Shown piece after piece: positions 1-64,000 of a stretch of DNA of 64,000 nt. Origin of the DNA: Streptomyces puniciscabiei (GTDB lineage: Bacteria; Actinomycetota; Actinomycetes; Streptomycetales; Streptomycetaceae); NCBI RefSeq assembly GCF_006715785.1, contig NZ_VFNX01000001.1, positions 1,502,501-1,566,500 of the forward strand. The letters are read 5' to 3'. Position 1 is the first letter of the stretch, and every line of letters begins with the position of its first letter. The position numbers and the translations under genes are program-made. A model generated the notes under the pieces. It was not told the DNA's origin, made no database searches, and saw only the letters and a program-made list of their open reading frames with translations.

Positions 1-1109
<1,109 letters not shown>

Positions 1110-1114
1110 GGTGG

Positions 1115-1411
1115 TCACTCCTCCCCCAGGATCTGCGGCACCTTGAAACGCTGCTGCTCCTGGGCCGGGGCGCCGGAGAGCGCCTGCTCGGGGGTGAGCG
1201 AGGGACGGACCTCGTCCGGCCGCATGACATTCGTCAGCGGGAGCGGGTGCGAGGTCGGCGGTACGTCTTGGTCGGCGACCTCGCTGACGCGGGCGACCGC
1301 GCCGATGATGTCGTCCAGCTGTCCCGCGAAGTGGTCGAGTTCTTCGGGCTTCAGCTCCAGACGCGCCAGCCGGGCGAGGTGGGCGACCTCCTCGCGCGTG
1401 ATGCCAGGCAT
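1115..1411 (-). CDS. gatC: Asp-tRNA(Asn)/Glu-tRNA(Gln) amidotransferase subunit C
   Basis: A 98-residue protein, the normal size for GatC, the small belt-like subunit that stabilises GatA-GatB. It opens with [20 protein letters not shown], typical of the family, and has the [20 protein letters not shown] stretch that runs over the GatA surface. The ATG at 1411 is preceded by AGAGGAT. It is the first gene of the gatC-gatA unit, with 5 nt before gatA. The roughly 90 bp between it and the upstream cupin gene should hold the operon promoter, though I see no clear consensus. Confidence 0.97.
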
Positions 1412-1504
1412 GCAGCGATCCTCTGGGGTGAGTGTGTGTGGTTTGGGGCCAATCCTATGGGGCGGGGCGGTGTGGCCGTGAAACGGTTTCCCCGGGACCG
1501 GCCG

Positions 1505-1999
1505 TCAGCGGTGCCGGCCGTCCCAGGTGTCGCTCTTCAGGAAGTGGTTGTCGTACAGCTCCTGGACCTCCAGGAGGCTTTCCGGGGTGACCTCGCCGAG
1601 GCGGATGCGCTGCAGGTGGCGGAAGTACGCGAAGCGCTCGACGCCCGGGGCGATGACGATCAGGATGTCGGCGGGGCTGCCGGGCGCCGCGGCGAAGGCG
1701 TGCGGCCGGTCCGGCGGCACGATGACCAGGTCGCCACGCCGTGCGGTGACCACGTCGTCGCCGGACAGCAGCTCGGCCTCGCCGTCGAGCAGGAAGAACA
1801 TCTCGGCGGATTTGTGGTGCACGTGCGGGCGGGCGCCGTCCGCGCCCTCGGCGAGGGTGACCCGGACGGTGGACAGCGCGCCCCCGCTGGCGCTGCTGTC
1901 GGCGAGCAGCTTGACCGTGACGGGCGCCTGGCCGATCACCTCCGCCTCGGCGTCACGGACCAGGACGGTCTTGTCGAACTTCGGCACGAACAGCGACAT
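1505..1999 (-). CDS. cupin domain-containing protein
   Basis: A 164-residue single-domain cupin. The first cupin motif is visible as RPHVHHKSAEMFFLLDGEAEL (metal-ligand His residues and Glu), and the second as GDLVIVPPDRPHAF around residues 95-110. This suggests a small metal-binding beta-barrel enzyme or binding protein. The substrate cannot be told from sequence. I chose the ATG at 1999 because it has an upstream GGGGGAAAGG and starts just before the conserved N-terminus. An upstream in-frame extension to 2248 is low-complexity Arg/Pro-rich sequence. The gene is monocistronic or leads into gatC, 93 bp away. Confidence 0.85.
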   Translation of the reverse strand: MSLFVPKFDKTVLVRDAEAEVIGQAPVTVKLLADSSASGGALSTVRVTLAEGADGARPHVHHKSAEMFFLLDGEAELLSGDDVVTARRGDLVIVPPDRPHAFAAAPGSPADILIVIAPGVERFAYFRHLQRIRLGEVTPESLLEVQELYDNHFLKSDTWDGRHR

Positions 2000-2263
2000 G
2001 ATGCCTTTCCCCCATGTGGATGTGGTCAGACCGCGAAGAACGGTCCGGCGCTGATCAGTACAACGATCACGGTGGCGAAGTGGATCCCGAACGCGCCGGG
2101 CTTTCGTACCGCCGTTGCACGGCACTACCAGCGTGTGCCGCACCCCTGCCTCAGCAGGCCCGGGTGCTCGCCCCGGCCGTGATCGGCTCCCCCGCGACCA
2201 GCAGCTCGCCGAAGGCCCGAGCTGGGTCGACGTGCGGCTCCGCCGCACAGGCGGGCAAGAAGG

Positions 2264-4513
2264 CTACTCGGCCGCGGGCAACGCGGCGCGCGGCCGCTGC
2301 CACCCACGGGACCCACGGGCCAGCAACCACGCCGTGGTCTCCTCCGGAGGCATCGCCGCGGCGACCAGCCACCCCTGCACGGCGTCACACCGAAGGTCCC
2401 GCAACCGCTCCCACGTCTCGTCGTCCTCCACCCCTTCGGCTACGACGAGAAGCCCCAGCGAATGCGCCAGATCCACGGTGCACCGCACGATCTCCGCATC
2501 CTCCGCATCGACCGCCAGCCGCGCCACGAAGGACCGGTCGATCTTCAGCTCGCTCACCGGCAGCCGCCGCAGGTGCACCAGCGACGAGTACCCGGTGCCG
2601 AAGTCGTCCAGGGACATCTTCACGCCGTGCCCGGTCAGCCCCGCGAGGGTGTCCGCGGCCCGCTGCGGGTCCTCCAGCAGCACATGCTCGGTGATCTCCA
2701 GCTGCAGGGCCCCCGGGGGAACCCCGTGCCGGGCCAGCCGTGCGGCGACCGACCCCGCGAAGCCGGGCGTGTGCACGTCGCGCGGGGAGACGTTGACGGC
2801 GACCGGGACCCGCAGGCCCTGCGCGCGCCACTTCGCGACCTGCCCGAGCGCGGTCTCCAGGACGTACTCCGTCAGATGGGGCATCAGCCCCGAGGACTCG
2901 GCGATCGCTATGAACTCGTCCGGCGGAACCTTCCCCCGCTCGGGATGCACCCAGCGCACCAGCGCCTCCAGGCCGGCGACCTGGCCGTCGAAGCGGACCT
3001 TGGGCTGGTAGTGCAGCTGCACCTCGTGCGCGTCCAGCGCCCGGCGCAGATCGCCGAGGAGACCGAGCCGGTCAGGGGTGTTGGAGTCCCGCTTGGACTC
3101 GTACACCTCCACGCCCGTACGGTCCCTCTTCGCCTGGTACATCGCCACGTCCGCGCGCCGCAGCAGCCCTTCGGCGTCCAGGGCGTGGTCGGGGAAGACG
3201 GCCACACCGGCGCTGGCCTCCAGGACGAGGGTGAGCCCGTCGAGGTCCAGCGGGGAGCTGAGCGCGGCGACGAGGCCGCGGGCGACGCGGGTGGCCGAGG
3301 TCGTGGAGTCGGCGACGGGCAGTAACACGGCGAACTCGTCGCCGCCGAGCCGCGCGGCCTCCGCTCCGCGCGGCAGGGCGAGCCGCAGCCGGTCGGCTAT
3401 CTGCAGCAGCAGCCGGTCACCGGCGAGATGACCGAGCGTGTCGTTCACCGACCGGAAACGGTCGAGGTCGATCAGCATCAGGGCGGAACGGGCGCCGATG
3501 CGTTCGGCGTCGTCGAGGGCCGTCCAGATCCGCTCCAGCAGCCACTGCCGGTTGGGCAGCCCGGTCAGCGGGTCGCGCAGTTGCTCCTCGGCACGCGCGC
3601 GTGCCATCCACAGGGTGGAGTCCAGGGCGATGAGCGGGATGGCGAACAGCGGGAGCAGGATCGGCTGGGCGTCGGCGACGACGCACAGCAGCGGTGCGAT
3701 GCCGAGCAGTGCGACGGCGACCAGGCCCTGTCTGACCAGGGCGGTACGGGCCACGGTGGGCACTTTGCCGCCGCGCGGGGCGTACAGGTACCACTGCAGG
3801 CCGCGGCTGACCGCGAGGTAGGCGACGGCGGCGAGGACCACCTCGGGCGCGGCGGCGAAGCTCCAGCTGTCGGGCCGCCAGGGCGACTCGACGCTCGGGA
3901 CCCGGCCGAAGGCGCCGAGCAGCAGCGCGCCCGTGCAGATGCCGAGGAGGTCCACCGCGCCGTGCAGCACGCCCTGCCGCCAGTCGTGGCGCCGGGCGAT
4001 GCCGACCAGGACGACGACGGTGAGGCTGACCATGCCGGCCGGCACCCAGCCGTAGAGCAGCAGGACGGCGAGGGTGAGCGCGGCGCCGGAACCGGTTCCG
4101 CGCCACCAGCGGGCGCGGCCCAGCATCACGAGGTGGCCGACGATGACGCCGGTGAGCAGGGCCAGCGACCAGCCGACGGTGCCGCTCGGGAAGAGGGCGT
4201 GGTGGCCGGTGAAGGCGCGGTAGAAACCTGCGCCGAGGACGAACGCGGCGGCGGCCACGACGGCCGTGGGCAGGGTGGGCCAGGTGAGGCGCCGTTCGGG
4301 TTCGGCGCCGGTCAGGCCAGGGGCGGGCTCGATGGCCACGGGTATGGGCGGGGGGGAGTCGGTGGCGGTGCCGGGTCCGGCCGCGCGGGCGTGACCGGAC
4401 CTGCGCTCCGTACGCCCGTGGGCGCGGCCCGTCCACCGGGTCGCGCACCAGGTGCCCGCGCGCCGGCGCAGGCGCAGCCGTGAGTCCGGGGCGACGCTCT
4501 CGGTCGGTTCCAT
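2264..4513 (-). CDS. rmdB: membrane GGDEF-EAL protein, RmdB-like c-di-GMP turnover enzyme
   Basis: A 749-residue protein with a basic N-terminus, then about eight hydrophobic segments (residues about 80-320), a GGDEF domain and an EAL domain. The GGDEF motif is intact (RLGGDEFAVLL, about residue 389) and so is EAL (LEALVRW, about 515, with DDFGTGYSSL), so both synthesis and hydrolysis of cyclic di-GMP are chemically possible. As I recall, the protein next to ligA in Streptomyces is RmdB, a c-di-GMP phosphodiesterase affecting development. The symbol rests on that architecture and neighbourhood, not a search. The ATG at 4513 has an AGAGGGA ribosome site. A 48-residue upstream extension is low complexity. 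Confidence 0.85.
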   Translation of the reverse strand: MEPTESVAPDSRLRLRRRAGTWCATRWTGRAHGRTERRSGHARAAGPGTATDSPPPIPVAIEPAPGLTGAEPERRLTWPTLPTAVVAAAAFVLGAGFYRAFTGHHALFPSGTVGWSLALLTGVIVGHLVMLGRARWWRGTGSGAALTLAVLLLYGWVPAGMVSLTVVVLVGIARRHDWRQGVLHGAVDLLGICTGALLLGAFGRVPSVESPWRPDSWSFAAAPEVVLAAVAYLAVSRGLQWYLYAPRGGKVPTVARTALVRQGLVAVALLGIAPLLCVVADAQPILLPLFAIPLIALDSTLWMARARAEEQLRDPLTGLPNRQWLLERIWTALDDAERIGARSALMLIDLDRFRSVNDTLGHLAGDRLLLQIADRLRLALPRGAEAARLGGDEFAVLLPVADSTTSATRVARGLVAALSSPLDLDGLTLVLEASAGVAVFPDHALDAEGLLRRADVAMYQAKRDRTGVEVYESKRDSNTPDRLGLLGDLRRALDAHEVQLHYQPKVRFDGQVAGLEALVRWVHPERGKVPPDEFIAIAESSGLMPHLTEYVLETALGQVAKWRAQGLRVPVAVNVSPRDVHTPGFAGSVAARLARHGVPPGALQLEITEHVLLEDPQRAADTLAGLTGHGVKMSLDDFGTGYSSLVHLRRLPVSELKIDRSFVARLAVDAEDAEIVRCTVDLAHSLGLLVVAEGVEDDETWERLRDLRCDAVQGWLVAAAMPPEETTAWLLARGSRGWQRPRAALPAAE

Positions 4514-4775
4514 TCCCGTCCCTCTCACAGCCGGCGGTGCCCACGCCACGCGGCCCGATGTCCGACAGCCATCAGCAGCTCCGCGTTGAAGAAACCTTCC
4601 CCGCACGCCGGAAGCGCACGGGGTTGCCCCAACCGCAGCCGGGCACGGCAGGTGCACATCTCAACAGTAGGCCGCGGAAGGCTTCCACGGGCATCGGTCG
4701 TCGACGGTTGCCCGAAAGCGCCCGGGCCACCCGTATGCAACTGATATGCGCCGAACGGGTGGCCTTCAACCGCTC

Positions 4776-6983
<2,208 letters not shown>

Positions 6984-7991
6984 TTACTCTGGGTTGTCCG
7001 CGAGGGATCTCGCAGCCCGGACGCAGTGGGCGAGCGCCTGCCGTGCGTAGGCGGGGGAAGCGCCCGCCAGACCGCACGCCGGGGTGACCGTGACGGCCTC
7101 CGCGAGCAGCCCCGGATGCAGGCCCAGCCTGCGCCACAGCGTCCTGACACCCATGACGCTACCGGCAGGGTCTGACAATGGGCCGTCCGTGCCCGGGACG
7201 ACACCGGCGAACAGCCGCGTGCCGCCCTCGACGGCCTCGCCGATCGCGTCGTCATCACGTTCGGTGAGTAGCGAGAAGTCGAAGGAGACGCCGGCCGCGC
7301 CGGCCCGCCGCAGCAGGGCGAAGGGCACGTCGGGGGCGCAGGAGTGCACGATCACCGGCCCGCCGCCGTGCGCCCCGATGACGTCCCGCAGGGTGGCTTC
7401 CACGATCTGCCGGTCCACGGCGCGGTGGGTGCGGTAACCGCTGGCGGTGCGCACCTGTCCGCGCAGGACGGCGGTGAGGGAGGGCTCGTCGAGCTGGAGC
7501 ACGAGCCGCGCGCCGGGGACGCGGCGGCGGACCTCGGCCAGGTGCAGCCGCAGCCCCTCGGTGAGGGAGGCCGCGAGATCACGGCAGGCGCCGGGGTCGG
7601 AGAGGGCGGCCTCGCCGTTCTTCAGCTCCAGCGCGGCGGCCAGCGTCCACGGCCCGACCGCTTGTACCTTCAGGTCACCCTCGTAGCCCTGGGTGAACTC
7701 CTCCAGGGCGTCCAGGTCCTCCCCCAGCCAGGACCGCGCCCGCTTGGTGTCCAGGCCCGGCCGGTCCCCGACGCGCCAGCCGCTGGGCTCCACGCGCGCG
7801 TACAGCTCGACGAGCATCCCCGCGCTGCGGCCGATCATGTCGGCGCCGGGCCCGCGCGCGGGCAGCTCGGGCAGAAACGGGAAGTCCTCGAAACTGCCGG
7901 TCACTGTCTTGGCGGCCTCCCTGGCGTCGCCGCCGGGCATGGACCCCACGCCGGTGGCCGGGGGAAACCTCAACTGGGTGCTCTCACTCAC
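6984..7991 (-). CDS. MetE C-terminal-like (cobalamin-independent methionine synthase family) protein
   Basis: A 335-residue TIM-barrel protein related to the C-terminal catalytic half of MetE. It has the N-terminal ATGVGSMPGGDAREA, the QLDEPSL strand, HSCAPDVPFALL and the late VTPACGLAGASPAYARQAL, which supplies the zinc-binding Cys. It is far shorter than MetE (about 770 residues) and lacks the folate-binding half, so its methyl donor is unknown. The start is GTG at 7991. That start lies inside the end of the small upstream ORF (8-nt overlap), indicating translational coupling. ligA follows 15 nt downstream. Confidence 0.85.
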   Translation of the reverse strand: MSESTQLRFPPATGVGSMPGGDAREAAKTVTGSFEDFPFLPELPARGPGADMIGRSAGMLVELYARVEPSGWRVGDRPGLDTKRARSWLGEDLDALEEFTQGYEGDLKVQAVGPWTLAAALELKNGEAALSDPGACRDLAASLTEGLRLHLAEVRRRVPGARLVLQLDEPSLTAVLRGQVRTASGYRTHRAVDRQIVEATLRDVIGAHGGGPVIVHSCAPDVPFALLRRAGAAGVSFDFSLLTERDDDAIGEAVEGGTRLFAGVVPGTDGPLSDPAGSVMGVRTLWRRLGLHPGLLAEAVTVTPACGLAGASPAYARQALAHCVRAARSLADNPE

Positions 7992-8226
7992 TCCGGCAGG
8001 GTATGCCGTGGCCGTACCGGGGGGCTCCGCCCCCTGGCCGCCCGCCGTCGGCTTCCCCGGTCACACGCGGTTCCGCCAGGTCCGACGGGTCGAGGATCTC
8101 GCCCTCGACCCGCCGCTCGGCAGGCGGAGTGCCAAGGTCCGGGCCGCCCAGGACCAACGAGCCCCCGGTCCTCGACCACACCTGCGCCGGCCGGTCGCGG
8201 ATCTCGGCACCGCTTGCCTCGTTCAC
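7984..8226 (-). CDS. small coupled hypothetical protein
   Basis: An 80-residue ORF of unknown function filling the gap between the SDR gene and the MetE-like gene. Its GTG start overlaps the SDR stop codon as GTGA (8223-8226). Its TGA overlaps the GTG start of the MetE-like gene by 8 nt. This two-sided coupling is the main evidence that it is translated. The predicted product starts VNEASGAEIRDRP and contains GGSLVLGGPDLGTPPAERR, with no membrane segment and no domain I recognise. The C-terminal third is Gly/Pro/Arg-rich and less gene-like. Confidence 0.55.
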   Translation of the reverse strand: MNEASGAEIRDRPAQVWSRTGGSLVLGGPDLGTPPAERRVEGEILDPSDLAEPRVTGEADGGRPGGGAPRYGHGIPCRSE

Positions 8227-8912
8227 CGTCCCGGCCGCACCGTCAGGTCGTTGACCTCCGCGTCCCCGGGCAGGTCGAGGGACATGAGGATCGTCGTGGC
8301 GACCGACTCGGGGTCGATCCACTGCGAGGCGTCGTACTCCTTGCCCTCCTGCTGGTGGACCTTGGCCTGCATGGGGCTGGCCGTGCGGCCGGGGTAGACC
8401 GAGGTGACCCGGACGCCGTTCGCGTGCTCCTCGTGGCGCAGGGAGTCGGCGAGGGCCTTCAGGCCGTGCTTGGAGGCGGCGTACGCGGACCAGCCGGCGT
8501 GGGCGCTGAGGCCGGCGCCGGAGTTGACGAAGATCACGTGGCCGCGGGCGGCACGCAGCTGGGGCAGGAAGTGCCGGGTCAGCTCGGCGGGGGCGATCAG
8601 GTTGACGTTGAGCTGGTGGTGCCAGGACTTGGGGGTCAGCTCGCCGACCTCGCCCAGGTCGACGACTCCGGCGATGTGCAGCAGACAGTCCACGCGGTCC
8701 GGGAGGGTCTGGTGGGAGAACGCCCAGGACAGCCGGTCCGGGTCGGCCAGGTCGCCGACCAGGGTGCGGGCGCCGGGGAACTGGGCCGCCAGCTCCTTCG
8801 CGCGGCCCGCGTCGCGCGCGTGCAGCACGAGTTCGTCCCCGCGCGCGTGCAGACGGCGGGCGACGGCCGCGCCGATGCCGGAACCGGCCCCGGTGATCAC
8901 ATGAGTAGCCAT
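8223..8912 (-). CDS. SDR family oxidoreductase
   Basis: A 229-residue classical short-chain dehydrogenase. It shows the cofactor glycine motif TGAGSGIG at residues 6-13, DLADPD after strand 4, the NSG Ser position and the catalytic YAASK. The substrate is unknown. I use the ATG at 8912 (MATHVITGAG). An in-frame ATG at 8921 is also possible and would leave 7 nt to the upstream gene's stop at 8929. Neither has a strong Shine-Dalgarno, so coupling to the LOG gene is likely. The stop overlaps the start of the next small ORF. Confidence 0.9.
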   Translation of the reverse strand: MATHVITGAGSGIGAAVARRLHARGDELVLHARDAGRAKELAAQFPGARTLVGDLADPDRLSWAFSHQTLPDRVDCLLHIAGVVDLGEVGELTPKSWHHQLNVNLIAPAELTRHFLPQLRAARGHVIFVNSGAGLSAHAGWSAYAASKHGLKALADSLRHEEHANGVRVTSVYPGRTASPMQAKVHQQEGKEYDASQWIDPESVATTILMSLDLPGDAEVNDLTVRPGR

Positions 8913-8928
8913 GCCCGACATGCTCGCA

Positions 8929-9468
8929 TCAGTGGACGCCGAGCTGCTCCTCCAGGTAGGCCAGCGCCCCCACCGGCTCCTCCGCGAAGAACACCAGCTC
9001 GGACAGCGGACGGGGCAGGAAACCCTCGTCCTCCATGCGGCGGAACTGCTGCTTGAGGCCGTCGTAGAAGCCCGCGGTGTTCAGCAGCACGACCGGCTTC
9101 TCGGTGCGGCCGTGCTTCTTCAGCTCCAGGATCTCGGTGGCCTCGTCCAGCGTGCCGGTGCCGCCCACCATGATCACCACGGCGTCGGCGTTCTCCAGCA
9201 GCAGCTTCTTGCGCTCGGCGAGGTCGGCGGCGACGACCATCTGGTCGGCGCCGGGCCGGGCCTTGTTCGCGAGGAACTCCACGGACACGCCCAGCAGCCT
9301 GCCGCCCGCCTCCTGCACCCCGTCCGCGACGACCTTCATCAGACCGACGTCGGAGCCGCCCCAGACGAGCGTGTGCCCGCCCTTGCCCAGCAGTTCCGCG
9401 AACTCGCGGGCGGGGCGCGTGTAACGCTCGTGGAGGTCGGCGGCGGACAGGAAGACGCAGATGTTCAT
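8929..9468 (-). CDS. LOG-family (TIGR00730) nucleoside-5'-monophosphate phosphoribohydrolase
   Basis: A 179-residue member of the 'Lonely guy' family, which releases bases such as cytokinins from nucleoside monophosphates. It was formerly labelled lysine decarboxylase. The N-terminal MNICVFLSAAD strand and GGSDVGLMKVVADG nucleotide loop are clear. The family signature PGGxGTxxE appears as VGGTGTLDE, with Val in place of the first Pro. I chose the ATG at 9468 because it starts exactly at the conserved strand; upstream sequence is Arg/Pro-rich. It diverges from the DUF427 gene (76-bp gap) and leads the minus-strand SDR operon. Confidence 0.88.
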   Translation of the reverse strand: MNICVFLSAADLHERYTRPAREFAELLGKGGHTLVWGGSDVGLMKVVADGVQEAGGRLLGVSVEFLANKARPGADQMVVAADLAERKKLLLENADAVVIMVGGTGTLDEATEILELKKHGRTEKPVVLLNTAGFYDGLKQQFRRMEDEGFLPRPLSELVFFAEEPVGALAYLEEQLGVH

Positions 9469-9544
9469 GGCCCCCACCGTACGGCCTTGCCGCGCGGGCC
9501 GTGCCGGGCGGGAAGAAGCGCGGGGCCGCCGGTGCTGTCCCTGT

Positions 9545-9868
9545 ATGGCCGAAGGACACACGATCACCATCGAGAAGAGCGAGCGGCACGTGCGCGTGGT
9601 GCACGGCGACCAGGTGCTCGCGGAGACCGACCGAGGGCTGGTGCTGCGGGAGACGGGCTGTCCGGAGCGGTACTACATCCCCGCCGAGGACGTACGCCTC
9701 GATCTGCTGACCCCCTCCGAGACGCACACCGTGTGCCCCTTCAAGGGCACGGCGTCCTACTGGTCGCTGCCGGACGCGCCGGACCTGGTGTGGGCGTACC
9801 CGGATCCCAAGCCGGGGGTGGCGGAGATCAAGGATCACTTCTGCTTCTACGACGTCGACGTGTCGTGA
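9545..9868 (+). CDS. DUF427 domain-containing protein
   Basis: A 107-residue single-domain DUF427 protein with the characteristic core SERHVRVVHGDQVLAET, PERYYIPAEDV and CPFKGTASYW, ending DHFCFYDVDV. The biochemical role of the family is not settled. The ATG at 9545 lacks an obvious Shine-Dalgarno, so a short or absent leader is possible. The gene is divergent from the LOG-family gene and followed 37 bp later by an alpha/beta hydrolase on the same strand. Confidence 0.85.
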   Translation: MAEGHTITIEKSERHVRVVHGDQVLAETDRGLVLRETGCPERYYIPAEDVRLDLLTPSETHTVCPFKGTASYWSLPDAPDLVWAYPDPKPGVAEIKDHFCFYDVDVS

Positions 9869-9905
9869 GCGATGAGTCCGTGCCGGTACGGCAGTCTGCA
9901 CCGAC

Positions 9906-10688
9906 ATGGACAAGAAGACGACTTCGCGGGACGGCACCGTCCTCGCGTACCAAGTGACCGGTCAGGGGCCGACGGTGATCCTGGTGAGCGGAGCGATGTC
10001 CACCGGTGGCACCGTGGCGCCCCTGGCCCAGCGGCTCGCGGACCGCTGCACGGCCGTCGTCTACGACCGCCGGGGCCGCGGCGAGAGCGGTGACACGAAG
10101 CCGTACGCGGTCGAGCGCGAGGTCGAGGACCTGGCCGCGCTGATCGACGCCGTGGGGGGCGAGGCGGCGCTGTTCGGGGTCTCCTCGGGCGGCGCGCTGG
10201 TGCTCCAGGCGGTGGCGAGCGGGCTGCCGGCCGCCCGGGCCGCCGTGTACGAGGTGCCGTACGCGGACCACCTGCCGGGCGGCGCCGAGCGGGAGGCCGT
10301 GTACAAGGAGCAGCTGAACAAGGCGCTCTCGGAGGGCCGGCGCGGGGACGCGGTGGAGCTGTTCCTGCGGCTGACGGGCCTGGCCGAGGAGATGATCCGG
10401 GGCGCCCGCCAGTCGCCGATGTGGGCCGGCATGGAGGCCCTCGCGCCGAGTCTCGCCTACGACGACACGGTCATGGGCGACGGCCTGCTCCCCCGGGACC
10501 GGCTCGCGGAGATCTCCGTGCCGGTGCTGGTGGTCGCGGGCGGTGCGAGCCCGGAGTGGATGCACAGGGCGAACCAGGCCGTCGTGGAAGCGGTGCCCCA
10601 GGGCACCTACCGGGTGCTTCCCGGGCAGACCCACATGGTGGAGCCGGAGGTGCTGGGGCCGGTGCTCGCGGAGTTCGTGACCGGTTAG
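9906..10688 (+). CDS. alpha/beta hydrolase
   Basis: A 260-residue cytoplasmic alpha/beta-hydrolase fold protein. The nucleophile elbow is FGVSSGG (GxSxG, Ser about residue 97). The oxyanion region follows ILVSGAMSTGG, VLVVAGGASPEW carries the acid-side strand, and the catalytic His is in LPGQTHMVEPEVL. The reaction is not predictable. It starts with ATG at 9906, 37 bp after the DUF427 gene, and ends in a perfect 8-bp hairpin that separates it from convergent mnmA. Confidence 0.88.
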   Translation: MDKKTTSRDGTVLAYQVTGQGPTVILVSGAMSTGGTVAPLAQRLADRCTAVVYDRRGRGESGDTKPYAVEREVEDLAALIDAVGGEAALFGVSSGGALVLQAVASGLPAARAAVYEVPYADHLPGGAEREAVYKEQLNKALSEGRRGDAVELFLRLTGLAEEMIRGARQSPMWAGMEALAPSLAYDDTVMGDGLLPRDRLAEISVPVLVVAGGASPEWMHRANQAVVEAVPQGTYRVLPGQTHMVEPEVLGPVLAEFVTG

Positions 10689-10690
10689 GG

Positions 10691-10711
10691 CCCCGGCCGC
10701 GAAGGCCGGGG
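10691..10711. terminator. hairpin terminator between hydrolase and mnmA
   Basis: CCCCGGCC (10691-10698), loop GCGAA, GGCCGGGG (10704-10711): a perfect 8-bp GC stem starting 2 nt after the hydrolase stop. There is no U-tract, as is usual for Streptomyces. It lies between convergent genes and may serve both. Confidence 0.6.
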
Positions 10712-10753
10712 GGAGGTGACGACAGGCCCCGGGCGCGCCTGCCCTGGGCGCGC

Positions 10754-11878
10754 CTACACCGCTGCGGTCGTCGCGCGCGTGGTCGACGCGATCGTCGCCG
10801 AGCCCACCACGCGCGTGCCGTCGTACAGGACGATCGCCTGGCCGGGGGCGACGCCGCGGACCGGTTCGGTGAAGCGCACGCGCAGCTCGCCGTCGACCGG
10901 TTCCGCGGTGACCTCGGTCTCGCCGCCGTGGGCACGCAGCTGGGCGGTGTAGGTGCCGGGGCCGGTGGGGGCGGTGCCGCACCAGCGGGGCTTGATCGCC
11001 GTCAGGCCGATCACGTCCAGGGCGGCGGCCGGGCCGACCGTCACCGTGTTCGTCACCGGGGAGATGTCGAGGACGTAGCGGGGCTTGCCGTCGGGGGCCG
11101 GGGTGCCGATCCTGAGGCCCTTGCGCTGGCCGATGGTGAAGCCGTACGCACCCTCGTGCGTGCCCAGCCTGGCGCCGGACTCGTCGACGATGTCGCCCTC
11201 GGCCTTGCCGAGCCGCTTCGCCAGGAAGCCCTGGGTGTCGCCGTCGGCGATGAAGCAGATGTCGTGCGAGTCGGGCTTCTTGGCGACGGCGAGCCCGCGG
11301 CGCTCGGCCTCGGCGCGGATCTCCTCCTTGGTGGTGACCGTGTCGCCGAGCGGGAACATCGCGTGGGCGAGCTGCCTCTCGTCCAGCACACCGAGGACGT
11401 ACGACTGGTCCTTGGCCATGTCGGAGGCGCGGTGCAGTTCCCGGGAGCCGTCCTCGCGCAGCACGACCTTCGCGTAGTGCCCTGTGCACACCGCGTCGAA
11501 GCCCAGCGCGAGCGCCTTGTCGAGCAGCGCGGCGAACTTGATCTTCTCGTTGCAGCGCAGGCACGGGTTGGGGGTGCGGCCGGCCTCGTACTCGGCGACG
11601 AAGTCCTCTACCACGTCCTCGCGGAAGCGGTCGGCGAGGTCCCAGACGTAGAAGGGGATGCCGATGACGTCGGCCGCGCGGCGGGCGTCACGGGAGTCCT
11701 CGATGGTGCAACAGCCCCGCGCGCCGGTCCGGAAGGACTGCGGGTTCGCGGAGAGCGCGAGATGGACGCCGGTGACGTCATGGCCGGCTTCCGCGGCACG
11801 CGCGGCGGCTACGGCGGAGTCGACTCCACCGGACATGGCGGCGAGGACGCGGAGAGGGCGCTGCGGGGTCTCAGTCAT
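10754..11878 (-). CDS. mnmA: tRNA 2-thiouridine(34) synthase MnmA
   Basis: A 374-residue tRNA-specific 2-thiouridylase (MnmA/TrmU), which thiolates U34 of Lys, Glu and Gln tRNAs using sulfur from a cysteine desulfurase. The PP-loop is [10 protein letters not shown] at residues about 14-23. One active-site Cys lies in [12 protein letters not shown] and the second in [11 protein letters not shown]. The ATG at 11878 begins the conserved N-terminus ([18 protein letters not shown]); longer in-frame extensions upstream are Arg/Ala/Pro-rich. A desulfurase that could feed it is encoded 1.1 kb away at 12970-14139. Confidence 0.96.
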
Positions 11879-11929
11879 AGCCCCTCCAGGGTACGGGCCC
11901 GTGGGAACCGGGGCGGCCGGATATCCGTT

Positions 11930-12056
11930 GACGATCACAAGGGCGGAACACGAGGGACAGGGCGAGCAGGGCGGACAGGGCGCGGACGGGGCGAACACGG
12001 CGCGAACGGCCGGAGAAGGCGCGGACAGGGCGGGCACGGCGCGGACGGGGGCGGGC
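11930..12056. repeat. degenerate short GC-rich repeats upstream of the amidase
   Basis: The spacer between the divergent mnmA and amidase genes is built largely of imperfect copies of a 9-13 bp motif related to GGCGCGGACAGGG, ending immediately at the amidase ATG. It leaves little room for conventional promoters on that side. Its role, if any, is unknown. Confidence 0.5.
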
Positions 12057-12710
12057 ATGAGTGACACGGACCGGCGGCGCACGGGCGACGCCGACCGGCG
12101 GCTGGGGCGGCGGGCCCTGCTCGTCGGTGGCGCGGCGGCGGCCGTGGGCACGGCCGCGCTGGCCCGTGCGGAGCTGACGCGCCTGTGGTGGCGGCTGCCG
12201 GGGGTGGAGAAGCCCCGGGTGGCGGGGGCCGTGGACTTCCGGGGCGCGCGCTGGGTGCCGGCCTCCCCGGCCAACTACCGGCGGGCCGACCGGCCGGACG
12301 ACTACGCGGTCGACCGGGTCGTCGTCCATGTCACGCAGGGCGGCTACGCGAGCGCGGTGAAGGCCTTCCAGGACCCGGCGCACGGCGCGGCGGCGCACTA
12401 CATCGTGCGCAGGGACGGCCGGATCACCCAGTTGGTACGGGAGCTGGACGTGGCGTTCCACGCGGGCAACCGGGAGTACAACGAGCGCAGTGTCGGCATC
12501 GAGCACGAGGGCTTCGTGGCGGACGCCTCCTCCTTCACGGACGCCATGTACGCGTCCTCGGCGCGGCTGACGGCGGCGATATGCCGGCGGTACGGCATGC
12601 AAGTGGACCGGGAGCACATCATCGGGCACGTCCAGGTGCCGGGGACGGACCACACCGATCCCGGGCCGCACTGGGACTGGGAGCGATACCTGCAAAAAAT
12701 CAAGAACTAG
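12057..12710 (+). CDS. Tat-exported N-acetylmuramoyl-L-alanine amidase (type 2)
   Basis: A 217-residue amidase_2/PGRP-like domain that cleaves the MurNAc-L-Ala bond of peptidoglycan. The N-terminus has a twin-arginine signal ([23 protein letters not shown], about residues 15-40). Zinc ligands are His in VVVHVTQGG and in the late [27 protein letters not shown] is also typical. I chose the ATG at 12057, which gives a complete Tat signal, although only GGGGCGGGC precedes it. The reading frame stays open upstream through the low-complexity spacer. It converges on the cysteine desulfurase gene, with the TPP aptamer between. Confidence 0.9.
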
Positions 12711-12832
12711 GGCCTTTTTTGTCCGGTATGGGCGGTTCTATCCTGTTTGCAAGACCTACGAGACGAGTGAGGGAGCCCAAGCGGAGTAGCCGACGTCAGC
12801 GAGAGATTCCTGTTTCTTGAAGGAGGAACACC

Positions 12833-12960
12833 GTTTCCGCTGGTGCCGACATCGACGCTCGGGCTGAGAGGCCGGAAGGTCGCAAGGACTGGACCTGATG
12901 GCGACCCCTTGAACCTGATCCGGACAATGCCGGCGAAGGGAACCCGCCTCGTAGGTCGCT
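12833..12960 (+). ncRNA. TPP (THI-box) riboswitch with no downstream sense gene
   Basis: A complete THI aptamer on the plus strand. P1 is GTTTCC (12833-12838) with GGGAAC (12938-12943). The 5' P2 strand GGTGCC is at 12842, then GGCTGAGAGG (12862-12871), an optional P3a stem GGTCGC/GCGACC (12878-12883/12901-12906), and the highly conserved 12904-12941 segment with ACCCCTTGAACCTGATC and ATGCCGGCGAAGGGA. A second GGTCGC at 12954-12959 could compete for 12901-12906, a plausible switching pairing. The following sense strand holds no gene: the next gene is the convergent minus-strand cysteine desulfurase ending at 12970. Confidence 0.88.
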
Positions 12961-12969
12961 TTCGTGTGT

Positions 12970-14139
12970 TCAGCTGAGCCCGGCCGCGCGGGCGCGCTCC
13001 ACCGCCGGGCCGATCGCCTTCGCGACCGCCTCGACGTCCGCCTGCGTGGAGGTGTGGCCCAGGGAGAAGCGCAGGGTGCCGCGGGCCAGGTCCGGGTCGG
13101 CGCCGGTGGCGAGCAGGACATGGCTGGGCTGGGCGACACCCGCGGTGCAGGCGGAGCCGGTCGAGCACTCGATGCCCTGGGCGTCCAGCAGAAGGAGCAG
13201 CGAGTCGCCCTCGCAGCCGGGGAAGGTGAAGTGCGCGTTGGCCGGCAGCCGGCCCTCGGGCGCCGGGTCGCCGCCGAGGATCGCGTCCGGGACGGCGCTG
13301 CGGACCGCCGCGATCAGCTGGTCGCGCAGGGCACCGATCTCCCGGGCGAACCACTCCCGCCGCTCGGTGGCGAGCCGGCCGGCGACGGCGAAGGAGGCGA
13401 CGGCGGGGACGTCGAGGGTGCCGGAGCGGACGTGCCGCTCCTGGCCGCCGCCGTGCAGGACGGGCACGGGGGTCTGGTCACGGCCCAGCAGCAGCGCGCC
13501 GATGCCGTACGGGCCGCCGATCTTGTGGCCCGAGACGGTCATCGCGGCGAGGCCGGAGGCGGCGAAGTCGACCGGGACCTGACCGACGGCCTGGACCGCG
13601 TCGGCGTGCATCGGGATGCCGAACTCGGCAGCCACCTCGGCCAGTTCGCGGACCGGCAGGATCGTGCCGATCTCGTTGTTGGCCCACATCACGGTCACCA
13701 GGGCGACGTCGTGGGGGTCGCGGGCGATGGCCTCGCGCAGGGCGTCGGGGTGGACGCGGCCGTGAGTGTCGACGGGAAGGTACTCGACCGTCGCGCCCTC
13801 GCGCTCGCCGAGCCAGTGGACGGCGTCGAGGACCGCGTGGTGCTCGACGGGGCTGGCCAGGACGCGGGTACGGGCCGGGTCGGCGGCACGGCGGGCCCAG
13901 TACAGGCCCTTCACCGCGAGGTTGTCGGCCTCGGTGCCGCCCGAGGTGAAGACGACCTCGCTGGGGCGGGCGCCGAGCGCTTCGGCGAGGGTTTCGCGGG
14001 ATTCCTCGACCGTACGGCGCGCCTGCCGGCCGGATGCGTGGAGGGAGGAGGCGTTGCCCGTGATGCTCAACTGGGCGGTCAGGGCCTCTGCCGCCTCCGG
14101 GAGCATCGGGGTGGTCGCGGCGTGGTCGAGGTAAGCCAT
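12970..14139 (-). CDS. cysteine desulfurase (NifS/IscS family)
   Basis: A 389-residue PLP enzyme that converts Cys to Ala and passes a persulfide sulfur to acceptors such as MnmA, Fe-S assembly and thiamine precursors. It starts [12 protein letters not shown], has [16 protein letters not shown], the PLP Lys in [10 protein letters not shown], and the catalytic Cys in GSACTAGV at about residue 322, of the group I (IscS/NifS) type. The ATG at 14139 matches the family start. Upstream is a kilobase of repeats; downstream is the convergent TPP aptamer. It fits as sulfur donor for mnmA nearby. Confidence 0.94.
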
Positions 14140-15156
14140 GGTGTGCTGATTCTACGGCGCCGGGACCCTGCGGTTGGCTTGGGCCGTACGGGTGGGCTCC
14201 GCCGGCGGTGCGCCATACCGGGGTTGCCCCTGCACTCGGTGGCGTGGCGCCCTGCGCCGTCGACCGGTAGGCCCCCCATCACCCCGGCGGAACGACCACC
14301 ACGGCGATGGCGGGAGCGGATCAGGGCGGCGGGTCGAACGTCCCACGCCGGCGGCCAGGCGGGGCCGAGCCGGGCGTACGGCGGCGACGGTTTGAGCATC
14401 CCCACGGCTACGGCGGCGGGTCGGGTTTCCCACGACGGTGGCGGGTCGGGTACCCCACGGCGACGGCGCCGCGTCGGACAGGACCCCGGCGACAGTGGCG
14501 GGTCGGTACTCCCCCGGCCACGGTGACGCGGCGACGAGTCAGGCCTCCCACGACGGTGGACGCGATGCCGGCAGTCGGCTGTCCCCGCGGCTGCCACGAC
14601 GGGTCGGACTTCCCACGACGGGTCGGGTTTCCCACGACGGTGGCGGATCGGGCACTCCCCACGGCGACGGCGCCGCGTCGGACAGGACCCCGGCGACAGT
14701 GGCGGGTCGGCACTCCCCCGGCCACGGTGACGCGGCGACGAGGCAGGCCTCCCACGACGGTGGACGCGATGCCGGCAGTCGGCTGTCCCCGCGGCTGCCG
14801 CGACGGGTCGGACTTCCCACGACGGGTCGGGCTTCCCACAACGGTGGCGGGTCGGGTACCCCCGCGGCAACGGTGCCGCGTCGGGTAGCACCCCGGCGAC
14901 AGTGGCGGGTCGGGGACCCCACGGGTGGTGGCGAGGGCGGGTCGCCATGGTGGTGGGCGCGGTGCTCGCAGGTTGCGTTGCGTGGCACGGCGACGGCCGC
15001 GGGTCGGGTACCCCCACGGTGGCGTGGGTGGGGTGGGTACCCCGCGGCGTGCGGCGGCGCAGGCCAGGCGGTTCCCCGGCGGGTGTTGCTGGTGGTGGGG
15101 CGGCGGGGTGCCCCGTCGTCCTCGGGGCCGGCTTCGTCAGGCGGTGCCGCCCCGGC
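14140..15156. repeat. 1-kb intergenic tract of 204-bp direct repeats
   Basis: There is no credible gene in this gap. Two nearly identical units run 14418-14619 and 14620-14823 (I count about six differences). A diverged third copy starts at 14824 and fades by about 14930. Within and around them, down to about 15040, a shorter motif recurs, roughly GGGTCGGGTTTCCCACGACGG. All six frames stay open for long stretches because of the composition, with Pro/Arg/Gly-rich translations that look unlike proteins. Confidence 0.85.
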
Positions 15157-15435
15157 TCACAGGCTCCACGACAGCGTGTGGGAGACCTCCATCGCGATGG
15201 CCAGGACGACCAGGTCGGCCACGCCCAGGGTCAGGCCCAGCAGGGCCCGGCCGCGGCGGGCGGTGCCGCGCCAGAGGGAGACGGCGGCCAGGGCGATGGC
15301 GATCGGGCCGAGGAAGATGTTGAGGACGAGCAGGCCGAGAAGGCCCAGGATGAAGGACGCCACGGCCATGCCGTCGGCGTCGCGCGCGGCCGGGCGGGTG
15401 TCGTTGCCGCTCCTGACCGGTGCGGTGAGTTGCAT
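15157..15435 (-). CDS. small DUF4190-like membrane protein
   Basis: A 92-residue protein with a polar N-terminus (about 22 residues), then two long hydrophobic segments: MAVASFILGLLGLLVLNIFL onward and LGLTLGVADLVVLAIAM. The pattern of small residues and the GPIAIALAAVSLWRG turn match DUF4190-type membrane proteins of actinobacteria; the function is unknown. The ATG at 15435 has AGCTGAGCA nearby. It lies 32 bp downstream of another small membrane protein gene and was probably transcribed with it from the promoter shared with the divergent TetR gene. Confidence 0.75.
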   Translation of the reverse strand: MQLTAPVRSGNDTRPAARDADGMAVASFILGLLGLLVLNIFLGPIAIALAAVSLWRGTARRGRALLGLTLGVADLVVLAIAMEVSHTLSWSL

Positions 15436-15467
15436 GGTGCTCAGCTCCTGGAAGTCGTGGCGGACGG

Positions 15468-15635
15468 TCAGTTGGCCGACGTACGGCGTCGGCGGCCGAG
15501 GCGCTCGCGGATCGCGAAGACGGCGAGCCAGACGGCGATGCCGGCGGCTACGGCGGCGGTGATGGTCAGCGGCGCGTGGGCGACGGTGCCCAGCACGACA
15601 CCGAGCAGCATGAGTGCGGCGACGAGGAACAGCAT
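15468..15635 (-). CDS. small single-domain membrane protein
   Basis: A 55-residue hydrophobic protein: MLFLVAALMLLGVVLGTV and LTITAAVAAGIAVWLAVFAI form two likely membrane helices, followed by a basic tail (RERLGRRRR). The ATG at 15635 follows an excellent GGAGGGGGG ribosome site. An in-frame upstream ATG at 15716 would run through the regulator binding region and is less likely. It is the first gene of a unit divergent from the TetR regulator, with palindromes between them. Confidence 0.7.
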   Translation of the reverse strand: MLFLVAALMLLGVVLGTVAHAPLTITAAVAAGIAVWLAVFAIRERLGRRRRTSAN

Positions 15636-15688
15636 GGGATCGGATCCCCCCTCCTGGATGCCTCGTATCGGGCCGGTGTGAAATTTCG

Positions 15689-15774
15689 GTGAACAGTTGT
15701 AGTAACAGTTGTTCACTGACTTCTACTCTAGCGCGCTTCACGGCTTTCCAATTCCAGAGAACAGTTGTTAACTG
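15689..15774. promoter_or_regulatory. candidate TetR operators in a divergent promoter
   Basis: Two inverted repeats occupy the divergent region: GTGAACA (15689-15695) with TGTTCAC (15710-15716), and CAGTTGTTAACTG (15762-15774), ending 6 nt before the regulator ATG. Both share an AACAGTTGTT core, which also occurs a third time between them (15704-15713). This is the layout of an autoregulated TetR gene controlling the divergent membrane-protein unit. Confidence 0.55.
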
Positions 15775-15780
15775 GATGAC

Positions 15781-16407
15781 ATGAGTCACACCCTCGGTAT
15801 CCGGCAGGCCCAGAAGCAGAAGACCCGGCAGGCGTTCCTCGACGCGGCGCTCGCGCTGCTGGAGGAGCAGAGCCTGAGCAGCCTGGGCCTGCGCGAGGTG
15901 ACCCGGGCCGTCGGCGTCGCCCCGACCGCGTTCTACCGGCACTTCCGCTCGACCGCCGACCTCGGTGTGGCGCTGGTCGACGAGGCGCTGGGCAGCCTGC
16001 ACCCGATGGTGCGGACGACGGTGTCCACGCCGGGCGACAGCGAGGAGCGCATCGCGCGCGCCATCGAGTTGATCGCCCGTCACGTGGACGAGTACCCCGC
16101 ACATGTCCGGTTCATCGCCCGGGAACGGCACGGCGGGGTGCAGCCCGTGCGGGAGGCCATCCGGGACCAACTGGTCCGGTTCGCCGAGGAGGTGAAGGCC
16201 GAGCTGGCCAAGGACCCCGAGGCCGCGGGCTGGAGCGAGGACGACCTGCTGATGCTGGCGCATCTCTACGTCGACCAGATGCTCATCACCGCCTCGCTGT
16301 TCCTGGAGGCCCTGGAGGCGCCGGCGGAGGAGCGGGAGCGCGTCACCCAGCTCGCCACCCGGCAGCTGCGGCTCATCTCCATCGGCCGCGGCCACTGGCT
16401 GGACTGA
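15781..16407 (+). CDS. TetR family transcriptional regulator (FabR-like)
   Basis: A 208-residue TetR regulator. The N-terminal helix-turn-helix (GIRQAQKQKTRQAFLDAAL ... LGLREVTRAVGVAPTAFYRHF) closely resembles FabR/DesT-type regulators of unsaturated fatty acid genes, including the APTxFYRHF recognition helix. The C-terminal domain is all-helical and would bind the effector. The regulated function here is unknown. The adjacent divergent membrane-protein genes and the palindromes just before its ATG suggest it represses those and itself. Confidence 0.88.
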   Translation: MSHTLGIRQAQKQKTRQAFLDAALALLEEQSLSSLGLREVTRAVGVAPTAFYRHFRSTADLGVALVDEALGSLHPMVRTTVSTPGDSEERIARAIELIARHVDEYPAHVRFIARERHGGVQPVREAIRDQLVRFAEEVKAELAKDPEAAGWSEDDLLMLAHLYVDQMLITASLFLEALEAPAEERERVTQLATRQLRLISIGRGHWLD

Positions 16408-16447
16408 GCCGCCCCGGGCAGGGGCAGGGCCCACGGCACACGAAGGG

Positions 16448-16475
16448 GGGGCGGCACGCCCATGTGCGCCGCCCC
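16448..16475. terminator. bidirectional hairpin between tetR-type gene and lipoprotein
   Basis: GGGGCGGCAC (16448-16457) can pair with GTGCGCCGCCCC (16464-16475) around a short loop, with one bulge. It lies between two convergent stop codons and lacks a U-tract. Confidence 0.5.
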
Positions 16476-16507
16476 TGCCGTCGTACGACGCCGGGCCCGG
16501 CCTCGGC

Positions 16508-16906
16508 TCAGCCCTGCTGGGCCTGCCCGCCGGACTGCCCCGCCGCCTGGCCCCCGGCCTGTCCGCCGCCCGGGCCGCCGCAGCCGCCGCCCTGACCGCC
16601 GCCGGGGCCACCCTGACCGCTCTGGCCGCCGGGCGCCCCGCTCGGCATCCCCGAGGCGGCACCGCTGGGCGTGCCGGTCGGCTTCACGGTGGCCGCTCCC
16701 GACGGCGCCCCCGAGGGTGCACCGGCCGGCCTCCCGCTCGGCCGGCGGCCGGTGCCGCCCGTGGGCATGCCGGACGGCGCCTGACACGACTGCTGCCGGC
16801 CGGAGTTTCCGGAGGAGGAGGACGAGTCGCCCGAGCCGCACGCGGTCAGCAGCAGCGGGGACAGCGCCAGCAGGGCGACGGCGGGGGCGAGACGGGCACG
16901 CTTCAT
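16508..16906 (-). CDS. Gly/Pro/Ser-rich lipoprotein
   Basis: A 132-residue secreted lipoprotein. The signal peptide ends in a lipobox LLTAC with the lipidated Cys at residue 23. It is followed by a Ser-rich linker and then low-complexity sequence: PSGAPSGA-type repeats and a C-terminal Gly/Gln-rich tail with a GGGCGGPGGG element. There are three Cys in the mature part. No enzyme motif is visible; it could be a surface spacer. The ATG at 16906 follows GGAGCTGA. It is convergent with the TetR gene and has its own promoter region of about 100 bp. Confidence 0.75.
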   Translation of the reverse strand: MKRARLAPAVALLALSPLLLTACGSGDSSSSSGNSGRQQSCQAPSGMPTGGTGRRPSGRPAGAPSGAPSGAATVKPTGTPSGAASGMPSGAPGGQSGQGGPGGGQGGGCGGPGGGQAGGQAAGQSGGQAQQG

Positions 16907-17012
16907 GAGAGTCAGCTCCGGTGAGGATGAGAAAGTCCTGAGGGGCCGCACTCAACCAACGCTTTCTGGGCGGTACTTGGGCCCGTCCTGTCCGTCGGCT
17001 GTCAATCCGGGG

Positions 17013-17978
17013 TCAGGTGCCCTCCTGGTACAAGGCCGTGACAGAACGGGCCCCCGCCAGCAGTTCCGCGCGGGCCTCGGGCGGGTCCAGCAGCTCCACC
17101 TGATCGGAGAACCCGAGGAGTTGGCGGACCGCGCGCAGCACCGGGTAGGTGAGCCGGGCGGTGACCCACTCGCTCTCGCCGTCGTCGTCCGGCACTGCCG
17201 TCAGCTGGGCGGCGGCCACCCGCTGGAACATGTCGAACCGCTCGCGCCGTACCCGCACGGTGACCTCGATCCCGCCCTGCTGCTCCTCCACCTGGCGGCG
17301 CAACAGCTCCCACGCGTCGGCGAGTTCGACGCCCGGGTGGCGCCGCACCGGCTCGTCCAGCGGCCGGGCCGAGTGGATCCGGTCGGCCCGGAACAGCCGG
17401 GGCGCTCCGCGCCGGTCGGCGACCAGGTACCAGACCCCGGCCTTGGCGACCAGGCCGTACGGGTCCACGGTGTACGTCCGTGGCTCCCGCTCCCCGCTGT
17501 GCCGGTAGCGCAGTCGCAGGCGCCGGTCGGCGAAGACCGCGTCCTGCAGTACCTCCAGGTCGACGGCCTGCTGGGGGCCGCTCCTCCAGCGGGTGGCGTC
17601 CACCAGGATGCGGCGGCTGGTCACCTCGGCGGCGGGCCGGTGCGGCGCCGGCAGCGCGGCCATCACCTTGCGCAGGGCGGAGCCGAGGGCCGCGTCGAGG
17701 CCGAGCGCGGCGTGCGCGCCCTGGGCGGCCAGGATGAACAGGGCGCGGGACTCGTCGGCGGTCAGCCCGGTGACGTCGGTGCGGAAGCCGGCGAGGAGTT
17801 CGATCCCGCCGTGCCGGCCGCGCTCGGCGTACACCGGGACGCCGGAGGCCGACAGCGCCTCGATGTCCCGGTAGATGGTGCGGACCGACACCTCCAGCCG
17901 GTCGGCGAGTTCGCGCGCGGGGACGCGGCCCCGGGTCTGCAGGAGCAGCAGGATCGACAGCAGCCGGTCGGATTTCAC
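17013..17978 (-). CDS. HTH-WYL domain transcriptional regulator
   Basis: A 321-residue YafY-type regulator. An N-terminal HTH_11 winged helix (SDRLLSILLLLQTRGRVPARELADRLEVS, with VRTIYRDIEAL) is followed by a WYL domain with GVWYLVADR and a C-terminal WCX region. WYL domains often sense small ligands or nucleic acids. The GTG at 17978 begins the conserved HTH; an ATG 12 codons upstream is possible. It diverges from a TIGR03086 protein across 130 bp, a common actinobacterial pairing that suggests it regulates that neighbour. Confidence 0.88.
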   Translation of the reverse strand: MKSDRLLSILLLLQTRGRVPARELADRLEVSVRTIYRDIEALSASGVPVYAERGRHGGIELLAGFRTDVTGLTADESRALFILAAQGAHAALGLDAALGSALRKVMAALPAPHRPAAEVTSRRILVDATRWRSGPQQAVDLEVLQDAVFADRRLRLRYRHSGEREPRTYTVDPYGLVAKAGVWYLVADRRGAPRLFRADRIHSARPLDEPVRRHPGVELADAWELLRRQVEEQQGGIEVTVRVRRERFDMFQRVAAAQLTAVPDDDGESEWVTARLTYPVLRAVRQLLGFSDQVELLDPPEARAELLAGARSVTALYQEGT

Positions 17979-18108
17979 GCGCCCAGAATCACGCGCTCGA
18001 CGAGCTTCCCGCAAATGTTGACGGCGGATGTCAGGTTATCGGGCGATCCTCGTCCTACCGACTCCCGGAGACGACCCACCGACTCCCGGGGAAACAGAGA
18101 GGCACACC

Positions 18109-18711
18109 ATGACCACCACCACCGCTTTCACCGACCCTCGCCCCGTGTACACCCGCGCCACCGAGCAGGCCGCGGCCCTCATCAAGACCGTGCGCCCCGA
18201 AGACCTCGCCGCGCCGACACCGTGTTCCGAGTTCGACGTACGGGCCCTGCTGGGCCACATCGTCGGCGGCACCCGGCGGATCGCGGTGGTCGGCGAGGGC
18301 GGCGACGGCATGGCGGTGGAGCCGACCGCCCACGGGGTCGCGGACGACGGCTGGGCGGCGGCCTACGACGAGGTACGCGTCCGCGTTCTGAAGGCCTGGG
18401 AGAGTGACGCGCGGATGGCCTCCCCGGTGCGGGTGCCGTGGGGCGAGGTGCCGGGCCACGCGGCGCTCTCCGGGTATGTCATGGAGATCGTGACGCACAC
18501 CTGGGACCTGGCCGAGGCCATCGGCCACCCGCTGGAACTCGACCCGGAGCTCGCCGAGTTCGCCCTCGCCACCGCCCGCACGGTCCTGCCCGACTCCCGG
18601 CCGCGCGACGCCGAGACCCCCTTCGACAACCGCCGTGAAACCCCCGAGACCGCCGACGCGTACGAACAGCTGGCGGCCTGGCTGGGCCGCACCCCGCTGA
18701 GCCGCGCCTGA
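18109..18711 (+). CDS. TIGR03086 family (DinB-like, mycothiol-dependent) metal-binding protein
   Basis: A 200-residue member of the maleylpyruvate isomerase N-terminal/DinB-like superfamily. It shows the DLAAPTPCSEFDVRALLGHIVGG motif, whose His and later His residues (IVTHTWDLAEA) form the metal site in relatives. Such proteins are often mycothiol-dependent transferases; the substrate is unknown. The ATG at 18109 has AGAGAGG upstream. It is divergent from the WYL regulator. The 242 bp after it (18712-18953) contain no gene or motif I can support. Confidence 0.82.
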   Translation: MTTTTAFTDPRPVYTRATEQAAALIKTVRPEDLAAPTPCSEFDVRALLGHIVGGTRRIAVVGEGGDGMAVEPTAHGVADDGWAAAYDEVRVRVLKAWESDARMASPVRVPWGEVPGHAALSGYVMEIVTHTWDLAEAIGHPLELDPELAEFALATARTVLPDSRPRDAETPFDNRRETPETADAYEQLAAWLGRTPLSRA

Positions 18712-18953
18712 CCCACACCGAGCAGCGCGTAACGGTCGGCTCGGCACCGCCGGTCGCCACCGGCGTGGTTGCTCACCGTCGCGGTGGACGAGAGGCGGCG
18801 GACAGGAGGGTGCACGCCCGTCTCTCCCCGCCGAGCCGCAGCGGGACCAGCCAGCCGCACGCCGGTACCTTCCCGTCAGCCGAGCCCGGCTGGCAGACCC
18901 GGGCTCACCGAAAGCCTCGCACGGCCACGCCCCACCCGCCGGACCGTCGGAGG

Positions 18954-19817
18954 TCAGGTCAGCCTTGCTCGGGCCAGTTGGCGGGACTGGGCGACCAGGT
19001 GGCCGTCGGTGTCCCAGACCTCGGCGTCCTCCTCGAGGAAGCCGCCGGCCAGGTTGCGGGTGGTGATGGACACCCGCAGGGGGCCGGGGGCCGGGCGGCG
19101 GCGGACGTGGACGGTGAGTTCGACGGTGGGGACCCAGCCCTTGAGGCCCAGCTCGAAGGCCGTGGGCGGCAGGGCGTCCACCGCCAGCAGGAGGGACAGC
19201 GGGTCGGCGTCGCGGCCGTCGGCCAGGCCGAACCAGGCGCGCATCTCACCCTTCCCGGAGGGCGCGCCGAGGGCCCAGCCAAGGGTGGCCGGGTCCAGCT
19301 TGAGCATCAGGCGGTCGGTGATGGCCGAGCTGCCCTCGATGGGGGTGGGGCCGTCCTGCGCACCGAAGCACTGGTCCAGGGGCGGGATGGGCGGCGGCGT
19401 CGCCGTCGTACGGACGTCGTCGGGGAGGGTGGTGAGGTCGCCGTAGGAGGCGAGGACGCGGATGCGTTCGACCTCGTTGCCCTCGTCGTCGTACTGGTAG
19501 AGGGAGGCCTGGCCGGTGGAGAGGGTGCGGCCGGTGCGGACGGTCTGGGCGCGGATGACCGCCGGTCCGGGGTGGGACGCGGTGAGGTAGTGCGCGGAGA
19601 TGGTGAAGGGGTCCGGGTGCGGCAGGGTGTCCGCGAGGGCCCGGCCGAGTACGGCCAGCAGGTAGCCGCCGTTGACGGCGTTGATGATGGTCCAGCCGGC
19701 CGAGAGGTCGATGTCGTAGACACCGGGCGCGCGCCGGGTGACCGCGGTGTCGCGGTCGAACTCGCTGTCGCCGATCACGGCCCGCGACGGAGAGGGTGCG
19801 GAAGCTGCTTCTGGCAT
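18954..19817 (-). CDS. acyl-CoA thioesterase (double hotdog, TesB-like)
   Basis: A 287-residue protein of the thioesterase_3 (TesB-like) family with two hotdog halves. The first half carries SAGWTIINAVNGGYLLAVLGRAL, typical of the N-terminal hotdog helix. The second carries FGLADGRDADPLSLLLAVDALPP and WVPTVELTVHVR, a standard pattern in actinobacterial acyl-CoA thioesterases. The ATG at 19817 (MPEAASAPSPS) has no clear Shine-Dalgarno; an in-frame start 40 codons upstream would run through the divergent promoter region. Confidence 0.85.
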   Translation of the reverse strand: MPEAASAPSPSRAVIGDSEFDRDTAVTRRAPGVYDIDLSAGWTIINAVNGGYLLAVLGRALADTLPHPDPFTISAHYLTASHPGPAVIRAQTVRTGRTLSTGQASLYQYDDEGNEVERIRVLASYGDLTTLPDDVRTTATPPPIPPLDQCFGAQDGPTPIEGSSAITDRLMLKLDPATLGWALGAPSGKGEMRAWFGLADGRDADPLSLLLAVDALPPTAFELGLKGWVPTVELTVHVRRRPAPGPLRVSITTRNLAGGFLEEDAEVWDTDGHLVAQSRQLARARLT

Positions 19818-19917
19818 GGATGAACGGTACAACAGGAAATTACTAAGCGGTAGCTTTCTCCTTGTTCGACCGGGCCGGATCCCCCTCCCGGGTGAGGTTC
19901 CGGCAATTTCTAAGTAA

Positions 19918-19929
19918 GTGTCCGGACAC
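19918..19929. promoter_or_regulatory. 12-bp perfect palindrome upstream of the esterase
   Basis: GTGTCCGGACAC is fully self-complementary. It lies 39 bp before the chosen esterase ATG, in the region between the divergent thioesterase and esterase genes. It is a candidate operator; no regulator can be assigned. Confidence 0.35.
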
Positions 19930-19968
19930 GTCCACAACCTCAGGCCACGGTTTCCCCTCTATGGGGAC

Positions 19969-21222
19969 ATGAGCCTCACCGGGACTCCGTTCCTCTACAC
20001 GACCGTTGCGCTGGCCGTGGTTGCACTGATACTGCCGCTCGTGCTGTGGTCACGGTTGCGCGGACCCAAGCTGCTGCGTGCCGCACTCCGACTCCTCATG
20101 CTGCTGTTCGCCCAGGTCACGGCCGTCACGTTGATCTTCGTGCTGGTCAACAACGCCAACAACCTTTACGACAACTGGGCCGACCTGCTCGGCACGGGCA
20201 ACCACGTGCAGCAGGCCGCCAACCTGGGTGCCGACGGCACCGGCGGTATCGCGTACAAGAAGCTGCCCAAGGTGCAGCAGAAGTTCACGCAGGCCGACGG
20301 ACCCGCCATGCACGCCGCCGGCGGGGTCAAGGTCACCCAGCTCAAGGGCCGGGTGTCGGGCGTGAACGCCGAGGTCTACGTCTGGCTGCCGCCGCAGTAC
20401 GACGAGCCGGCCTACCGGAACAAGAAGTTCCCGGTCGTCGAGCTGCTGTCGGGCTACCCGGGTTCGGCGAAGGCCTGGTTCGGCTCCTTGAAGGTGCACG
20501 AACAGCTGGAGCCGCTCATGAAGAGCGGCCAGGTGGCCCCGTTCATCCTGGTGTCGCCGCGCACCAACCTGATCGCCAAGATAGACACAGGGTGCGCCAA
20601 CATCCCCGGCACCGTGAACGCGGACAGCTGGCTGAGCATCGACGTGCCGAAGATGATCACGGACAACTTCCGCGCCGAAGCCGCGCCGGACGGCTGGGCC
20701 GCGGCCGGCTACTCGGCCGGCGCCCACTGTGCGGCCAAGCTCGCCGTCGCGCATCCCGACCGCTACCGGGCCGCCATCAGCCTGTCCGGCTACAACGACC
20801 CGATCGGCGAGCGCAACTCGCTGGCCGCCGGGAGCATCGAGCTGCGGCGGGCCAACAACCCCTACTACCTCCTGAAGAACTACCGCGTCCCGCCGAGGAT
20901 CGCGCTGTACATCTCGGGCGAGAACGGTGACGGCTACCAAGCCGGTGTGGCGCTGGAGCAGATCGCGAAACCGCCGACGTATGTGCGGGTGGTCTTCCTG
21001 CCGCGCAGCATGGGCGGCCACTCGATGGCGCTGTGGCGGCCGCAGGTCCCGACCGTGTTCGAGTGGCTGACCATGGAGATGGGGCGGGGCGGCACCGGCG
21101 GGCACACCCGCACGCACACGGGCGGCCCGATCACTCCTCGGTCACCGTCGACCGGCGGTTCCACGCGCGCGGAGCTCGCCAGTGGAACCGCATCGCGAGC
21201 AGGCGCAGCACAAAAGCGGTGA
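19969..21222 (+). CDS. membrane-anchored esterase-D-like alpha/beta hydrolase
   Basis: A 417-residue protein. Two N-terminal membrane helices (about residues 8-24 and 38-62) anchor an extracytoplasmic alpha/beta-hydrolase of the esterase D/mycolyltransferase-like family. The domain has KFPVVELLSGYPGSAKAWF, the nucleophile AAGYSAGAHCAAKLA (Ser about residue 248), SGENGDG near the acid and a late GGHSMALWRPQ supplying His. The last about 50 residues are Gly/Thr/Ser-rich and overlap the end of the opposite-strand TRIC gene by 92 bp. The start could also be 17 codons upstream at 19918. Confidence 0.85.
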   Translation: MSLTGTPFLYTTVALAVVALILPLVLWSRLRGPKLLRAALRLLMLLFAQVTAVTLIFVLVNNANNLYDNWADLLGTGNHVQQAANLGADGTGGIAYKKLPKVQQKFTQADGPAMHAAGGVKVTQLKGRVSGVNAEVYVWLPPQYDEPAYRNKKFPVVELLSGYPGSAKAWFGSLKVHEQLEPLMKSGQVAPFILVSPRTNLIAKIDTGCANIPGTVNADSWLSIDVPKMITDNFRAEAAPDGWAAAGYSAGAHCAAKLAVAHPDRYRAAISLSGYNDPIGERNSLAAGSIELRRANNPYYLLKNYRVPPRIALYISGENGDGYQAGVALEQIAKPPTYVRVVFLPRSMGGHSMALWRPQVPTVFEWLTMEMGRGGTGGHTRTHTGGPITPRSPSTGGSTRAELASGTASRAGAAQKR

Positions 21223-21790
21223 CGACCGCGAGCCCACTGGTGAGGGGGGTCAGGGCGTCATAGCGGATGAACAGCACGACCATGGTCGCGCCGACGATCG
21301 CTGGGACCGCGTACAGATCGCGGTCCCAGCGCAGCAGTGACGGCACCTCGTTGGCGAGGACGTCCCGCAGCACACCGCCGCCGACGGCGGTGGCGAGGCC
21401 CAGCGTCGCCGACGCGGTCAGGTTCAGGCCGTAGCTGTACGCCTTCGTCGTACCGCTGACGCAGAACAGGCCGAGGCCGGCCGCGTCGAAGACCAGCACC
21501 GCCGCCTGGATGCGTTCCACGTGCGGGTGCAGGAAGAAGACGACGAGCGCGGCCAGGAGCGGGGTGAGGAAGTACCCGAGGTCGGTGAAGGCGGCCGGGG
21601 GCACGGCTCCGATGACCAGGTCACGGAACAGCCCTCCGCCCAGCGCGGTCACCTCGGCGAGGACGGCGATGCCGAAGACGTCGAAGTTCTTCCGGACGGC
21701 CAGCAGCGCGCCGGAGATCGCGAACACGAAGATGCCGATGACATCGAGCGTGTGCTGGACGGAGGGACTGAAGAGTTGCTGGAGCTGCAC
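21131..21790 (-). CDS. TRIC-type cation channel (UPF0126) protein
   Basis: A 219-residue polytopic membrane protein with two repeats of the UPF0126 domain and about seven helices. The paired Gly motifs are characteristic: EVTALGGGLFRDLVIG in repeat 1 and ATAVGGGVLRDVLANEVPSLL in repeat 2. Homologues are trimeric intracellular cation channel relatives; the ion here is not determined. The ATG at 21790 begins the family N-terminus. The 3' end overlaps the esterase's 3' end on the opposite strand (21131-21222). Confidence 0.92.
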   Translation of the reverse strand: MQLQQLFSPSVQHTLDVIGIFVFAISGALLAVRKNFDVFGIAVLAEVTALGGGLFRDLVIGAVPPAAFTDLGYFLTPLLAALVVFFLHPHVERIQAAVLVFDAAGLGLFCVSGTTKAYSYGLNLTASATLGLATAVGGGVLRDVLANEVPSLLRWDRDLYAVPAIVGATMVVLFIRYDALTPLTSGLAVVTAFVLRLLAMRFHWRAPRAWNRRSTVTEE

Positions 21791-21837
21791 CCTGACATTC
21801 TCACCCAGCGGACGGTGTGAACCTTACAAAGCCAGGC

Positions 21838-23229
21838 TCACAGGGCGGGTTTCCCTGTAGTGAACAGCCAGGTACGGAAGAGGTCGTCCAGCTTCTGCCC
21901 GCTGACGCGCTCGGCGAGCCGGATGAAGCCGGCGGTGTCCGCGTTGCCGTACCGGTGGAGCCGGGTCCAGGCGGGCAGCAGCCTGAAGAACGCGCGGTCG
22001 CCGATCCGCTCCCGGAGCATCTGGAGCGTCATCGCGCCGCGCTGGTAGACGGCGTAGGAGAACATCGTGTCGCGCTGCGGGTCGGCGACCTTGATCTGCC
22101 AGAAGGCGTTGTCGGCCGGGCGGGCGTCGTACGCGGCCAGGAAGGAGTCGTGCGCCGACCTGGTCCCCTGGTGCTCCGCCCACAGCCACTGGGCGTAGGT
22201 GGCGAAGCCCTCGTTGAGCCAGATGTCCTTCCACCGTGCCACGCTCACCGAGTCGCCGAACCACTGGTGGGCCAGCTCGTGCACGATGGTGCTCTCGTTG
22301 CGCACGGCCGAGTAGGCGGGCTTGCTCTGCACCTCCAGCGAGAACCCGGCCTCGGGCATGTCGTCCACGATCGCGCCGGTCTCCTCGAACGGGTACGGCC
22401 CGAAGACCTGCGACCAGTAGTCGGTGGCGGCGGCGGTGACGGCGTACACGTCGACGTTGTTGCTGTTCTTCAGCACCGGGTCGATGGCGACGTAGATCGG
22501 GATGCCACCGGGGGTGCGCCCGGTGCGGACGTCGAACTTCCCGATGGTGGCGGTCGCGAGGTAGGTCGCCATCGGCCTCGACTCGCGCCAGTGGGTGTAC
22601 GTCGAGCCGCCCCTGGAGTACGTCGAGACGAGCCGGCCGTTGGAGACGCCGGTCAGCCCTTCGGGCGCCTTGATCCGGATGTCGTAGGTGGCCTTGTCGG
22701 CGGGGTGGTCGCTGGAGGGGAACCAGGTGGAGGCCGCGTTGGGCTCGCAGGCCACGAAGACCCCGTCGGCGGTCTTCATCCAGCCGTACTTGGAGCCGAA
22801 GACGATGGGGCCGCCGAGGGGCTGCGGTACGCCGCCGTAGGTGACGGACACCCGGAAGTCCCGGCCCCGGGCGAGGCTGTGGCGCGGGGTGATGACGAGC
22901 TCGTCCCCGGTGCGCGTGAACTCCGCGCGTCTGCCGTCGACTTCGACGCGGCTGACGTCCAGCTGCTGGAGATCGAGATCGAAGGAGGAGAGGTTCTGGG
23001 TGGCGCGCGCGGTGAGGGTCGTACGGCCCTGCAGCCGGCCGGTGTCGGGGGCGTAGGCGACGTCGAGGTCGTAGTGGAGGGCGTCGAAGCCGCCGTTGCC
23101 TAGGTTCGGGAAGTAGGAGTCGCCGATGCCGGGGGCGCCGGGGGTGGGGGCGGGCGCGGCGGCGATGACGAGGAAGGAGACCGCCGCGGTCGCGACGGTC
23201 CCCAGACGTGCCGAACGGGAGAGTGCCAT
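21838..23229 (-). CDS. secreted M1 family metallopeptidase
   Basis: A 463-residue aminopeptidase-like protein, shorter than full M1 enzymes because the C-terminal helical domain is missing. It has an N-terminal signal peptide (MALSRSARLGTVATAAVSFL), then the beta domain and thermolysin-like domain with HELAHQWFGD and NEGFATY (HExxH plus the third zinc ligand Glu). The usual GAMEN exopeptidase motif is replaced by GFSLEVQS, so specificity may differ. The ATG at 23229 is preceded by AAAGGGACG. It is transcribed away from the neighbouring opp operon terminator region. Confidence 0.92.
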   Translation of the reverse strand: MALSRSARLGTVATAAVSFLVIAAAPAPTPGAPGIGDSYFPNLGNGGFDALHYDLDVAYAPDTGRLQGRTTLTARATQNLSSFDLDLQQLDVSRVEVDGRRAEFTRTGDELVITPRHSLARGRDFRVSVTYGGVPQPLGGPIVFGSKYGWMKTADGVFVACEPNAASTWFPSSDHPADKATYDIRIKAPEGLTGVSNGRLVSTYSRGGSTYTHWRESRPMATYLATATIGKFDVRTGRTPGGIPIYVAIDPVLKNSNNVDVYAVTAAATDYWSQVFGPYPFEETGAIVDDMPEAGFSLEVQSKPAYSAVRNESTIVHELAHQWFGDSVSVARWKDIWLNEGFATYAQWLWAEHQGTRSAHDSFLAAYDARPADNAFWQIKVADPQRDTMFSYAVYQRGAMTLQMLRERIGDRAFFRLLPAWTRLHRYGNADTAGFIRLAERVSGQKLDDLFRTWLFTTGKPAL

Positions 23230-23303
23230 CAGTCGTCCCTTTCGAGCGTGTGCCGATCAGTGGTCGGACACGGACGACTGTGCACTCCCCCGCTCAGGCA
23301 TGT

Positions 23304-23328
23304 ACATGACTTTGCCTAGTTGTCATGT
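23304..23328 (-). terminator. inverted repeat after the oligopeptide ABC operon
   Basis: ACATGAC (23304-23310) pairs with GTCATGT (23322-23328) around an 11-nt loop, directly downstream of the last operon gene (stop at 23330). The stem is AT-richer than its surroundings. It could be a terminator or an operator for the M1 peptidase gene whose leader it overlaps. Confidence 0.4.
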
Positions 23329-23329
23329 G

Positions 23330-24727
23330 CTACTTGTCGGTTGACTCCTGGGAGCCGGTCCCGGAGGCCTCGGTGGTCTCCTCGGAGGATTCCTCGGTGG
23401 ATTCCTCGGTGGATTCCTCGGAGGCGTCGTCCGTGGACTCCTCCGCGGGCGCCGCCTCCTCGGCGGACGCCTCGGTGGTCTCCGGCGTGGAGCCCTCGGC
23501 GGTTTCCTCGGCCAGCTCCGCCGCGACCGCCGCCGACGTCTCGGCGGACTCCGCGAGCACCTCGTCGGCGACCAGCTCGGCCGCCTCCTTGGCCGCGGAG
23601 AGCAGCACCGTGTCCTGCGGGGCCTGGTCCGCGAAGTTCTCCGGGTGGTGACAGGCCACCCGCTGACCCGGCTTCAGCTCCAGCAGCTGCGGCTCGGTGG
23701 TCCGGCAGATCTCCGTGGCCTTCCAGCACCGGGTGTGGAAACGGCAACCGCTCGGCGGGGAGATCGGCGAGGGCACGTCACCCTTGAGCAGGATGCGCTC
23801 GCTCTTGGCGTTCTTCCGCTTCGGGTCCGGGATCGGCACCGCCGACATCAGCGCCTTGGTGTACGGGTGCATCGGCGCCTTGTACAGCGAGTCCCGGTCG
23901 GCCAGCTCGACGATCTTGCCGAGGTACATCACCGCGATCCGGTCCGAGACGTGCCGGACGACCGACAGGTCGTGCGCGATGATCACGTACGTCAGGCCGA
24001 GCTCCTCCTGGAGGTCGTCCATGAGGTTCACGACCTGCGCCTGGATCGACACGTCCAGCGCGGAGACCGGCTCGTCCGCGACGACCAGCTTCGGCTTCAG
24101 GGCGAGCGCGCGGGCGATGCCGATGCGCTGGCGCTGACCGCCGGAGAACTCGTGCGGATAGCGGTTGTAGTGCTCGGGGTTGAGACCGACCACCGACAGC
24201 AGCCGCTGCACCTCCTTCTTGATGCCGCCCTCGGGCTCGACGCCCTGGAGCCGGAAGGGTGCCCCGACGATCGTGCCGATGGTGTGCCGCGGGTTCAGCG
24301 ACGAGTACGGGTCCTGGAAGATCATCTGCACGTCACGGCGCATGGGACGCATCCCGGTCACGCCGAGGTGCGTGATGTCCTTGCCCTCGAACTCGATGGT
24401 GCCGGCGGTCGGTTCGAGCAGCCGGGTGATCAGCCGGCCCATCGTCGACTTGCCGCAGCCCGACTCGCCCACGACGCCGAGGGTTTCGCCGGAGCGGACC
24501 TCGAAGTCGAGCCCGTCGACGGCCCGCACGGCACCGACCTGGCGCTGGAGCAGGCCCTTCTTGATCGGGAAGTGCTTCTGCAGCCCCGTAACCTTCAGCA
24601 GGATCTCACCGGGAGCGGCGTCCTTGGTGAGCGTGGCCGTGCCGGTGGCCTTCTCCTCGGAGTCGGCCTTCGCGCCGTCGCTCTGTGCAGGGATGCTCAC
24701 TGCTTTGTCCTCTGCGTTCTCACTCAC
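23330..24727 (-). CDS. oligopeptide ABC transporter ATP-binding protein OppF/DppF type, acidic C-tail
   Basis: A 465-residue cytoplasmic ATPase of a peptide importer. Walker A is GESGCGKST (about residues 86-94), the signature SGGQRQR (about 192) and Walker [12 protein letters not shown], then the oligo_HPY region with [17 protein letters not shown] (Fe-S-type Cys cluster) near residue 335. The family normally ends about residue 360. Here about 100 extra residues follow, almost entirely Glu, Ala, Ser and Thr. The GTG start at 24727 overlaps the preceding stop as GTGA, showing tight coupling. Confidence 0.93.
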
Positions 24728-25817
24728 AGCTTCGGCGCAATCTCTTCGGTCCAGATCCGTTCCCGCTGCTCCCGCGACATGTGGCAGGCGGCCCAGTGCT
24801 CGCTGCCGACCTCGGTCAGCTCCGGGCGGACCGTGCGGGTCAGGTTGTCCTTCGGGATGTCGGCGTACGGGCAGCGCGGGTTGAAGGCGCAGCCGGACGG
24901 GATGTTGATCAGCGAGGGCGGGGAGCCCTTCACCGGGATCAGGCGCTCCTGCTGGTCGCGGTCCAGGCGCGGCATCGAGCCGAGCAGACCCCAGGTGTAG
25001 GGGTGGCGGGGCTCGTAGAACACCTTCTCCGCCGGGCCGCGCTCGACGCAGCGGCCGCCGTACATGACCAGGATGTTGTCGGCGAGTTCGGCGACGACGC
25101 CCAGGTCGTGGGTGATGATGATGACCGCGGAGCCGAACTCCTTCTGCAGATCGCGGATCAGGTCGAGGATCTGCGCCTGGACCGTCACGTCGAGCGCGGT
25201 GGTCGGCTCGTCCGCGATGAGCAGTTCGGGGTTGTTCACCAGCGACATGGCGATCATGGCGCGCTGGCGCATACCGCCGGAGAACTCGTGCGGATAGTTG
25301 TCGACCCGCTTGTCCGGCTGGGGGATGCCCACGCGGTCGAGCATCTCGACCGCCCGCTTGCGGGCGGTCTTCTTGTCGACGTCGTGGTGGATCCGGTACG
25401 CCTCCACGATCTGCTGCCCGATCGTGTAGTACGGGTGCAGCGCCGACAGCGGGTCCTGGAAGATCATCGCCATCTCCCGGCCGCGCATCTTGCGCACGTG
25501 GTCGGGGTCGGCGGACAACAGCTCGGTGCCGTTCAGCCAGATCTCGCCGGAGATCTGCGCCTTGCGCTTGCCGTACTGGCCGGCGGTGTGCAGGCCCATG
25601 ATGCCGAGCGAGGTCACGGACTTGCCGGAGCCCGACTCGCCCACGATGCCGAGGGTCTTGCCCTTCTCCAGCTGGAAGCTGAGCCCGTCGACGGACTTCA
25701 CCAGACCGTCGTCGGTCGGGAAGTGCACCTTCAGGTCGCGCACTTCCAGGAAGGAGGTCGGCGCGGGCGAGGACGCCGTGGGCTCGCCCACGGCCGCTCC
25801 GGTCTTGCTCAGTTCGG

Positions 25818-25821
<4 letters not shown>
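24724..25821 (-). CDS. oligopeptide ABC transporter ATP-binding protein OppD/DppD type
   Basis: A 365-residue ATPase partner. Walker A is GESGSGKS (about residues 60-67), then [14 protein letters not shown], the signature SGGMRQR and Walker [13 protein letters not shown], ending with the oligo_HPY domain ([14 protein letters not shown]). The first 22 residues are a Ser/Ala/Pro-rich leader. The ATG at 25821 overlaps the permease stop as ATGA, and its own TGA overlaps the next GTG, so this is a coupled three-gene run. Confidence 0.95.
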
Positions 25822-26816
<995 letters not shown>

Positions 26817-26836
26817 AGCTAACGGCCCGCCGCGGA

Positions 26837-26871
26837 CCGCGGGCCCTCGGAGGTCTTCCGTGGGCCCGCGG
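26837..26871 (-). terminator. intra-operon hairpin after the binding-protein gene
   Basis: CCGCGGGCCC (26837-26846) and GGGCCCGCGG (26862-26871) form a perfect 10-bp GC stem with a 15-nt loop in the gap between the solute-binding protein and permease genes. In this position such stems often protect or partially terminate the upstream message, giving excess binding protein; that is inference here. Confidence 0.55.
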
Positions 26872-26925
26872 CTCGCCGCGCCGGCCTTCACCTGCCTTTC
26901 GTGCCGTACGGCGGGTGTGCCGGGT

Positions 26926-28713
26926 TTACTTCGTGGACTTCAGGCCGAGGTTGACGAAGTCGTAGTAGCCGCTGTACGCGTTCGTCGTGTACACGTTGCC
27001 CACACGCGAGGAGCGGAAGTTGAGGAACTTCTCGAAGACGAAGGGCAGGTAGTACGCGCCCTCCATGACCTTGTGGTTGATCTCGGTGGAGATCTGGGCC
27101 TTCTTCGACTCGTCCAGCGTGGTGGTGTACTGGTCGAACAGGCCGTCGATCGTCTTGTCCTTGATCAGGGCGTAGTTGTTGTTACCGCTCTGCAGGATGT
27201 ACTTGCTGTCCCACAGCGGGATGCCGTAGCCCTGGACGGTCGGGAAGTCCGGACCCCAGCCCATGATGATGATGCCGAGCTTCTTCTTCGCGACGTTCGA
27301 GGGGCTGCCGATGATGCCGGCGATCTGCGAGCCGTCGTACTGGTAGATGTCGGCGTTGATGCCGACCTTCTTCAGCGCGGCCTGCAGGGACTCGGAGGTG
27401 GCCACCTCCTGCGCCTTGTTGTTGCGGACGGCGATGGTGGTGGAGAAGCCGTTCGGCTTGCCGCAGGCCTTGAGCTCCTGCTTGGCCAGGTTCACGTTGC
27501 CGTTCTTGTTGGCACCGGCGATCTGGTACGGGTCGTACTTCTGGCCCTCACCACCGGAGACCGACGGCGGCAGTATGTTGGTGCCGATGTCACCACCGGC
27601 GATGGGGCCACCGCGGGCGGTCTGCAGCGAGACGTGGTCGGCGGCGTAGATCACGGCCTTGCGGCAGTGGATGTTGTCGAACGGCTTGACGCTCTGCGGG
27701 AAGGTCGCGTAGCGGATGAAGCCGGAGACCGGGTTGTCCAGGTTGTCCTTGTGCTGCTTGAGGGCGATCTGGCGGGCCTGCGGGCCCAGGCCGGTCTGGG
27801 AGGCGTCGATGTCGTAGTCGCCGTTGATCAGGCGCTGGTCCGCGTCCGCCTGGTTGGTCGAGATGTCCAGCGTGATCTTGTCCGGGTACGCCTTGCGGAC
27901 CGGGTCCGAGGACGCCTTCCAGTTGGTGTTGCGGACCAGGACCAGGCTCTTGCCCGGGCTGTAGGCCTGGAACTTGTACGGCCCCGAGGAGAACGGGTGC
28001 AGGCCGTACTTGGACTTGGTGTCCATGTCCTGGCGGACCGGGGAGGCCGCGACCATCGCCAGCACCTGCAGGAAGTCCGAGTTGGGCTTCGGCAGGTGGA
28101 AGACGATCGTCTTGGCGTCCGGCGTCTCGACCGCCTTCAGGCCCAGGTGGTCCTTCGCGCCGTCCTTGTACGGACCCTTGTAGGTGTTGTTCGGGTCCAG
28201 CATCTGCTGGAGGTAGATCGGACCGCCGGAGAGGACGTCCTGGGCCCAGGAGCGCTCGATGCCGTACTTGATGTCCTGCGAGGTGATCGGCTTGCCGTCC
28301 TCCCACGTGGCGCCGTCGCGCAGGTGGAAGGTGTAGGTCTTGCCGCCGTCCGAGACCTGGCCCATGTCGGTGGCGAGGTCGGGGGTGAGCTGGGCACCCT
28401 CGGCACCGGGCGCGGTCTTGTAGGTGATCAGCTGACGGCTGTAGTAGCGGGCGAAGTCCCACATGAACCCGTAGTAACCGCGCGTGGTGTCCCACGAGTC
28501 GGCGTCCTGCGTGCTCACGAACTTCAGCGTGCCGCCCTTCTTGACCAGATCGGCCTGGGCGACCTTGTTGTTCGCCGCGTCGAAGCCGGCCGCGCCGTTC
28601 TTCGAGCCGCCGCCGTTGCCACCGCCGCACGCCGCCGTGGTCAGCAGGCCGGCGACCACTGCGGCAGCGGCGAGGGCCTGCTTGCGCCGCCCTGAGGTGC
28701 GTTGGGTAGTCAC
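26926..28713 (-). CDS. oligopeptide-binding lipoprotein (family 5 solute-binding protein)
   Basis: A 595-residue SBP_bac_5 protein that captures peptides outside the membrane for the OppBCDF transporter. The signal peptide ends in TTAAC with the lipid-anchored Cys at residue 29, followed by a GGGNGGGSK linker. The family core starts VKKGGTLKFVSTQDADSWDTTRG; later TYTFHLRDGATWEDGKPITSQDIKYGIER is diagnostic. The GTG at 28713 follows GGAGG with a 10-nt spacing. It lies 76 bp after the oppC-type gene in the same operon. Confidence 0.94.
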   Translation of the reverse strand: MTTQRTSGRRKQALAAAAVVAGLLTTAACGGGNGGGSKNGAAGFDAANNKVAQADLVKKGGTLKFVSTQDADSWDTTRGYYGFMWDFARYYSRQLITYKTAPGAEGAQLTPDLATDMGQVSDGGKTYTFHLRDGATWEDGKPITSQDIKYGIERSWAQDVLSGGPIYLQQMLDPNNTYKGPYKDGAKDHLGLKAVETPDAKTIVFHLPKPNSDFLQVLAMVAASPVRQDMDTKSKYGLHPFSSGPYKFQAYSPGKSLVLVRNTNWKASSDPVRKAYPDKITLDISTNQADADQRLINGDYDIDASQTGLGPQARQIALKQHKDNLDNPVSGFIRYATFPQSVKPFDNIHCRKAVIYAADHVSLQTARGGPIAGGDIGTNILPPSVSGGEGQKYDPYQIAGANKNGNVNLAKQELKACGKPNGFSTTIAVRNNKAQEVATSESLQAALKKVGINADIYQYDGSQIAGIIGSPSNVAKKKLGIIIMGWGPDFPTVQGYGIPLWDSKYILQSGNNNYALIKDKTIDGLFDQYTTTLDESKKAQISTEINHKVMEGAYYLPFVFEKFLNFRSSRVGNVYTTNAYSGYYDFVNLGLKSTK

Positions 28714-28789
28714 GATCTCGGATCCTCCGGATTTGATGAGAGACCCCGTGGGAGAGCTCACGGGACGCTTGGTGTACGGCACTTCGGCC

Positions 28790-29797
28790 TCAGCGGGAAC
28801 CCTTCGGGTCGAGCGCGTCCCGCACGCCGTCGCCGAAGAGGTTGAAGGCAAGAACCGTGATGAAGATCGCCACGCCCGGGATCACCATGTACATCGGGTC
28901 CGAGTCGTAGTAGTCGATCGCGTTCGAGAGCATCTGCCCCCAGGAGGCCGTGGGCGGCTTGACGCCCACGCCCAGGAAGCTGAGTGCCGCCTCGGTGAGG
29001 ATGTTCGTGGGGATCATCATCGTCGTGTACACGATGATGGGCGCGACGAGGTTGGGCAGCAGTTCCTTGAAGAGGATGTAGAACCGCCCCGCACCGAGCG
29101 AGCGGGCCGCCTCTACGTACTCGCGTTCGCGCAGGCTGAGCGTCTGGCCGCGCACCACACGGCCGATGTACGGCCAGCCGAAGAAGCCGATGACCAGGAT
29201 CATCACGAAGATGCGCACGCCCGTGCCGGTGAGCCCCAGCATCTGGTTGGGCATGACGGAGACCAGCGCGATGATGAACAGCAGCTGCGGGAAGGCGAGC
29301 AGACCGTCCATGATCCGGCTGATGAGGGAGTCCACCCAGCCGCCGAAGAAGCCCGCCAGGATGCCGAGGACGGTGCCCAGGATGACGGCCACCACGGCCG
29401 ACAGGAAGCCGACGAGCAGCGAGATCTGGGCTCCGTAGAGGATGCGGGCGAAGATGTCGCGGCCGTTGACCGGCTCGACGCCGAGCAGGTGGTCGCCGCT
29501 CATGCCGCCCAGCGAGCCCTTGGGGGTGCTGAACAGCGGGTCGATCAGGTCCTGGTGGTAGACGTCCGGGTCCTGACCGAGGAGGTTCGTGATCACCGGC
29601 GCGAGCAGGGCGATCACGATGAGGAGAAGCACGACTACGCCGCCCGCGAGGGCGAGTTTGTCCCGTTTGAGGCGTTCCCAGGCGATCCGTCCCAGGGACC
29701 GGCCCTGAACGGCCTTCGCGTCGGTGGCCGCGACCGCCGCTTCCTCGGCCGCACCCGGGGCCGCTTCCGCGGTCGGCTCGTGCAATGGTGCCGTCAT
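28790..29797 (-). CDS. oligopeptide ABC transporter permease OppC/DppC type
   Basis: A 335-residue permease and first gene of the operon. The Ala/Glu-rich N-terminal cytoplasmic stretch (about 40 residues) precedes OppC_N and six helices. The EAA loop is REREYVEAARSLGAGRFYILFKELLPNL, and the protein ends DGVRDALDPKGSR, the usual terminus. The ATG at 29797 follows AGAGGGG. The order C-A-B-D-F with two coupled overlaps resembles the BldK-like peptide importers of Streptomyces; the ligand is unknown. Confidence 0.94.
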   Translation of the reverse strand: MTAPLHEPTAEAAPGAAEEAAVAATDAKAVQGRSLGRIAWERLKRDKLALAGGVVVLLLIVIALLAPVITNLLGQDPDVYHQDLIDPLFSTPKGSLGGMSGDHLLGVEPVNGRDIFARILYGAQISLLVGFLSAVVAVILGTVLGILAGFFGGWVDSLISRIMDGLLAFPQLLFIIALVSVMPNQMLGLTGTGVRIFVMILVIGFFGWPYIGRVVRGQTLSLREREYVEAARSLGAGRFYILFKELLPNLVAPIIVYTTMMIPTNILTEAALSFLGVGVKPPTASWGQMLSNAIDYYDSDPMYMVIPGVAIFITVLAFNLFGDGVRDALDPKGSR

Positions 29798-29886
29798 TAG
29801 GCTGGGACCCCTCTCAACCGGCGGTAGCCGGCCCGCACTTGCCGCTGGTAGCGGCGTCAAAACAGTCCGTCGTACATAGGGGCGAA

Positions 29887-29899
29887 CCCCTTGAAGGGG
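29887..29899. promoter_or_regulatory. inverted repeat upstream of the peptide transporter operon
   Basis: CCCCTTGAAGGGG (29887-29899) is a perfect 6-bp inverted repeat with a 1-nt centre, 90 bp before the first operon ATG. A further pair, TTCCTG/CAGGAA spaced by 9 nt, lies at 29975-29995. Both are candidate regulatory sites in the 270-bp gap that otherwise shows no gene. Confidence 0.35.
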
Positions 29900-30067
29900 G
29901 AGTCTTCAACGCTGGCGCGATCAGCCGCCAGCCTTGGCGGGGAATGGATGCGCAACCGTGATGCAAGCAGGCGTTTCCTGTTATGCGGACAGGAAGTCGC
30001 GGCGAACGGACGGGGCCGGGCCGGACATACGGGTGCGCCGGAGTCTTTTACGGGCGATATGCCCAGG

Positions 30068-30898
30068 TCAGTAGCCGCCGTGCACCGGTGGATAGCCGTA
30101 GCCGGCGGCCGGGGCCTGAGGCTGGGGGGCCACCTGTAGTTGCGGCTGGGGCGCCGCCGCGTGGGCCTCGCGGTCGTAGAAGGGGCGGGCGTTGGCCCGC
30201 ATCCACATCACGACCGGGTCGTAGTCGTCGGTCATCGCGACCGTGGACACCGGCAGTCCCTCCGGGACCGCGCCGACGGACTGCTGCATCATCGCGCGCA
30301 CCGAGTCGACCGCGGCCGGGGAGGTGTCGTACACGTCCAGGCCGATGGCCAGGTACGGCGCGCCGAGCGCCGGCTGCACCCAGGCGCGGCGCAGCGAGCG
30401 CAGGGCCGGGGTGCGGTGGGCGTTCTGCGCGAGGAGGGCGTAGAACTGCGGGATCTCGATGCCGGGTTCGGTCAGCCGGAGGGGGCCCGCCGGCTGGCGG
30501 TCCAGGCCGGTGGCGATGCGGCGCAGGTCCAGCCAGGGGATGCCGACACCGCCGCCGGGGGCGTGCGGGTTGAGCCAGAGGCCGTAGTGGTCGGGGTAGA
30601 GGGTGCGGGCCACGTCGAGCCCGTCGACGACCTCGTACGACCGGTTCCAGCCGCTGGCCGAGAGCTCCTGGGCGGAGGTGACGCAGGGGGCGTAGTGGAA
30701 GCCGTCGATCTCCATGTTCCCGTACTGGGCGTCCGGGGACCCGGCCTGGCCGTGCCACAGGAGCATCCAGATCTGGCCGGAGGAGGGGGTGGCGAGGGCG
30801 CGGAGCAGGGCCTCGTAGGCGTCGTAGCGGCCGGGGGTGACCTGGCGCAGCGTGTGTTCGACGCCGACGCCGACGCTGCCGCTGTGGCTGGCGCTCAC
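30068..30898 (-). CDS. SseB family protein (copy 2 of tandem pair)
   Basis: A 276-residue protein resembling the enhanced-serine-sensitivity (SseB) family. It has two SseB-like regions: WHGQAGSPDAQYGNMEIDGFHYAPCVTSAQEL and, near the C-terminus, the SseB_C-like block with PAAVDSVRAMMQQSVGAVPEGLPVSTVAM. It ends in a Pro/Gln/Tyr-rich tail (GYGYPPVHGGY). The biochemical function is unknown; SseB overexpression alters serine sensitivity in E. coli. A paralogue precedes it 155 bp upstream, and serine/glycine genes lie nearby. Confidence 0.78.
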   Translation of the reverse strand: MSASHSGSVGVGVEHTLRQVTPGRYDAYEALLRALATPSSGQIWMLLWHGQAGSPDAQYGNMEIDGFHYAPCVTSAQELSASGWNRSYEVVDGLDVARTLYPDHYGLWLNPHAPGGGVGIPWLDLRRIATGLDRQPAGPLRLTEPGIEIPQFYALLAQNAHRTPALRSLRRAWVQPALGAPYLAIGLDVYDTSPAAVDSVRAMMQQSVGAVPEGLPVSTVAMTDDYDPVVMWMRANARPFYDREAHAAAPQPQLQVAPQPQAPAAGYGYPPVHGGY

Positions 30899-31053
30899 CT
30901 GTCGTGCCCTTCTCTTTTTCGTGCCCCGCGTTTTGGAGACAGCTTAAGCGCCCAGTGGCTCGGGGCCTTCTGTTCGTGCGCGGGTGCGGGTCGTCCGTGG
31001 TTGGTCGCGCGGTTCCCCGCGCCCCTCAGGTCCGCCGCCCTCCGGCCTGCTGA

Positions 31054-31845
31054 TCAGTGACCGTACTGATGGAACGGCCGCACGTTCGACCTCAGCCATT
31101 CGGCCACCGGGTCGTCCGTCACGTCCAGCAGGACCAGGTTGACCGGCCACTTGACCGGGACTTTGCCGAGGGCCCTGCCGAGGGCCTGCATGGGGACGGC
31201 GCGCAGGTCGCCCTCCCACTGGGAGAGTTCGACGCCGACGAACATGACCGGGTCGTCCGTCTCTATGGCGGCCAGGCAGCGGCGGGCGGTGAGGACCACG
31301 CCGGTCTCGGCGAACTCGGCGGACGCGGCGGCGAGGAAGTCGATCGGGTCCTCCTGCCAGTCGGGCTCGAAGAGGCGGACCCGGGCGCCGGTGTTCGGGC
31401 CGTCCAGCGGGGTACGGCCGGCCCGGCACAGCTCGGCCACCGCCGCGGGCGGGAGCGGGATGCCGACCAGCGCGTCGGGGTTCACCGCGATGCCGACCTG
31501 CGGGGGCAGTCCGCGGGCGAAATCCACGGCCGGGGCGATGGTGTACGCCATGTGGGAGCCGGCCGCCTGGCGCAGCTGCTCCTCGGAGCTGAACACCGGG
31601 ACGTACACCTGGCCCCCGATGTCCAGGGTGGGCAGGTCGAGCGGGCCGCTGTCCGGGCCGCCGCCGTTGGGCAGCGGGATCCACAGCAGGCTCCGGCCCA
31701 GCACCTCGATGATCCGGCCGGCCGCTGCGGGTATGCCGAGGGAGGCCGAGAGCACCTCCTCCAGCTCGTTGCCGGGCCAGCCGCCGTGCGGCTGGGGGTG
31801 CGCCTGTGCCGGGAAGTCCGCGGGAAGGTCCGCCGGGAAGTCCAT
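31054..31845 (-). CDS. SseB family protein (copy 1 of tandem pair)
   Basis: A 263-residue SseB-type protein. NELEEVLSASLGIPAAAGRIIEVL opens the N-terminal domain, followed by LDIGGQVYVPVFSSEEQLRQA, which is the family hallmark, then FEPDWQEDPIDFLAAASAEFAET and ALGKVPVKWPVNLVLLDV of the C-terminal domain. It is paralogous to the downstream gene at 30068-30898; the two share the V(R/K)xFxxxxxH-like ends only loosely. It lies upstream of, and on the same strand as, its paralogue, close to the glycine cleavage genes. Confidence 0.82.
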   Translation of the reverse strand: MDFPADLPADFPAQAHPQPHGGWPGNELEEVLSASLGIPAAAGRIIEVLGRSLLWIPLPNGGGPDSGPLDLPTLDIGGQVYVPVFSSEEQLRQAAGSHMAYTIAPAVDFARGLPPQVGIAVNPDALVGIPLPPAAVAELCRAGRTPLDGPNTGARVRLFEPDWQEDPIDFLAAASAEFAETGVVLTARRCLAAIETDDPVMFVGVELSQWEGDLRAVPMQALGRALGKVPVKWPVNLVLLDVTDDPVAEWLRSNVRPFHQYGH

Positions 31846-31887
31846 CTGCCTACCGCCTGCTGGGAACCACTGCTGTGACCATGAAGG

Positions 31888-32556
31888 CTATCGGGTGGCT
31901 GTGACAGTGTCCGACCCCGTGAACCCGATCCGGTGCAGGGCGTCCGCCGCCGGGCGGTCCAGCAGGATCGCCGAGCCGCAGCCCGCGGGCAGCTCGCTCC
32001 GTTCGACCGCGGCCAGCAGCCGGGCGGTCGTACGGCGGTGGCGGCGGAAGGCGTAGGAGGAGACGGCCCGGCCGCGCTCGTGCTGGCCCTCGCGGGCGGC
32101 CTTGGGGGTGACGTCGAGCAGGAGCAGGTGGAGGGTGCCGCCGCGGCGCCGTGCCTCGCGGGCGAGCCAGGCGCGCACCCAGGGCTGGGTGCCGCAGTCG
32201 TGCACGACGACGCCCTCCCCGGTGCGCAGCGCGCGGCGCAGGCCGGCGTAGTGGGCGAGGCGGACCAGCGGCCGGTAGCAGGCGTAGGGCAGGAATCGGG
32301 GGGCGCGGGCGTCCCAGCGGTCCCGGGTGTCCTGGGAGTCGATACGGCCGCCCGGGACCGCGCGCCGCATCAGGGTGGACTTGCCGCTGCCGGGCAGACC
32401 GGTGATCACGACCAGGTCGCGGGGGCCGAAGACCAGGGCGCGCGGGCCGCGGCCGGCGCGCTCGCGCAGGTCGCGGACGACCGGGAGCGGGGCGGGGCGC
32501 TGCCTCGGCACCGCGATGCCGGTCGTGACGGTGGCGTACACCGGGGTCCTGTTCAC
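31888..32556 (-). CDS. P-loop AAA-type ATPase/kinase
   Basis: A 222-residue P-loop protein. Walker A is ITGLPGSGKSTLMRR at about residues 48-62. The sequence then follows the small-kinase pattern of zeta-toxin/AAA_33 proteins: DSQDTRDRW, GEGVVVHDCGTQPWVRAWLAREA and HLLLLDVTPKAAREGQHERGR, where an Arg-rich lid is visible. A phosphotransferase role is possible; the substrate is unknown. The GTG at 32556 has GGGGAGGA upstream. It is divergent from the glycine riboswitch-gcvT unit. Confidence 0.8.
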   Translation of the reverse strand: MNRTPVYATVTTGIAVPRQRPAPLPVVRDLRERAGRGPRALVFGPRDLVVITGLPGSGKSTLMRRAVPGGRIDSQDTRDRWDARAPRFLPYACYRPLVRLAHYAGLRRALRTGEGVVVHDCGTQPWVRAWLAREARRRGGTLHLLLLDVTPKAAREGQHERGRAVSSYAFRRHRRTTARLLAAVERSELPAGCGSAILLDRPAADALHRIGFTGSDTVTATR

Positions 32557-32662
32557 CGTGATCGTCCTCCCCTGTCTGCTCGGCAATCTTCATTCCCGCG
32601 ATACGTAAAGAGAAGGTAATGGACGGTGTCGGTGGCGGGGTCCGCGTCCTGCCACAGGTCGG

Positions 32663-32691
32663 TTACAAAAGCCCGCTCGCCGTGCAATGAT
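32663..32691 (+). promoter_or_regulatory. candidate promoter of the glycine riboswitch transcript
   Basis: TTACAA (32663-32668) and AATGAT (32686-32691) are separated by 17 bp, about 35 bp before the first aptamer. They are the best match to a housekeeping promoter in this GC-rich gap, but the assignment is visual only. Confidence 0.35.
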
Positions 32692-32724
32692 GTGGCCGCC
32701 AACTGCATACCGGCCGCTTGAATC

Positions 32725-32935
32725 CGCGCGGGAGAGTTCCCAGCAGTCTTCGCTGGGACGCCGAAGGAGCAAGTCCCTCCCTTGAATCTCTCAGGCCCCG
32801 TTACCGCGCGGGCGAGGCACATCTGAAAAGCGGGCCGCTGCGACAGTGGCTCCACCCAAGGTGCAAGCCGTGATCGCCCCCGTGGCGGTCCTGGCGAACC
32901 TCTCAGGTTCCGATGACAGATGGGGAGGAACGTTC
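32725..32935 (+). ncRNA. tandem glycine riboswitch (two aptamers) upstream of gcvT
   Basis: Aptamer 1 runs about 32725-32810. CGCGCGGGAGAG opens P1, with GCCGAAGGAGCAAGTCC and TTGAATCTCTCAGGC, and CCGCGCG closes the stem. Aptamer 2 follows after a short linker (about 32814-32935), with CACCCAAGGTGCAAGCC, then AACCTCTCAGGTTCCGATGACAGATGGGGAGG. The GGAG/CTCTCAGG elements are the conserved glycine-binding core, present twice. The gene it precedes, gcvT, starts at 32969. Glycine binding is expected to switch on the glycine cleavage operon. Confidence 0.93.
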
Positions 32936-32968
32936 CTCGCCTGTCATTCCCTGGGAGACGACCGACCG

Positions 32969-34087
32969 ATGAGCAGTACCGAACTCCGTCACACCGCGCT
33001 GGATGCACTGCATCGCGCGCTCGGTGCGACGATGACCGACTTCGCCGGCTGGGACATGCCGCTGCGCTACGGCTCCGAGCGCGACGAGCACATCGCCGTG
33101 CGGACGAAGGCGGGTCTCTTCGACCTCTCCCACATGGGCGAGATCACCGTGACCGGCGACGCGGCGGCCGCGTTCCTCAACCACGCCCTGGTCGGCAACA
33201 TCGCCTCCGTCGGCGTCGGCCGCGCCCGCTACACCATGATCTGCCGGGCGGACGGCGGCATCCTGGACGACCTGATCGTCTACCGGCTCGCCGAGACCGA
33301 GTACCTGGTCGTCGCCAACGCCTCCAACGCCCAGGTGGTGCTGGACGCCCTCGTCGAGCGTTCCGCCGGCTTCGACGCCGAGGTGCGCGACGACCGGGAC
33401 GCGTACGCGCTGATCGCCGTCCAGGGGCCGGAGTCCCCCGGCATCCTGAAGTCCCTCACCGACGCCGACCTCGACGGCCTGAAGTACTACGCCGGCCTGC
33501 CCGGCACGGTCGCCGGCGTCCCGGCCCTGATCGCCCGCACCGGATACACCGGCGAGGACGGCTTCGAGCTGTTCGTGAGGCCCGAGCACGCGGTCGAGCT
33601 GTGGCAGGCGCTGACCAGGGCCGGCGAGGGCGTCGGCCTGGTCCCGTGCGGCCTGTCCTGCCGGGACACCCTGCGCCTGGAGGCGGGCATGCCGCTGTAC
33701 GGGCACGAGCTGACCACCGCGCTCACCCCCTTCGACGCCGGGCTCGGCCGGGTGGTGAAGTTCGACAAGGAGGGCGACTTCGTGGGGCGCGAGGCGCTCC
33801 AGGAGGCCGCCGCCAAGGCCCAGGAGAACCCGCCGCGGGTGCTCGTCGGTCTGGTCGCCGAGGGCCGCCGGGTGCCGCGCGCCGGGTACGCCGTCGTCGC
33901 CGGCGGCGAGGTGATCGGCGAGGTCACCTCCGGCGCCCCCTCCCCCACCCTGGGCAAGCCGATCGCCATGGCCTACGTCGACGCGGCGCACGCCGCGCCG
34001 GGCACCGAGGGCGTCGGCGTGGACATCCGGGGCAGCCACGAGCCGTACGAGGTCGTGGCTCTGCCCTTCTACAAGCGCCAGAAGTAG
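32969..34087 (+). CDS. gcvT: glycine cleavage system aminomethyltransferase (T protein)
   Basis: A 372-residue T protein. It transfers the aminomethyl carbon from lipoylated GcvH to tetrahydrofolate, releasing ammonia. The N-terminus has [23 protein letters not shown] and FDLSHMGEI; the C-terminal half has [16 protein letters not shown], and [21 protein letters not shown] is typical. I use the ATG at 32969 ([11 protein letters not shown]), directly after the riboswitch; an apparent upstream extension would read through the aptamer. gcvH follows 109 bp later. gcvP is not in this window. Confidence 0.96.
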
Positions 34088-34125
34088 ACACTGGGCGAGG
34101 TCCCCGTGTGACCCCGCGCACGTTT

Positions 34126-34142
34126 CCGCTGCTCAGCAGCGG
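34126..34142 (+). terminator. small hairpin between gcvT and gcvH
   Basis: CCGCTG, loop CTCAG, CAGCGG: a 6-bp stem in the 109-bp gcvT-gcvH spacer, without a U-tract. It may trim expression between the genes rather than end transcription. Confidence 0.35.
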
Positions 34143-34196
34143 CTTCAGCAGTCCCCCTGTCATCAGTACTCCCGCGCGTACAGGAGAATTCAGGCC

Positions 34197-34574
34197 ATGA
34201 GCAACCCCCAGCAGCTGCGCTACAGCAAGGAGCACGAGTGGCTGTCGCCCGCCGAGGACGGCGTGTCGACGGTCGGCATCACCGAGTTCGCGGCCAACGC
34301 GCTCGGCGATGTCGTCTACGCCCAGCTCCCCGAGGTCGGCTCCACGGTGACCGCGGGCGAGACCTGCGGCGAGCTGGAGTCGACCAAGTCGGTCTCCGAC
34401 CTGTACTCGCCGGTCAGCGGTGAGATCACCGAGATCAACGAGGACGTCGTCAACGACCCGTCGCTGGTGAACTCGGCCCCCTTCGAGGGCGGCTGGCTGT
34501 TCAAGGTGCGCGTCACGGAGGAGCCGGCCGACCTGCTCTCCGCCGACGAGTACACCGCCCAGAACGCCGGCTGA
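34197..34574 (+). CDS. gcvH: glycine cleavage system H protein
   Basis: A 125-residue lipoyl carrier that shuttles the aminomethyl group between the P, T and L proteins. The lipoylation Lys lies in [18 protein letters not shown] at about residue 62, and the YSKEHEWL N-terminus and [14 protein letters not shown]-terminal block are standard. The ATG at 34197 follows ACAGGAG. The glyA start is 14 nt after its stop, so the two are co-transcribed. Confidence 0.97.
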
Positions 34575-34588
34575 GGAGTCGTGGCCGT

Positions 34589-35872
34589 ATGACCGTCCTG
34601 AACACGTCCCTGCACGAGCTGGACCCGGAGATCGCCGCCGCGGTCGACGCCGAGCTCGGCCGCCAGCAGTCCACGCTGGAGATGATCGCCTCCGAGAACT
34701 TCGCGCCGCTCGCGGTGATGGAGGCGCAGGGCTCCGTCCTCACCAACAAGTACGCCGAGGGCTACCCGGGCCGCCGCTACTACGGCGGCTGCGAGCACGT
34801 CGACGTCGCCGAGCAGATCGCCATCGACCGGGTCAAGGAGCTGTTCGGCGCCGAGTACGCCAACGTCCAGCCCCACTCCGGCGCCTCCGCCAACCAGGCG
34901 GCCCTGTTCGCGCTCGCCCAGCCCGGGGACACCATCCTCGGCCTGGACCTCGCGCACGGTGGCCACCTGACCCACGGCATGCGCCTGAACTTCTCCGGCA
35001 AGCAGTTCAACGTGGTCGCGTACCACGTGGACGCCGCAACCGGCCTGGTCGACATGGCCGAGGTCGAGCGGCTGGCCAAGGAGCACCGCCCGAAGGTGAT
35101 CATCGCGGGCTGGTCGGCGTACCCGCGCGAGCTGGACTTCGCGGAGTTCCGCCGGATCGCCGACGAGGCCGGCGCCTACCTGTGGGTCGACATGGCGCAC
35201 TTCGCGGGCCTGGTCGCGGCCGGTCTGCACGCCAACCCCGTGCCGTACGCCGACGTGGTGACCTCCACCACGCACAAGACGCTCGGCGGTCCGCGCGGCG
35301 GCATCATCCTGGCCCGCAGCAAGGACTTCGCGAAGAAGCTGAACTCCTCCGTCTTCCCCGGCTTCCAGGGCGGTCCCCTGGAGCACGTGATCGCGGCGAA
35401 GGCGGTCTCCTTCAAGGTCGCGGCCTCGGAGGAGTTCAAGGAGCGCCAGCGTCGTACCGTGGAGGGCGCCCGCATCCTCGCCGAGCGCCTGACGGCGGCG
35501 GACGCCCGTGAGGCCGGGGTGAACGTGCTGTCCGGCGGCACGGACGTGCACCTGATCCTCGTCGACCTGCGCGAGTCCGAGCTGGACGGACAGCAGGCCG
35601 AGGACCGGCTCCACGAGGTCGGCATCACGGTCAACCGCAACGCGGTCCCGAACGACCCGCGGCCCCCGATGGTCACCTCGGGTCTGCGGATCGGCACGCC
35701 CGCCCTCGCCACCCGCGGCTTCACGGCCGAGGACTTCGCCGAGGTCGCGGACGTGATCGCCGAGGCGCTGAAGGCGCCTTCTCCCTTCGGGGCGGCCGAT
35801 GCCGGGGCCCTCAAGGCGCGCGTGAAGGCGCTCGCCGACAAGCACCCGCTGTACCCGGGTCTGAACAAGTAA
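34589..35872 (+). CDS. glyA: serine hydroxymethyltransferase
   Basis: A 427-residue PLP enzyme that interconverts serine and glycine with tetrahydrofolate. It shows [31 protein letters not shown], the PLP Lys in [14 protein letters not shown] and [17 protein letters not shown]. The length is normal for the family. The ATG at 34589 follows GAGGAG. In this operon it regenerates serine from the glycine and methylene-folate handled by the Gcv system. A strong hairpin lies just past its stop. Confidence 0.97.
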
Positions 35873-35885
35873 GTCACCTTTTGCG

Positions 35886-35928
35886 GGGCACCGCGCACAC
35901 TGGAGACCGGAAGGCGTGCGCGGTGCCC
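35886..35928 (+). terminator. 13-bp hairpin between glyA and sdaA
   Basis: GGGCACCGCGCAC (35886-35898) is exactly complementary to GTGCGCGGTGCCC (35916-35928), with a 17-nt loop. It occupies the 101-bp gap between glyA and sdaA and would terminate or attenuate the glycine operon before sdaA. No U-tract follows. Confidence 0.65.
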
Positions 35929-35973
35929 GCACCCCCTGTACCACCCCTGCTTCACCCGTCTTGAGGAGTTCCC

Positions 35974-37341
<1,368 letters not shown>

Positions 37342-37346
37342 CGGTG

Positions 37347-38207
37347 TCAGGTGCGGGCCAGCAGCAGGTCCTCCCCGGTCGACGGGCGCAGGCCGTCGCG
37401 GCGGCCCGAGAAGTAGCGTCCGGCCAGTGAGCTGCCCGGGACGTGCCGTACGTCCCGGAAGCCGGCCTCGCGGGCCATGGCGAGCATCTCGTCCGGGGTG
37501 TAGAAGCTGAGGAACGGCGTGCCGGATGCGCGGGCGCCCGCCTCGCTCGCCCTGAGGCCGGCGCGGTCACGCTCGTCCACGAGGTCTGCCGGCAGCAGGA
37601 AGGTCAGGACGAGCGTCGAGCCGGGTGCCAGCCGGGCGATCCGGCGCAGGGTGGCCGCCGTGGCCGCCTTGGTGAGGTACATGGTGACGCCGATGGAGGC
37701 GACGACCGCCGGGCGGCCGGGATCGAAGCCGGCCTCGGTGAGGCGGTCCGGCCAGGAACCGGCGTCCGTCTCGAAGTCCACCGGCACCAGGTGCAGCCGG
37801 TCGGGGATGCCGTAGCCGAGTTCGGCGAGGCGCCGGCGCTTCCAGTTCTGGGTGGCCGGCTGGTCGATCTCGAAGACGTGCACCCCGGACGCGGTGTCCG
37901 GCCTGCGCTGGGCGAAGGTGTCCAGGCCGGCGCCGAGGAGGACGTACTGTCCGACGCCCCGGTCCGCCTGCTCGACCACCAGGTCCTCGACGAACCGGGC
38001 ACGGGCCACCATGGCGGCCCGGAAACCGCGCGTGGCCTCCGGGTCCATGTCCGGGCGGTCACGCCAGGCCGGACCGGGATCGGCGAGCCGCAGCCCGATC
38101 TCGTCCCGCAGGACGTGCGGCGGCGGATCGACCTGGACGTGCATCGCCCGCCACAGCGCGCAACGCACGGCGGTGTTGTCCGGGACCGCCTCGGTCTCAC
38201 CGGTCAT
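37347..38207 (-). CDS. class I SAM-dependent methyltransferase (TIGR00027/LCMT-like)
   Basis: A 286-residue methyltransferase of the actinobacterial TIGR00027 (leucine carboxyl methyltransferase-like) family. The SAM site is [17 protein letters not shown] (about residue 95), followed by [28 protein letters not shown] and [21 protein letters not shown]. The acceptor is unknown. The ATG at 38207 follows GGAGGGAG. It is the last gene of an RHH-VOC-methyltransferase operon (20-nt gap to the VOC stop) and converges on sdaA. Confidence 0.86.
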
Positions 38208-38227
38208 GACACTCCCTCCGGTCGCCG

Positions 38228-38572
38228 TCACTTCGCCGCGGGGGCCTGCAGGCTCCACAGCCGCCCGTCGGGGTCGCGGACCGTCATCAGCCGGGTTCCG
38301 AAGTGGGTGTCCTCGAACGGTGTGACGACCTCGACGGCGGGGTCGGCGCGGAACGCGTCCGCGTCCGGCACCTTCAGCACGATCTGCGTCTGCGGCTCCC
38401 GGTCCTCGGGGACCTCGGCGATGAACACGTACGGGCCGTCGCCGCACCGGAACTGGCCGGAGTTGTGGTCGGTCGCGAACTCCAGGTCGTAGCCGAGGGC
38501 CTGGAAGAACTTCGCCGCCCTGCCCCAGTTGTGGGTCTCCAGGAACACGGCCTCGATGCCTTCGGTCGCCAT
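38228..38572 (-). CDS. VOC family (glyoxalase-like) protein
   Basis: A 114-residue vicinal-oxygen-chelate fold protein: GIEAVFLETHNWGRAAKFFQALGYDLEF opens the first beta-alpha-beta unit and LMTVRDPDGRLWSLQAP closes the second. Possible metal ligands (His in LETHNW, and a late residue) are partly present; a resistance or isomerase role is possible but not shown. The ATG at 38572 comes 1 nt after the TGA of the RHH gene and uses AAGGAG inside that gene's end, so they are coupled. Confidence 0.84.
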   Translation of the reverse strand: MATEGIEAVFLETHNWGRAAKFFQALGYDLEFATDHNSGQFRCGDGPYVFIAEVPEDREPQTQIVLKVPDADAFRADPAVEVVTPFEDTHFGTRLMTVRDPDGRLWSLQAPAAK

Positions 38573-38573
38573 G

Positions 38574-38753
38574 TCAGCTCTCCTTCTCGGTCGACTGCTG
38601 TTCCTGCCCATGGGCGTCGTCGAGGTAGGCACGCAGCGCCTCTGCGACCAGTGCCGACAGCGACATGCCCGACTCGATGGCGCGGTACTTGACCTGCTTG
38701 ATCAGTCCGATCGGCAGGTACACGTTGAACTGCTTGACTTCCTCATCACCCAC
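38574..38753 (-). CDS. small ribbon-helix-helix (CopG/Arc-like) DNA-binding protein
   Basis: A 59-residue ORF: a beta-strand [20 protein letters not shown] followed by helices [21 protein letters not shown], the classic RHH fold seen in CopG and antitoxin repressors, then a polar tail. It starts GTG at 38753 without a clear Shine-Dalgarno and ends 1 nt before the VOC ATG. The three GCTAGC repeats immediately upstream are probably its own operator. No toxin gene is next to it, so a plain autorepressor is as likely as an antitoxin. Confidence 0.75.
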
Positions 38754-38759
38754 GCTCTG

Positions 38760-38783
38760 ATGCTAGCATGCTAGCATGCTAGC
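38760..38783. promoter_or_regulatory. triple GCTAGC operator upstream of the RHH gene
   Basis: Three exact 8-bp units ATGCTAGC, with palindromic GCTAGC at 38762-38767, 38770-38775 and 38778-38783. They end 6 bp from the RHH start codon. RHH dimers bind such short tandem palindromes cooperatively, so this is a strong autoregulation candidate. Confidence 0.7.
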
Positions 38784-38904
38784 CGCCACCCCCGACGGAC
38801 CGCACGACGGCCGGGAAGTGGCTGATGTTCCTCCGGGGGCTACCGTGCAGTAACCGCTTGCCCCTACGCTGCCGCCAACTCGGCGACAGCGAAGGGGAGT
38901 TGAA

Positions 38905-39942
38905 ATGGGCGCGGTGAGACGGCTGGCGGCACTCGCGGGGGCGGCGGCTCTGCTGATGGCGGGACCGGGCAACGCCCACGCGGCGACGCCGAAGTTCTCC
39001 GAGACGACGGCGATCGGCACGCACAACGCGTACGACAAGTCCAAGTACACGTACTTCGCCCAGGCCTTGGACTCGGGTGCCTCGCTGCTCGAGATCGACG
39101 TCTACGCGGACAGCATCAGCAAGCGCTGGCGGGTGAGCCACAGCAACCCGTTCGGCGACGACAACAACTGCGAGGACGCGAAGACCCCGGGCGAGCTGTA
39201 CAGCAAGAACCGCAACCAGGACTTCGGCAGTTGCCTGGACAACATCGCGGCCTGGAACCAGCTCCACCCCGACCACCCGCCGATCGTCTTCAAGATCGAG
39301 ATGAAGGTCGGCTTCAACAACAACGCCGGGCTCGGCCCCGACGAGTTCGACACGCTCGTCGACCAGAAGCTCGGCGCCAGCGTCTACCGGCCGGCCGACC
39401 TGCTGGGCGGCACCTACAGCACGCTGGACGCGGCCGCCAGGGCCAACGCCTGGCCGTCCCGGGACTCACTCAAGGGCAAGTTCATCTTCGAGGTGATCCC
39501 GGGCACCGTGGAGATGAACAACCCCTTCGACCACTACTGGACCGACCAGGAGTACGGCGACCACCTGCGCGACCTGTACGCGGCCGGGCAGATCTCCCGG
39601 GCCGAGGCCTTCCCGGCGGTGCTGGGCGCGGCGAACGGCGACCCGCGGTCGACCCGCTGGACCTCCGACACCTCGATCCGCCCCTGGTTCGTGTTCTTCG
39701 ACGGCGACGCGGCGACGTACGTCAACAACGGCTACGACACGTCGTTCTACTCCACGAACCACTACATCTCGATCATGACCGACGCCTCCAACGTCTCCCC
39801 GGCCATCTCCTCGACCAACCCCACGGACGCCGAAGTCGCCGCCCGGCTGGCCCTGCTGGCCAAGGACCACGCGAGCATCATCACCTCGGACTGGTCGGCG
39901 AAGTCGGCTTCGGTCCTCAGTTCGGTGGTCACCCGGAGCTGA
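38905..39942 (+). CDS. secreted Ca2+-dependent PI-PLC-like phosphodiesterase
   Basis: A 345-residue exported protein of the PI-PLC-C1 (calcium-dependent phosphoinositide phospholipase C-like) group. The signal peptide is residues 1-26 (AALLMAGPGNAHAA). The catalytic TIM-barrel begins FSETTAIGTHNAYDKS, containing the general-acid His, then SLLEIDVYAD (Ca ligands), WRVSHSNPFGDDNNCED with the second His, and PIVFKIEMK. The bacterial substrate is unknown. The ATG at 38905 has AAGGGGAG. It stands alone and may act on lipids outside the cell. Confidence 0.85.
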   Translation: MGAVRRLAALAGAAALLMAGPGNAHAATPKFSETTAIGTHNAYDKSKYTYFAQALDSGASLLEIDVYADSISKRWRVSHSNPFGDDNNCEDAKTPGELYSKNRNQDFGSCLDNIAAWNQLHPDHPPIVFKIEMKVGFNNNAGLGPDEFDTLVDQKLGASVYRPADLLGGTYSTLDAAARANAWPSRDSLKGKFIFEVIPGTVEMNNPFDHYWTDQEYGDHLRDLYAAGQISRAEAFPAVLGAANGDPRSTRWTSDTSIRPWFVFFDGDAATYVNNGYDTSFYSTNHYISIMTDASNVSPAISSTNPTDAEVAARLALLAKDHASIITSDWSAKSASVLSSVVTRS

Positions 39943-40036
39943 CGTTCCAGCGTCCGGGACGGATCGGGCGTGCCATCGTGGGGCATCACTCAACCAGCAG
40001 CTCCTTTCCCCCACCGGCACCTCGAGGAGTCCCCAC

Positions 40037-40591
40037 ATGCTCCGCGGCATCGACGTCAGCGCGTACCAGTCGTCCTCGTACGACACGAGCGGCCTCTCCT
40101 TCGCCTTCATCAAGGCGACGGAGGGCCGTTCGTACGTCAACCCCCACGCCACGGCCCAGGCGAAGACCGCCCGCGACGCCGGCCTGGTCGTCGGCTTCTA
40201 CCACTTCCTGTGGCCGGGCAACCTCACCGCCCAGGCCGAGCACTTCGTGACCGCCGCCCCGTCGAGGGCGGGTGACATCCTCGCCGTCGACTGGGAGACC
40301 ACCGGCGACGGCACCCACGCGAGCAACGCGGAGAAGGACACCTTCATCAAGAAGGTGAAGGCCCTGCGGCCCACCCACCGGGTCGTCCTGTACTGCAACC
40401 GCGACTTCTGGCTGAACACCGACCACACGTCCTACGCCGGCGACGGCCTCTGGATCGCCGACTACGTCACCGCGGGCCACCCCCGCATCAAGGCGAAGTG
40501 GCTGTTCCACCAGTACACGAGCGAGCCGCACGACAAGGACGTGGCGAACTTCGCCAGCAAGGCCGCGCTGAAGGAGTGGGCCACGCGGTAG
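40037..40591 (+). CDS. GH25 family lysozyme
   Basis: A 184-residue glycoside hydrolase family 25 muramidase. The family core is MLRGIDVSAYQS (catalytic-region Asp), FAFIKATEG, VGFYHFLWPGN and ILAVDWETTG (catalytic Asp/Glu), ending LFHQYTSEP. No signal peptide or cell-wall binding domain is present, so export would need another route or the protein acts after lysis. The ATG at 40037 follows GAGGAG. It converges on the next gene with an 11-bp gap. Confidence 0.9.
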   Translation: MLRGIDVSAYQSSSYDTSGLSFAFIKATEGRSYVNPHATAQAKTARDAGLVVGFYHFLWPGNLTAQAEHFVTAAPSRAGDILAVDWETTGDGTHASNAEKDTFIKKVKALRPTHRVVLYCNRDFWLNTDHTSYAGDGLWIADYVTAGHPRIKAKWLFHQYTSEPHDKDVANFASKAALKEWATR

Positions 40592-40602
40592 GGCCGGGAC
40601 GG

Positions 40603-41265
40603 TCAGCCCCGGAAGTCCGCCGGGCGTTCCGGGGAGGCTGCCGCGAGGGCCTTCTTCACTCCGTCCACGCCCGCCCGCAGGCCGTAGACCGGGGTGCCGG
40701 GCTGCTGGCGCCAGGAGTCGTCGATGCCGCCCGCGTCGACCGTGTCGAAGCCGAGTTCGTCGATCAGGGCGCGGACCTTCGCCTTGGCCGCCTCGTCGTC
40801 ACCGGCCACCGGGAGGGCGAGGCGCTCGGGGTCGCCCGCGGGGCGCGGGCGGTCCAGGATGTCCTGGGCGTAGGTGCCGTTGAACGCCTTGACCACCGGG
40901 TGGCCGAGGTGCCGTTCGGTCCAGCGGCTCTCGGTGCGGCCCTCGTCCTCGATGGCCGCGATCCGGCCGTCCCGCTCGCGCGGGTAGTAGTTGCCGGTGT
41001 CGATCACGGCCGCGCCCTCGGCGGCGCCGTCCAGCAGGCCGGAGGGGAGGTCCGGGACCGCCTTGAGGGGGACGGTGACAACCACCACCTCGGCGCCCTT
41101 GGCGGCCTCCTCGGCCCGGACCGGGGTCGCCCCGGTCTCCTCGGCCAGTTCCCTGAGCGTCTCGGGGCCGCGGGAGTTGGCGACGGACACCTCGTGACCG
41201 AGGGCGGTCAGCCGCCGGGTGAGGTTGCCGCCGATGTTGCCCGCGCCGATGATGCCGATCTTCAT
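40603..41265 (-). CDS. NADPH-dependent F420 reductase family protein
   Basis: A 220-residue Rossmann-fold protein. It begins MKIGIIGAGNIGGNLTRRL and continues VSVANSRGPETLREL, EVVVVTVPLKAVPDL and VIDTGNYYPRERDG, the layout of F420-dependent NADP oxidoreductase-like (F420H2:NADP) proteins. The true substrate in Streptomyces members is not certain. The ATG at 41265 has GGAGGG upstream. The 222-bp region to the EF-hand gene holds no supported feature. Confidence 0.85.
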   Translation of the reverse strand: MKIGIIGAGNIGGNLTRRLTALGHEVSVANSRGPETLRELAEETGATPVRAEEAAKGAEVVVVTVPLKAVPDLPSGLLDGAAEGAAVIDTGNYYPRERDGRIAAIEDEGRTESRWTERHLGHPVVKAFNGTYAQDILDRPRPAGDPERLALPVAGDDEAAKAKVRALIDELGFDTVDAGGIDDSWRQQPGTPVYGLRAGVDGVKKALAAASPERPADFRG

Positions 41266-41487
41266 GACAGGCCCTCCGGATCGTTGCATGCGTGTGCATG
41301 CGCCTGCCGTGCGACAACCTCCGGGGTGCGGCGGCTATTCCGTCGCCGCGCCGATCAGGTGAACGCGGTCACGGGCCGTACGACGATCCAGGTGCCGCAC
41401 CGCGTGCGGAGCCGTGTCCCCCGGGGACGACGACTCCGCACGCGTGCCGCCCGGCCGGGCGTTCCCTCCCTGCCGGGAGGGGAGCGG

Positions 41488-41700
41488 TCACTTGTTCAGG
41501 TAGGCCCAGAACTCGTCGAACGACAGGACCTTGTCGCCGTTGAGGTCCCGCTGCCTGATGATGGCCTCGGCGACCGTCTCCGTGACGTTCCAGTCACCCG
41601 CCTGAGCCAGGGCGGACTTGAACTCGGCGGCGGTGATGAATCCGTCACCGTCCGCGTCGATCCGCTGGAACTGCTTGCGTGCTTCCTCGATGTCCGCCAC
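41488..41700 (-). CDS. two-EF-hand calcium-binding protein
   Basis: A 70-residue acidic protein with two canonical EF-hand loops: DADGDGFITAAE (residues about 15-26) and DLNGDKVLSFDE (about 53-64), each with Asp/Asn/Asp-x-x-Glu ligand spacing. It resembles the small calcium-binding proteins (Cab family) of Streptomyces. It may sense or buffer calcium. I use GTG at 41700 (VADIEEARKQF), preceded by AGGGGCGG; an ATG 10 codons upstream has no ribosome site. It follows the MerR gene by 59 bp on the same strand. Confidence 0.88.
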   Translation of the reverse strand: MADIEEARKQFQRIDADGDGFITAAEFKSALAQAGDWNVTETVAEAIIRQRDLNGDKVLSFDEFWAYLNK

Positions 41701-41759
41701 CGATCCGCCCCTTTTGGTCGTGTTTCTCATGCCGTGCTGGCGTACTGACGCTGGTCAGA

Positions 41760-42671
41760 TTAACGGCCCGGCCAGGCCTTCAACGCCTCGACCACCCAGC
41801 CGAACTCCTCCTGGAACCTCGGGGGCTCCTGCTCGCCCTTGATCACGGCGGCCAACTCCCGGTAGCGGGCGACCTCGTTGCCGAGGTCGATACGGCGGAG
41901 CACGGCCGTGCGGTCGGTGTCCGCGCCGAGCAGTTCGGTCAGGACGGCGTCCGCCTCGGGGGACCGCGGGGTGACACCGCGTTCCCGCGCGGCGCCCACC
42001 AGCTCGACCAGCCGCTTGAAGAACATCGCCGAGGCACCGGCCGGGGTGTCCGGGGTGCGGTCGGCGGCGTTGAACTCGATCATGCGGCGCATCGCGGCCC
42101 GGAAGTCCGGGTTCCGCAGCAGTTCCGCCAGCTCCACCCAGGCGTCGACCTGCGCCGGGGTGGGGTCGTCCGGCAGGGCCACGCCGAGGGTCCGGGTCCG
42201 CTCCCGGATCCAGGGGTCGGCCGTGTCCAGCCCGTGGAAGATCTCCTCCACGAAGTCGTCCACGATCCGCTGCCTTTCGGCGGCCGACAGCCGCGCCAGT
42301 TTGTTCATGAGTGCCGTCTCCTCTGCGGTCGAACCTCGTCGGGCGACCGTCGACAGCACCGCGCGGGTCACCTTCAGGGCCCGGATCTGCGCGTCCAGGG
42401 CTGCGACGTGCGTGGCCGCGACCTCCGCGACCGTGCGCTCCCCGGCCAGCACCCCGCGTACGTCGTCCAGGCCGAGCCCCAGCTCGCGCAGGGTGCGGAT
42501 CAGCTCCAGACGGGCCACGGCGGCGCTGTCGTAGAGCCGGTAGCCGCCCGGGGAGCGGGTCACCGGGGTGAGGACGCCCTCGTCGGACCAGTAGCGGATG
42601 GTGCGCACGGTCAGCCCGGTGGCCCGGGCCAGCTCGCCGATGGTGAGGAGTCCGGTGCCGTCTTCGGTCAT
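41760..42671 (-). CDS. MerR family transcriptional regulator
   Basis: A 303-residue MerR regulator with an unusually long effector domain. The N-terminal winged helix is LLTIGELARATGLTVRTIRYWSDEGVL plus SPGGYRLYDSAAVARLELI, then a coiled-coil and a roughly 190-residue helical C-terminal region with ADPWIRERTRTL and RNPDFRAAMRRMI. No Cys metal ligands are evident, so the effector is probably organic. A 6-bp inverted repeat lies just upstream of the ATG at 42671. The target may be itself or the upstream lipoprotein pair. Confidence 0.88.
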   Translation of the reverse strand: MTEDGTGLLTIGELARATGLTVRTIRYWSDEGVLTPVTRSPGGYRLYDSAAVARLELIRTLRELGLGLDDVRGVLAGERTVAEVAATHVAALDAQIRALKVTRAVLSTVARRGSTAEETALMNKLARLSAAERQRIVDDFVEEIFHGLDTADPWIRERTRTLGVALPDDPTPAQVDAWVELAELLRNPDFRAAMRRMIEFNAADRTPDTPAGASAMFFKRLVELVGAARERGVTPRSPEADAVLTELLGADTDRTAVLRRIDLGNEVARYRELAAVIKGEQEPPRFQEEFGWVVEALKAWPGR

Positions 42672-42677
42672 GTCGGC

Positions 42678-42707
42678 GAGTCTGGGCCTTCCAGTGGGTG
42701 GAGACTC
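42678..42707. promoter_or_regulatory. MerR-type operator candidate
   Basis: GAGTCT (42678-42683) and AGACTC (42702-42707) are exact inverted arms separated by 18 bp, 7 bp upstream of the MerR ATG. Long-spaced inverted repeats of this kind are typical MerR binding sites between -35 and -10. Confidence 0.5.
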
Positions 42708-42710
42708 AAG

Positions 42711-42735
42711 GGAGCGGACCCGCGGGGCCCGCTCC
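42711..42735 (-). terminator. hairpin terminator of the beta-propeller lipoprotein gene
   Basis: GGAGCGG (42711-42717) pairs with CCGCTCC (42729-42735) across an 11-nt loop, 7 bp downstream of the stop of the lipoprotein at 42743. The stem sits next to the MerR operator. Confidence 0.5.
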
Positions 42736-42742
42736 CCGGCGC

Positions 42743-43930
42743 TCAGCGGAAGATGCCGGTGTGCCCGAGCGAGTAGCGGCCCGGCTGCGGGTAGACGGCG
42801 AGGCCGTGCGGGCCGCTGCCGACCCTGATGCGGGCCAGCTCCTTCCCGGTCCGGGTGTCGATGGCGTACACCTCGGAGTCGTAGCGGCCGGACAGCCACA
42901 GCACCGTGCCGTCGGCGGAGACGCCGCCCATGTCGGGGCTGCCGCCGCCGGGCAGGTGCCACTTCTTGGTAAGCCGGTTCTTGGTGAAGTCGAAGAGGGA
43001 GATGGTGCCCTCGCCCCGGTTGGAGATGTACATCTCGCGGGAGTCGCGGCTGATGTAGAGGCCGTGGGCGCCCTTGCCGGTGTAGAGGAAGCGGGGCTTG
43101 GTGAACTTGTCGCCGTCGAGGATCCACAGGCCGTTCGCCACCATGTCGGCGATGTAGAACAGCTTGCCGTCCGGGGAGATCTTGACGTCCTGCGGCATCG
43201 CGCCCGCGTACGGCAGTCTCTCCTGGCGGACGACCTTCATCCGCGCGGTGTCGACCTTGAGGAGCTCGCCGCTGAACTCGCAGGAGACGATGAAGTACCG
43301 CCCGTCCGGGGAGAAGTCGGCGTGGTTGACGCCGTAGCAGCTGACCGGCACGGACTTGACGACCTTCATGCTGTGCGCGTCACGGAAGACCAGCCGGCGG
43401 TCCCTGGAGGCCATGACGACGGCGTACTTGCCGTCGGGCGTGAAGTACAGGTTGTACGGGTCGTGCACGGGGACGGGTTTGCCGGGCTCGCCGGTCCTGG
43501 GGTCGATGGGGGTGAGGCTGTTGCCGAGGTCGTTGTTGACCCACAGCGTCTTCAGGTCCCAGGACGGCACGACGTGCTGCGGCTGGCGGCCGACCGGGAA
43601 GGTGTCGATGACCTTGTACGTCTTCGGGTCGATGACGGTGACGTTGTTGGAGTTGGTGTTGGGCACGTACACCCGGGACGGGAAGTCCCTGACGACCGGC
43701 GAGAGCTGGTTCGGGCGGTCGGCGGAGTAGAGGTCCTTCGGGTTCTCGACCGGGGGCATCCCGGGCAGCACGTTCATCTGCCGCTTGCCGTTCCCCGGCT
43801 GGGCCGGCGCCTTGCTGGCGAGGGCCTGGTCGGCGTGGTGGCGGGAACCGGAGGTGCACGCGGACAGCAGGGTCAGGGCGGTGAGGGCGGCACCGGCGGC
43901 CAGCAGGCGGGCGGCTTTCGTGGTTCGCAT
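42743..43930 (-). CDS. YncE-like beta-propeller lipoprotein
   Basis: A 395-residue lipoprotein. The signal ends in LLSAC with the lipidated Cys at residue 25. The rest is a six- or seven-bladed YVTN/YncE-type propeller: SRVYVPNTNSNNVTVIDPKT, YFTPDGKYAVVMASRD, HADFSPDGRYFIVSCEFSG, QDVKISPDGKLFYIADM and HGLYISRDSREMYISNRGEG. Such proteins act as extracytoplasmic binding scaffolds; the ligand is unknown. The ATG at 43930 shares one base with the stop of the deacetylase-like gene (TGATG), so the two are translated together. Confidence 0.86.
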   Translation of the reverse strand: MRTTKAARLLAAGAALTALTLLSACTSGSRHHADQALASKAPAQPGNGKRQMNVLPGMPPVENPKDLYSADRPNQLSPVVRDFPSRVYVPNTNSNNVTVIDPKTYKVIDTFPVGRQPQHVVPSWDLKTLWVNNDLGNSLTPIDPRTGEPGKPVPVHDPYNLYFTPDGKYAVVMASRDRRLVFRDAHSMKVVKSVPVSCYGVNHADFSPDGRYFIVSCEFSGELLKVDTARMKVVRQERLPYAGAMPQDVKISPDGKLFYIADMVANGLWILDGDKFTKPRFLYTGKGAHGLYISRDSREMYISNRGEGTISLFDFTKNRLTKKWHLPGGGSPDMGGVSADGTVLWLSGRYDSEVYAIDTRTGKELARIRVGSGPHGLAVYPQPGRYSLGHTGIFR

Positions 43931-44742
43931 CAGCTCAGCAGCTCCGTGGTGGTGACCGCGCGCAGTCCGCGGCGGTCGAGTTCGTGGAGGAGGTCGGGCA
44001 GGGCGGCGACCGTGTCCGGGTACCCGAAGTGCATGCTCACCACCGACCCGTTCCGCGCCTCGGCGAGAACCTTGCGGGTGACGGCGGCGGCGCCGGGGCG
44101 GGTGTAGTCGAGCGAGTCGACGTCGTACGACAGCACGTGCGGGTAGCCGGCGGCGCGGGCGAGCCGGGCGACCAGCGGGGAGGCGGTCGGCGAGCGGGAG
44201 GGGCGGAACCAGGTACCGATGGAACCGGTGAGCCGCTTCAGCCGGTCCGCGCAGTCGGTGATCTCCTTGCGGGCGTCCGCCTCGGGCAGGTCGTTGACGG
44301 CGATGTGCCGCTGGGTGTGGTTGCCGAGGTCGTGACCGCCGTCGAGGATCCGGCGGGCGATGTCCGGGTGTTCGTCCAGCCAGGTGCCGACGGCGAGCAC
44401 GGTGAGCCGGGCACCGAGCCGCTCGGCCGTGCCGAGCAGGGAGTGGGCGATGGCGGGGTCGCCCTGGCCGTGGAAGGTGAGGGCGACCTGGGCGCGGGTG
44501 CGCGGGCCGTGGGTGATCTGGGCGGGCAGGCCGGGGTAGGCGCGGGGGGTGGCGGCCGCACGGTGGCCGGACGGGGTGGTGGAGGAGGCGGAGGGGGTCG
44601 AGGAGGGGGGCGCGGCGGACGCAGACGCGTGGGGTGGGGCTGCCTGGCCTGTGTCGCAACCGGCGGCGAGCGCGCCGCCGACGACGAGCCCGGCGCCCGC
44701 GCGCAGCACCCCGCGTCGGTTGGTGGTGGTCACCCGCACCAT
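43930..44742 (-). CDS. polysaccharide deacetylase-like lipoprotein
   Basis: A 270-residue protein with an NodB-like domain. The N-terminus has NRRGVLRAGAG and lipobox LAAGC (Cys 29), giving a possibly Tat-exported lipoprotein, then a Ser/Pro-rich linker. The usual catalytic TFDDGP motif is replaced by TFHGQGD, whereas the metal-type GNHTQRH motif and WFRPSRSP are kept, so deacetylase activity is uncertain. The start at 44742 (ATG) lacks a clear ribosome site; a downstream GTG is possible. It is translationally coupled to the propeller gene. Confidence 0.82.
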   Translation of the reverse strand: MVRVTTTNRRGVLRAGAGLVVGGALAAGCDTGQAAPPHASASAAPPSSTPSASSTTPSGHRAAATPRAYPGLPAQITHGPRTRAQVALTFHGQGDPAIAHSLLGTAERLGARLTVLAVGTWLDEHPDIARRILDGGHDLGNHTQRHIAVNDLPEADARKEITDCADRLKRLTGSIGTWFRPSRSPTASPLVARLARAAGYPHVLSYDVDSLDYTRPGAAAVTRKVLAEARNGSVVSMHFGYPDTVAALPDLLHELDRRGLRAVTTTELLS

Positions 44743-44827
44743 TTAAGGGGCGTGAGGTAAGAAAACCGCCGATTGGCCCGAAAGGAGGACGATTTCGGGT
44801 CGCCGTGGGAACGATGCCGTGCCGCCG

Positions 44828-45331
44828 TTACCTGTCGGCCACCCGCATCTCGAACCACGTCGTCTTGCCCCTGGGCAGCAGGTCCACGCCCCAGCGGTCC
44901 GACAGCTTGTCCACGAGGAACAGCCCGCGACCGCTGACGTCCATCTCCTGGACCGGCATCAGACAGGGCAGGCCGCGCGAGGGGTCGCGGACCTCGACCC
45001 GGATCCAGCCGGGGCGGCGGCGCATCCGGAGGCCGAAGACCCGGGCGCCGGTGTGCCGTACGGCGTTGCCGACGAGCTCGGACACGAGTAAGACGGCGTC
45101 CTCGGTCAGCTTGGGGGTGAGCCGCCAGGTGCGCAGTACGACGACCTGGGCGAGCCGGCGGGCGGTCGCCGCGGACTCCGGGCGGGACGGCAGCGGCACC
45201 TCCGCCTCCGTCGGGTTGCCGAACAGTTCGAGCGCCTTGAGCGCCTGTTCGTCCTCGACCGCGGGCGACCAGCGTGCCGCGGCCGCACGGCTGTGTCCCC
45301 GCGGCTGTTCGATGCCCTCCAGCCCCGCCAT
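44828..45331 (-). CDS. RsbW-like ATP-binding protein (HATPase)
   Basis: A 167-residue GHKL ATPase domain of the anti-sigma-factor kinase type that Streptomyces has in large numbers. The N box is LTEDAVLLVSELVGNAVRHTG, and the G1/G2 regions are IRVEVRDPSRGLPC and VSGRGLFLVDKLSDRWGV. Partners (sigma factor or anti-anti-sigma) are not adjacent, so its target is unknown. I use the ATG at 45331 (MAGLEGIEQPRG), although the frame stays open a further 53 codons upstream. Confidence 0.85.
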   Translation of the reverse strand: MAGLEGIEQPRGHSRAAAARWSPAVEDEQALKALELFGNPTEAEVPLPSRPESAATARRLAQVVVLRTWRLTPKLTEDAVLLVSELVGNAVRHTGARVFGLRMRRRPGWIRVEVRDPSRGLPCLMPVQEMDVSGRGLFLVDKLSDRWGVDLLPRGKTTWFEMRVADR

Positions 45332-45418
45332 GCCCCCATGATGGCGTTCCGGAGCCGCCTTGGGGGCCGTTCCGAAGGAATACGCCCCCTGCACGCCCCC
45401 TTTCTCCACCGATCGAAT

Positions 45419-45533
45419 GGCATATGCCGATGGCACGTAACTGATCGGTAGGGCCCGGTCGACCTGCGAAGACGGCTCACTTCCGGGCAATCGTCAGGCT
45501 CCCTCGACCGAGCAGGCTTAAGGCTGCCTTAAG
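45419..45533. promoter_or_regulatory. two palindromes upstream of the RsbW-like gene
   Basis: In the 299-bp gap before the HATPase gene are GGCATATGCC (45419-45428), a perfect 10-bp palindrome, and CTTAAGG (45517-45523) with CCTTAAG (45527-45533), a perfect 7-bp inverted repeat with a 3-nt centre. Both are AT-richer than the surroundings and may be operators. I see no gene in the gap. Confidence 0.35.
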
Positions 45534-45630
45534 GCTCCCATAAACCGCCCCATCGAGGGACCCCGAGAAGACGACGCGTCAAGTGCGAGCCGCTCCACGG
45601 GAGTTGCCCGGACGCTCACACCACTGGCGC

Positions 45631-46398
45631 TCAGCGGAACTTGGCCTTGCCGGGGCCCTCCTCCACGAAGCTGCGCATGCCGGTCTCACGGTCCTCGGTG
45701 GCGAACAGGCCCGCGAACCAGTTCCGTTCGACGGTGAGTCCGGTGTCGATGTCGGTCTCCAGGCCGGCGTCGACGGACTCCTTCGCCGCGCGCAGGGCGA
45801 TCGCCGGGCCCTGGGCGAGCTTCGCGGCCCAGGCGTGCGCCTGCTCGTACACCTCGGCGGCCGGGACGACCCGGTCCACCAGGCCGATCGCGAGGGCCTC
45901 GTCGGCCCTGACCTGACGGCCCGTGAAGATGAGGTCCTTGGCCTTGGACGGCCCCACCAGCCGGGGCAGCCGCTGGGTGCCGCCGGCGCCCGGGATCAGG
46001 CCGAGCAGGATCTCGGGCTGGCCGAGCTTGGCGTTCTCGGCGGCGATGCGGTAGTCGGCGCACAGGGCCAGTTCGCAGCCGCCGCCGAGGGCGTAGCCGG
46101 TGATGGCGGCGACGACGGGCTTGGGGATGCGGGCCACGGCCGTGAAGGAGTCCTGCAGGGCGCGGGCGCGCAGGACCATCGCGGTGTGGTCCATGTTCTG
46201 CATTTCCTTGATGTCCGCGCCGGCCGCGAACACCCGCTCGCCGCCGTAGATCACCACGGCGCGCACGTCGTCGCGGCGCGTGGCCTCCTCGGCGAGCTCC
46301 TTCAGCCGGTCCTGTGTGGCGACGTCCAGCGCGTTCATCGGCGGACGGTCCAGACGCAGGGTTCCGACGCCTTCGGCGACTTCGAGAGTGACGGTCAT
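45631..46398 (-). CDS. enoyl-CoA hydratase/isomerase family protein
   Basis: A 255-residue crotonase-fold protein. Clear elements are the oxyanion-hole segments [15 protein letters not shown] and [20 protein letters not shown], and [24 protein letters not shown], with Glu in the second segment positioned as in true hydratases. It probably hydrates enoyl-CoA in fatty acid degradation. The ATG at 46398 begins the conserved strand. It stands between the RsbW-like gene and the L,D-transpeptidase pair, all on the minus strand. Confidence 0.9.
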
Positions 46399-46429
46399 GC
46401 AGGTCAGGTTAACGGCCACTAACGACAAT

Positions 46430-46462
46430 GGGCCCGGTGCCGTGGATCACAGCACCGGGCCC
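46430..46462 (-). terminator. perfect 11-bp hairpin after the first L,D-transpeptidase
   Basis: GGGCCCGGTGC (46430-46440) and GCACCGGGCCC (46452-46462) with an 11-nt loop, 16 bp downstream of the transpeptidase stop at 46479. This is the strongest plain terminator in the window, without a U-tract. Confidence 0.7.
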
Positions 46463-46478
46463 CTGCGTCACTCGGGTC

Positions 46479-47711
46479 CTACTTCGTCCAGTCCGCCCAC
46501 GACATGTTCCAGCCGTTGAACCCGTTCGCCGGGTCCACCGTGCGGTCGTGGGCGTTCTTCACGATCACCACGTCGCCGATGAGGGAGTGGTTGAACATCC
46601 AGGCCGCCGGGGTCGAGCTGTCGTAGCCGCCGCGCACGTCGCGCAGACCGACGCAGCCGTGGCTGGCGTTGTAGTTGCCGAAGGCGTCGCCACCCCAGTA
46701 GTTGCCGTGCAGGAAGGTGCCGGAGGTGGTCAGGCGCATGGCGTGCGGGACGTCCTTGATGTCGTACTCGCCGCCGTAGCCGACCGTCTCGCCGTTCATG
46801 CGGGTGACGGCCAGCTTCTCGCTGATGACCATCTGGCCGTTCCAGGTGTCGTAGCCCGGCTTGCCCGTGGTGGCGGGGAGGGTCTTGATGAGCTTGCCGT
46901 CCTGGGTGACCTTCATCGTGTGCTTCTTGGCGTCCACGATCGAGACCTGGTTGCGGCCGATGGTGAATGCGATGGTCTTGTGCTGCTTGCCGTAGACGCC
47001 GTTGCGGCCCTCGACGCCGTCGAGGTCGAGGTCGACGGTGACCTTGGTGCCTTCCTTCCAGTACTTCTCCGGGCGGAAGTCCAGGCGGTCGTTGCCGAAC
47101 CAGTGGCCCTCGACGTCGACGGCCGGTTCGGTCCGGATCTTGATGGCCTTCTCGACGGCGTCGGGGTGGGTGATGCCCCGGGTGAAGTTGACGGAGAACG
47201 GCATGCCGACGCCGACGGTGGAGCCGTCCTCGGGGGTGAAGTAGCCCAGGAAGGTGTTCTTCGGGGTCAGCGTGGTGAAGGTGGAGTCCTCGGCGGCCTC
47301 GCGGCCCTCGGAGTCCTTGGCGACCGCGTGCACCGTGTACCTGGTGGAGGCGGCCAGATGGGCCGACGGCGTCCAGGACGCGCCCCCGCCGGTGATGCCG
47401 CCGGTGACCGCCCGGCCCTTGGCGTCCTTGACGGTGACCTCGGTCAGCTTGCCCCCCGCGACGTTCACCTTCAGCGCGCCACTGGTGTCGACGCCGGTGG
47501 CACCGGACTTCGGGGATATGGAGACGGAGGCGGTGGACTGCTGCTTGCCCTGCTGGGTGCTGGAGTCCTTGCCCTTGCCGGCGTCCGACCCCTTGCCCCC
47601 TCCCCCGCCGCACGCCGCGAGCGAGAGCACCAGGGCGCCGGATATCAGCGCCAGCCCCTTACGACCTCGCCGTCCCGCCACCGACGCCCCCGCTACAGGT
47701 CGCATGTTCAA
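46479..47711 (-). CDS. L,D-transpeptidase lipoprotein (copy 1)
   Basis: A 410-residue lipoprotein making 3-3 peptidoglycan cross-links. The signal ends SLAAC (Cys about residue 34) with a Gly/Lys/Ser linker. Two Ig-like domains follow, then the YkuD catalytic domain: HGNYWGGDAFGNYNASHGCVGLRD, with catalytic Cys in SHGCVGLR and the His of HGNYW. The ending FNGWNMSWADW is family-typical. I use TTG at 47711 because GGGGAG lies 6 nt before it; an ATG two codons later has a 12-nt spacing. A paralogue follows upstream at 47870-49093. Confidence 0.92.
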   Translation of the reverse strand: MNMRPVAGASVAGRRGRKGLALISGALVLSLAACGGGGGKGSDAGKGKDSSTQQGKQQSTASVSISPKSGATGVDTSGALKVNVAGGKLTEVTVKDAKGRAVTGGITGGGASWTPSAHLAASTRYTVHAVAKDSEGREAAEDSTFTTLTPKNTFLGYFTPEDGSTVGVGMPFSVNFTRGITHPDAVEKAIKIRTEPAVDVEGHWFGNDRLDFRPEKYWKEGTKVTVDLDLDGVEGRNGVYGKQHKTIAFTIGRNQVSIVDAKKHTMKVTQDGKLIKTLPATTGKPGYDTWNGQMVISEKLAVTRMNGETVGYGGEYDIKDVPHAMRLTTSGTFLHGNYWGGDAFGNYNASHGCVGLRDVRGGYDSSTPAAWMFNHSLIGDVVIVKNAHDRTVDPANGFNGWNMSWADWTK

Positions 47712-47869
47712 GTTGTTCTCCCCTCGCCGGGCCTGCCCCAGGCCCGCTCCCCACCACACTTGGTCCGCGCATATTAACCGCCTGGTTTTGAGCGGGATGT
47801 CAGGCGAATGTCACCGTTCCGTCGCAACTTCCGCCCGCACCGCCGCCCGAGACCGGACCCCTCACCTGG

Positions 47870-49093
47870 TTACTTCACCGCGCTGCCCGCTTTCCACTCC
47901 TGCCAGGTCATGTTCCACCCGCCGAGGCCGTTGTCGGGGGCGACGGTCTTCTCCCGGCTGTTGACCACCTCGATGACGTCACCGACGAGGCTGCGGTCGA
48001 AGAACCAGCCGGCCGGGGTGGCGGAACTGCCGCCTTTGACGTCCCTGAGACCCACGCAGCCATGGCTGACGTTGGCGTGCCCCGGGGCGTCCGGCGACCA
48101 GTAGTTGCCGTGCACGAAGGTGCCGGAGTCGGTCAGCTTCATGGCGTGCGGGACGTCGGGGATGTCGTACTCGCCGCCGAAGCCGACCGTGCGGCTGTTC
48201 ATACGGGTGACCTCCAGCATGCTCATCACCACCATCCGGCCGTTGTACGTGGGGTTCTCGGGCGCACCCGCGGTGATCGGCACGGTGGCGAGCAGCCGGC
48301 CGTCCCGGCGCACCTGCATGATGTGCCGGGCCGCGTCGACCAGCGAGATCTGGCTGCGGCCGATGGTGAAGGCGAAGGTCTTGTCCTGCAATCCGTAGAC
48401 GCCGTGCGCTCCTTGGACGTCCCGCAGGTTCAGGTCGACGGTGACCTGGGTGCCGGGCTTCCAGTACTGCTCGGGGCGGAAGTCGAGACGGCTGTTGCCG
48501 AACCAGTGCGGGCGGATCTCGACGGGGGGCTGTGCGCTGACCCGGACGGCGCGTTCGACGGCGGCCCGGTCGGTGATCTCCCGGCTGAAGTCGATGGAGA
48601 CGATCATGCCGGTGCCGACGACGGCGCGGTTCTCGGGGGTGACGTAGCCGATGAACCGCTCGCCCGGGACGAGCGTGGTGAAGGTGGTGTGCCGGGCCGA
48701 GCGGCGGCCGTCCGCGTCCTGCGCCACGACGTCGACGGTGTACTGGGCGGCGAGCGCCAGCCGGTCCTGGTCCGGCCGCCAGGTCCGGCCGTCGGCGCTG
48801 ATGTGCCCGGGCACCGGGGAGTCCTGCGCGTCCTGCGACCGGACGACGGTCACCTTCCGCAGGCGCCCGTCGGGCACCCGGACCCGCAGCCGCTCGCCGG
48901 GGCGGACGGCCTTGCTGTCGTCGTCGGGGGTGATGTGGATGACGTCCTCGGGTGCCGGGGGTCTGCCCGGGGCCCCGTCCAGCCCGAGCGGTCCCACGCC
49001 CCCGAAGGAGCACCCTGCCAGCAGTGCCGCCGACGTCAGTACGGCGGCCAGCGCGGCCCTCGCGCGCCGCGCGCGTCCTTGTACGTGCCTCAC
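47870..49093 (-). CDS. L,D-transpeptidase lipoprotein (copy 2)
   Basis: A 407-residue paralogue of the neighbouring gene with the same layout: lipobox LLAGC (Cys 28), Ig-like domains (TPENRAVVGTGMIVSIDF), and YkuD domain HGNYWSPDAPGHANVSHGCVGLRD with catalytic Cys in SHGCVGLR, ending GGWNMTWQEW. It starts GTG at 49093 with only a weak ribosome site; upstream extensions are Pro/Arg-rich. It is separated from copy 1 by 158 bp and so may be transcribed independently. Confidence 0.9.
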   Translation of the reverse strand: MRHVQGRARRARAALAAVLTSAALLAGCSFGGVGPLGLDGAPGRPPAPEDVIHITPDDDSKAVRPGERLRVRVPDGRLRKVTVVRSQDAQDSPVPGHISADGRTWRPDQDRLALAAQYTVDVVAQDADGRRSARHTTFTTLVPGERFIGYVTPENRAVVGTGMIVSIDFSREITDRAAVERAVRVSAQPPVEIRPHWFGNSRLDFRPEQYWKPGTQVTVDLNLRDVQGAHGVYGLQDKTFAFTIGRSQISLVDAARHIMQVRRDGRLLATVPITAGAPENPTYNGRMVVMSMLEVTRMNSRTVGFGGEYDIPDVPHAMKLTDSGTFVHGNYWSPDAPGHANVSHGCVGLRDVKGGSSATPAGWFFDRSLVGDVIEVVNSREKTVAPDNGLGGWNMTWQEWKAGSAVK

Positions 49094-49380
49094 GCGCGGC
49101 TCAACGACCGGGCCCGCTCCGGGGAAACGTGAGTGCGACCCATGCACTGGGCAGAACAGAGGGAAGGACGACACGCTGGGGAGCCGCCGCGCCCCCGCCG
49201 GAGGGGCGCCTTCTCGGATCGGATCGGCTGAAAGGGACGCAGGAGCGCGATCCGGAGGGCGCCCCCGACCGTCGGGGCGCAGCCGTACCGGGCGGCCGGG
49301 GATGCTGCGGGGCAGCCCCGGCTCTTCGGCACGGCCGGTTGCACCGCCCCGGGGCGAGCCACTGAAAGAGGGGCCGACAG

Positions 49381-51633
<2,253 letters not shown>

Positions 51634-51662
51634 CGGGGCCGGCCGCGTCCTGGCCCGGCTCG

Positions 51663-52307
51663 CTAGCCCAGGATCCCCCGGTCGTAGCCCACCGCCACCG
51701 CCGCCGCGCGGTCCTTCACGCCCAACTTGGCGTACAGGTGGGTCAGATGGGTCTTCACGGTCGCCTCGCTGATGAACAGTTCACGGGCGATCTCGCGGTT
51801 CGACGCGCCCTTGGCGACCAGGGCCAGCACCTCGCGCTCACGGGCCGACAGCGGCTCGGCGTCGGCCCCGCGCGGGGTGCGGACCGCGTGGACCAGGCGG
51901 GAGGCCACGGCCGGGGAGAGGACCGTACGGCCCTCGGCGGCGGCGCGGACGGCGGTGAACAGCTCGTCGCGCGGGGCGTCCTTGAGGAGGTAGCCGGTCG
52001 CGCCCGCCTCGATCGCGGGCAGGGTGTCGGAGTCGGTGTCGTAGGTGGTGAGGACCAGGACCTTCGCGCGGGCGCCCCGGCGGGTCAGCTCGCGGATCGC
52101 GTCCACGCCGGAGCCGCCGGGCATCCGCAGGTCCATCAGGACCACGTCCGGGTCCAGGGCCGCGGTCCGGGCCACCGCTTCGGCGCCGTTCGCCGCCTCC
52201 CCGAGCACCCGGAAGCCCGGGGCCGACTCGAACATGCCGCGCAGGCCGTCGCGGACCACCGGGTGGTCGTCGACGATCAGGAGGGTGATGGCGGGCTCAG
52301 CGGTCAT
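51663..52307 (-). CDS. NarL/LuxR family response regulator
   Basis: A 214-residue response regulator. The receiver domain has VDDHPVVRDG and phospho-acceptor Asp59 in DVVLMDLRMPGG, TTYDTDSDT and the LLKDAPRDEL Lys. The C-terminal LuxR helix-turn-helix is PLSAREREVLALVAKGASNREIARELFISEATVKTHL. The ATG at 52307 overlaps the histidine kinase end by 11 nt. It is the last gene of the ATPase-permease-kinase-regulator operon and probably controls that operon. Confidence 0.95.
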   Translation of the reverse strand: MTAEPAITLLIVDDHPVVRDGLRGMFESAPGFRVLGEAANGAEAVARTAALDPDVVLMDLRMPGGSGVDAIRELTRRGARAKVLVLTTYDTDSDTLPAIEAGATGYLLKDAPRDELFTAVRAAAEGRTVLSPAVASRLVHAVRTPRGADAEPLSAREREVLALVAKGASNREIARELFISEATVKTHLTHLYAKLGVKDRAAAVAVGYDRGILG

Positions 52308-53565
52308 CGCGGACCAAGGGTACGCGAGCCGACACCGCCGTGCCGTTGCCCGGCTCCGACTCGACCGTGAGGGAGCCGGCGATGCGCTCGGCGCGGGCCC
52401 GCATCCCCGGCAGGCCGAAGCCGCCGCTGCGGCTGCGCTCCGGTACGGCGGCCGGGTCGAAGCCGGTGCCGTCGTCGCGGATGTCGAGGGTGACCTCGTC
52501 GCCCATGAAGGACAGGGTCACCCCGACCCGGGCCGGCCGGGCGTGCCGGCCCGCGTTGGACAGGGCCTCCTGGGCGATGCGCAGCAGGGTCGCCGAGACC
52601 TCGTCGTGCAGCTGCTCGGTGGTTCCGGTGACCGTGAACTCGGCTCGCACTCCGGTGCGTTGGCCCCATTCGGCGACCGTCTTCTTCAGCGCCTCCGGCA
52701 GCCCGTCGGCGGCGAGGGCGACCGGGGCCAGGTTGTGCACCGAGCGGCGGGCCTCGCCGAGGCTGTGCCGGGCGAGCGCGGAGGCGCGCTCCAGGTGGGT
52801 GCGGGCGGTGACCAGGTCGGGGGCGTTGGCCACCACCTGGAGCTGGGCGATGATCCCGGTCAGGCCCTGGGCGATGGTGTCGTGGATCTCGGCGGCGAGC
52901 CGGCGGCGCTCGTCGGCGACCCCGGCCTCCCGCGCCTGGAGCAGGAGCTGGGCGTGCAGCGCCGCGTTCTCGTCCAGGGCCTGCTGCAACGCGGTGTTGG
53001 TGCGCTCCAGTTCGGCGATGGTGTCGGCCTGGACGACGGCACGGGCCTGCTCCTGCTGGGCGTACCGGGTGAACAGACTGACCAGTCCCATGTTGACGCC
53101 CAGGGTCAGGAAGAACCCCACCCACATGACCGGCCCGTGCGGCGGCATGCCGCCCATCTCGCTGCCGGCCACGGTGACCGCGGTCAGGAAGAGACCCGGT
53201 AGCACCAGCCGGCCGGGCAGCTCCCGGGCGGCGGTGTAGTAGCCGGTCACGGCGTAGAAGGCGAAGAACGGGTTGAGCCACGTCAGCGCGAACCCGAGGG
53301 CCCAGCGCAGGAAGTAGAAGCAGGCACCGGCCCGGCTCGGACCCGGCTGCCTCCGCTTCACCCTTCCCCAGCACACCTGCAGGACGGCACCCGCGGCCAG
53401 CATTGCCGCCGAGGCGGCCATCGCGGACCGGCCCATGCCGACCGGGCGAGCGGAGAGGGCGCCCGCGAGGACACCGACGACCAGCAGCGCGTAGGGCCCC
53501 CAACCGTCGAAGGAGGCCCGGGGCTCCTGCCGCACGGTGTTCGTCATGGCACCAGTGTCCGGCAC
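52297..53565 (-). CDS. HisKA_3-type sensor histidine kinase
   Basis: A 422-residue membrane kinase with about five N-terminal helices, a short coiled coil (EQARAVVQADTIAELERTN) and a HisKA_3 dimerisation helix with phospho-acceptor His in AAEIHDTIAQGLTGI (about residue 228). The HATPase_c domain has RIAQEALSNAGRHARPARV and RDDGTGFDP ... GGFGLPGMRARAERI. The GTG at 53565 uses GGGAG overlapping the permease stop, with 10-nt spacing; the ATG at 53547 is an alternative. It probably senses the substrate of the coupled ABC transporter. Confidence 0.93.
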   Translation of the reverse strand: MPDTGAMTNTVRQEPRASFDGWGPYALLVVGVLAGALSARPVGMGRSAMAASAAMLAAGAVLQVCWGRVKRRQPGPSRAGACFYFLRWALGFALTWLNPFFAFYAVTGYYTAARELPGRLVLPGLFLTAVTVAGSEMGGMPPHGPVMWVGFFLTLGVNMGLVSLFTRYAQQEQARAVVQADTIAELERTNTALQQALDENAALHAQLLLQAREAGVADERRRLAAEIHDTIAQGLTGIIAQLQVVANAPDLVTARTHLERASALARHSLGEARRSVHNLAPVALAADGLPEALKKTVAEWGQRTGVRAEFTVTGTTEQLHDEVSATLLRIAQEALSNAGRHARPARVGVTLSFMGDEVTLDIRDDGTGFDPAAVPERSRSGGFGLPGMRARAERIAGSLTVESEPGNGTAVSARVPLVRDDR

Positions 53566-53572
53566 GGTTCGC

Positions 53573-54307
53573 TCACTCCCAGCGGAACCAGCGGGCCGCC
53601 CCCGCCGTGAGCAGCACCGTCCAGGCCGCGAGCACGCCCACGTGCGTCCAGCCGGGCCAGTGCCCGGCCGCGGCCTCGTTCAGGGCACGGGCCGCCGCGC
53701 CGAACGGGGTCAGGCCGACCACCCGGGCCAGCGTGTGCGGCATCTCCTGCACCGGCAGCCACAGACCCGCGCAGAACATCATCGGGAAGAACACCGCCGA
53801 GCCGATCGCGCCGGCGATCTTCGTGGTGCGGGACACCGCGGAGACGACGGATCCGAGGGCGAGGGCCGCGGCGGTCGCGAGGAGCAGCGCCAGCAGATAG
53901 CCGGCCGCCTGCTCGGGCAGCCGTACGTGGAAGGCGAGCCGGCCGACGGCGAGCGCGAGCAGCGCCGAGGCCAGCGCCACCGTGCCCTGCACGACCATCT
54001 GCGCGGACAGCAGGGCGGAGGGTCGTACGGGGGTGAGCCGCATCCGGCGCAGGATGCCCCGCTCCCGGTGGCCGGTCAGCACCTGGGGCAGCGACTGCAC
54101 CCCGGACATGATCAGGGCGATCAGTACGGCGATGGGCACATAGGCGTCGACCGGCCGCAGCCCGCCCAGGGCCTTGTCGGCGTGCCGGAACGACGGGATC
54201 GAGCCGAGGATCACCAGGAGCAGCGTCGGGAAGAGGAAGATCCAGAAGACGGCGCCGGGTTCCCGGCGGAACAGCCGGAACTCGGTGCGCAGGACGGCGG
54301 TGTTCAT
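53573..54307 (-). CDS. ABC-2 type transporter permease
   Basis: A 244-residue permease with six membrane helices, in the ABC-2 daunorubicin-resistance-like group. FRREPGAVFWIFLFPTLLLVIL forms the first helix, GILRRMRLTPVRPSALLSAQ the cytoplasmic loop, and MFCAGLWLPVQEMPHTLARVV is a typical segment. It would pair with the adjacent ATPase to export a drug or lipid. The ATG at 54307 overlaps the ATPase stop (ATGA), so the two are coupled. The kinase begins 7 nt downstream. Confidence 0.92.
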   Translation of the reverse strand: MNTAVLRTEFRLFRREPGAVFWIFLFPTLLLVILGSIPSFRHADKALGGLRPVDAYVPIAVLIALIMSGVQSLPQVLTGHRERGILRRMRLTPVRPSALLSAQMVVQGTVALASALLALAVGRLAFHVRLPEQAAGYLLALLLATAAALALGSVVSAVSRTTKIAGAIGSAVFFPMMFCAGLWLPVQEMPHTLARVVGLTPFGAAARALNEAAAGHWPGWTHVGVLAAWTVLLTAGAARWFRWE

Positions 54308-55245
54308 GCCGCGGCCTCCTCGGTGTGGTCGCCGGTCCGGTCGGTCCGGTCCTCGGTCAGGTCCAGGAACGCGTCGTCGAGGGTGGCGTCCAGCACCCGC
54401 AGCTGATGGGCGGTGACGCGGTGCCGGGCGAGCAGGGTGATGACCGCGTTCACGGTCTCGTCGGTGCCGGAGAGCGTGATCCGGCCGTCCTTGCGCTCGA
54501 TGGAGGCGATGGCCGGGAGGGCGGCGAGGTCGTCGTCGTCCAGCGGGGCCGACGGGGTGAAGCTGATGACGGTGGCGCCCGCCGACCGGCGGATGAGCCC
54601 GGCCGGGGTGTCCAGGGCGGCCACCCGGCCCTTGTCGATCACCGCGATCCGGTCGCACAGCCGCTGCGCCTCCTCCATGAAGTGGGTGACGAGCAGCACG
54701 GTGACGCCGCTCGCGCGGACGTCCTCGATCAGCTGCCAGGTGTCGCGGCGGGCCCGCGGGTCCAGGCCGGTGGTCAGCTCGTCCAGCACGACGACGCGCG
54801 GGTTGCCGACGAGGGCCAGCGCGATGAACAGCCGCTGCCGCTGCCCGCCGGACAGCCTGGCGAACCGGGTGCCGAGCTTGGCGGTGAGGCCGAGGCGTTC
54901 GGCGAGCGGCCGCCAGTCGGCCGCGTCGGGGTGGAAGGAGGCGTACAGCTCCAGCGCCTCGCGCACGGTCAGCTTGGGCTGCAGCTCGCTCTGCTGGAGC
55001 TGGGCGCCGAGAATCCGGGCGACCTCGTCGTGGTCGGCGACGGGATCCAGGCCGGCGACCCGGACCCGGCCGCCGTCGGGGACCCGCAGCCCCTCGACGC
55101 ACTCCACGGTGGTGGTCTTGCCGGCGCCGTTCGGGCCGAGGATCCCGAAGATCTCGCCCTCCTCGACGGCGAAGGAGACGCCGTCGACGACGGCCCGGCC
55201 GCCGTACGACTTGCGCAGATCGGTGACTTCGATGACGGATGGCAT
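54304..55245 (-). CDS. ABC transporter ATP-binding protein (drug-export type)
   Basis: A 313-residue ATPase. Walker A is GPNGAGKTTTVECV (about residues 36-49), signature LSGGQRQRLFIALAL, Walker B VVVLDELTTGLDP, with Leu in the usual Pro position after the Glu, and THFMEEAQRLCDRIAV switch His. The C-terminal part resembles DrrA/CcmA-like exporters. The ATG at 55245 begins MPSVIEVTDL; the ribosome site is weak. It heads the four-gene ATPase-permease-kinase-regulator operon. Confidence 0.93.
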   Translation of the reverse strand: MPSVIEVTDLRKSYGGRAVVDGVSFAVEEGEIFGILGPNGAGKTTTVECVEGLRVPDGGRVRVAGLDPVADHDEVARILGAQLQQSELQPKLTVREALELYASFHPDAADWRPLAERLGLTAKLGTRFARLSGGQRQRLFIALALVGNPRVVVLDELTTGLDPRARRDTWQLIEDVRASGVTVLLVTHFMEEAQRLCDRIAVIDKGRVAALDTPAGLIRRSAGATVISFTPSAPLDDDDLAALPAIASIERKDGRITLSGTDETVNAVITLLARHRVTAHQLRVLDATLDDAFLDLTEDRTDRTGDHTEEAAA

Positions 55246-55450
55246 GCCCCGAGCATCCCGGGCGGGCGGGGCCCGGCACATCGGCCGCCCCGCTCGAAGC
55301 GGCATCGTCCGATCGGTTGACGCGGGTCTACGACCCGTCGTGCGGATGCGGTGTCCGAGGCGTCGAACACGCAGGTCGTAGGACCAGCGACGGACCTGGG
55401 TCCGGCCAAAACTCGGTGGGCGTTGTCAGTGCCGGTCCGTACGCTCGCCA

Positions 55451-57325
55451 GTGATGCCCACGACACGTGCAACCACCGAGACCGACCGTTCCGCCGTACG
55501 CACGCTGCTGCGCCTGTGGCCGTACGTCCGCCCCGTGCGGGCGCGGCTGTTCACGGCCGCGTTCGTCGCGGTCGTCGCCTCCTGCACCGGGCTGGTGATC
55601 CCGCTCGTCCTGAAGTGGCTCGTGGACGGGCCGGTCGCCGACCATGACCCGGCGGGAGTCTGGCTCGGGGCGCTGTACCTGCTCCTGCTCGGAATCGCCG
55701 AGGCGGTCCTGTTCGGTGTACGGCGCTGGCTGGTGGCCCGACCCCTGTCGCACGTGGAGGCGGAGATGCGGGCGGGGCTGTACGGCCATCTGCAGCGGCT
55801 GCCCGTCGCCTTCCACGACCGCTGGGCCTCGGGCCAGTTGCTGTCGCGGGGCACGACCGACCTGATGCTGCTGCGTATGTTCCTCGCCTTCCCGCTGACG
55901 TTCCTGCTGGTCAACGGCGTCACGATCCTCGTCGGCGTGGTGATCATGCTGATGCAGGACTGGGTGCTGGGCCTGGTCATCCTCGGTCCCGCGATCCCCG
56001 TCATGTGGACCTGCGTGGTCTTCGAGCGGCGGTACGCCCTGGTGGCGCGGCGCGCGCAGGACCAGGTCGGCGACCTCACGACGGTGGTCGAGGAGAGCGT
56101 GCTCGGCATCCGCATCATCAAGGGCTTCGGCCGGCACCGCAGCCAGGCACGGGCGTTCCGCGAGCTGGCGGTCACCCTGCGCGGCACGGAACTGCGCAAG
56201 GCCCGGCTGCTGGCGGTCATCTGGGGTGTCATCGTGACCCTTCCCGAACTGGCCATCGGTGCGGCACTGGTGCTGGGCGCGATCCGGGTGGCCGACGGCG
56301 GCCTGTCGGCGGGCACGCTGGTCGCCTTCCTGAGCACCGCGCTCGCCCTGCGCTGGCCGGTCGACTCCATCGGCTTCCTGCTGGCGATGAGCCAGGAGGC
56401 GGCGACGGCGACGGAACGGTACTTCGAGGTGATGGACGAGGTACCGGAGGACGCGGGGGCCGGGGGCGGCTCGCACGACCCGACGCCACGAGGCACGGCG
56501 GGACTTCGGTTCGAGGGCGTCTCGTTCCGCTACCCCGACGCACCCCCAGACTCCCCGCCCCTCCTCCACGACATCGACCTCCACGTCCGCCCCGGCGAGT
56601 CCATGGCCCTGGTCGGAGCCACCGGCAGCGGGAAGACCACGCTCACCGCCCTCGTCCCCCGCCTGCACGAGGTCACCTCGGGCCGCATCACGCTCAACGG
56701 CGTGGACATCAACGCGATGCGCCGCGAGGAGCTGCGCGCCAAGGTCGCCGTCGCCTTCGAGGAGCCCACGCTGTTCTCCACGAGTGTCGGCGAGAACGTG
56801 CTGATGGGCGCTCCGGACGGCGCCGGCAAGCCTGAGCTCGACCGGGCGCTCGCCGTCGCGCAGGCGGACTTCGCGCACGCCCTCCCCCAGGGCACGGACA
56901 CCCGCGTCGGCGAACAGGGCCTCAGCCTCTCCGGCGGCCAGCGGCAGCGCCTCGCGCTGGCCCGAGCGGTGGTCGGCAGACCGGAGTTCCTGGTGCTGGA
57001 CGACCCGCTGTCCGCCCTGGACGTGCACACGGAGGCCGCCGTGGAGGCCGCGCTGCGGCAGGTCCTCGCCGACACCACCGCGCTGATCGTGGCCCACCGC
57101 CCGTCGACGGTGCTGCTCGCCGACCGCGTCGCCCTGCTCTCGGGCGGCCGGATCGCCGCCGTGGGCACCCATCACGAACTGCTGCGCACCAACGCCGAGT
57201 ACGCGCATCTGATGTCCGGGGACGATTCCGGCGACGCTTCCGGGGACGCTTCCGGCGACGCTTCCGGCGACGCTTCCGGCGACGCTTCCGGCGACGCTTC
57301 CGGGGACGAGGAGGACTCCCGTTGA
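55451..57325 (+). CDS. ABC exporter half-transporter (pair 1, subunit A; degenerate catalytic Glu)
   Basis: A 624-residue fused membrane-ATPase exporter. Six helices span about residues 30-330; the nucleotide domain has Walker A GATGSGKTT (about 389), signature LSGGQRQR (about 491) and Walker B FLVLDDPLSALD, where Asp replaces the catalytic Glu. The C-terminus ends in a 12-bp, eight-unit coding repeat giving SGDA repeats. It starts GTG at 55451 (ATG one codon later). Its TGA overlaps the TTG start of the partner, so the two are coupled and probably form a heterodimer. Confidence 0.94.
   Translation: MMPTTRATTETDRSAVRTLLRLWPYVRPVRARLFTAAFVAVVASCTGLVIPLVLKWLVDGPVADHDPAGVWLGALYLLLLGIAEAVLFGVRRWLVARPLSHVEAEMRAGLYGHLQRLPVAFHDRWASGQLLSRGTTDLMLLRMFLAFPLTFLLVNGVTILVGVVIMLMQDWVLGLVILGPAIPVMWTCVVFERRYALVARRAQDQVGDLTTVVEESVLGIRIIKGFGRHRSQARAFRELAVTLRGTELRKARLLAVIWGVIVTLPELAIGAALVLGAIRVADGGLSAGTLVAFLSTALALRWPVDSIGFLLAMSQEAATATERYFEVMDEVPEDAGAGGGSHDPTPRGTAGLRFEGVSFRYPDAPPDSPPLLHDIDLHVRPGESMALVGATGSGKTTLTALVPRLHEVTSGRITLNGVDINAMRREELRAKVAVAFEEPTLFSTSVGENVLMGAPDGAGKPELDRALAVAQADFAHALPQGTDTRVGEQGLSLSGGQRQRLALARAVVGRPEFLVLDDPLSALDVHTEAAVEAALRQVLADTTALIVAHRPSTVLLADRVALLSGGRIAAVGTHHELLRTNAEYAHLMSGDDSGDASGDASGDASGDASGDASGDASGDEEDSR
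57215..57310 (+). repeat. 12-bp coding minisatellite (SGDA repeats)
   Basis: Eight units of the TCCGGCGACGCT type run without interruption. The first is TCCGGGGACGAT and the last TCCGGGGACGAG; they encode SGDD, six SGDA units and SGDE. They lie at the extreme C-terminus of the first exporter subunit, past the ATPase domain. The length is a multiple of three per unit, so copy number can change without frameshift. Confidence 0.95.
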
Positions 57326-59193
57326 CCACCACGACCGCCTCCACGCCCACCGCCGAGGACGACGAACTCCCCGGCCCGCACCGGGAGGGCGACGCCGGTG
57401 ACGGCGACGTCTTCGACCGGGACGTCCTGCCCGCCCCGCCCGGCGCCACGGCCGCCCTGCTGCGCTCCCTGCTCGCGCCGATGAGAGCCCGGGTGACCGT
57501 CACCACCCTCCTGCTCCTCCTCCAGCAGGCGGCGGTGCAGCTGGGCCCGTTGCTGGTGGCGTACGCCATCGACAGCGCCGTACCGGCGTTCCGGGACCAC
57601 CGGCACGGCCCGCTGGTCGCGGTCGCCGTCGGCTATCTGCTGTGCGCCCTCGCCTCCGGTCTGCTGCAGTCCGCGTTCATCGAGGCCTCCGCCCGGGTCA
57701 GCCAGGACGTGCTGCTGGATCTGCGGGGCCGGATCTTCCGGCACGCGCAGGCGCTGAGCATCGACTTCCACGAGCGGTACACGTCCGGACGGCTGATCTC
57801 CCGCTCCACCACGGACGTGGAGTCGCTCCGCGAACTCCTCAACGACGGCCTGCAGGAGCTGGTGACCGTCGTGCTGTCCTTCGTCTACATCTCGGCGATG
57901 CTGCTGTGGCTGGATCTCGGCCTCGGCGCCGTCGCGGTGGCCTCGTTCGTGCCGCTGTACCTGCTCGTCCGGCTCTACCAGCGGCGGGCGGGACGGGTGT
58001 ACCGGGCGCGGTCGACGGCGATCGCGGCGGTGATCGTGAAGTTCGTGGAGACGATGAACGGCATCCGTCCGGTGCGCGCCTTCCGCCGGGAGGCGGCCAA
58101 CGACGCCGAGTTCGCCGTGCTCAACCGGCGGCACGAGCGGACCAACGGGGACGCGCTGCTGGAGATGGCCCGCTATGTGGTCGGCTCCCGGCTGGTGGCG
58201 AACACGGCGGTCGCGGGGATCGTGCTGTGGGGCGCCTACCGGGTGGCGTCCGGCTCGCTGGAGCTGGGTGTGCTGGCGGCGGCGGTGCTGTACCTGCGCC
58301 GGCTGTACGACCCGATCGACCGGCTGGGGATGTTCCTGAACTCCTACCAGTCGGCCGCCGCCTCCCTGGAGAAGGTCGCCGGGCTGCTGGCCCAGACCCC
58401 GTCCGTGCCGGAGCCGGCGGTCCCTCGTGAACTCCCGCCGCTGAAGGGGGACTTCCCGGGCCGCGAGGTCGTCTTCGACCGGGTCCGGTTCGGTTACCGC
58501 ACCGGCGGCGAGGTCCTGCCCCGCTTCGATCTGACCCTGCCGGCCGGGCAGACGGTCGCCGTGGTCGGTTCCACGGGTGCCGGCAAGTCCACGCTCGCCA
58601 AGCTGCTCGCCCGCTTCTACGACCCCTCCGACGGCCGCGTGCTGCTGGACGGCGTGGATCTGCGCGAGCTGCCCGTGCCGGAACTGCGGCGCGGGGTGGT
58701 GATGGTGACCCAGGAGGCCTTCCTGTTCTCGGGCACGGTCGCCGACAACATCGCCATCGGCCGGCCCGACGCCACCCGGGAGGAGATCGAGCGGGCGGCG
58801 AAGGCGATCGGCGCGCACGAGTTCATCAGCGCCCTGCCCGACGGCTACGACACCGACGTCCGCAAGCGCGGCGGGCGCATCTCGGCCGGGCAGCGCCAAC
58901 TGGTCGCCTTCGCCCGCGCGTTGCTCGCCGACCCGGCGGTGCTGATCCTGGACGAGGCGACCAGTTCGCTGGACATCCCGGGCGAGCGGGCCGTGCAGCG
59001 GGCGATGTCGACGGTGCTGCGGGGCCGTACGGCGGTGGTGATCGCGCACCGGCTGTCGACCGTGGAGATCGCGGACCGGGTGCTGGTGATGGAGCACGGC
59101 CGGATCGTCGAGGACGGCCCTCCGGCGGAACTGACCGGCGGCACGGGCCGGTTCGCGGATCTGCACCGGGCATGGCGGGACAGTCTGGCGTAG
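57322..59193 (+). CDS. ABC exporter half-transporter (pair 1, subunit B; consensus ATPase)
   Basis: A 623-residue partner exporter. A 40-residue acidic leader precedes six membrane helices, then the ATPase domain with Walker A GSTGAGKST (about residue 415), Walker B VLILDEATSSLD with the catalytic Glu intact, and a weakened signature ISAGQRQ. It starts TTG at 57322, overlapping the previous stop (TTGA), with GAGGAG upstream. Its Walker motifs and the partner's LSGGQ would make one consensus ATP site. The substrate is unknown. Confidence 0.93.
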   Translation: MTTTTASTPTAEDDELPGPHREGDAGDGDVFDRDVLPAPPGATAALLRSLLAPMRARVTVTTLLLLLQQAAVQLGPLLVAYAIDSAVPAFRDHRHGPLVAVAVGYLLCALASGLLQSAFIEASARVSQDVLLDLRGRIFRHAQALSIDFHERYTSGRLISRSTTDVESLRELLNDGLQELVTVVLSFVYISAMLLWLDLGLGAVAVASFVPLYLLVRLYQRRAGRVYRARSTAIAAVIVKFVETMNGIRPVRAFRREAANDAEFAVLNRRHERTNGDALLEMARYVVGSRLVANTAVAGIVLWGAYRVASGSLELGVLAAAVLYLRRLYDPIDRLGMFLNSYQSAAASLEKVAGLLAQTPSVPEPAVPRELPPLKGDFPGREVVFDRVRFGYRTGGEVLPRFDLTLPAGQTVAVVGSTGAGKSTLAKLLARFYDPSDGRVLLDGVDLRELPVPELRRGVVMVTQEAFLFSGTVADNIAIGRPDATREEIERAAKAIGAHEFISALPDGYDTDVRKRGGRISAGQRQLVAFARALLADPAVLILDEATSSLDIPGERAVQRAMSTVLRGRTAVVIAHRLSTVEIADRVLVMEHGRIVEDGPPAELTGGTGRFADLHRAWRDSLA

Positions 59194-59368
59194 TTCAGCG
59201 GGTGTTCACGCGGGATACGGTGGGTAGTTGACGAGCGATCACGACCCCGTCGGCGCCTGTCCCACCCTCCTCGTCGGGCTCCACGCCAAGGCCGCGTCAA
59301 GGCCTGGCCGCGCGCTGCTCTCGCGTGAATAAACGTTCAACCAAAGCGGCTCTCGTTCGGGCAAAGAG

Positions 59369-59384
59369 GTCTACTCGCATAGAC
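59369..59384. promoter_or_regulatory. inverted repeat upstream of the secreted HNH-like gene
   Basis: GTCTA (59369-59373) and TAGAC (59380-59384) are exact inverted arms with a 6-nt centre, 68 bp before the ATG. It is a candidate operator or promoter element in the 258-bp gap; no regulator is assigned. Confidence 0.35.
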
Positions 59385-59451
59385 GACCCCGGTGCTGTCA
59401 TGCTCACGACCGCCCGGACTTCTGCCGGGCACCGCACCGGGAGACCCCCAC

Positions 59452-59976
59452 ATGTCCCGAATACCGCGCCCCCTGGTGACCGCCCTCTCCTCCCTCGCCC
59501 TCGCCGCAGCGGGCCTCACCGTCACCACCGGTTCCGCCCACGCCGCCGGCTGCAGCCAGAGCTACCTCCCCCTGCCCGACCCGGTCTGCACGCCCGGGGC
59601 CCTCAACCCCGACGTCACCCAGGACACCATCGGCTCGACCATCTGCGTCTCCGGCTGGACCTCGACCGTACGGCCCCCCAGCTCCTACACCACCGCGCTG
59701 AAGAAGAAGCAGATCGCCGAGTACGGCTACTCCGACACCAGCCTCTCGGACTACGAGGAGGACCACTTCGTCCCGCTCGAACTCGGCGGCGCCCCGAGGA
59801 GCGAGGAGAACCTCTGGCCCGAGCCGCACTACGGCGACGAGACCTCCGCGAACAAGGACACCGTCGAGAACAAGCTGAAGAAGGCCGTCTGCGCCGGTGA
59901 CGTCAGCCTCGCCGACGCGCAGGACGCCATCATGACCGACTGGACGACCGCCCTGTCCAGCCTCGGCCTGAGCTGA
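59452..59976 (+). CDS. secreted protein with HNH-like (DH...N) motif
   Basis: A 174-residue exported protein. The signal peptide is residues 1-33 (ALAAAGLTVTTGSAHA). The mature part has four Cys residues, probably two disulfides, and the segment YEEDHFVPLELGGAPRSEENLWPE, which follows the DH-x-P-L-x-x-G-G ... N-L-x-P pattern of HNH/beta-beta-alpha metal nucleases (His as base, Asn as structural residue). A nuclease role is inference. The ATG at 59452 gives a clean signal sequence. It stands alone between two exporter pairs. Confidence 0.78.
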   Translation: MSRIPRPLVTALSSLALAAAGLTVTTGSAHAAGCSQSYLPLPDPVCTPGALNPDVTQDTIGSTICVSGWTSTVRPPSSYTTALKKKQIAEYGYSDTSLSDYEEDHFVPLELGGAPRSEENLWPEPHYGDETSANKDTVENKLKKAVCAGDVSLADAQDAIMTDWTTALSSLGLS

Positions 59977-59991
59977 GCGATCGCCGCACGC

Positions 59992-60027
59992 GAGGGCCGG
60001 TGCCTCCCCCGGGAGGAACCGGCCCTC
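59992..60027 (+). terminator. strong hairpin after the secreted protein gene
   Basis: GAGGGCCGGT (59992-60001) pairs with ACCGGCCCTC (60018-60027), and the inner CCTCCC/GGGAGG extends the stem. It lies 15 bp after the stop of the secreted protein gene. Confidence 0.65.
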
Positions 60028-60103
60028 CGCCGTACCCGCCACCGCCGCCCGAACGGCCTCTTTATTCGATGGAGCGGTCGCCGCCACCCTGGATACCTTC
60101 GAG

Positions 60104-61843
60104 ATGTCCGGCGAGGGCGAGCCGATCGGGGGACGGATGATCGACGCGTACGAGGATCCGGGCACCCCGGACACCCGCGGCGGCTGGCGCTACCTGTGGT
60201 GGCTGGTGCTGCGTCAGCCGGGGCGGTCGGCGGCCGGGGCGCTGCTGGGCAGTGCGTGGATGGTGCTGATGGCCGCGCAGCCGTATCTGATGGCGCGGGC
60301 CGTGGACGAGGGGCTGGTGCCGGGTCGGCTGGGGGTGCTGGCCGCGTGGAGCGGGGTGATGTTCGCGGTCGGGTCGGTCAACGCCTGGCTGAGCATCATG
60401 CGGCACCGCACGATGACCCGGGTGCGCATGGACGCCAACTTCCGCACGGTGAAGGTGGTCGTGGGCCATGTGGTGCGGCTCGGGGCCGCGCTGCCGCGCC
60501 GGGCGGGGGCCGGTGAGGTGGTGACGATCGGAGTCGGCGACGTGACGACCGTCGCGCAGGCGCTGACGGTGGTCGGTCCGGGCGTCGGCTCGGCCGTGGT
60601 GTATGTGGTCGTGGCCGGGCTGCTGCTGGCGGTCTCGGCACCGCTCGCCGCCGTCGTGCTGCTCGGGCTGCCGGTGATCGCGCTGGTCACCGGGCCGCTG
60701 ACGCTGCGGCTGCAGGGCGCGGAGAGCACCTACCGGGAGCGGCAGGGTGTGCTGACCGCGCGCATCGGCGACCTCGCGGGCGGGCTGCGCGTCCTCAACG
60801 GCCTCGGCGGCAAGGGACTGTTCGCGGACGCCTTCCGGCAGGACTCGCGGCGGCTGCGCGCACAGGGCTACCGGGTGGGCGCGGTGGCCAGCTGGGTGCA
60901 GGCGCTCGGCGTGGGCCTGCCCACCCTGTTCCTGGCCGTGGTGACCTGGCTCGCGGCACGGCTCGCGGCCCAGGGATCCATCACCGTCGGCGAGTTGGTG
61001 GCGGTGTACGGCTATGTGGCCGTGCTGATCGGGCCGGTGGCGTTCTTCGTGCAGATGGCCTACGACCTGAACCGGGGTGTGGTGGCCGCGCGCCGAGTGG
61101 TACGGCTGCTGCGGCTGGAGCCGGAGCCGGACGAGGGCACGCTGCGGGCGCCCGAGGAACCGGCCGAGCTGCACGATCCGGCGTCGGGAGTGCGGGTGGT
61201 GCCGGGCCGGCTGACGGCGCTGGCCGCCGCCCGGCCCGCCGAGGCCGCCGCCGTGGTGGACCGGCTCGGCCGCTTCGGGCCGACCGACGCCACCTGGGGC
61301 GGGGTACGGCTGGACGCGGTCCCGCTGGCGGACGTGCGCGGGCGGATCCTGGTCGCGGACAACGAGGCCGACCTGTTCGCGGGGCCGCTGCGCGAGGTCG
61401 TGGCCGCCGGGCACCCCGCCGACGAGGCCGAGCTCGGCCGGGCGCTGTACGCGGCGGCCGCCGAGGACGTCGTACGCGGGCTGCCGGAGGGCACGGACTC
61501 GCCGGTGTCCGGGCAGGGCCGCAGCCTGTCGGGCGGGCAGCGGCAACGGATGCGGCTGGTAAGGGCGTTGCTGGCCGACCCCGAGGTGCTGCTCGCGCTC
61601 GAGCCGACCTCGGCGCTGGACGCGCACACCGAGGCGACGGTCGCCCGGCGGCTGCGCGAGGCGCGGGAGGGCCGTACGACGCTGGTGACGTCGACCTCGC
61701 CGCTGGTGCTGGACCACGCGGACACGGTCGTCTTCCTGGTCGACGGCAAGGTCGCGGCGAGCGGTCCCCACCGGCGGCTGCTCGGGGCGGAGCCGGGGTA
61801 TCGGGCACTCGTCGCCCGGGACACGGAAGGAGCCGTACGGTGA
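60104..61843 (+). CDS. ABC exporter half-transporter (pair 2, subunit A; no Walker A)
   Basis: A 579-residue fused exporter. Six helices span about residues 30-310. Where Walker A should be (about residue 373) the sequence is LAAARPAEAAAV with no Lys or Gly pattern, and Walker B is VLLALEPTSALD with Leu for the essential Asp. The signature LSGGQRQRM is intact. ATP binding at its own site is therefore unlikely. Starts at 60104 or 60137 (after GGGGGACGG) are both possible. Its 3' end carries GGAAGGAG and a GTGA junction that precedes the 91-bp array. Confidence 0.9.
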   Translation: MSGEGEPIGGRMIDAYEDPGTPDTRGGWRYLWWLVLRQPGRSAAGALLGSAWMVLMAAQPYLMARAVDEGLVPGRLGVLAAWSGVMFAVGSVNAWLSIMRHRTMTRVRMDANFRTVKVVVGHVVRLGAALPRRAGAGEVVTIGVGDVTTVAQALTVVGPGVGSAVVYVVVAGLLLAVSAPLAAVVLLGLPVIALVTGPLTLRLQGAESTYRERQGVLTARIGDLAGGLRVLNGLGGKGLFADAFRQDSRRLRAQGYRVGAVASWVQALGVGLPTLFLAVVTWLAARLAAQGSITVGELVAVYGYVAVLIGPVAFFVQMAYDLNRGVVAARRVVRLLRLEPEPDEGTLRAPEEPAELHDPASGVRVVPGRLTALAAARPAEAAAVVDRLGRFGPTDATWGGVRLDAVPLADVRGRILVADNEADLFAGPLREVVAAGHPADEAELGRALYAAAAEDVVRGLPEGTDSPVSGQGRSLSGGQRQRMRLVRALLADPEVLLALEPTSALDAHTEATVARRLREAREGRTTLVTSTSPLVLDHADTVVFLVDGKVAASGPHRRLLGAEPGYRALVARDTEGAVR

Positions 61844-62450
61844 CGGGGGCACGGGACGGGATGGGCGGCCGCGCGCCAAGGGTGCGGGTCGCGGGGCACC
61901 CGGGGCAGCGGCATGCGAGGTATGGCGCCACCGGCGGCCGACCGGCGCCCGGGCGGCCTGGCACCCGCGCGCCGCGATGCCCAGGGGGTCGTACGGTGAC
62001 GGCGGGCAAGGCGCCGCAGCGACGGCGGCCGACCTACACCCCAGCAGTCCGGTGCCCGCGCGCCACGAAGCCCAAAGGGTCGTACAGTCACGGCGGGCAA
62101 GGCGCCGCAGCGACGGCGGCCGGCCTACGCCCCAGCAGTCCGGTGCCCGCGCGCCACGAAGCCCAAGGGGTCGTACGGTGACGGCGGGCAAGGCGCCGCA
62201 GCGACGGCGGCCGGCCTACGCCCCAGCAGTCCGGTGCCCGCGCGCCACGAAGCCCAAGGGGTCGTACGGTGACGGCGGGCAAGGCGCCGCAGCGACGGCG
62301 GCCGGCCGACGCCCCAGCGGCCGGGAGGCCACACGCCGCGATGCCCGAGGGGTCGTACGGTGAGGCAGGGCCCGGGGCCGCAGCGACGGTGGCCGGCCTA
62401 CACCCCGGCGGTCCGGTGCCCGCGCGCCACGAAGCCCAAGGGGGCGTACG
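61844..62450. repeat. 91-bp tandem array between coupled exporter genes
   Basis: Five units start at 61988, 62079, 62170, 62261 and 62352, each exactly 91 bp; diverged unit-like sequence fills 61844-61987. Each full unit ends with an AGGGG-type run, and most have the block GTCGTACGGTGACGG, which carries a GTG start and an overlapping TGA. Unit 2 has lost this GTG (ACAGTCAC). The same block occurs at the stop of the upstream gene (61834-61846) and the start of the downstream gene. No ordinary gene lies here. Confidence 0.9.
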
Positions 62451-64000
62451 GTGACGGTGGGTGAGGGGCTGCTGCCGGTGGCAGGGCCGGCCCGGGTGCG
62501 GCGGGCCGCGCTGCGGCTGGTGCGGGCCGACGGGCGGGCGTTCGCCGCCGCGCTGCTGCTGAACACGCTGGCGGCGGGGGCCGGGCTGGTCGGGCCGTGG
62601 TTGGTCGGGCGGATCGTGGACGAGGTGCGGGGCGGGCAGGGGACCGGCGCGGTGGACCGGCTCGCGCCGTGGATCCTGGTGTGCGCGCTGGCCCAGCTGC
62701 TGCTGGCCCGCTGGGCGCGTTACGTCGGGTACCGGTTCGGGGAGCGGACGCTGGCCCGGGTGCGCGAGGAGTACGTCGAGCGGGTGCTGGCGCTGCCGGC
62801 GTCCGTGGTGGAGCGGGCCGGCACCGGCGATCTGACCGCGCGCGGCACGGCGGACGTGGCGATCGTCGGCACCACCCTGCGGGACGTCGGCCCGGAGCTG
62901 CTGGTCAGCGCCGTGCAGGCACTGTTCGTCCTGGTGGCGGTGTTCGCGCTCGACCCGCTGCTGGGGGCGTTCGGGCTGCTCGGGCTGACCCCGATCTGGC
63001 TGGCGCTGCGCTGGTATCTGCGGCGGGCCCGGGACGGCTATCTCGCCGAGGGCGCGGCCACCTCCCAGGTCGCGGAGATCATCGCCTCGACGGCGGCCGG
63101 CGCCCGGACGGTCGAGGCCTTCGGGCTGCGGGGGCGACGGGTGGCGGCGAGCCGGGACGCGCTGGAGGAGGCCCGCCGTACCCGTCTGTACACGCTGTTC
63201 CTGCGCACGATGTTCTTCCCGGCGGTCGAGGTGACGTACACCGTGCCCGTGGTGGGCGTACTGCTGCTCGGCGGCTGGCTGCACCAGCGGGGCGCGGTCG
63301 GCGTCGGCGCGGTGGTGGCGGCGGCACTGTACCTGCGGCAGTTCACCGAGCCGCTGGACCAGATCCTGATGCGCGTGGAGCAACTGCAGAGCAGCAGCGC
63401 CTCGTTCGCCCGCGTGGAGGGGCTGGCGCAGGCCCCGCGCGGGGAGAGTCCGGCCGGGTCCCCGGTTCCGGCGGACGACCGGATCGACGTGCGCGGGGTC
63501 CGGTACGCCTACGAGCGCGGCGGCGAGGTGCTGCGCGGGGTGGACCTGACGGTACGGTCCGGGGAGCGGCTGGCGGTGGTGGGCCCCTCCGGCGCCGGGA
63601 AGACGACCCTCAGCCGGCTCCTCGCGGGCATCGACCGGCCCGGCACGGGCGAGGTGACGGTGGGCGGGGTGCCGGTGGCCGAGCTGGCGCCGGAGCTGCT
63701 GCGCCGCCAGGTGGTCCTGGTGACACAGGAACACCATGTGTTCCACGGCACGGTCCGCGACAACCTGCTGATCGCCGAGCCGGAGGCCACGGACGAGGAG
63801 CTGTGGGCGGCGCTCGCGACGGTCGGGGCCGACGACTGGGTCCGGGCCCTGCCGGACGGCCTCGGCACCCGGCTGGGCGCGGGCGGCCGCGCAACCGACG
63901 GCTCCCAGGCGCAGCAACTCGCCCTGGCGCGGGTGGTGCTGGCCGACCCGCACACGCTGATCCTGGACGAGGCGACCGCGCTGCTGGACCCCACGACGGC
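62451..64000 (+). CDS. ABC exporter half-transporter (pair 2, subunit B; partial)
   Basis: The first 516 codons of a fused exporter; the 3' end is outside the window. Six helices span about residues 30-310. Walker A GPSGAGKTT (about residue 378) and Walker B LILDEATALLD are intact, while the signature is TDGSQAQQ instead of LSGGQ. This complements subunit A, whose signature is intact and Walker motifs lost. GTG at 62451 is preceded by AAGGGGG at a 6-7 nt spacing, provided by the last repeat unit. Confidence 0.92.
   Translation, partial: MTVGEGLLPVAGPARVRRAALRLVRADGRAFAAALLLNTLAAGAGLVGPWLVGRIVDEVRGGQGTGAVDRLAPWILVCALAQLLLARWARYVGYRFGERTLARVREEYVERVLALPASVVERAGTGDLTARGTADVAIVGTTLRDVGPELLVSAVQALFVLVAVFALDPLLGAFGLLGLTPIWLALRWYLRRARDGYLAEGAATSQVAEIIASTAAGARTVEAFGLRGRRVAASRDALEEARRTRLYTLFLRTMFFPAVEVTYTVPVVGVLLLGGWLHQRGAVGVGAVVAAALYLRQFTEPLDQILMRVEQLQSSSASFARVEGLAQAPRGESPAGSPVPADDRIDVRGVRYAYERGGEVLRGVDLTVRSGERLAVVGPSGAGKTTLSRLLAGIDRPGTGEVTVGGVPVAELAPELLRRQVVLVTQEHHVFHGTVRDNLLIAEPEATDEELWAALATVGADDWVRALPDGLGTRLGAGGRATDGSQAQQLALARVVLADPHTLILDEATALLDPTT

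Follow-up and report, generated by a model that had tools for sequence, protein, structure and literature searches.

When a tandem array separates the two genes of an apparent exporter pair, with 611 nt from one GTGA to the other, how might ribosomes pass from the first to the second? The locus lies in Streptomyces puniciscabiei, within what we call the window, the whole 64,000-nt stretch of DNA that was analysed, and comprises the following elements.

60104..61843, forward strand: gene A, encoding a half-size ABC exporter subunit whose nucleotide-binding domain is degenerate (ORF; Pfam PF00664 and PF00005)
61825..61843, forward strand: A-end junction (s0), Shine-Dalgarno sequence (SD) GGAAGGAG at 61825-61832 and GTGA at 61840-61843
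61844..61963, forward strand: leader of diverged sequence separating the A stop from the scored array (in-register repeat copy, 67% identity)
61964..62461, forward strand: 91-bp tandem array of 5.5 copies (TRF score 784)
61996, 62087, 62178, 62269 and 62360, forward strand: first positions of the full array units (TRF and per-unit comparison)
62087..62090, forward strand: lost start s2, GTCA in place of GTGA
62437..62454, forward strand: B-start junction (s6), AAGGGGG run and GTGA
62451..64000, forward strand: gene B, partner half-exporter, continuing past the window end (ORF; Pfam)

The gene pair and its 91-bp array

PF00664 is found in both proteins, and the PF00005 match of A is confined to profile positions 85-137 of 137, so that its Walker A part is unmatched, whereas the ABC_tran match of B takes in all of positions 1-137, including the Walker A part. 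The LSGGQ motif is retained in A, and B has DGSQ. Two half-transporters with one degenerate ATP site are what a heterodimeric ABC exporter consists of, and from these sequence features we infer that A and B pair as one. The arrangement given in the preliminary description, with the SD and GTGA at the end of A and the start of B at GTG 62451, 611 nt from one GTGA to the other, was confirmed; GTG 62451 is the first start codon in frame past the in-frame stop at 62361-62363. Against the anti-SD sequence, the duplex energy is -10.5 kcal/mol for the A-end SD and a fair -10.3 kcal/mol for that of B, from which B may also initiate alone. Masking of the SD was rejected as the basis of coupling, as it is unpaired at 0.50-0.69 in the window versus a mean of 0.46 in 124 simple junctions.

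The units had been described as five exact copies, but the full units differ from the consensus at 4, 1, 0, 11 and 11 of 91 positions in order, and the interval 61840-61996 spans 156 nt, not one 91-nt unit. Four of the five full units contain GTGA, as do both gene ends, and the GTGs at 61996, 62178, 62269 and 62360 do overlap TGAs as had been claimed. Within the array, the SD/GTG/TGA positions show no more conservation than the other positions (mismatches 5/90 versus 22/365). A two-unit query matched one of 392 genomes, the window's own, in which the array locus gave the only strong matches to the unit and the next best was 30 nt long (E 1e-4, with 40 of 172 candidates scored). The unit is thus private within the sequence searched, and a dispersed repeat family was ruled out. 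A conserved array-encoded protein was likewise rejected, with no Pfam match for three array ORFs and no NCBIfam match for one. Over about 1.26 Mb of this genome (the window and a further 1.2 Mb, with a 2.5-kb overlap), no other array whose period is not a multiple of 3 has as high a TRF score. RTGA or TTGA occurs in six others of this class; the 176-bp array (genome position 4307571) and one 25-bp array (4161607) lie between genes on opposite strands, and the 59-, 31-, 34- and second 25-bp arrays were compared against the list of nearby ORFs alone.

Reading-frame paths from A to B in the window

The mini-ORFs between the genes, and the TGA that ends the last of them, are as follows.

61840..62181, forward strand: s0, 113 aa, entered from the A stop by a 4-nt overlap
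62178..62363, forward strand: s3, 61 aa, 4-nt overlap with the s0 stop
62269..62454, forward strand: s4, 61 aa, its stop overlapping the B start by 4 nt
62360..62464, forward strand: s5, 34 aa, 4-nt overlap with the s3 stop, ending 14 nt inside B
62462..62464, forward strand: TGA closing the s5 frame just within B

The ORF ends reported for the starts at 61840 (62181), 62178 (62363) and 62269 (62454) were borne out; the argument built on them omits the ORF that runs from 62360 to 62464, 14 nt into B. These exact matches between GTG and TGA are not independent coincidences, since a period of 91 (1 mod 3) together with GTGA forces them and links each ORF to every second unit. The B start overlaps mini-ORF stops at 62454 and 62464 only, and s4, which ends at the former, is entered by no strict chain starting from A. 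A strict 4-nt chain from A thus fails to reach B in the window, where the sole A-to-B path uses the 14-nt overlap made by TGA 62462-62464, so that any hand-over would be imperfect, running from A to 61840, 62178 and 62360, to the stop at 62464, and back 14 nt to 62451.

This TGA arises from the sole GGT among the 57 glycine codons of B in the window, and after it the s5 frame has no further stop up to the window end. In 111 of the 124 simple relatives that were counted, a stop occurs at B offset 14 in two and by offset 23 in five; L034 and L142 have the same GGT-GA, yet lack an array. Closure of the s5 frame beyond chance is suggestive, in a feature chosen after the fact. In simulations, arrays with an even number of units (2, 4, 6, 8) bring the chain derived from A onto B through a 4-nt overlap, and those with an odd number (1, 3, 5, 7), the present array of five among them, through a 14-nt overlap. 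A permissive path remained open with any number of units from 1 to 8 and after each of the 300 leader deletions tried; because every case tried has one, such a path in the window proves little and is no evidence of selection. The same parity, which follows from a period of 1 mod 3, would allow the array to act as a copy-number switch on coupling, with slippage reversibly toggling the A:B synthesis ratio between a 4-nt landing on B and a looser 14-nt one, though we regard such a switch as quite unlikely.

The junction in relatives and its possible origins

Relatives were drawn from the best 80 of 359 in one search and from another that matched 164 of 392 genomes, from which 23 listed places and those beyond the places listed were left out. 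The 207 loci included six without gene A, and 25 of the remaining 201 were dropped as near-duplicates and L132 as mis-assigned by script; L099, L111 and L130 were reclassified by eye as simple. The resulting 175 distinct junctions comprise 124 simple stop-start overlaps, two with a natural 14-nt overlap (L035 and L079), 37 in-frame extensions (24 nt or more) and 12 separate B starts. At the junction of the paralogous exporter, also in the window, 30/30 relatives have the simple form, versus expansion of the A/B junction in 10/28 (Fisher 2.5e-4, with genome sets that overlap only partly).

Outside the window, 10 of the 11 separate-start junctions contain a strict mini-ORF chain with a 4-nt overlap at every join, or eight of nine when counted as independent events. 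The latter has a probability of 3e-5 against dinucleotide-shuffled, length-jittered inserts, a null that scores draws merely extending B as failures, 1.2e-4 once such draws are excluded (conditional on a separate start), and 0.02 under a flat one-half chance per event. Relay links in relatives are 35, 38, 158, 164, 185, 203 and 236 nt long, all 2 mod 3, and three species that are 95-96% identical over 1203 nt of A have links of one 38 nt, two 35 nt and five 35 nt. Random disruption of the SD/GTG/TGA elements in relatives' arrays, named beforehand as the finding that would count against a relay, was not seen in the multi-unit L046 (two links) and L047 (five links), which preserve every start/stop overlap; in L129 a gap of 332 nt is decoupled and yet tolerated. 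Among the 49 expanded junctions (37 in-frame and 12 separate) there is no 1 mod 3 insert that lacks a relay. The absence of 1 mod 3 inserts among 28 events has a probability of 1e-5, to which we give little weight because the calculation takes phase to be uniform and includes in-frame changes, some of which may be losses. Relayed coupling, as originally proposed, therefore gains support by comparison, and it is for the window itself that the strict chain from A misses B.

Six mini-ORFs begin like B. That of L205 is a chimera of B head and A tail (z 19 and 22), those of L036, L076, L108, L113 and L236 have B-like heads (z 4-11), and that of L128 has an A-like tail (z 5.0, 0/300) and a weaker B-like head (z 2.6, 5/300); in L046, L047 and L165 the head is too short for this test. 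Some of the relatives' inserts thus look like in-place duplications of the junction. The s0 head in the window is not B-like (z -1.7), and junction duplication is for that reason not supported as the origin of the window array. The earlier proposal that the array expanded at the junction does gain support, in that the site was formerly a simple coupling junction: 124/175 relatives, including the nearest, L032, have the plain overlap there.

Taken together, these comparisons make it fairly probable that the array arose by tandem expansion in place at the A/B stop-start junction and that such inserts relay ribosomes from A to B. Since a start within the inserts overlaps the stop before it, ribosomes that have completed A would re-initiate on the short ORFs and then be handed to B by termination-reinitiation. 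PMC10666635 reports that overlaps of 4 nt and 1 nt far outnumber all others and that coupling is almost lost when the gap reaches about 20 nt, a distance dependence by which an uncoupled 600-nt gap would be costly. Under ribosome hand-over, mainly those insert lengths that keep a path would survive, namely links of 2 mod 3, or inserts of 0 mod 3 that act as an N-terminal extension of B, and the comparison suggests that such insertions persist mostly where a reading-frame path still leads from A to B. The peptides would be by-products, and what is conserved would be ribosome delivery, so that partner subunits are made together.

It is possible, if rather unlikely, that the array is instead a neutral variable-number repeat, amplified by slippage or unequal recombination of a GC-rich segment, with B translated independently by means of its own SD, the agreement of the ORF ends being an arithmetic by-product. 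The links forced by the period and GTGA, the ordinary conservation of the motifs, the dead start at 62087, the strength of the B SD and the survival of L129 with its decoupled gap all fit this account, which leaves unexplained the absence of 1 mod 3 inserts without a relay and the eight of nine independent strict relays. Translation of the inserts might also serve mainly to shield the mRNA from Rho-dependent termination (polarity), as mini-ORFs cover the insert in eight of nine separate cases with inserts of 158-611 nt, the window included and L129 being the one left uncovered; but inserts of 35 and 38 nt (L128 and L165) retain the strict 2 mod 3 relay as well, and 35-38 nt is too short for a rut site, making this a decidedly unlikely main role. 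A promoter or structured regulatory RNA for B within the array is very improbable: although mycobacterial interspersed repetitive units (MIRUs) between senX3 and regX3 are described in PMC4213456 as driving independent regX3 expression, a search limited to sigma-70-like promoters and to terminators gave no match in 61600-62700, one unit (62178-62290) has no extra structure (fold z +0.85), and Rfam has no match.

If the relay reading is true, evolution has repeatedly built ribosome relays of one to five mini-cistrons at a single junction, with a clear phase rule. The species with one, two and five links, about 96% alike, would then form a natural series for measuring the loss per re-initiation step, and the same series could separate re-initiation from mRNA unfolding, a matter described in a 2025 review (PMC12548453) as not firmly established. 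The same reading would suggest that MIRU-like elements could originate when a coupling junction is duplicated. For annotation, it would mean that the short ORFs and lengthened N-termini seen at junctions of this kind may serve to direct ribosome traffic and not be genes in themselves.

Comparison with known coupling elements

Among titles and abstract openings that deal with Streptomyces repeats, or that link tandem repeats or duplications to translational coupling or re-initiation, none describes this arrangement in Streptomyces, most subscription papers being outside that scope. One known counterpart is termination-reinitiation at 4-nt overlaps, where PMC10666635 likewise describes an overlapping stop-start junction with an SD between probable subunits of one complex, but here the junction is multiplied and genes A and B lie far apart. 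Delivery of ribosomes by a short ORF in bicistronic designs differs in that the present case occurs in nature, runs through several links in series (five in L047) and seems to evolve by duplication. There is also a likeness to MIRUs, which are likewise short repeats at genes and whose units between senX3 and regX3, reported as 77 and 53 bp (PMC4213456), are 2 mod 3, the phase of the relatives' relay links. As in MIRUs, the unit ORFs overlap their neighbours at stop/start sites, with GTGA in four of the five units. MIRUs, however, are dispersed over many genome loci, occur in many mycobacteria and are apparently mobile (PMC12548453), whereas this unit occurs in one of 392 genomes at one strong locus; and the 2 mod 3 unit length, inferred from 77 and 53 bp, is found in the relatives' links but not in the array, with its period of 91 (1 mod 3), while some relatives' inserts look duplicated in place. 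By analogy, then, the array is an element that would work like mycobacterial MIRUs, yet is local and private.

Junction architecture of the exporter pair in the window and in relatives

Genes A and B, the half-exporter genes that flank the 91-bp array, are probably obligate partners, as the LSGGQ signature is retained in A whereas B reads DGSQ at the corresponding place, from which a single composite ATP site would be expected.

Features of the A/B junction in the window
60104-61843: gene A, half-size ABC exporter; PF00664 match, and PF00005 match without the Walker A half
61840, 61996, 62178, 62269, 62360, 62451: GTGA sites
61964-62461: tandem array of 91-bp units, 5.5 copies, between A and B
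GTG 62451 onward: gene B, half-size ABC exporter; PF00664 match, and PF00005 matched in full
62462-62464: TGA, final stop of the chain from A, 14 nt inside B

The 207 loci gathered are a sample rather than all matches; 201 contain both genes, 176 of these are distinct, and removal of one mis-assigned locus leaves 175. A plain overlap (offset under 24 nt; GTGA or ATGA, with a few TTGA) is found in 124, a 14-nt overlap in two (L035 and L079), and an in-frame insert of at least 24 nt, by which B is lengthened with its overlapping start unchanged, in 37, with the B start set apart from A in the remaining 12, window included. In L155 the in-frame extension consists of ~460 nt of degenerate repeats with the 4-nt overlap kept, and in L050, L051, L053, L055 and L060 a GGGGCGCGGGG-type element at the junction lies in the reading frame of B and lengthens its N-terminus. 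Elements of this type are common between Streptomyces genes.

A strict chain of mini-ORFs, each start overlapping the preceding stop by 4 nt, leads from A to B in 10 of the 11 separate-start junctions outside the window.

Strict relays from A to B in relatives
Single-link: L036, 164 nt; L076, 185; L108, 236; L113, 203; L128, 35; L165, 38; L205, 203; L236, 158
Multi-link: L046, 2 x 35 nt; L047, 5 x 35 nt

Link lengths in all 10 loci are 2 mod 3, as is the window total of 611. In the sole exception, L129, A ends in CTGA and B is decoupled, indicating that coupling at this junction can be lost; the 332-nt gap after CTGA (around 2160-2500) holds an apparent intergenic-type repeat. A FastTree phylogeny of gene A gives 10 changes to separate starts and places L046, L047 and L165 nearest each other, and these three share 95-96% identity across 1203 nt of A but have 2, 5 and 1 links, respectively. 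With the window left out, the strict relay was kept in eight of nine events, the improbability of which varies with the null chosen: P is 3e-5 against shuffled, length-jittered inserts, 1.2e-4 when draws merely extending B are removed, and 0.02 for a flat one-half chance per event.

The paralogous half-exporter pair at 55451-59193, whose genes overlap through TTGA at 57322-57325, has a simple junction in 30/30 relatives, compared with 10/28 expanded A/B junctions (P 2.5e-4, for genome sets that overlap in part only). At the end of the first gene of this pair is an in-frame 12-bp repeat that codes for (SGDA)n (57215-57308). Elsewhere in the window, a 204-bp tandem repeat (2.4 copies, 93% match) lies at 14417-14913. 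A perfect 176-bp tandem duplication in L303 (7571-7892) lies outside any coupled junction; the gene end that carries it faces a gene on the opposite strand.

Reading-frame path through the array

The array had been described as five exact units, but its full units differ from the consensus at 4, 1, 0, 11 and 11 positions, and GTGA is changed to GTCA at 62087. The three exact GTG-to-TGA matches of the preliminary description do exist, though they constitute one fact and not three, since the period of 91 is 1 mod 3 and the units carry GTGA, so that any frame starting at a GTG necessarily ends at the TGA two units downstream. The chain from A runs from 61840 to 62181, 62178 to 62363 and 62360 to 62464 and misses the 4-nt overlap at B, while the ORF from 62269 to 62454 has that overlap but no entry from A. 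The final TGA is present because codon 4 of B is GGT, unique among the 57 glycine codons of the B portion within the window, and the frame that it closes is otherwise open downstream to the window end. A stop at the same offset occurs in 2/111 simple relatives, both lacking the array, suggesting that this TGA may be inherited.

In simulation a permissive path from A to B existed at 1 to 8 units and under each leader deletion tried, landing on B with a 4-nt overlap for even numbers of units and with a 14-nt one for odd numbers, an alternation from which coupling of B would be predicted to vary with the parity of the unit number. On this modelling a relay in the window genome is topologically possible only. 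A two-unit query found no match outside the window's own genome among 392 genomes searched, nor did the unit have another strong match within that genome, and searches at the array for promoters, terminators, Rfam families and unusual folding were negative.

Origin of the inserts

In L205 the mini-ORF fuses the first residues of B in frame to the last residues of A (z 19 and 22), and by its sequence this insert is a duplication of the junction itself. Mini-ORF heads are B-like in L036, L076, L108, L113 and L236 (z 4-11). In L128 the tail resembles A (z 5.0), and the head resembles B less strongly (z 2.6, 5/300 shuffles). The earlier proposal that the array expanded from the junction is thus borne out as a process in some relatives, but for the window we infer it, the head of the array not being recognisable as B-like (z -1.7); the tails of its later ORFs are weakly A-like (3/300 and 5/300 shuffles).

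Proposed mode of coupling and comparison with MIRUs

According to PMC10666635, 4-nt and 1-nt overlaps are by far the commonest and gaps of about 20 nt almost abolish coupling in experiments, a rule by which B stays coupled only where translation runs unbroken through the insert. Among the sampled survivors that path is kept with one clear exception, and in the window only via its looser overlap. We infer serial termination-reinitiation as the mode of coupling, in which ribosomes would be handed from A through the mini-ORFs to B. Unfolding of the mRNA by a translating ribosome may instead couple B and would need much the same path; shielding of the mRNA from Rho by translation of the insert agrees with the long inserts but does not fit those of 35 and 38 nt.

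Mycobacterial MIRUs are described in PMC12548453 as repeats carrying an ORF that comes to be coupled with a 4-nt spacing. The window array may be no MIRU itself: in the features compared, it is not dispersed and has another period and another apparent origin. The MIRU units at senX3-regX3 given in PMC4213456 are 77 and 53 bp, both 2 mod 3, a property that the period of the array does not share. In its manner of working the array nevertheless resembles the MIRUs.
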